This document shows positions 1-24,447 of a stretch of DNA of 24,447 nt, in pieces; the stretch's first letter is position 1; each line of letters starts with the position of its first letter. The translations under genes were made by a program, and so were the position numbers. The notes beneath the pieces are model-generated. The model made no database searches. It was not told the DNA's origin and worked only from the letters and a program-made list of their open reading frames with translations. This DNA comes from an uncultured Dysosmobacter sp. (lineage in GTDB: Bacteria > Bacillota > Clostridia > Oscillospirales > Oscillospiraceae): positions 1-24,447 of the forward strand of contig CAKSVQ010000019.1 in NCBI GenBank assembly GCA_934504065.1. The letters run 5' to 3'.

Positions 1-592
<592 letters not shown>

Positions 593-624
593 ATCCTGTG
601 CTCCTTTAAGAGAGGGGCCCACTG

Positions 625-649
625 TCTTCCCGCCGCTCCGGCGGGAAGA
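625..649 (-). other. Intercistronic hairpin between gyrB and gyrA
   Basis: A perfect 10-bp inverted repeat (TCTTCCCGCC, 5-base loop, GGCGGGAAGA) fills part of the 81-base gap. No T-run follows on the minus strand, so it is more likely an RNA processing or stability element than a terminator. A shorter hairpin with the same GGCGGGA arm sits on the other side of gyrB. Confidence 0.6.
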
Positions 650-673
650 GCAGGGAACGACTCCCTTTATTTT

Positions 674-2623
674 TTAATAGTCCAGATTCACCGCGTACTG
701 CGCCTTTTTCTCGATAAATTCCTTCCGCGGCTCCACCTTTTCACCCATCAGGATGGTAAAGGTCTCGTCGGCCTTCACGGCGTCGTCCAGCGTGATGCGG
801 CGCAGGGTGCGCTTTTCCGGGTCCATGGTGGTCTCCCACAGCTCATGGGGGTTCATTTCGCCAAGGCCCTTGAAGCGGGAAATGTCGATCTTCACATTGG
901 GATTGCCGCCTCGCATTTCGGAGGAAACGGCATCCCGCTCCTCATCGGAGAAGGCAACACGGGTGGTCTTGCCCCGGGTGAGCTTATAGAGGGGGGGCAC
1001 GGCGGAATAGACATAGCCCTGCTCGATCAGCGGCCGCATGAAGCGGAAGAAGAAGGTCAAAAGCAGCGTGCGGATATGGGCGCCGTCCACATCGGCATCG
1101 GCCATGATAATGATCTTATGATAGCGGAGCTTGGTGGGGTCGAACTCCTCACCGATGCCCGCGCCCAGCGCGGTGATGACAGGCTGGAGCTTGTCGTTGC
1201 CATACACCTTGTCGGCCCGGGCCTTTTCCACGTTGAGCATCTTGCCCCACAAGGGAAGGATGGCCTGAAAACGGGAATCCCGGCCCTGGGTGGCGCTGCC
1301 GCCTGCGGAGTCGCCCTCGACGATGTAGATCTCCGTCAGCTCCGGGTTATTTTCATTGCAGTCCCGCAGCTTATCCGGCATGGCCGCGCCGCCCAGCGCG
1401 GTCTTGCGGCGGATGGACTCCCGGGCCTTCTTGGCGGCCTCCCGGGCGCGGTTGGCCGTCAGGGCCTTGTCGAGGATCATGCGGCCCACCTGCGGGTTTT
1501 CCTCCAGGAAGGTATCCAGCTTTTCGGTGACGATGTTGTTTACCAGTGTGCGGATTTCGCTGTTGCCCAGTTTGGCCTTGGTCTGGCCCTCGAACTGGGC
1601 CTCGGTCAGCTTCACGGAGATCACACAGGTCAGGCCCTCGCGGCAGTCCTCACCGGAGACCTTTTCATCGTCCTTGAGCATTTTGATCTTGTGGCCATAA
1701 TTATTGAGCACGTTGGTCAGCGCCCGCTTGAAGCCCTCTTCATGCATACCGCCCTCGGGAGTGTGAACGTTGTTGGCAAAGGAGAAGATGGTCTCATTAT
1801 AGCCGTCGTTATACTGCAGTGCCACCTCGGCCATGGAGTCCTCTTTCTGTCCGGCCATGTAGATCACATCGCTGTGGAGGGCGTCCTTGCTCTTGTTGAG
1901 CCACGTGACAAATTCCCGGATACCGCCCTCAAAGCACAGATCGTCGGAATCCTCCTTGCCGGGGCGCTTGTCGATGGTGTGGATGCGCAGGCCCGCGTTC
2001 AAAAACGCTTCTTCCCGCATCCGGGTGTGCAGCGTTTCATAGCTGTACACGGTGTCTTCAAACATCTCGGGGTCTGGCTTGAAGGTAACGGTGGTCCCGG
2101 TATGGTCCGTGGTGCCGACCACGGTCATCTCCTGCGTCACGTGTCCGCGTGAGAACTTCATTTCGTAGATCTTCCCATCCCGGTGCACCTGTACGGTGAG
2201 CCACTCGGAAAGGGCGTTCACCACCGACGCGCCCACGCCGTGCAGGCCGCCGGAGACCTTGTAGCCGCCGCCGCCGAACTTGCCGCCGGCATGCAGCACG
2301 GTATACACCACCTCCAGCGCGGGCTTACCGGTCTGGGCCTGAATGTCCACGGGGATGCCGCGGCCATTGTCTACCACGGTGATGGTGTCGCCCTCGTTGA
2401 TCTGCACCACAATGTCCGTGCAGTAGCCTGCCAGCGCCTCATCGATGGCGTTGTCCACGATCTCATAGACCAGATGGTGCAATCCGGAAGTGGAGGTGGA
2501 GCCGATATACATGCCGGGCCGCTTGCGCACCGCCTCCAGACCCTCCAGAACCTGAATTTCCGAGGCGTCGTATTCGTTTTTCGCGTCCACCGCAGTGGAA
2601 TTCAAAATTTCGTTATCTGCCAT
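674..2623 (-). CDS. gyrB: DNA gyrase subunit B
   Basis: ATPase subunit of DNA gyrase, 649 residues, full length for the family. In order: the GHKL ATPase domain with catalytic Glu54 and Asn58 in [19 protein letters not shown] at 85-91 and [15 protein letters not shown]; the transducer domain; then the TOPRIM domain with EGDSAGGSA near 435 and DADVDGAHI near 506. The C-terminal tail contains [12 protein letters not shown]. Length and residues fit gyrase B rather than ParE, and the location between remB and gyrA is the standard Firmicutes position. The ATG at 2623 is preceded by GAAAGGAG with good spacing. It acts in the cytoplasm with GyrA as an A2B2 tetramer. Confidence 0.98.
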
Positions 2624-2646
2624 GTAGCTTCTCCTTTCAAGGGGAA

Positions 2647-2662
2647 GGCGGGACTTCCCGCC
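2647..2662 (-). other. Short hairpin between remB and gyrB
   Basis: GGCGGGA and TCCCGCC form a 7-bp inverted repeat with a 2-base centre just upstream of the gyrB ribosome site. There is no adjacent T-run. It shares the GGCGGGA arm with the hairpin at 625-649, suggesting related intercistronic elements. Confidence 0.45.
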
Positions 2663-2694
2663 GGAATCTGAACTATTCTGAGGTCCGTTCTATT

Positions 2695-2961
2695 TCAAAG
2701 CTCCAGCCGCCTGCCCTCCGCCCGGTTTTTCAGGGTGGAGGTGTTGAGCTGGCTCAAATAGACGATTTGGGGATGATAGGGGTGGTCGCACACCACAAAG
2801 GATTTTGGCAGCGCACCGGAGATATCCAGCACCACGCCGCTTTCCTCCGCGGCGGCCAGATATTCCCGGGTCCTTTTTTCATAGCTGCATTTATCCAAAT
2901 CAAAAATGCCGATGATCCGCCGATCCGGCACGATCTCGTTTTGTCCTAAATGAAGATACAC
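2695..2961 (-). CDS. remB: RemB/YaaB-like extracellular matrix regulator (DUF370)
   Basis: Small 88-residue protein opening with YLHLGQNEIVPDRRIIGIFD, the hallmark of the DUF370 family that includes Bacillus subtilis RemB (YaaB) and its paralogue RemA. RemA is a DNA-binding activator of biofilm matrix genes; RemB's precise action is less clear. The start is GTG at 2961, preceded by GGAGGG six bases upstream; there is no better in-frame ATG. It sits 15 bases after recF and 71 bases before gyrB, the same slot that yaaB occupies in B. subtilis, which supports the orthology. The acidic, proline-containing middle and the STLKNRAE block near the C-terminus also match the family. Confidence 0.85.
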   Translation of the reverse strand: MYLHLGQNEIVPDRRIIGIFDLDKCSYEKRTREYLAAAEESGVVLDISGALPKSFVVCDHPYHPQIVYLSQLNTSTLKNRAEGRRLEL

Positions 2962-2976
2962 GCTCTGCCCTCCGTT

Positions 2977-4098
2977 TCAGCCTACGGGGAGGACCGCTTC
3001 CGCCTCGCCATGTTTCACATGAAACACTCGGCCGCCTAGGAGCTTTGGCAGGCGGTCATCCTCGCAGCAGGTGATGAACACCTGCCCGCCCGCAATGCGG
3101 TTGAGCACGAATTCCTGCCGCCGGGGGTCCAGCTCGCTGAGCACATCGTCCAGCAGCAGCACCGGGTACTCCCCGGTGACGTTTTTGTAAATCTCCCGCT
3201 CCGCCAGCTTCATGGCAAGGGCCGCCGTTCTGGTCTGCCCCTGCGAGGCGTACTGCTTGGCCTCCCGGCCATTGACCGTGACGATCAGATCGTCCTTATG
3301 CGGGCCGGAAAGACACAGCCGGGATGCCCGCTCCGCCGCCTGATGGCGCTCCATATGCTCCCGCAGCTGCTGGTATACAACGGCGGTGTCCGCGCCGGGG
3401 TCGGTGACGGTGGAGACTGTCTGATAGCGGATCGCCAGTTCTTCCTTTCCGCCGGAGCATTCCCGGTGGTGCAGGGCGGCGTATTCATTCAGCCGGACGG
3501 CAAACTGCTGGCGGTAGTGGACCACCAGCGCGCCGCAGCGGACCAGCTGCTCGTTGAACTCCGGCAGGGCCGCCAGCAGGTCGGGCCGCTCCTCCGCGTC
3601 CCGCAGGATGCGGGTCTTATGCTCGTAAGCGCGGTGATATTCCGCCAGTGCCGATGCATATCGAGGCCGGAGCTGGCACAGCGCCGTGTCCAGAAAGCGC
3701 CGCCGGGCGGCAGCACCCTCCCGGATGAGAAACAGATCCTCCGGGCAGAAGAACACGGTGTTATATACCTCGCTGAGGGCGGCAGCGCTTTTGGCGGCCA
3801 CCTGATTGACCGAAAGCCTGCGCCGCCTGTCGCGGAACAGCTCCGCCCGCACCCGGAACTCCCGTTCCCGAGCGAATACCTGCGCGCAGAGCACGGCGGC
3901 AGGCGCGTCGAAGCGGATCATCTCCCGGTCGGTCCTTGCCCGGGGGGATTTGCCGCAGGAAAGATAGACCAGCGCTTCCAGCAGATTGGTTTTTCCCTGC
4001 GCGTTCTCGCCGAAGATCACGTTGCACTGCGGGTCAAACTCCACGCTCTGCCGCTGGTAGTTCCGAAAGGCGTCCAGCTCCAGGCGGTCAATCCGCAT
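2977..4098 (-). CDS. recF: DNA replication/repair protein RecF
   Basis: SMC/ABC-like ATPase that, with RecO and RecR, loads RecA at single-strand gaps and helps restart stalled forks. The 373 residues are typical. Walker A is GENAQGKT at 30-37, the ABC signature-like [10 protein letters not shown] lies near 285, and Walker B with the D-loop is [11 protein letters not shown] at 314-324. The N-terminus [14 protein letters not shown] is the family norm. The ATG at 4098 lies inside the end of the upstream S4 gene (11-base overlap), pointing to translational coupling. A leftward remB follows after 15 bases. Confidence 0.97.
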
Positions 4099-4303
4099 AG
4101 GCCGCCGTCAGCTCCTGCCCGGCAAAGGCCACTACGTCGCCGGGGCGGATCTTTTTGCCCCGCATGGTGCACACCTCGCCGTTGACCTGCACCTCGCCGC
4201 CCTGAATGCGTTCCTTGGCCTCGCCTCCGGTCTCCACCAGATTGGCAAGCTTCAAAATGTCCTGTAATTTGATAAATTCCGTTGTGATCGTTACTTTTTT
4301 CAT
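4088..4303 (-). CDS. rlbA: S4-domain RNA-binding protein (YaaA/RlbA family)
   Basis: A 71-residue protein made almost wholly of one S4 RNA-binding domain: [26 protein letters not shown] followed by the conserved VQVNGEV and [11 protein letters not shown] strands. This is the YaaA/RlbA family, found between dnaN and recF in most Firmicutes and thought to have a role in ribosome biogenesis, though its exact target is not settled. It starts four bases after the dnaN stop and overlaps recF by 11 bases, so it is the middle of a tightly packed dnaN-rlbA-recF unit. Confidence 0.9.
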
Positions 4304-4307
4304 ACCG

Positions 4308-5423
4308 TTACTCCGCGCTCTTCAGTCTGACAGGCAATACCATATAAAGGAAATTCTCCTCACCCTCCACAGGTACGATGACTGCGGGGGAGACCCCGGT
4401 ATTGAGCTCGATCTTCACCGTGTCCGCCGGGGCGTAGCGCAGGGCTTCCATTAAATAACGGTTGTTGAAGCCGATCTCCAGCCCGTTTCCGTCGCCTGCC
4501 ACGGGGCACACGTCCTTGGCCTCGCCGTTTCCGGTCTTGGCGGAAAGATAGACCCGGTCATGGTCAAACAGGCAGCGCACCGGGCTTTTCAGCTTTTCCG
4601 AGATCACCACGGACACCCGGTCGATGCTGCCGATGAGGCTCTTGGTCTCCGCCACCACGGTGATGGGGTTTTTCCGGGGGATGGCGTTTTTATAGTCTAA
4701 GAACTCGCCCTCCAAACGGCGGCAGATCAGCTCGGTGCTGCCCACCTCAAAGAGGATGTGGCGCTTGCCCAGCGTGGCGGTAGCGGGATCGTCGGTATCG
4801 CCGCAGATGCCCTTCACTTCATTCAGGGCGCTGCCAGGGGCCACAAAGGAAAACGCGCCGCCCTCGACCTTGACCACCTTTTCCCGGCGGACCGCCAGAC
4901 GGAAGCCATCCACCGCCACCATGGTCAGATTGCCCTCGGCAATCTCGAACAGGGCCCCGGTGTGGACCGGGCGGCTTTCATTGGTGGAAACGGCAAAGGC
5001 CGTCTCCTCGATCATGCTGCGCAGGGTGCGCTGGGGCATGGTCACGGTGTACTGATCCTCCACCTCCGGCATTTCCGGATAGTCCGCGGCGGACAGGCCC
5101 AGAATTTCAAAATAGGCGTCGCCGCAGGATAGGTGCACCAGCAGCTTGTCGTCCGCGGAGAATGTGACCACATCATCGGGCATTTTGCGGATGATGTCGC
5201 CAAATAGGCGGGCGTTAAGCACAATGTCTCCTTCCTGCGTTACGTCGGCAGGGACAAAGGTGCGGATACCGGTCTTCATGTCGTAGCCGGAGACGGTCAG
5301 CTCTTTTCCGGCGTGGAGCAGCAAGCCCTCCAGCGCGGGAATGGAGCTTTTCGGAGCCACGGCGCGGCTGGCCACGGAAATGGCGCTTTGTAGCAGCGCT
5401 TTTTCGCAACTGAATTGAATCAT
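4308..5423 (-). CDS. dnaN: DNA polymerase III beta subunit (sliding clamp)
   Basis: Ring-forming processivity clamp of the replicative polymerase. 371 residues when started at ATG 5423 ([15 protein letters not shown]), the usual DnaN beginning, with GAGAGG nine bases upstream. A longer in-frame reading from 5486 would add 21 residues unlike any DnaN, so it was not used; an ATG at 5432 is possible but less well placed. Three clamp repeats are visible, and the C-terminus ends with YMVLPVRL, the usual DnaN ending (typically ..MPMRL). It lies 414 bases from dnaA across the probable origin and starts the leftward dnaN-rlbA-recF-remB-gyrB-gyrA block. Confidence 0.97.
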
Positions 5424-5837
5424 CGATAACATCCTCTCTATATGGAGTAAAGGGTGGCGTGTGGAAAAAAGAGCGGTCAAACTCAAAATGCAGGAAATCT
5501 TTCATTTTGGAGTGGGAAGAACCGTTCTCTTAAAAAAGAAAAGAAAAACTTTTTTAGAAAAAAGTAGTCATAGGGGAAAAAGATGTGGAAAACTTGAAAA
5601 ACTCCTGAAATACCAGTGCTTTGCGTCTCCACAACAAAACGCGCGGTTTTGCCCCGGTTTTCCACAGAAAAATCGAAGCGACTTTTTTCCACAGCAAAGT
5701 TTTTCTTTTCCACGGAGCTTGTGGAAAAAAAGGGCGGAAAAGAACACCGTGACGAACCACGGCGCAAAGGGGAAATGCATGCTGTTTTCCGCGCGGAAAG
5801 CGCCCCCGGCGGGCATAGGGCCCGGACCGGGGAAGCG
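5424..5837. other. Probable oriC segment: DnaA-box cluster between dnaA and dnaN
   Basis: A 414-base gene-free gap rich in DnaA-box-like 9-mers. Perfect TTTTCCACA (one change from the E. coli/B. subtilis TTATCCACA) occurs at 5658-5666 and 5685-5693 on plus, and at 5460-5468, 5584-5592 and 5720-5728 on minus. A one-mismatch copy is at 5706-5714. A/T-rich blocks lie between them, including ACTTTTTT-AG-AAAAAAGT at 5548-5565, a candidate unwinding element. The dnaA-proximal end (about 5775-5835) is GC-rich with small palindromes. The dnaA-dnaN gap is a proven origin part in B. subtilis; here the assignment rests on box density and gene order. Confidence 0.8.
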
Positions 5838-7151
5838 TCAGCGTTTGGAGTTGATATTGGTCTTGATCTCCTTGACCCGCTCGGCAAAAGAGGGGTCTTT
5901 TTTCATCTGCTTTTCCACCTGCTTGATGGAATAGAGCACGGTGGAGTGGTCGCGGCCCTCAAAGACCTTGCCGATGTCGTCAAGGCTCAGGTTGGTCATG
6001 CTGCGGATGAGGTACATGGCGATCTGGCGGGCGGACACGGCATCGCGTACTCGCTGCTGGCCGCGGATGATGGATTCCTCCAGCCCGTAGTATTTGCTGA
6101 TGCACTCGAGAATGGCCTCGGGCGTGGGGATATACTCGTTGCTGCGCTTGAGAATATCCTGCATGGCCCGCTCCACGGTCTCTTCATCGGCGTCGTTGCC
6201 CAAAAGGTCCTTGTAGGCAAGAATTTTGTTGATGGTGCCCTCCAGCTGGCGGACGTTGGCGGTGACCCGCTCGGCAATGGTATAGACCACCTTGTCCGGC
6301 AGTTCCATGCCGAGAATGGCCGCCTTGTTCTTCACGATGGCCACGCGGGTCTCAAAATCGGGGGGCGCCACGTCCACCAGAAGGCCCCATTCAAATCGGG
6401 TGCGCAGACGGTCGTCCAGCAGCGTCATTTCAGAGGGGGGACGGTCGGAGGTCAGCACGATCTGGCGGCCGGATTCATAGAGGTTGTTGAAGGTATGGAA
6501 AAATTCCTCCTGCGTTTGCTTCTTTCCGGCGATGAACTGCACGTCGTCCACCAGCAGCAGGTCGGCCTGACGGTATTTTTCCCGCATTTCGGCGGTCTTG
6601 CCCTCGCGGATGGCGTCCACCAGTTCGTTGGTCAGGTCGTCGCCCTTGACGTAGGCGATCTTGGAGGTGGGGTCGTTTTTGCGGATGACGTTGGCGATGG
6701 CGTAGATCAGGTGAGTCTTGCCAAGGCCGGAGTCCCCGTAGATCAAAAGCGGGTTATAGTTTTGAGCGGGGTGGTTGGCCACGGCCTGACAGGCGGCATA
6801 GGCCAGCTTGTTGCTGGGGCCCACCACGAAGGTGGAAAACGTAAATTCGTCGGAAGTGAAGCGGTCGTTGGGCTTGTTGATCACGCCCTGAAATTCCTTG
6901 TAGCCAAGGTCGTCCAAAATCTGCACTTCAAAGTCGGTGGAGAAAATATCGTGCAGCACAGCTTTGATGTTTTTGACGAACAGCGACTCGATATATCCCT
7001 TTTTAAAGTCGTTGGAGCAATGGAGAATAAAGGTATTGCCCTGGATGTCCACAGCTTCCAGCTGATCGAACCAGGTGGCAATGGTGGTCTCCGACAGGTC
7101 TTTCTTTAGCTGCTGCAGGACATTGTCCCACACGTCGGCGACGGAGTTCAA
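5838..7151 (-). CDS. dnaA: Chromosomal replication initiator protein DnaA
   Basis: AAA+ initiator that binds DnaA boxes and melts the origin. 437 residues. The N-terminal domain I (VWDNVLQQLKKDLSETTIATWF) is followed by the AAA+ core with Walker A GDSGLGKTH near 138, Walker B LLVDDVQFI near 198 and the sensor LTSDRPPSEM. C-terminal domain IV carries the DnaA-box-binding signature GRDHSTVLYSI near 396. The start is TTG at 7151: no in-frame ATG or GTG exists nearby, domain I begins immediately, and AGAGAGGTG lies seven bases upstream. A TTG start probably limits DnaA synthesis. Its promoter is at 7200-7228. Confidence 0.97.
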   Translation of the reverse strand: MNSVADVWDNVLQQLKKDLSETTIATWFDQLEAVDIQGNTFILHCSNDFKKGYIESLFVKNIKAVLHDIFSTDFEVQILDDLGYKEFQGVINKPNDRFTSDEFTFSTFVVGPSNKLAYAACQAVANHPAQNYNPLLIYGDSGLGKTHLIYAIANVIRKNDPTSKIAYVKGDDLTNELVDAIREGKTAEMREKYRQADLLLVDDVQFIAGKKQTQEEFFHTFNNLYESGRQIVLTSDRPPSEMTLLDDRLRTRFEWGLLVDVAPPDFETRVAIVKNKAAILGMELPDKVVYTIAERVTANVRQLEGTINKILAYKDLLGNDADEETVERAMQDILKRSNEYIPTPEAILECISKYYGLEESIIRGQQRVRDAVSARQIAMYLIRSMTNLSLDDIGKVFEGRDHSTVLYSIKQVEKQMKKDPSFAERVKEIKTNINSKR

Positions 7152-7374
7152 AGGAAAACACCTCTCTCTAGTAAATAATCTGCAAAATAATACAAATATA
7201 GTATATCAAAAAATCCCGGCCCTTGCAACACTTATTCTAATAATAAGTTCTGAAAAATCCTGTGGAAACAGGCAACTAGATATGGGCAAAAACGTACCGC
7301 GGACTACTACATTTTGAAAATCAGTTCGCCGCTGAAGGAAAAACGGCCGTTTTTTTGAAGTTTTCAAGTTTTTA
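7152..7374. other. AT-rich dnaA-rpmH intergenic region, possible second origin part
   Basis: Divergent gap upstream of dnaA. It contains an AT-rich stretch at about 7170-7260 including the inverted repeat ACTTATT/AATAAGT (roughly 7230-7248), a near-match DnaA box TGTGGAAAC at 7261-7269, and the palindrome ACGGCCGT near 7343-7350 followed by seven T residues. No perfect TTTTCCACA copy lies here, unlike the dnaA-dnaN gap. In B. subtilis the rpmH-dnaA gap is part of a bipartite origin; whether that holds here is inference. Confidence 0.5.
7200..7228 (-). promoter_or_regulatory. Predicted dnaA promoter
   Basis: On the minus strand, TTGCAA (7228-7223), a 17-base spacer and TATACT (7205-7200) preceded by TGA form an extended -10 SigA-type promoter. 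The expected start site is about 40 bases before the dnaA TTG codon. Confidence 0.75.
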
Positions 7375-7404
7375 TTGACACCTTTTGCAGATGTATGCTA
7401 TACT
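7375..7404 (+). promoter_or_regulatory. Predicted rpmH operon promoter
   Basis: Perfect -35 TTGACA (7375-7380), 18-base spacer, -10 TATACT (7399-7404) preceded by TGC, giving an extended -10. It is a strong vegetative promoter facing away from dnaA and drives rpmH and probably rnpA onward. Confidence 0.85.
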
Positions 7405-7410
7405 ATTCTA

Positions 7411-7525
7411 TGCGTCGCAAGGCGCAAAAGATTGTTTACTGCGCCGCCTTTCCTGATTTTGGAAAATCGGTGTCGAGTAAGTGTCATGGCAACATGACCG
7501 GAAAACTGACAGGAGGTGTCTCAAC
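7411..7525 (+). other. Structured rpmH mRNA leader
   Basis: About 115 bases separate the expected transcription start from the rpmH start. Three possible stems are visible in order: GGCGCA/TGCGCC (7421-7426 with 7440-7445), GATTTT/AAAATC (7454-7459 with 7462-7467), and GTCATG/CATGAC closed by a GCAA tetraloop (7483-7498). The last ends 12 bases before the AGGAGGT ribosome site at 7511. This could be autoregulatory or an mRNA stability element; no known leader family is recognised. Confidence 0.45.
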
Positions 7526-7666
7526 ATGGCAACGAAACGTACCTATCAGCCCAAGAAGCTGCATGGCCAGAAGGTTCACGGCTTCCGCAAGAGAATGGCG
7601 ACTGCCAACGGCCGCAAGGTCCTCTCCCGCCGCCGCGCCAAGGGCCGTGCTCGTCTTTCCTACTAA
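7526..7666 (+). CDS. rpmH: 50S ribosomal protein L34
   Basis: Very short, highly basic large-subunit protein. The 46 residues read [12 protein letters not shown], then [29 protein letters not shown], the unmistakable L34 signature. The ATG at 7526 follows AGGAGGT with eight bases of spacing; an upstream in-frame ATG at 7481 would add 15 unconserved residues and lies in the leader hairpin, so it was rejected. It is the first gene of the rightward block rpmH-rnpA-yidD-yidC-jag, conserved across bacteria next to the origin. Confidence 0.97.
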
Positions 7667-7706
7667 GCGAACGGAAGCGCGGGGAGACACTTGAACACAC
7701 GCCTTC

Positions 7707-7741
7707 AGGGACGGCGGGAATTTTAGGATTCCTCCGTCCCT
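7707..7741 (+). other. Strong hairpin between rpmH and rnpA
   Basis: AGGGACGG (7707-7714) pairs perfectly with CCGTCCCT (7734-7741), and an inner GGAAT/ATTCC extends the stem. It is not followed by a T-run, so it is probably a processing or stability hairpin that sets the high L34 to RnpA ratio rather than a simple terminator. Confidence 0.6.
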
Positions 7742-7798
7742 AGAAAAGTTTGTAAAGGACGGTGTTCAGGCGTCCAGAACGCGGCGAAAGGGGAGCGT

Positions 7799-8143
7799 AT
7801 GAAAGCAGCGGTCACATTAAAACAGAATTATGAGTTTCGGCGGCTGTATCAAAAGGGCGCGTCGGCGGCAGGGAAGACCATGGTGCTCTACTGCCGGAGA
7901 AACCGTCTGGGCCGGAACCGTCTGGGGCTCACGGCCTCGGTGAAGCTGGGCCACGCAGTGGTGCGCAATCGCTGCCGCCGCAGGCTGCGGGAGGTCTACC
8001 GGATCAACACCCCCCATCTCCGTACGGGGTGGGACATCATTCTGGTGGCCCGGAGCAAAACGGCCAGCGCGCCGTGGCAGGAACTCAACGACACGTTCGC
8101 CCGGCTGTGCCGGAAGCTGGAGCTGTGGGAGGAAGAGGCATGA
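7799..8143 (+). CDS. rnpA: Ribonuclease P protein component
   Basis: Basic protein subunit of RNase P, which helps the catalytic RNA bind and cleave the 5' leader of precursor tRNAs. 114 residues, normal size. The family signature is present as [15 protein letters not shown] (the RNR motif), preceded by [16 protein letters not shown] and followed by [11 protein letters not shown]. The ATG at 7799 follows AAAGGGGAG. It lies 132 bases after rpmH, across the hairpin at 7707-7741, and its stop overlaps the yidD start by four bases (ATGA), so the two are translationally coupled. Confidence 0.96.
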
Positions 8144-8349
8144 AGCGCATTCTTTTGTGGTTGATCCGCTTTTACCGCAGCGCCATTTCCCACTATACGC
8201 CCCGCTGCTGCAATTATATCCCCACCTGCTCACAGTACGCGCTGGAGGCCATTGAAAAATACGGCGCCCTGAAGGGGTCGTATCTGGCTGTCCGGCGCAT
8301 ATTGCGCTGCAATCCGTTCCACAAGGGAGGATACGATCCCGTCCCCTGA
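8140..8349 (+). CDS. yidD: Membrane protein insertion efficiency factor YidD
   Basis: A 69-residue protein of the YidD (DUF37) family, thought to assist YidC-dependent insertion at the inner face of the membrane. The conserved block is complete: an amphipathic N-terminus [17 protein letters not shown], then Cys-rich [20 protein letters not shown] and the C-terminal [13 protein letters not shown]. The ATG at 8140 overlaps the rnpA stop and is preceded by GGAGGAAGAGG; a longer in-frame reading from 8029 lies wholly inside rnpA and was rejected. It sits 27 bases before yidC, the usual partner. Confidence 0.93.
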
Positions 8350-8376
8350 CCCCATTACGATTTGGAGGAAACATCT

Positions 8377-9534
8377 ATGTTCTCAACCATCGGATACTTT
8401 ATCTGTATCCCCTTTGCGTGGCTGGTGCGCCTTTTCTACACGCTCACCGGGTCTTACGGCATGGCCATCATCCTCTTCACGCTGGTGCTCAAGCTTATTT
8501 TGCTGCCGTTCCAGATCAAGTCCAAAAAGAGCATGATGCGCATGAACCGCGTCAGCGGCAGAATGCAGGAGATCCAGAAAAAGTACGCCAACAATCAGGC
8601 GAAAATGAGCGAAGAGATGCAGAAGCTCTATGAAGAAGAGGGCGTCAATCCCATGAGCGGCTGCCTGTGGAGCTTCCTGCCTCTGCCCATTTTGATGGCG
8701 CTGTATTCCATCATGCGCCAGCCCATCACCCACCTTATGATGATCTCCGGCGATGTGGTGCAGGATCTGGTGGCCCAGATGACCGAAAAGGGTTTGGACA
8801 TGACCGGCATCGTGCAGATGAAGGACGGCACCGCCGTGCTCTTGAATGACGGCACCACCCAACTCGCGGCTTACGGCCAGATCAACATGGTCAAGCTCAT
8901 CAAGGAACAGGCCCCGGAGCTTGTCAGCGGCGTGAAAAACTGGCTGGATCTGGACTTTAACTTCCTGGGGCTGGATCTTGCGTCCATCCCCTCCAGCGTG
9001 TTTGCAAACTTTGCCTTCAAGTGGGCTGTGATCGGGCTGATCCTGATCCCCATTCTGGCTGGCGCCTTCCAGCTAATCATGAGCATTTACACCATGAAGA
9101 ACCAGCCCCAGCAAAATGGCGCGGGCTCCATGAAGACCATGATGTATATGATGCCGCTGATGAGCGTGTACATCGCCTTCATCATGCCCGCCGCACTGGG
9201 CATTTACTGGATTGCGCAGAGCGTGCTCTCCCTCATTCAGGAAATTGCCATGACCAAAATTTTCGGCAAGAAGATGCAGGAAGAGGAGGACGCCCGCTAT
9301 GCGGCGCTGCAGGCTGACCGCCAGCGCCGTCAGGAAGAGGCAAAGCGGGTGCAGGAAGAGCGCAAAAAGCAGGCGGTCCAGAAGCAGACCCTGCGGGAAA
9401 AGCAGAAGGCCGCGCAGGCCGCAAAGGCTGCCAAAGCCGCCAAGGCCGGAAGAAGCACCACTGAGGCCGGACGGGTGGGCGACCGCCCCTATGCCCGTGG
9501 TCGGTCTTACAAGGCAGACCGTTATGACGATTAA
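8377..9534 (+). CDS. yidC: Membrane protein insertase YidC/Oxa1 family
   Basis: Polytopic insertase that folds and inserts membrane proteins alone or with SecYEG. 385 residues from ATG 8377, which follows TTGGAGGAAAC; an earlier TTG at 8362 is inside the ribosome site. An N-terminal hydrophobic pair (about 5-45) leads into the basic cytoplasmic loop KKSMMRMNRVSGRMQEIQKKY, then PMSGCLWSFLPLPILMALYSI and two or three later membrane spans. The loop between middle spans is longer than in Bacillus SpoIIIJ, and no lipobox is present. The tail from about residue 300 is Lys/Arg/Ala/Gln-rich coiled sequence, likely to contact the ribosome. Thirteen bases separate it from jag. Confidence 0.95.
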   Translation: MFSTIGYFICIPFAWLVRLFYTLTGSYGMAIILFTLVLKLILLPFQIKSKKSMMRMNRVSGRMQEIQKKYANNQAKMSEEMQKLYEEEGVNPMSGCLWSFLPLPILMALYSIMRQPITHLMMISGDVVQDLVAQMTEKGLDMTGIVQMKDGTAVLLNDGTTQLAAYGQINMVKLIKEQAPELVSGVKNWLDLDFNFLGLDLASIPSSVFANFAFKWAVIGLILIPILAGAFQLIMSIYTMKNQPQQNGAGSMKTMMYMMPLMSVYIAFIMPAALGIYWIAQSVLSLIQEIAMTKIFGKKMQEEEDARYAALQADRQRRQEEAKRVQEERKKQAVQKQTLREKQKAAQAAKAAKAAKAGRSTTEAGRVGDRPYARGRSYKADRYDD

Positions 9535-9547
9535 GTGAGGAACCGTT

Positions 9548-10369
9548 ATGAGACAGTTTATTGATGTAACGGGCAAGACCGAGGACGAGGCCATCAGCAA
9601 AGCGCTGGCGCAGCTGGGCCTTGACCGGGACGATGTGTCCGTTGAGATTTTGGAGCGCGCTAAATCCGGTTTTCTTGGGCTGGGAAGCTGCCCGGCCAAG
9701 GTGCGCGTGAGCTATGGCGACGAAGAGGAGCCCGCCCCGGTGGAAGTGAAGAAGCCGGAGCCCCGCCCTGCCGTGGAGAAGAAGCCCGCCATTGAAAAGC
9801 GTCCGGAGCGTCCGGCAAGAGCCGAGCGTCCCCAGCGGACGGAGCGGGTGGAAAAGACAGAGAGAGCCGAAAAGCCCGCCCCGGCGCAGACGCTGGGTGA
9901 GGAAGTGAACGACGAGAAGGCGCAGGCCATCCGCACCTTCCTCACCGGACTGCTGGCCCAGATGGAAAGTGAAGCTGCCATCAAGGTCTATCAGCCGGAA
10001 AAGGGCCGCTATAAGGTCATTCTGGAGGGGCAGAATCTGGGCGGTCTTATCGGCCGCCGAGGCGAGACGCTGGATGCCATCCAGCAGCTCACCAGCTACT
10101 CCGTCAACCGCACCGGGGGCCGCGTCCGCGTGCAGCTGGACGCCGAGGGCTACCGGGACAAGCGGGAGCAGAGCCTGCAGCACCTTGCCAACAAGGTGGC
10201 CGGAAAGGTGGTTAAGTACCGCCGTAGCGTCACGCTGGAGCCCATGAACGCCTATGAGCGCCATGTGATCCACACGGCCTTGCAGGATGTGCCCGGTGTG
10301 ACCACGTACTCCACAGGCGTGGACCCCAACCGCCGCGTCATCGTGGCGTATGATCGGGATAAAAAGTAA
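9548..10369 (+). CDS. jag: Jag/KhpB RNA-binding protein (Jag_N-KH-R3H)
   Basis: Cytoplasmic RNA-binding protein (Jag, also KhpB or EloR) tied to cell elongation and division in Firmicutes. 273 residues in three parts: the N-terminal Jag_N domain (1-52, ending KSGFLGLG), a long disordered Glu/Lys/Arg/Pro linker (about 58-120, with repeated RPERP and VEKTERAEK units), then a KH domain with GRRG in GGLIGRRGETLDAIQ, and a C-terminal R3H domain with the Arg-x3-His core in YERHVIH. It closes the rpmH-to-jag block; a strong terminator follows seven bases after the stop. Confidence 0.94.
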   Translation: MRQFIDVTGKTEDEAISKALAQLGLDRDDVSVEILERAKSGFLGLGSCPAKVRVSYGDEEEPAPVEVKKPEPRPAVEKKPAIEKRPERPARAERPQRTERVEKTERAEKPAPAQTLGEEVNDEKAQAIRTFLTGLLAQMESEAAIKVYQPEKGRYKVILEGQNLGGLIGRRGETLDAIQQLTSYSVNRTGGRVRVQLDAEGYRDKREQSLQHLANKVAGKVVKYRRSVTLEPMNAYERHVIHTALQDVPGVTTYSTGVDPNRRVIVAYDRDKK

Positions 10370-10375
10370 AAAAGA

Positions 10376-10410
10376 ATGGGAGACAGCTTTCGCCGTCTCC
10401 CATCTTTTTT
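10376..10410 (+). terminator. Terminator after jag
   Basis: ATGGGAGAC (10376-10384) pairs with GTCTCCCAT (10395-10403), followed by a C and six T residues. It ends the rpmH-rnpA-yidD-yidC-jag transcript. Confidence 0.9.
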
Positions 10411-10418
10411 ATACGCTG

Positions 10419-10439
10419 TGTGGAAAATTCTGCGGATAA
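10419..10439 (-). promoter_or_regulatory. Pair of DnaA-box-like sites downstream of jag
   Basis: TGTGGAAAA at 10419-10427 (TTTTCCACA on minus) and TGCGGATAA at 10431-10439 (one mismatch to TTATCCACA on minus) lie three bases apart between two terminators. Similar spacing to clustered DnaA boxes suggests binding, but nothing here proves it. Confidence 0.4.
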
Positions 10440-10442
10440 ATG

Positions 10443-10481
10443 AAAAAGGCGGAGCGCTGTTTTAAAGACAGTCTTCGCCTT
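10443..10481 (-). terminator. Terminator of the XRE regulator gene
   Basis: AAGGCG and CGCCTT (10446-10451 with 10476-10481) with inner CTGT/ACAG form a stem flanked by A5 on the left and a T-rich run on the right. Read on minus it ends in TTTTT and overlaps the XRE stop codon; it could also work on plus. Confidence 0.75.
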
Positions 10482-10698
10482 ATTTTTTTGCTTCTGTTTC
10501 GCCGGATTCGACAAACTCCATGACCTCGCCGACGGTGCAGTGCAAAAGCGTGCAGAGCTGGTTGATGGTATTGGTGGATACGCTGTTGCCTTTTCTGATG
10601 GAATAATATGTGGCGCGGGAGAACCCCATCTGCTCCAGGCGGTAAGAGGTCACGCCTTTCTTTTTCATGGTTTCAAACAGTGGCGCGTAGCTGATCAT
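10480..10698 (-). CDS. Small XRE-family helix-turn-helix regulator
   Basis: A 72-residue Cro/CI-type DNA-binding protein. The helix-turn-helix spans about 10-55: MKKKGVTSYRLEQMGFSRAT, then YYSIRKGNSVSTNTINQLCTLL, ending with HCTVGEVMEFV, typical of the YozG-like single-domain XRE regulators. The start chosen is ATG 10698, which gives the canonical domain beginning; a longer reading adds unrelated residues from the divergent promoter region. It is transcribed away from the unknown gene at 10816 across a 117-base AT-rich gap that contains a candidate operator, so autoregulation and control of the neighbour are likely. The target is unknown. Confidence 0.85.
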   Translation of the reverse strand: MISYAPLFETMKKKGVTSYRLEQMGFSRATYYSIRKGNSVSTNTINQLCTLLHCTVGEVMEFVESGETEAKK

Positions 10699-10746
10699 TG
10701 TAAACCCCGAATATCTACATACTTCATGATTCAGTATAAGTTGTAC

Positions 10747-10764
10747 ACATATCATTGAATATGT
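10747..10764. promoter_or_regulatory. Candidate operator in the XRE divergent region
   Basis: The inverted repeat ACATAT-cattga-ATATGT (6-bp arms) overlaps the -35 element TTGAAT of the rightward promoter. Placement is what is expected for an XRE repressor site. Assignment to the adjacent regulator is inference. Confidence 0.5.
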
Positions 10765-10783
10765 ATGAATATCCGAGTATAAT
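10755..10783 (+). promoter_or_regulatory. Predicted promoter of the 75-residue unknown gene
   Basis: TTGAAT (10755-10760), 17-base spacer, perfect TATAAT (10778-10783). The expected start is about 25 bases before the ATG at 10816. The -35 lies inside the candidate operator. Confidence 0.75.
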
Positions 10784-10815
10784 TGGGCGCGAAAAACAGA
10801 AAATAGGGGGACTGT

Positions 10816-11043
10816 ATGGCAAACTACAAGAAAATGTACGCCGTACTTTGTGGCGCTGTAGATGATGCGATTGGCGAACTGAATCAGTTTCCCTTTGCGT
10901 ATGGCACCATACAAAAACTGCAAGACGCACTTTATTGCGCGGAGGAAATTTACATCGATACCAGCCTATATGCGGTGGATCAGAAAGAAAAGCAGAAAGT
11001 TGTTGAACTGAAATTAGATCATGCTTCCGTAGATGAAAATTAA
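10816..11043 (+). CDS. Small protein of unknown function next to XRE regulator
   Basis: A 75-residue soluble acidic protein beginning MANYKKMYAVLCGAVDDAIGEL. I do not assign a function. It looks all-helical, with two predicted amphipathic helices (about 4-22 and 28-50) and a charged tail (KEKQKVVELKLDHASVDEN), and has no signal peptide or membrane segment. Similar short MxNYxxMYxxL openings are seen in uncharacterised proteins of Clostridia and their mobile elements. ATG 10816 follows AGGGGG by five bases. Codon and base use are visibly more A/T-rich than the surrounding core genes, consistent with later acquisition together with the divergent regulator. Confidence 0.75.
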   Translation: MANYKKMYAVLCGAVDDAIGELNQFPFAYGTIQKLQDALYCAEEIYIDTSLYAVDQKEKQKVVELKLDHASVDEN

Positions 11044-11081
11044 CATAGTTTTATGTGTTGTGGAAAAAATGCGGCCATGGC

Positions 11082-11110
11082 ACAAACTTTTTGCCCCGGC
11101 GGTGCGTCTA
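11082..11110 (+). promoter_or_regulatory. Candidate ECF-type autoregulated promoter
   Basis: ACAAAC (11082-11087), 17-base spacer, CGTCTA (11105-11110) resembles the Bacillus ECF consensus TGAAAC-N16/17-CGTC. The implied start lies about 30 bases before the sigma factor ATG. Autoregulation by the encoded sigma factor is the usual arrangement, but it is inferred here. Confidence 0.45.
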
Positions 11111-11145
11111 TTTTACAGAAAACAAAAGGGGGAAGCGAAAGACCC

Positions 11146-11625
11146 ATGCAGGAAGAGATGTTGATCCGTTTTCTTGTGGAAAATCAGGAGCGGTTTTACC
11201 GTCTGGCATACAGCTATCTTGGCAGCCGGGAAGAGGCCTTGGATGCGGTGCAGTCCGCTGTCTGCAAGGCACTGGAAAAGCAGGACAGCTTAAGAGAGCC
11301 GGGGGCGATGCACACCTGGTTTTACCGCATTTTAGTGAATATATGCACGGATATGCTGCGGCGGCGCAGGTGGTTTGCGCCCATTTCGGCGGACGAGCTG
11401 GACCGGGGCGCGTATGAAGACCCACTGCCGGACGACGAAATGGAGGGCAGGCTATCCGCCCTGCCGCCGGAGGTACAGACCGTGATCCGGCTGCGGTTTT
11501 ACGAGGACCTGAGCCTGAAGGAGATCGCCGAGATCACCGGGGACCCCCTCAGCCGGGTGAAAAACCGCCTCTATTCTGGATTGAAAAAGCTGAGAGTTTC
11601 CATAGAAAGTGAGGAATCCATATGA
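11146..11625 (+). CDS. ECF-type RNA polymerase sigma factor, SigV-like
   Basis: A 159-residue extracytoplasmic-function sigma factor. Region 2 spans about 8-75 (FLVENQERFYRLAYSYLGSREEALDAVQSA, with the core-binding and -10 helices and WFYRILVNICTDMLRRRR). Region 4 spans about 100-152 (LPPEVQTVIRLRFYEDLSLKEIAEI, then SRVKNRLYSGLKKLR). ATG 11146 gives the usual beginning; longer reading to 11053 adds unconserved sequence, and ATG 11158 is an alternative. Its stop overlaps the next gene by four bases, which couples it to an RsiV-like anti-sigma factor. That pairing suggests a SigV-like role in envelope or lysozyme stress; sequence alone does not fix the ECF subgroup. Confidence 0.9.
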   Translation: MQEEMLIRFLVENQERFYRLAYSYLGSREEALDAVQSAVCKALEKQDSLREPGAMHTWFYRILVNICTDMLRRRRWFAPISADELDRGAYEDPLPDDEMEGRLSALPPEVQTVIRLRFYEDLSLKEIAEITGDPLSRVKNRLYSGLKKLRVSIESEESI

Positions 11626-12470
11626 ATGAACTGAATGAAGCCAAGGCGCGTTACACATCCGCGGAAATCCCGGCAGAGCTGAATAAGAGGGTACAGGAGG
11701 GCATCCGGCAGGGACAACGGAAGCATCGAAAGTACGTGGCCGCGCGGATTTGGAAGCGCACGGCGCTGAGCATGGCGGCCTGTCTTGCGCTGGCAGTGGC
11801 GGGGCTGAACGTAAGTCCTACGCTGGCCCGAGCCGCCGAGGAGGTCCCGGTGCTGGGGGGACTTTTCCGGGTGCTGACCTTCCGCCAGTACGAGGATGAC
11901 AGCGGTGACTATGTGCTCCACGTCACCCAGCCCGCCGTAAGCGGGACGGCCAATGCGGAAAAAATCAACGCGGAGATTCAAAAGCGGGTAGAAGCGCGTG
12001 TGGAAGAGGGCAAGCAGCTGGTGCAGGAGAGCAAAGACGCCTTTTTTGCCACCGGAGGCACCAACGAGGAGTGGGCCCAGCGGGACAAGGCGGACATCAC
12101 GGTCACCTATGAGATCAAGTCCCAGACGGAGGAACGGGTCTCTTTTCTGGTGGACAGCTATATCAACGCCGGATTTTCCAATGAAGAGCAGTATTATTAC
12201 AATCTGGACCTTGCCGACGGCCATGAGCTGACCCTTGCCGATGTGCTGGGGGAGGACTGGGTGCAGCGGTGCAATGATTCCATCCGTGCCCAGATGGCCG
12301 ACGCAGAGGACCCCAGCGTCTATTTTGACGAGAGCATGGGCGGCTTTACCACGGTGGACGAATCCACCCAGTTCTATCTCAATGAAGCGGGGCAGGCCGT
12401 GGTGGTGTTCCCCCGGGCCACGGTGGCCATCGGCGCCATGGGCATTGTGGAATTTGTGATCGGGGACTGA
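11622..12470 (+). CDS. RsiV-like anti-sigma factor with DUF4163/DUF3298
   Basis: Single-pass membrane protein of 282 residues. The cytoplasmic N-terminus (1-43) carries IPAELNKRVQEGI, where the sigma factor would bind. A membrane segment at about 47-64 is followed by SPTLARA, an AxA signal-peptidase-like site at 69-71, then PVLGGLFRVLTFRQY. The extracellular part matches DUF4163 (about 85-165) and DUF3298 (about 180-275), the architecture of B. subtilis RsiV, which binds lysozyme and is then cleaved by signal peptidase to release SigV. Overlap with the sigma gene (ATGA) and GTGAGGA at the start support coupling. Lysozyme sensing is an inference from architecture. Confidence 0.85.
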   Translation: MNELNEAKARYTSAEIPAELNKRVQEGIRQGQRKHRKYVAARIWKRTALSMAACLALAVAGLNVSPTLARAAEEVPVLGGLFRVLTFRQYEDDSGDYVLHVTQPAVSGTANAEKINAEIQKRVEARVEEGKQLVQESKDAFFATGGTNEEWAQRDKADITVTYEIKSQTEERVSFLVDSYINAGFSNEEQYYYNLDLADGHELTLADVLGEDWVQRCNDSIRAQMADAEDPSVYFDESMGGFTTVDESTQFYLNEAGQAVVVFPRATVAIGAMGIVEFVIGD

Positions 12471-12496
12471 AAAGGGCCGGAACTTCCCCATTTTTC

Positions 12497-12525
12497 TTGA
12501 CATTGTGGAAAATTCGTGATATGCT
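12497..12525 (+). promoter_or_regulatory. Predicted promoter of glyQS T-box transcript
   Basis: Perfect TTGACA (12497-12502), 17-base spacer, TATGCT (12520-12525) preceded by TGA (extended -10). The spacer contains the DnaA-box-like 9-mer TGTGGAAAA at 12504-12512, between the two hexamers. Confidence 0.85.
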
Positions 12526-12529
12526 CCCA

Positions 12530-12764
12530 ACAGAAAAGGCAGCGACAGGGAAGTCCCCTTGTCCCCGCGTGAAGAGAGGGAGCGGCTGGTGAAAGCTCCC
12601 CCGGGGAAGATGGGATGGCGCCCTTGAGCCGTGAAGCGGAAATGCTTTGCCGGACCCCGCCGTTATCCGGGAACGAAGTGCGTATCAGCCAGATACGAAT
12701 TCAGGTGGAACCACGGGTTTATTTGAACTCGCCCTGAGCCGAACATCGGCTCAGGGCGTTTTTT
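12530..12764 (+). ncRNA. Glycine T-box riboswitch upstream of glyQS
   Basis: Leader that senses uncharged tRNA-Gly and lets transcription continue into glyQS. Seen directly: a long stem I region with GAAGAGAGGGAGC and GGTGAAAGCTCCC, the antiterminator T-box core AGGTGGAACCACG at 12703-12715, and a perfect 13-bp terminator (12730-12742 with 12746-12758) followed by six T residues. GCCGTTATCC and GAACGAAGTGCG just before the T-box are frequent T-box companions. The GGC at 12617-12619 is a candidate specifier codon for glycine, but the loop was not folded, so this detail is uncertain. Identity is backed by the downstream gene. Confidence 0.93.
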
Positions 12765-12829
12765 CACGTTTTTTGTCCCTTTTGTGGAAAACTTCTTGAG
12801 CCAGAACCAAACGAAAAGGAGTTATCGAC

Positions 12830-14251
12830 ATGAAGAACAACGAAAAGACCATGGAAAAAATCGTGGCCCTGTGCAAAAACCGGGGCTTCATCTTCGCCGG
12901 AAGCGAAATTTACGGCGGCCTTGCCAACACGTGGGACTACGGCCCCCTTGGCGTGGAGCTGAAGAACAATGTGAAGAAGGCATGGTGGAAGAAGTTCGTG
13001 CAGGAAAACCCCTATAACGTGGGACAGGACGCCGCCATTTTGATGAACCCCCAGACGTGGGTCGCCTCCGGCCACCTGGGCGGCTTCTCCGACCCGCTGA
13101 TGGACTGCAAGGAGTGCAAGGAGCGCTTCCGGGCCGACAAGCTGATCGAGGATTTCTGCGCCGAGCAGAACATCACGCTGGAAAAGCCTAGCGACGCGTT
13201 CGCCCAGCAGGAAATGGCCGCGTTCATTGAGGACCATCAGGTTCCCTGCCCCTCCTGCGGCAAGCACAACTTCACCGACATCCGCCAGTTCAACCTGATG
13301 TTCAAGACCTTCCAGGGTGTTACCGAGGACGCGAAAAACACCGTTTACCTCCGCCCCGAAACGGCGCAGGGCATCTTTGTCAACTTCAACAATGTCCAGC
13401 GCACCACCCGCCGCAAGCTGCCCTTCGGCGTGTGCCAGATTGGCAAGTCCTTCCGCAACGAGATCACCCCGGGCAACTTCACCTTCCGCACCCGGGAGTT
13501 TGAGCAGATGGAGCTGGAGTTCTTCTGCAAGCCCGGCACTGATCTGGAGTGGTTTAACTACTGGCGCTCCTTCTGCCACGACTGGCTGCTGAACCTGAAC
13601 ATGAAGGACGAGCACCTGCGCCTGCGCGACCACGAGCCGGAGGAGCTGTGCTTCTATTCCAAGGCAACCACCGACTTTGAGTTCCTGTTCCCCTTCGGCT
13701 GGGGCGAGCTGTGGGGCGTGGCCGACCGCACGGATTACGATCTGACCCAGCATCAGAAGACCTCCGGCGTGGACATGACCTATTTCGATCAGGAGAGCAA
13801 CGAGCACTATATCCCCTATGTGGTGGAGCCCTCCCTCGGCGCCGACCGCGTGGTGCTGGCATTTTTGGTGGAGGCCTACGACGAGGAGGTCGTGGACGAG
13901 GCCAAGAACGATGTGCGCGTGGTGATGCACTTCCATCCCGCGCTGGCCCCCTTCAAGGTGGCCGTGCTGCCCCTGAGCAAGAAGCTCAGCGAAAAGGCCC
14001 GGGAGATTCAGGCCGACCTTTCCAAGGAGTGGATGGTGGACTTTGACGAGACCGGGTCCATCGGCAAGCGCTATCGCCGGGAGGACGAGATCGGCACGCC
14101 GTACTGCGTGACGGTGGACTTTGACACCGTGGGCGACGCGGAGAAGGAAGGCGACGGCTGTGTCACCGTCCGCGACCGCGACACCATGGAGCAGGTGCGC
14201 ATGCCCATCTCTGAACTGAGGAACTACCTGCGGGAGAAGCTGGCCTACTAA
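12830..14251 (+). CDS. glyQS: Glycyl-tRNA synthetase, single-chain class II type
   Basis: Joins glycine to tRNA-Gly in the cytoplasm. This 473-residue enzyme is the dimeric eukaryote/Gram-positive type, not the alpha2-beta2 type of E. coli. The N-terminus ([24 protein letters not shown]) is canonical. A zinc-finger-like insertion has CKEC near 93 and CPSC near 140. Motif 2 is [19 protein letters not shown] (about 208-226), motif 3 is [14 protein letters not shown] (about 333-346), and an anticodon-binding domain fills about 365-470. ATG 12830 follows AAAGGAG. Expression is governed by the upstream T-box, and a hairpin follows the stop. Confidence 0.97.
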
Positions 14252-14264
14252 GCAATGCACATAT

Positions 14265-14293
14265 AAACGCCGCCCTGTAAAAGGGCGGCGTTT
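14265..14293 (+). terminator. Terminator after glyQS
   Basis: AAACGCCGCCCT (14265-14276) pairs with AGGGCGGCGTTT (14282-14293) around a 5-base loop. The T-run is only three residues, so termination may be partial. Confidence 0.7.
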
Positions 14294-14336
14294 GTGTGCC
14301 GGGGCAGGTCGGAATTTCAACAATTTTGGAAAGGAT

Positions 14337-15299
14337 GTGGAAAAAACGGAGAATCTGATATTCAGCCTGAACGCCACCGTTCCGGTTTTCCTCATGATGG
14401 TGCTGGGCTATGTGCTGCGGCGGAAGACCAGTCTGGTGAGCGAGAGCTTTGCCAACAGCCTGAACGCGGTGGTGTTCAAGGTGGCGCTGCCTGTGCAGCT
14501 GTTCAAAAACCTGTCCGGCGAGGATTTTTACGCCGTGTGGGACGGCGGGCTGGTGCTATTCTGTTTTCTGGTTTCTCTGGCGTCCATTTTGCTTTTGCTG
14601 GGACTGTCCTTCCTTTTGAAAGACCGATCCATGCAGGCGGAGTTTGTCCAGTCCGGCTACCGGGCAAGTCAGGCGCTGTTGGGCGTGGCGCTGCTGCAAA
14701 ATATCTATAACGGCGAGGCCAGCGGCGGCCCGTTGGCGCTGGTGCTTATCGGCGCGGTGCCGCTTTACAACGTGGCGGCGGTGCTGCTTTTAACGCTGCT
14801 GGCCCCCGGCGGGCACTTGGACGGCAAGACCGTCAAGAAAGCGGCGAAGGGCATTGTCACCAATCCCATCATTCTGGGCATTGCCGTGGGACTTGCATGG
14901 TCGCTGCTGCGGCTGGACCAGCCAGTGATCCTCCAGCGGACGGTCTCCAGTCTGGCCGCCACGGCCACCCCCATGGGTCTTCTGGCGCTGGGCGCGTCCA
15001 TCGACATGAAAAAGGTACTGGGCTGCTGGAAGCCCACGGTGGTGTGCACCTTCTTCAAGCTGATCTTCTTCGTGGTGCTGTTCTTGCCGCTGGCTGTGAA
15101 GCTGGGCTACCGGGGGGAGACGCTGACTTCCATTTTCATCATGCTGGGCTCGCCCCTGACGGTGAGCAGCTTCACCATGGCCCGCAGCATGGGGCACGAC
15201 GGCACGCTCAGCGCGGGCAGCGTGATGCTCAGCACCATCTGCGCGGCGTTTACCTTCACCTTCTGGCTGTATCTGCTGCGGACGCTGGCACTGATTTAA
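14337..15299 (+). CDS. AEC-family (auxin efflux carrier type) permease
   Basis: Integral membrane protein, about 320 residues, with roughly ten hydrophobic segments in two halves, typical of the AEC/BART family that includes malate and malonate permeases. The first span (ATVPVFLMMVLGYVLRR) and the conserved half-way pattern NPIILGIAVGLAWSLL, then LGASIDMKK match. The substrate cannot be read from sequence. GTG 14337 is preferred because the family begins at this point, although GGAAAGG lies close to it; upstream in-frame TTG 14292 is in the terminator and is unlikely. It overlaps a TGTGGAAAA 9-mer at its start. It lies between glyQS and a purine permease. Confidence 0.8.
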   Translation: MEKTENLIFSLNATVPVFLMMVLGYVLRRKTSLVSESFANSLNAVVFKVALPVQLFKNLSGEDFYAVWDGGLVLFCFLVSLASILLLLGLSFLLKDRSMQAEFVQSGYRASQALLGVALLQNIYNGEASGGPLALVLIGAVPLYNVAAVLLLTLLAPGGHLDGKTVKKAAKGIVTNPIILGIAVGLAWSLLRLDQPVILQRTVSSLAATATPMGLLALGASIDMKKVLGCWKPTVVCTFFKLIFFVVLFLPLAVKLGYRGETLTSIFIMLGSPLTVSSFTMARSMGHDGTLSAGSVMLSTICAAFTFTFWLYLLRTLALI

Positions 15300-15311
15300 T
15301 GGAATTTTGAC

Positions 15312-15337
15312 CCGGTATTCTTTTGAAAGAATACCGG
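15312..15337. other. Perfect hairpin after the AEC permease gene
   Basis: CCGGTATTCTTT and AAAGAATACCGG form a 12-bp inverted repeat with a 2-base centre. No T-run follows directly, but an A5GGT/ACCT5 mini-stem ending in T follows at about 15345-15362. It may act as a terminator or stability element. Confidence 0.5.
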
Positions 15338-15388
15338 AAACAACAAAAAAGGTGTACCTTTTTCAACGAATTGCTATTGCGGTTTGTC

Positions 15389-15417
15389 TTGCCAAACAGG
15401 GCAAAATCCCATATTAT
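15389..15417 (+). promoter_or_regulatory. Predicted promoter of purine permease gene
   Basis: TTGCCA (15389-15394), 17-base spacer, TATTAT (15412-15417). The start is expected about 40 bases before the permease ATG at 15467. The short leader leaves no room for a purine riboswitch. Confidence 0.65.
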
Positions 15418-15466
15418 ACAAGTAGGGACCCTGTTTTCCAAAAACTAAAAAGGGAGAGAGGAAGTT

Positions 15467-16888
15467 ATGGAAAATCTGTTTAAGCTCCGTGAAAACGGAA
15501 CCACAGTCCGCACAGAGATCCTTGCGGGACTGACCACCTTCATGACCATGGCGTACATCATCGCGCTGAACCCCAACCTGCTGACAGGCTTTGACGTGGG
15601 CTCCGCGCTGTGGAACGGCGTGTTCATGGCCACCTGCATTGCCTCGGCCATCGCCATGTTCTGCATGGCGTTTCTGGCCAACAAGCCCTTTGCGCTGGCC
15701 CCCGGCATGGGCCTGAACAGCTTTTTCGCCGTGGTGGTGGGCAATGTGGCCGGAATGACCGGAATGACCTATGTTGCCAGCTTTCAGGCGGCGCTGGTCA
15801 TCATTCTGGTGGAGGGCATTGTGTTCATCATCCTGTCCGTCCTCAACATCCGGGAAAAAATCGTGGACGCCATCCCTCTGGGTGTGCGGCTGGGCATCGC
15901 TCCGGCTATCGGACTGATGCTGCTGAACATCGGCCTTGGCTCCAATGCGGGTGTGTATTCCGAGACCGGCGGCCCGTTCTATGCCATGCGTGACTTCTTC
16001 GGCGCACTGACGCCCAGCGTGGCGCAGAACACCATGGGCTCCGGCTATGCCGCCACCGTGCTCACGGTGGTGACGATGTTCGTGGGTCTGTTCGTCATCG
16101 TGATCCTTGCCAAAAAGGGCGTGAAGGCCGCCGTGCTGCTGGGCATGCTGGTGGCGTCCATCGTATACTGGATCGGCGATGCGGTGTTTTTGGGTGCGAA
16201 TCCCTTTGCGTCTCTGGCCACTGCTTCCTTCGCGCCGCCCTTTGCCGACATGATGGAGACCACCTTCTTCAAGTTCAACTTCTCCGGCTTCCTGCAGATT
16301 GGCTGGTTTACTGCTGTGACCCTGATCATCACCTTCTGCATGATCGATATGTTCGATACCATCGGCACGCTGGTGGGTACTGCTTCTCGGGCGGGCATGG
16401 TGGACAAGGAGGGCAATATGCCCAACATGAAGGAAGCCCTGCTGTCTGATGCCATCGGCACCGTGGCAGGCGCCTGCTGCGGTACCTCCACCGTCACTAC
16501 CTTCGTGGAGTCCGCTTCCGGCGTGGAGGCTGGCGGCCGCACGGGTCTCACCGCCCTGACCACCGGAATTCTGTTCCTCGCCTGCATCTTCATCGCCCCT
16601 GTGGCGGCCATCATTCCCGCCGCAGCCACCTCTGCCGCGCTGATCTACGTGGGCATTTTGATGCTGATGGGCCTGAAGAACGTGGACTTTGACGATCTGG
16701 ACCAGATGGTGCCTGTGGCGCTGATGCTCATTGGTATGCCCATCTCCGGCTCTATCGGCCATGCCATTGGTCTGGGCCTGATCTCCTACACCGTCATCAA
16801 GGTGTTCAGCGGCAAGGCCAAAGAGGTCTCGGTGCTGACCTATGTGATCTCGGCCCTGTTCCTCATCAAGTTCTTCCTCATCGTGTAA
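15467..16888 (+). CDS. NCS2-family purine permease (AzgA/PbuG type)
   Basis: Proton-linked nucleobase importer, probably for hypoxanthine, guanine or adenine. 473 residues with 13 or 14 hydrophobic segments. The AzgA-group signature opens the protein (TTVRTEILAGLTTFMTMAYI), with the conserved ALAPGMGLNSFFA near 75 and GTSTVTTFVESASGVEAGGRTGLTAL near 345. These are features of the hypoxanthine-guanine permeases PbuG and GhxP rather than xanthine or uracil carriers. ATG 15467 follows GAGAGAGGAAG. It has its own promoter and ends before the repeat-filled gap, facing the SDR gene convergently. Confidence 0.9.
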   Translation: MENLFKLRENGTTVRTEILAGLTTFMTMAYIIALNPNLLTGFDVGSALWNGVFMATCIASAIAMFCMAFLANKPFALAPGMGLNSFFAVVVGNVAGMTGMTYVASFQAALVIILVEGIVFIILSVLNIREKIVDAIPLGVRLGIAPAIGLMLLNIGLGSNAGVYSETGGPFYAMRDFFGALTPSVAQNTMGSGYAATVLTVVTMFVGLFVIVILAKKGVKAAVLLGMLVASIVYWIGDAVFLGANPFASLATASFAPPFADMMETTFFKFNFSGFLQIGWFTAVTLIITFCMIDMFDTIGTLVGTASRAGMVDKEGNMPNMKEALLSDAIGTVAGACCGTSTVTTFVESASGVEAGGRTGLTALTTGILFLACIFIAPVAAIIPAAATSAALIYVGILMLMGLKNVDFDDLDQMVPVALMLIGMPISGSIGHAIGLGLISYTVIKVFSGKAKEVSVLTYVISALFLIKFFLIV

Positions 16889-16890
16889 TT

Positions 16891-17151
16891 GCAAAAGTGG
16901 CAGAGCCGCATTCTTAAAAGGTTTGTGCCTCCATGGCCGCACAGCGGCCATGGAGGCACAGTTTATAAAAAAGTCTCGCACAGAGTTTCACGTCCGCAGA
17001 CGTGAAAGTAGTGAAATCCGTGTTCTGCCGCGACATGTGCGTGGCAGAGCACACCTTACGCGGAGCGTGTGTCGAATTGGCCGCATAGCGGCCAACCGAG
17101 GCGCAGAGCGCAGCGAATCCTCTTCGCAAAAGTGGCTTCACCACTTTTGCG
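16891..17151. repeat. Mosaic hairpin repeat element, long copy
   Basis: Gene-free stretch built from consecutive small palindromes. Seen in order: a 17-base fragment at 16891-16907 identical to 19302-19318; a 17-bp perfect stem with 3-base loop (16924-16960); TTTCACGTC-cgca-GACGTGAAA (16986-17007); TCTGCC/GGCAGA (17024-17048); TTGGCCGC-ata-GCGGCCAA (17077-17095); and CGCAAAAGTGG-cttca-CCACTTTTGCG (17125-17151). The block from 16967 and the last hairpin recur at 19248-19327, where about 100 bases of middle hairpins are absent. It resembles REP/MITE-like elements. No transposase is present. Readings across it encode nothing recognisable. Confidence 0.8.
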
Positions 17152-17156
17152 AGAGT

Positions 17157-17206
17157 TTCAAGCGAAAAAAGAAACCGCCTCACGGCGGTTTCTTTTTTCG
17201 CTTGAA
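17157..17206. terminator. Bidirectional terminator between purine permease and SDR
   Basis: A perfect 23-bp stem (17157-17179 with 17184-17206) with a TCAC loop; each arm carries a run of six T or A. It lies between converging genes and can stop transcription from both sides. Confidence 0.9.
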
Positions 17207-17212
17207 GTATAT

Positions 17213-17944
17213 TCAGGGCTTGGTTCCAAACACGTCGATGGCTGCGCCCATGATGGGGTGGGCTTCGTCCGATGCAAGGAACATCACGATCTTTGCCACC
17301 TCGTCCACCTGCATCATCTGGTCCAGCGGGACGGTGATGGCGGCGTCCGTGTCAAAGCGGTCACGGGTGTGCTCGGTGTTAGTCATGCCGAGGTAGATGG
17401 CGTTGACGTTGATGCCGTACTCCTTCACTTCCTCGGAAAGCACCTGCGTCAGGCTGACGATGCCGCCCTTGGACGCAGCGTAAGCGCCGAAGCCAGGGAA
17501 GAACATCTTCGCGCCGCTGGAGCTGACGTTGATGATCTTTCCGTAACGGCGGTCGATCATGCCGGGCAGCACGGCCTTGATGCAGTAAAACGTGCCGTCC
17601 AGATTGGTGGCAATGTGGCGGTGCCACTGCGCCAGAGAGGTCTCCACAACGGAGACGGACTGATGATAGGCGGCGTTATTCACCAGTACATCCACCTGAC
17701 CGAACTGCTGGAGGACCTTCTGGAAAACGGTGCTGACGGCTTCGGGATTGCTGACATCGCAGCCGAAAGCCATCGCCAGCCCGCCGTCCCGGACGATCTC
17801 CTGCGCAACGGCTTCCACTTTGGCCGCCGTGCGGCCCAGCAGGATGGTCTGCGCACCCTCTTTGGCGAATTCCCGGGCATATTCCGCGCCAAGGCCCTGT
17901 CCGGCCCCGGTAATGACTACAACTTTTTTTGCAAAGCGCATCAT
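17213..17944 (-). CDS. Short-chain dehydrogenase/reductase (SDR)
   Basis: NAD(P)-dependent oxidoreductase of the classical SDR family, 243 residues. The cofactor motif TGAGQGLG is at 12-19, the structural NNAAY near 89, the catalytic Ser in NVSSSGA near 140 and the catalytic YAASK near 154, so the enzyme appears active. The substrate is unknown; similarity to 3-oxoacyl-ACP reductases is generic. ATG 17944 follows GGAG by seven bases, with an adjacent second ATG. It begins 34 bases after the BMP lipoprotein gene and is probably cotranscribed. Terminated by the 23-bp hairpin just beyond its stop. Confidence 0.88.
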   Translation of the reverse strand: MMRFAKKVVVITGAGQGLGAEYAREFAKEGAQTILLGRTAAKVEAVAQEIVRDGGLAMAFGCDVSNPEAVSTVFQKVLQQFGQVDVLVNNAAYHQSVSVVETSLAQWHRHIATNLDGTFYCIKAVLPGMIDRRYGKIINVSSSGAKMFFPGFGAYAASKGGIVSLTQVLSEEVKEYGINVNAIYLGMTNTEHTRDRFDTDAAITVPLDQMMQVDEVAKIVMFLASDEAHPIMGAAIDVFGTKP

Positions 17945-17966
17945 AAAAATTCTCCGTCTTTAAAAA

Positions 17967-17990
17967 TTACTGGACCAGTTACTGGACCAG
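17967..17990. repeat. 12-bp tandem duplication across the BMP stop codon
   Basis: TTACTGGACCAG occurs twice in direct tandem (17967-17978 and 17979-17990). On the minus strand each copy encodes Leu-Val-Gln-stop, so the real stop and the three codons before it are repeated right after the gene. Confidence 0.9.
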
Positions 17991-19034
17991 AGCGGCAAGG
18001 TCAGCGCCATCGCGGGCCTGCTGCCAGAGGTCCTGCAGGGTCTGCTTCTGTTCGGCGGTCAGCTTATCGGCATATTTGCCGCTGAAATCCGTGAGATAGA
18101 TCACGCCCGCGTCTGCGCCCATGGCAACAAAGCCGTTGGGCAGGGTGCCGTCAATGGCGCGGCTGATAGCCGATTCAATGCCGAGCCCGGCATTCTGAAT
18201 GATGGAGATCATGCAGCTTTCCCCAACATCGGTATAGTCGCCCACGGCGCCCACATTCATCAGCCCCAGCAGGTCACACTCTTCCACACCGCCGGGACTG
18301 GCTGCGTCGGCGTTCTGGGTAATAATGTCGCAGCCCTTTTCTGCCAGCGCGTCCACGCTCTGCTTGACCTTCACGGCGTCGTCCCAGGAACCGGTGGCAA
18401 CACTGATGACTTCCATAGAGTCGTCAATATACTTTACGCCGTCTTTCACGCCGTCCACCCAGACCAGCATGGAGTCCAACTCCTGAGAGAGGATGGCACC
18501 GATCTTTCCGGTTTCAGAGGCCATGGCGCAGGTCACGCCGCACAAAAAGCCCAGCTGATAGGCGCCAAAGTCAATGCCGGTGAGGTTTGGGATCTGGTCG
18601 GTAAAGTTGCTCAAAGCGCTGGTATTGATAAAGGTCTGGTCGGGATACTCCTGCGCGATCTTTTTAGCAGCGTCGGCAAATTCCGCGCCGTGGGCGACGA
18701 TGATGTCATATCCGGCGTCCGCATAGCCCTGAATAGTGCTTTCAAAGTCCGTGGCGGCTAAGTTTTCCGTATAGTTGGAGGTGCAGCCGTAGGTGACGGC
18801 TACGTTTTTGGCGGCGTCGGCTGCCATCTGGCTCCAGCCGCCGTCGTTGGCGTTGCCGGAGAGGACCACGGCGATCTTCAGCTTACTGTAATCCTGAGTG
18901 TCGGCGGATTCTGACGGCGTTTCTTCGGTTTTTTCGGCTGCAGGGGTATCAGTCTTTGCGGAAGAGCTGCCGCAGCCGGACAACAGGCCCAGCATTATTG
19001 CGGCAGAGAGAAGCAGAGCAAACATTTTTTTCAT
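17979..19034 (-). CDS. BMP-family ABC transporter substrate-binding lipoprotein
   Basis: Secreted lipoprotein, 351 residues. The signal peptide ends in lipobox LLSGC (Cys21), then a Ser/Thr/Glu-rich tether (to about 48), then the BMP/TmpC (PF02608) fold beginning KIAVVLSGNANDGGWSQMA, with IIVAHGAEFADAAKKIA and later GDYTDVG. Family members bind purine nucleosides or related ligands and hand them to an ABC permease. ATG 19034 follows GGAGGAGG; a longer reading from 19118 overlaps the terminator-like leader. No permease or ATPase gene is adjacent, so its transporter lies elsewhere. An SDR gene follows after 34 bases. Confidence 0.88.
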   Translation of the reverse strand: MKKMFALLLSAAIMLGLLSGCGSSSAKTDTPAAEKTEETPSESADTQDYSKLKIAVVLSGNANDGGWSQMAADAAKNVAVTYGCTSNYTENLAATDFESTIQGYADAGYDIIVAHGAEFADAAKKIAQEYPDQTFINTSALSNFTDQIPNLTGIDFGAYQLGFLCGVTCAMASETGKIGAILSQELDSMLVWVDGVKDGVKYIDDSMEVISVATGSWDDAVKVKQSVDALAEKGCDIITQNADAASPGGVEECDLLGLMNVGAVGDYTDVGESCMISIIQNAGLGIESAISRAIDGTLPNGFVAMGADAGVIYLTDFSGKYADKLTAEQKQTLQDLWQQARDGADLAALVQ

Positions 19035-19101
19035 GAGAATTCCTCCTCCAACGGAATGAGAATTTTTGGCCAGTTTCTCTTTGTGCACTGAGGGAAACAA
19101 A

Positions 19102-19139
19102 AAGAGCAAGGAAACCACATACAGGGCTTCCTTGCTCTT
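19102..19139 (-). terminator. Terminator-like hairpin at the 5' end of the BMP leader
   Basis: A perfect 12-bp stem (AAGAGCAAGGAA with TTCCTTGCTCTT). On the minus strand it is followed at once by TTTGTTT, giving a run of five T then G then three T. It starts about five bases after the predicted start site of the BMP mRNA and about 70 bases before the coding start, so it would act as an attenuator or a protective 5' stem. Confidence 0.75.
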
Positions 19140-19150
19140 ACGTTAGGGGC

Positions 19151-19179
19151 ATCATAACACGAAATAAGTGCAGATGCAA
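19151..19179 (-). promoter_or_regulatory. Predicted promoter of the BMP-SDR operon
   Basis: On minus, TTGCAT (19179-19174), 17-base spacer, TATGAT (19156-19151) preceded by TGT, an extended -10. The start is expected near 19144. Confidence 0.75.
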
Positions 19180-19247
19180 GAGTAAATAGTTATTATTAAA
19201 AAATCTAATGTTTTGATAGATTGAGGGGGCAATATTTTGGCTTGTTG

Positions 19248-19327
19248 AAAAAGTCTCGCAGAGTTTCACGTCCGCAGACGTGAAAGCAGCGAAACTTCTT
19301 CGCAAAAGTGGCAGAGCCACTTTTGCG
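19248..19327. repeat. Mosaic hairpin repeat element, short copy
   Basis: Second copy of the repeat seen at 16967-17151, in the same orientation. It shows AAAAAGTCTCGCA, the TTTCACGTC-cgca-GACGTGAAA hairpin at 19264-19285, and CGCAAAAGTGGC-aga-GCCACTTTTGCG at 19301-19327. Arms are conserved between copies while loops differ. It also lies just beyond the stop of the DUF6881-like gene and may act as its terminator-like stem. Confidence 0.85.
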
Positions 19328-19333
19328 ACATCT

Positions 19334-19609
19334 TTAGTAATACATCCCCATAAATCCGTCCGGCATTTCCCGGCTCTGCTCCCACACATCGTCAAACTGC
19401 ACCCGGTTCAGCGAGGTGAGGTTGCCCTCACTGCCTGCGGCCTGCCGGGGGTCCATGGGCGGCTCGTCCATATCGTCATAGGACTGGTAAACGCCCACCC
19501 GGAAGGCCTCCACCTTGCGGCGGGGGCAGCCCCGGCTGTCCAGCTCCAGATACAGCCGCCAGGGCTCGTCCGGCTCTTCGTGGTCCCATTCAATCATATA
19601 ATACTGCAT
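19334..19609 (-). CDS. DUF6881-like small protein
   Basis: A 91-residue soluble acidic protein. The N-terminal half (MQYYMIEWDHEEPDEPWRLY, then LELDSRGCPRRKVEAFRVGV) resembles the DUF6881 domain, in which a W-x-H-x-x-P-D-E-P core precedes an L-E-L-D and R-K-V-E strand pair; function is unknown. The start ATG 19609 follows AAGGAG by nine bases; a longer in-frame reading enters the alaX gene and was rejected. It is 13 bases after alaX and probably the last gene of that operon. The C-terminal third (WEQSREMPDGFMGMYY) has no recognised motif. Confidence 0.75.
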   Translation of the reverse strand: MQYYMIEWDHEEPDEPWRLYLELDSRGCPRRKVEAFRVGVYQSYDDMDEPPMDPRQAAGSEGNLTSLNRVQFDDVWEQSREMPDGFMGMYY

Positions 19610-19622
19610 AAAAACGCTCTCC

Positions 19623-20771
19623 TTACCTGTTGAAAAATTCCCGGACAGCGGCTTCTTCCGCCTGCACGCTACCCTGCGCGAAGCCGCCGCGGCCGCCGCC
19701 GCGGCCATGGAGCGCCTGATTCATGGCCTTGACCAGCGGGGCAATATCCTGCCCGTCGGCGCGGACCAGCGCATAGGAAAACTGCCCAGCCTCCCCGGCG
19801 AAGACCGCCGCAAGGCCGCCGCACCGTTTGGCGACGGCGTCTGCCAGACGGCGCACGCTGTCGCCCTTCATGGGGAGCTGGAAAAGCAGCACGTCTCCCT
19901 TGCCCTCCTGCTCGCGGGCAAGGGCTTCAAAGGCGGTCTCTTCCAGCTGGGCCATCCGCGCCTTGGCGGCGGTCAGCTCGCCGGAGAGCCGCTCCACGGC
20001 GGCAAGGGTCTCCAAGGGCTTTACGGACAGGTGCTGGCCGATGGTGCGGGCTTGCTGATAGACCGCGCCCAGATAGGAAAGGGCCCGCCCGCCGCAGAGA
20101 ATTTCCAGCCGGACGCCTTCCCGGAACTTCTGGCAGGAGAGCACCTTGACAAGGCCCACCTGTCCCGCCCGCAGCACATGGGTGCCACAGCAGGCGCAGC
20201 AGTCCGCGCCGGGGAAGGTGACGATGCGCACCTTGCCCGTCAGCTCCTTTTTGCTGCGGTAGTCCAGCGTGTGCAGCTCTTCCGCCGAAGGATAGGCAAT
20301 CTCCACCGCCGTGTCCGCCCAGATGATCTCATTGGCCCTGCGCTCGGCCTCCAGCGCCTGTTCCCACGTGATGTCGGCATTATAGTCGATGGTGACGGTC
20401 TCCGCGCCCATATGGAAGCCTACATTGTCGCAGTGGAAGCTGCTGCACAGGATGCCGGAGAGGATGTGCTCGCCGGAATGCTGCTGCATATGGTCAAAGC
20501 GCCGGGACCAGTCCAATTCTCCGGTGACGACTGCTCCGATTTTCAAGGGTTTGTCCACATTGTGGAAAATCACGCCGTCTTTTTCGTGCACATCCGTGAC
20601 GGACGCGCCGCCCAGCGTGCCGTGGTCGGCAGGCTGTCCGCCGCCCTCTGGGTAAAAGGCGGTGCGGCCCAGCACGGCGGTATAGCCGTTTTTGCCGCTC
20701 TGGCAGTCCAGCACGGTGGCGGTGAAGCACTTCAAAAAGGGGTCGGCATCGTATAGTTTTTCAGTTTCCAT
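19623..20771 (-). CDS. AlaX-type alanyl-tRNA editing protein
   Basis: Trans-editing enzyme that deacylates mischarged Ser- or Gly-tRNA-Ala. 382 residues, the longer AlaX form with a DHHA1-like tail. The editing domain shows FYPEGGGQPADHG at 39-51, the zinc pair His98-x3-His102 in QQHSGEH and Cys194-x3-His198 in CCGTH, so the metal site is intact. A coiled stretch (about 255-300, AVERLSGELTAAKARMAQLEE) leads to a glycine-rich DHHA1 end, GRGGGRGGFAQGSVQ. ATG 20771 follows AAAGGA by eight bases. It lies 19 bases after a membrane-protein gene and 13 before a DUF6881-like gene. No aminoacylation domain is present, so it is not AlaRS. Confidence 0.92.
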   Translation of the reverse strand: METEKLYDADPFLKCFTATVLDCQSGKNGYTAVLGRTAFYPEGGGQPADHGTLGGASVTDVHEKDGVIFHNVDKPLKIGAVVTGELDWSRRFDHMQQHSGEHILSGILCSSFHCDNVGFHMGAETVTIDYNADITWEQALEAERRANEIIWADTAVEIAYPSAEELHTLDYRSKKELTGKVRIVTFPGADCCACCGTHVLRAGQVGLVKVLSCQKFREGVRLEILCGGRALSYLGAVYQQARTIGQHLSVKPLETLAAVERLSGELTAAKARMAQLEETAFEALAREQEGKGDVLLFQLPMKGDSVRRLADAVAKRCGGLAAVFAGEAGQFSYALVRADGQDIAPLVKAMNQALHGRGGGRGGFAQGSVQAEEAAVREFFNR

Positions 20772-20790
20772 GGGGAAAATTCCTTTCGTT

Positions 20791-21693
20791 TTAAGAGATC
20801 GTGACAAGGAAGCGCCACATCGGGTCAATGAGCCACAGGCCAAAGGTTGCGGAGCAGACGTTGGCGGCGACGGCGTACAGGGCGGCGCGGGCCTTGCCCT
20901 TTTCCGTCAGCAGCCAGCGGTATAAAAGCAGCTCTGCCAGCGTGATGACGATTTCAATGGGCAGATAGAAAAATACCGCGAGCCATGCGTTGGCGCCGTG
21001 GTGCATGACGCTAAACGCCAGATACGCCGCAAAGCTGCCCTGCGTGACCAGATTCACAAGCAAAAAGCTGCGCCAGCTTTTCCGGCTCCGATAGCCAAAG
21101 ATGAACAACAGGGCCCCCTCGATTAGCAGGGTAGGGAGGAGGGTGCACACAAATTGCAGCAGGTACGCCGCCCAGACAGGGGGCAGGGAAACGGTTTTCG
21201 CCGCCCAGTCCACGGTGACGGAGCTTTGCAGGCTGTGGCGGGTGTAAGTATCCGAGATCCAGGTTTCGCCGCTTTCGGTCACCAGAATGATCCGGTAGGT
21301 ATCCGGCACCCCTACATAGCCGAAGGTGTGGAGTCGGATGCCGTTTCCGGCGTCCTCGCCCAGCAGGTCACCCCGCATGGGCGCGCCGTTGAAGCCCTGC
21401 GCCGTGCAGGCGTGCCAGCCCTCTGGCACGGCGGAGCGGAGCGTGTCCAGAAGGCCGCTGTCCAGCGCGGCGATCTCCTCGTCGGAATAGCTCCAGTCCA
21501 GCCCGCTGAAATCATCATCCCCGGCGTGTTCCCAGGGGCCTTCTGCCAGCAGGTCCAGATAATAGGTTTCCTCCGGCGGGTGGGTCACTTTCACCGTCAG
21601 TTGGGGCTTGGGTCCGGTGTCTGCAAGGGCGGAGACCGTCAGCAGGGCGGCGGCCAAGACCAGAAAAACGCAAAAGCGCAGAGACTTTTTCAT
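20791..21693 (-). CDS. Unknown membrane protein with extracellular N-terminal domain
   Basis: 300 residues; not assigned to a characterised family. A cleavable signal peptide (MKKSLRFCVFLVLAAALLTVSALA, about 24 residues) precedes a secreted domain of about 150 residues with repeated Trp, Gly and Asp (GPWEHAGDDDFSGLDWSYSD). Four hydrophobic segments follow at about 175-197, 210-230, 235-255 and 270-290, with basic cytoplasmic turns (FGYRSRKSWRS). ATG 21693 follows AAAGGAG. It is first in a likely three-gene operon with alaX and the DUF6881-like gene, but nothing here links it to tRNA editing. Sensing or transport at the envelope is a guess. Confidence 0.75.
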   Translation of the reverse strand: MKKSLRFCVFLVLAAALLTVSALADTGPKPQLTVKVTHPPEETYYLDLLAEGPWEHAGDDDFSGLDWSYSDEEIAALDSGLLDTLRSAVPEGWHACTAQGFNGAPMRGDLLGEDAGNGIRLHTFGYVGVPDTYRIILVTESGETWISDTYTRHSLQSSVTVDWAAKTVSLPPVWAAYLLQFVCTLLPTLLIEGALLFIFGYRSRKSWRSFLLVNLVTQGSFAAYLAFSVMHHGANAWLAVFFYLPIEIVITLAELLLYRWLLTEKGKARAALYAVAANVCSATFGLWLIDPMWRFLVTIS

Positions 21694-21795
21694 AGAGGGG
21701 CTCCTTTCATCCGTGTCGGGTTTTCCAGCAGCTGTTTAAATGGATAGACGGAAAAGAGAGCAGTTTGGTTGCATATATTGAAAAAAGAGATACAA

Positions 21796-21824
21796 ATTGG
21801 AATATTATATTAAAATATTCCAAT
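21796..21824 (-). terminator. Terminator after the GH3 hexosaminidase gene
   Basis: ATTGGAATATT (21796-21806) and AATATTCCAAT (21814-21824) form a perfect 11-bp stem overlapping the stop codon. On minus a T-rich stretch follows. AT-rich but symmetrical, a plausible terminator. Confidence 0.7.
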
Positions 21825-23023
21825 CAGGAATCTAATGCAGGGAAGTAGAACCATTTCTCCTTATAGGAAAGCACCCGGAGACAGGCATCGTCGATCACAT
21901 TTTCGGAAAGCTCGCCGCTTTCCACAGCGGCGATGACGGCGGGGATCTGGGTGCGGTAGTCCGTGGTGACCACCATATCGTTCCCGGCCTGCAGGGCCAT
22001 CACGGCGGAAGCGCCGTCTTTGGCGTAGGCTTTCACCGCGTCCATGGCAAGGTCATCGGTGAGGATCAAGCCCTCGAAGCCCAGCTCCTGCCGCAGCAGG
22101 CGGTGTACCTCCGGGGAAAGGGAGGCGGGCAGGGAGGTGTCCATACAGGTGACAATATTGTGGCTCACCAGCACGAAGGGGGCCCCGGCGTCGATGCCTG
22201 CCCGGAAGGGCAGCAGGTCGGAAGTTTCAAAGGTCTCCATGGGCCGCTGGTCCACCGCCACGCCTGTGTGGGTGTCGACATTGTTCCCATAGCCGGGGAA
22301 GTGCTTGAGCACCGCCATCATGCCGCAGTCGCCCATGGTCAGCACCGTGCGGGCGACATACTCCGTCGTCACGTCGGCGCTTTGGCCCAGTGTGCGGGGA
22401 TAGATGAAATCCGCCGGGTCGGTGGAAACGTCGCACACCGGGGCAAAATTCACATTGATGCCGAGGCTCCGCAGGGTAAGCTGGCTTTCCACCACGTTTT
22501 GGAGCACGGCGTCCATCCCTCCAGCGTTGTACAGCGTCTGCGGCGCGGGAATGGGTGTGGAAAAAAGCTCCGGGTCGCGGCTGGCCCGGGTGACGGTGCC
22601 GCCCTCTTCATCGCTGCCAATCAGCAGGGGAATGGAGCAGGCGTCCTGATAGCTTTGCAGCTTGTCTATGACCTCCTGCCGCGTAAGGTAGCGGTCGCCG
22701 TCCTTAAAGTCCCGGCTGAAGAGCAGGTACCCGCCCAAGTGGTAGGTTTGCAGGTCCTCCAGTGCGTGGTCCTCCGGGCAGCGGACGAAAAACAGCTGGC
22801 CTACCTTTTCCTCCAGCGTCATTCCATCCAGCAGCGCTTGCAGCTGCCGGGTGCGCTGGGCCTGCCAGGCTTCCACTTCCTGATGCCACTGTTCCTCCGG
22901 GCTGATCTTCTCAGCGGGCGGCTCCGGTTCCGGCGGATTTTCAACAGGCTGTGGATCATTTTGCTGGGCACAGCCTGTCAAAAGCAGGAAAGATGCCATG
23001 ATGGCGGCTAAAAAACGGCGCAT
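21824..23023 (-). CDS. GH3 beta-N-acetylhexosaminidase lipoprotein (NagZ-like)
   Basis: Glycoside hydrolase family 3 enzyme that removes terminal N-acetylglucosamine, mainly from peptidoglycan fragments during recycling. 399 residues. Lipobox LLTGC (Cys18) anchors it outside the cell, followed by a Pro/Glu-rich tether. The catalytic fold begins at about 66 (GMTLEEKVGQLFFVRC). IGSDEEGGTVTR is the substrate loop, KHFPGYGNNVDTH holds the Asp250-His252 general acid/base dyad typical of NagZ, and the nucleophile is Asp323 in LTDDLAMDAV, so all catalytic residues are present. ATG 23023 follows GGAGGG. A separate GH3 C-terminal domain is absent, as in the short NagZ class. Confidence 0.93.
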   Translation of the reverse strand: MRRFLAAIMASFLLLTGCAQQNDPQPVENPPEPEPPAEKISPEEQWHQEVEAWQAQRTRQLQALLDGMTLEEKVGQLFFVRCPEDHALEDLQTYHLGGYLLFSRDFKDGDRYLTRQEVIDKLQSYQDACSIPLLIGSDEEGGTVTRASRDPELFSTPIPAPQTLYNAGGMDAVLQNVVESQLTLRSLGINVNFAPVCDVSTDPADFIYPRTLGQSADVTTEYVARTVLTMGDCGMMAVLKHFPGYGNNVDTHTGVAVDQRPMETFETSDLLPFRAGIDAGAPFVLVSHNIVTCMDTSLPASLSPEVHRLLRQELGFEGLILTDDLAMDAVKAYAKDGASAVMALQAGNDMVVTTDYRTQIPAVIAAVESGELSENVIDDACLRVLSYKEKWFYFPALDS

Positions 23024-23107
23024 TTGATCCCTCCAAGCTTGAACTATCCACAGTGTACCATACGGCTGTGGAAAAAGAAAGTGTGTCCAATGGGTGGCAG
23101 ACGGGCA

Positions 23108-23692
23108 TTACTTTTTGAAAAAGTGGAAATCGCAGCAGCTTCCGCCATAGCCCAGTGTTTGGGTGCGGGTGAAGCCCAGTTTTTTCAGCCCGCCGTAGGT
23201 CACATTGTCCACGTCGCAGAAAAGGTGGCACAGCTCCGGGCAGCCATTTTCCACGCAGGCGGTGTGCCAAAGGCATTTGGTGATGGTGACATCAAAGAAA
23301 TCCCTGCCGCAGCGCTGCGTGCTTTCCTGTAAGTCTGTGGTGCTCATGATTTTCAGGAAAACGCGGCTGTAAATGGCGTAAAAGCCCGGGACCCACTCCA
23401 TTTTTGCGGTAGAGGAATACTTTTTCGCCGCGACGGTGTCCAGCATATATGTCCGCAGGCAGGTGTAGGTCTCCTCCTTGGAAAAGCCGTCCGCCGCCAG
23501 CGCCTGATACAGGGCGATGCGGGGGAGGATCGTCTGGACAAGGGTCTTTTGCTGGCTGGGGGATTTGTGTTCCATGTGCCCGGTCAAGCTGTGCAGAACT
23601 TTTTCCTGCGCCGCAAACAGGGCGTTTCCCCGCTCCGTACCGAATGTTTCAACTAAAAATGCCCGAATCTGCGCCTGCTGCCTGATTTTCAC
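23108..23692 (-). CDS. ATC hydrolase-family protein (L-2-amino-thiazoline-4-carboxylate hydrolase)
   Basis: 194 residues of the family named for L-2-amino-thiazoline-4-carboxylic acid hydrolase (PF14196), a cysteine-pathway enzyme in Pseudomonas; most members in Clostridia have no tested function. The C-terminal signature is clear: CLWHTACVENGCPELCHLFC, then DVDNVTYGGLKKLGFTRTQTLGYGG and CCDFHF, with several Cys and His likely to bind metal or form the active site. Start GTG 23692 is chosen because a promoter at 23728-23757 places the mRNA start near 23721, which excludes upstream ATG 23737. Solitary gene, transcribed toward nagZ. Confidence 0.75.
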   Translation of the reverse strand: MKIRQQAQIRAFLVETFGTERGNALFAAQEKVLHSLTGHMEHKSPSQQKTLVQTILPRIALYQALAADGFSKEETYTCLRTYMLDTVAAKKYSSTAKMEWVPGFYAIYSRVFLKIMSTTDLQESTQRCGRDFFDVTITKCLWHTACVENGCPELCHLFCDVDNVTYGGLKKLGFTRTQTLGYGGSCCDFHFFKK

Positions 23693-23727
23693 CGTGCCGC
23701 CGCCTTTCTTCCTTCGGTTTTTTATTG

Positions 23728-23757
23728 AGTATATCATACCGCCGGAGGATACGCCAA
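23728..23757 (-). promoter_or_regulatory. Predicted promoter of the ATC hydrolase-like gene
   Basis: On minus, TTGGCG (23757-23752), 18-base spacer, TATACT (23733-23728) preceded by TGA (extended -10). It overlaps the alternative ATG at 23737, which argues for the GTG start. Confidence 0.55.
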
Positions 23758-23795
23758 CTCTTTCTAAGGATGTAGGGTCTTTAAATATTATAGAA

Positions 23796-23833
23796 ACTCC
23801 CCATGCCGACATCATAATACCGACATGGGGAGT
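23796..23833 (-). terminator. Probable former aspS terminator
   Basis: ACTCCCCATG (23796-23805) pairs with CATGGGGAGT (23824-23833), followed on minus by TTTCTAT. The loop contains a CCGACAT direct repeat. It lies 15 bases past the duplicated aspS stop codon, where a natural aspS terminator would be. Confidence 0.65.
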
Positions 23834-23848
23834 GGTTGTTTGGATATT

Positions 23849-23902
23849 TTACGCTTCCGGTTTTACCAAGGCAATATGGAGCTCATCAAGCTGCTTCTGC
23901 GT
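23849..23902 (-). pseudogene. Duplicated aspS 3' end, 17 codons plus stop
   Basis: Eighteen codons on the minus strand encode [17 protein letters not shown] and a stop, identical in protein to the last 17 residues of the aspS gene at 24076-24447. About ten positions differ, all synonymous, and the stop is TAA instead of TGA. An exact 21-base match remains at 23883-23903 and 24110-24130. Beyond codon 17 the similarity ends abruptly at a 10-bp hairpin. No start codon or ribosome site is present, so it is a remnant of a full aspS copy, not a gene. Confidence 0.85.
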
Positions 23903-23907
23903 GGTTT

Positions 23908-24062
23908 CCCAAAATGGACGGGGCCATTTTGGGAGCCCTGACAAGATAGAAAATGCTCGGGCGAAGTGAATTCGCCCTGCGCCAAGGTTTTGCGGGGCAA
24001 AACGCTTGAACGCGCCGTGGGCGCGGCTCGCCGGAGGCTCGCGCGAAGTCACGCGGGGAAGA
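23908..24062. repeat. Hairpin mosaic between the two aspS ends
   Basis: Consecutive small palindromes: CCCAAAATGG-acgggg-CCATTTTGGG (23908-23933), GGGCGAA-gtgaa-TTCGCCC (23959-23977), GTTTTGC-ggg-GCAAAAC (23987-24003), CGCGCC-gtg-GGCGCG (24011-24025), then a GGCTCGC direct repeat. Sequences differ from the 17-19 kb elements but the design is alike. No gene is seen here. Confidence 0.75.
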
Positions 24063-24075
24063 TGGAATGTGTGTT

Positions 24076-24447
24076 TCAGGCTTCGGGCTTAACGAGGGCG
24101 ATGTGCAGTTCATCAAGCTGCTTCTGCGTGACTTCGCTGGGGGCGGACATCATCACGTCCTGCGCGTTTTTGTTCATGGGGAAGGGGATGATCTCGCGGA
24201 TGGAGTCCTCTCCGGCCAGCAGCATGACCATGCGGTCCACGCCGGGGGCGATGCCCGCGTGAGGGGGTGCGCCATAGCAGAATGCATTGTACATGGCGGG
24301 GAACTTGGCTTTCACATCGTTCTCGCCCAGACGCACCAGCTCAAAGGCCTTGATCATGATCTCGGGGTCATGGTTCCGCACCGCGCCGGAGGAGAGCTCC
24401 ACGCCGTTGCACACCAGATCGTACTGGTCGGCGGTGATGCTCAGGGG
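24076..24447 (-). CDS. aspS: Aspartyl-tRNA synthetase, C-terminal part (cut by window edge)
   Basis: C-terminal 123 residues of a class II synthetase charging tRNA-Asp. The visible part has the AspRS pattern: [19 protein letters not shown], then [23 protein letters not shown] (motif 3 with the ATP-binding Arg), then [28 protein letters not shown] and a C-terminal QLDELHIAL. The start lies beyond the right edge. The gene ends at TGA 24076-24078, with a hairpin mosaic and a second copy of its own last 17 codons downstream. Being on minus, it would be transcribed head-on to replication moving right from the origin. Confidence 0.96.

Follow-up and report, generated by a model that had tools for sequence, protein, structure and literature searches.

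A family of apparently undescribed, protein-free elements at the edges of conserved genes in relatives of Oscillibacter

REP/BIME sequences and MITEs are small, non-coding, palindromic and repeated, and they lie near gene edges, all features that they have in common with the element described here; the target duplications of MITEs are short, at 2–10 bp. In fungal mitochondria, the mORF hybrids of genes such as atp6 of Allomyces and Glomus have as their live end a C-terminal copy brought by an insert, while the native end is left downstream (about 1 kb away for atp6) and is closer to that of relatives; the inserts encode a homing endonuclease ORF (PMC3630166). In E. coli, prophage e14 inserts site-specifically near the end of icd and supplies a replacement end (PMC6379469). 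Long and variable flanking duplications are found with IS1634 and IS1549, which are transposase-encoding insertion sequences of 1.5–2 kb (PMC2266710). Here we describe a family of tiny, protein-free elements at the edges of conserved genes in relatives of Oscillibacter, which is apparently undescribed; we found no description of it in the open-access literature.

The window, by which we mean the whole stretch of 24,447 nt that was analysed, carries a live aspS gene on its minus strand, with a match to the NCBIfam family aspartate--tRNA ligase and a TGA stop codon at 24076–24078. The insert behind this gene holds a copy of a mobile element, about 135 bp long and without an ORF, that consists of a left hairpin, a three-hairpin core and a right hairpin. 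Read in the orientation of the element, the order is gene sequence (X), first copy of the gene edge (D1), spacer, x′, left hairpin, core, right hairpin, second copy of the gene edge (D2) and original downstream DNA. In the window, these features are placed as follows.

24076–24447, minus strand: 3′ part of the live aspS, encoding the AspRS C-terminus (ORF and NCBIfam).
24076–24135 (repeat match 24074–24135), minus strand: D1, the live copy of the gene tail (repeat search).
24126–24137, minus strand: X/D junction in aspS, complementary to x′ (inverted-pair search; helix in the predicted fold).
24043–24054, minus strand: x′, a 12-nt reverse complement of the junction that adjoins the left hairpin (inverted-pair search, fold and covariation).
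24022–24042, minus strand: left hairpin region, between x′ and the core (copy alignment and predicted fold).
23948–24021, minus strand: conserved structured core, R1 (covariance model, 81.8 bits).
23907–23934, minus strand: right hairpin, TCCCAAAATGG..CCATTTTGGGA, the sequence of which varies among copies (sequence and predicted fold).
23849–23906 (repeat match to 23908), minus strand: D2, the second copy of the gene tail, with stop codon TAA at 23849–23851 (repeat search).
23796–23833, minus strand: hairpin or likely terminator beyond D2 (inverted-pair search; same order in empty relatives).

An earlier note on this sequence had reported that the tail of aspS occurs again downstream with the same protein sequence, silent changes, a different stop codon and a likely terminator behind it, and each of these observations was borne out. 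The two tails form a direct repeat of 62 nt with 79% identity and a start-to-start distance of 227 bp; apart from the two codons at the start of the duplication and the stop codon, they show 10 silent differences and no replacement, and a count that includes the junction codons and stop gives 11 silent and 2 replacement changes. The live copy ends in TGA and the second in TAA, and the hairpin at 23796–23833, which is taken as the original aspS terminator, follows the distal tail. An exact 21-mer shared by the tails, also part of that description, lies at 23883–23903 and 24110–24130 and had no counterpart in 100 shuffles; its reading as an integrase att scar is unsupported, and the identity falls within the coding tail that was duplicated. 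The stretch between the tails, about 165 bp, has room for at most about 55 codons. In an ungapped search of 23700–24447, the only inverted pairs of at least 12 nt were the terminator and the pair formed by X and x′. This perfect 12-nt complement between aspS and the insert had escaped notice, as had the insert's nature as a dispersed repeat.

A BLAST search of the first 87 loci recovered related inserts both behind aspS (L004, L005 and L066) and away from it (L084 and L085), together with two weak partial matches (L029 and L087), and a DNA search of the genomes of eight relatives gave matches in five. An alignment of 19 copies contained 24 consensus base pairs, 12 of which were changed on both sides. 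For the core we used a covariance model, R1, based on 28 sequences (the window among them) and 11 base pairs; on the window, it gave one significant match, at 23948–24021, with a score of 81.8 bits that is to be read with the window's inclusion in the model in mind. From the family to which the Dysosmobacter G001 belongs, 61 genomes were scanned, and 21 of them, with G001 included, had matches to R1. Of 196 genomes drawn from the class of G061, 2 had matches, G061 and G053, both already matched in the family scan, although the class scan scored fewer candidates per genome (G061 gave 24 rather than 32 matches) and weak copies were possibly missed. Rfam 15 returned no match at E ≤ 1 in 23700–24200 and none at the gathering threshold in the whole window. 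The aspS ends of L064 and L304 lack the R1 core and have the same duplication arrangement, each with an 11-nt complement, and both carry a second core type that by eye resembles AGGAGxAxCAGCGxAAxGAGCGAG (L064:8322–8790 and L304); a second core family thus seems to use the arrangement too. In L064, this core is present as three tandem copies of 197 bp. Head-to-tail arrays of two to three units of about 160–230 bp, each unit comprising an element and a gene end, were also seen behind one gene at L166, L172, L174 and L169 (G061) and at L186 and L187 (G057).

A long direct duplication flanks 92 of the 117 testable distinct core matches at a local-alignment score of at least 60; the copies studied are the best-scoring matches rather than a random sample, and duplications in arrays may include part of the next unit. 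Duplication lengths range from 38 to 210 nt and are mostly 40–120 nt. About a dozen of the 25 copies without a duplication at this threshold adjoin a terminator, as judged by eye. At L084, L085, L096, L099, L115 and L141, there is no gene-end duplication and the right end of the element adjoins a terminator, and several of these copies adjoin tRNA-like genes; such copies possibly reflect a different mode of insertion.

The duplications have a marked polarity with respect to genes. We considered the 70 duplications in which D2 starts 20–60 nt past the core, abutting the right hairpin, and assigned the coding frame from codon usage, with a score trained on 12 genes of the window; choice of the longest open frame was dropped as unreliable in GC-rich DNA. 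In 66 of the 70, the left edge of D1 lies within coding sequence (8 of these have coding sequence on the right side too); in none does this hold for D2's right edge alone, and in 4 it holds for neither edge. The duplicated edges comprise 57 gene ends, 10 gene starts and 3 that are neither. When 19 of the gene segments were scanned against NCBIfam, 18 matched and L109 did not; since the segments are incomplete, 12 of the 18 matches did not reach the whole-protein cut-off. By best match, the affected gene starts are those of lepA, prfC, mutL, typA, hisS and uvrC, and the affected ends are those of era, ackA, alaS, uvrA, eno and groEL as well as IMP dehydrogenase, D-aminoacyl-tRNA deacylase, enoyl-CoA hydratase, a PhoB-like regulator and, at two loci (one with a weak match), rubrerythrin. 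For aspS itself, 9 of 158 distinct ends have both core and second tail (nine ends have less than 700 bp of contig beyond them), two more of the 158 are the R1-less L064 and L304, and L201 (G023) is an additional case outside this count; three different junction positions are used within the gene. The arrangement is no one-off oddity of an essential gene, since the same architecture recurs at dozens of genes. Among 32 young gene-end copies, 21 have a D1 that ends no more than 6 nt from the stop codon, and in 7 of those 21 the stop codons of D1 and D2 differ; in two others D1 ends at or just past a terminator T-tract, and the other nine comprise six tandem arrays, one copy cut by Ns and two with ends at +44 and +164. 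This pattern suggests that D1 may end at the mRNA 3′ end, a reading that we do not adopt. D1/D2 identity stops near the stop codon at, for example, L104, L110, L112 and L212, which simple target duplication does not explain.

Complementarity between x′ and X is present in about half of the copies. In the 51 of 67 gene-edge copies in which D1 ends at least 5 nt before the core, the longest exact complement was at least 10 nt in 22, compared with 0.2 expected from the junctions of other copies, and at least 12 nt in 15, compared with 0 of 2,550 cross-locus comparisons; it was shorter than 8 nt in 23. When junctions were shifted along the same gene as a control, 9 nt was reached in 1% of 306. The stronger matches cover about −4 to +7 of the junction, and at several loci they start right at the end of D1. 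In the window the helix of x′ with X appears together with the hairpins in the predicted fold, with a z-score of −5.2. Across four aspS loci, three pairs of this helix are changed on both sides; 97.7% of cells are paired, against 18–47% with the partner slid, and 8 of 500 shuffles gave three such pairs, in a comparison that comprises four sequences and a hand-drawn structure and excludes one column pair that fails in L066. An x′ of 10–15 nt is also present at the gene-start loci L103, L116, L145, L158 and L218.

The D2 copies at gene ends are not drifting neutrally. Over 48 non-tandem gene-end loci, D1 and D2 differ by 98 silent and 37 replacement changes, a replacement fraction of 0.27 compared with the 0.53–0.62 (s.d. 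0.04) expected for a drifting D2, whereas seven gene-start loci have 20 silent and 21 replacement changes, as under drift (Fisher p = 0.007 for ends against starts, with changes treated as independent). The proposal that silent-only divergence reflects two functional ends, made from the window alone, therefore holds statistically over the 48 loci. Relatives in which a single aspS end is followed by the hairpin or terminator had been predicted and do exist, as judged by eye and in the close pair formed by the empty L301 and the filled L305, in which D2 and the terminator of L305 match L301 (D2 1.00, D1 0.98). D2 is likewise nearer to the closest empty relative in L201, L004 and L266, while D1 is nearer in L066, L005 (by one base) and the window (0.82 versus 0.78) and L304 is mixed; most of the empty relatives compared are distant, with body identities of 0.91–0.95. 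The L301/L305 pair thus supports the view that D2 may be the native end, but the picture over the eight aspS loci is mixed, and the reading of the window's own D2 as the native end, by analogy with L305, is tentative.

We hold the descriptive part of this account, which comprises the family, its dispersal, the duplications, their polarity, the complementarity of x′ to X, the non-neutral D2 at gene ends and the empty sites, with high confidence. The explanation that we prefer for these observations, about equally likely in our judgement to be right or wrong, is an ORF-less, homing-like element that brings along its own gene-edge copy and finds its site by means of x′. A unit of D1, x′, core and right hairpin would insert at a conserved gene edge, between X and D2, supplying its own edge copy and leaving the native edge outside, so that the gene would stay intact. 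With x′ as the site-recognition sequence, a lineage would reach that gene again in further strains or species, and a trans-acting enzyme working on RNA or single-stranded DNA would mobilise the unit; we infer all of these steps of movement. Homing of this kind would explain the polarity towards genes, the silent divergence, the differing stop codons, the conserved nature of the target genes, the closest relatives at the same gene and the covariation of x′. The earlier note had offered two options, and that of an element with a gene-restoring end fits best, while plain allele replacement without an element is disfavoured. Several observations count against homing: no enzyme that would carry it out was found; filled alleles keep the X–D1 target intact, which would leave the element unprotected from its own targeting; there are copies without x′, copies without a duplication and seven gene-start loci with a neutral-looking D2; and mean identities hardly show fidelity, while the comparison of D1 and D2 with empty relatives is mixed.

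A broader form of this proposal, which we advance tentatively and consider doubtful, is an ORF-less bacterial class of homing elements in which x′, as RNA or single-stranded DNA, would be a programmable guide lying across the cut point and coevolving with the individual target gene, the carried gene-edge copy would avert harm, and the trans-acting enzyme would be shared by at least two core families (R1 and that of L064/L304). Searches for reverse transcriptases and Y1 transposases found no partner enzyme. Reverse transcriptases were present in 8 of 12 element-bearing genomes, and the 12 reverse-transcriptase loci inspected looked heterogeneous and had no core nearby. A Y1 transposase was present in 7 of the 12 and PF01797 gave no match in the other 5, G057 among them, an absence weakened by the draft state of the genomes; the 13 reverse-transcriptase or Y1 loci from the first search round likewise had no core nearby.

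The main rival to homing, which we consider unlikely, is that D1 and D2 are a long target-site duplication, produced by transposition or target-primed reverse transcription with staggered nicks some 40–120 nt apart; x′ would then originate from fold-back synthesis, in which D1, folding back at its free 3′ end, is extended by copying over the other nick before it is joined to the element. Among the copies compared, the best identity between different genes of one genome was 0.82, no recent jumps between genes were seen, and the best same-gene pairs across genomes reached 0.94 (aspS, G023/G148) and 0.85 (aspS, window/G002); mean identities were 0.72 for the same gene, 0.71 for different genes of the same genome and 0.68 for neither, so that gene fidelity is visible in the top pairs and hardly in the means. 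Even so, 10 of the 57 gene-end copies, one of the ten in an array, have a D1 that is 100% identical to D2, which implies that in these cases the duplication is younger than the element at its locus. This fits a target duplication, as do the greater similarity (by eye) of the L305 D1 to its own D2 (79/80) than to D1 of the related L201, the position of the stronger x′ across the junction, in several cases from the end of D1, and the variable duplications of 8–514 bp reported for IS1549 and IS1634 (PMC2266710). A target duplication does not, however, predict the one-sided polarity (66 versus 0), the low replacement fraction at gene ends or the termination of D1 so near the stop codon with differing stops in a third of those cases, and none of the copies compared had a close parental copy in its own genome. 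The idea that x′ is a fresh copy of the target is weakened because same-genome copies turned out to be old, and we keep it within this explanation.

One may also postulate duplication in place, by tandem duplication or slippage at the hairpins followed by concerted evolution of D1 and D2, with no mobility at all. The tandem arrays in L004, L064, G061 and G057 and the lack of recent within-genome dispersal among the copies compared are consistent with this, but the same core at unrelated genes requires dispersal at some time, gene conversion would be expected to leave the replacement fraction unlowered, and the close relatives L301 and L305 differ in being empty and filled; we regard this scenario as improbable. 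Removal at the RNA level is more improbable still: the part of the transcript that extends from D1 up to and including the right hairpin would be excised with x′ as an internal guide-like sequence, X would be joined to D2, and both tails would be used and under selection. An x′ could indeed pair with X–D1 and X–D2 alike, D2 is constrained where the element is in sense (gene ends) and not where it is antisense (gene starts), and the helix folds stably with the hairpins, yet there is no intron match in Rfam, x′ also occurs at gene starts, to which the element lies antisense, and the R1 core is shorter than the known self-splicing introns. Given the dispersed family, it is highly improbable that the second aspS tail is left over from an integrase-type element (as an att scar) or from the replacement of an allele: this reading would fit the silent-only divergence and differing stop codons and has a known precedent in e14 at icd (PMC6379469), but it leaves x′ and the recurrence at dozens of genes unexplained, and the larger integrase-type relatives that the earlier note suggested looking for did not appear in 80 genome loci, where second tails were never more than 550 bp from the first (flanks of at most 8 kb and many shorter, with the window tail peptide as query, so that similar tails were found and diverged ones missed).

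The preferred homing-like element also differs from established classes. Its long flanking duplications and target-complementary x′ set it apart from REP/BIME and MITE sequences; unlike a MITE, the window copy has no terminal inverted repeats of at least 12 nt around it (ungapped search), and the duplications of 38–210 nt are unlike the short ones of MITEs. The Y1 transposase partner of REP/RAYT systems is missing from the five draft genomes without PF01797. Integrative elements of the integrase type differ from the insert of about 165 bp, which has no integrase and, over the 80 loci, no distant second tail, and group I and II introns are set apart by the lack of a match to the catalytic models of Rfam 15. 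As in the fungal mORF hybrids (PMC3630166), the insert would carry a replacement gene end and leave the native end downstream, a reading that the L301/L305 pair and the silent divergence support and for which the eight aspS loci give a mixed picture; unlike those hybrids, the element is bacterial, has hairpins and x′, affects gene starts as well as ends, and is without a homing endonuclease ORF because the stretch between the tails is too short. Whereas e14 is a prophage at one site (PMC6379469), the element occurs at up to tens of sites per genome and its insert has no integrase. With IS1634 and IS1549 (PMC2266710) it shares long variable duplications, but not the gene-edge polarity or x′, and it has no room for a transposase. 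If the homing reading is true, essential genes of common gut-type bacteria have repeatedly been given new ends by geneless elements of about 135 bp, a further independent form of gene-end-carrying insertion beside those of fungal mitochondria and prophages; the covarying guide-like sequence would render the choice of site directly testable, and the many puzzling cases of doubled gene ends and strings of hairpins in such genomes would be accounted for.

A viral origin was rejected, as the 21-mer had no matches in viral contigs and a relative of AspRS was present at only two viral-contig loci. Of the matches to the hairpin part in a phage collection, the two that were read, L084 and L085, are further copies of the family beside tRNA-like genes; both contigs (MT838705.1 and MT837775.1) were deposited as 'Bacteriophage sp.' and resemble bacterial chromosome in the stretches read. 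The window also contains a second intergenic repeat pair, at 16976–17152 and 19254–19328, with repeats of 41 and 43 nt at 86–90% identity; this pair holds a 29-nt palindrome, TCGCAAAAGTGG..CCACTTTTGCGA, and belongs to a separate repeat family.
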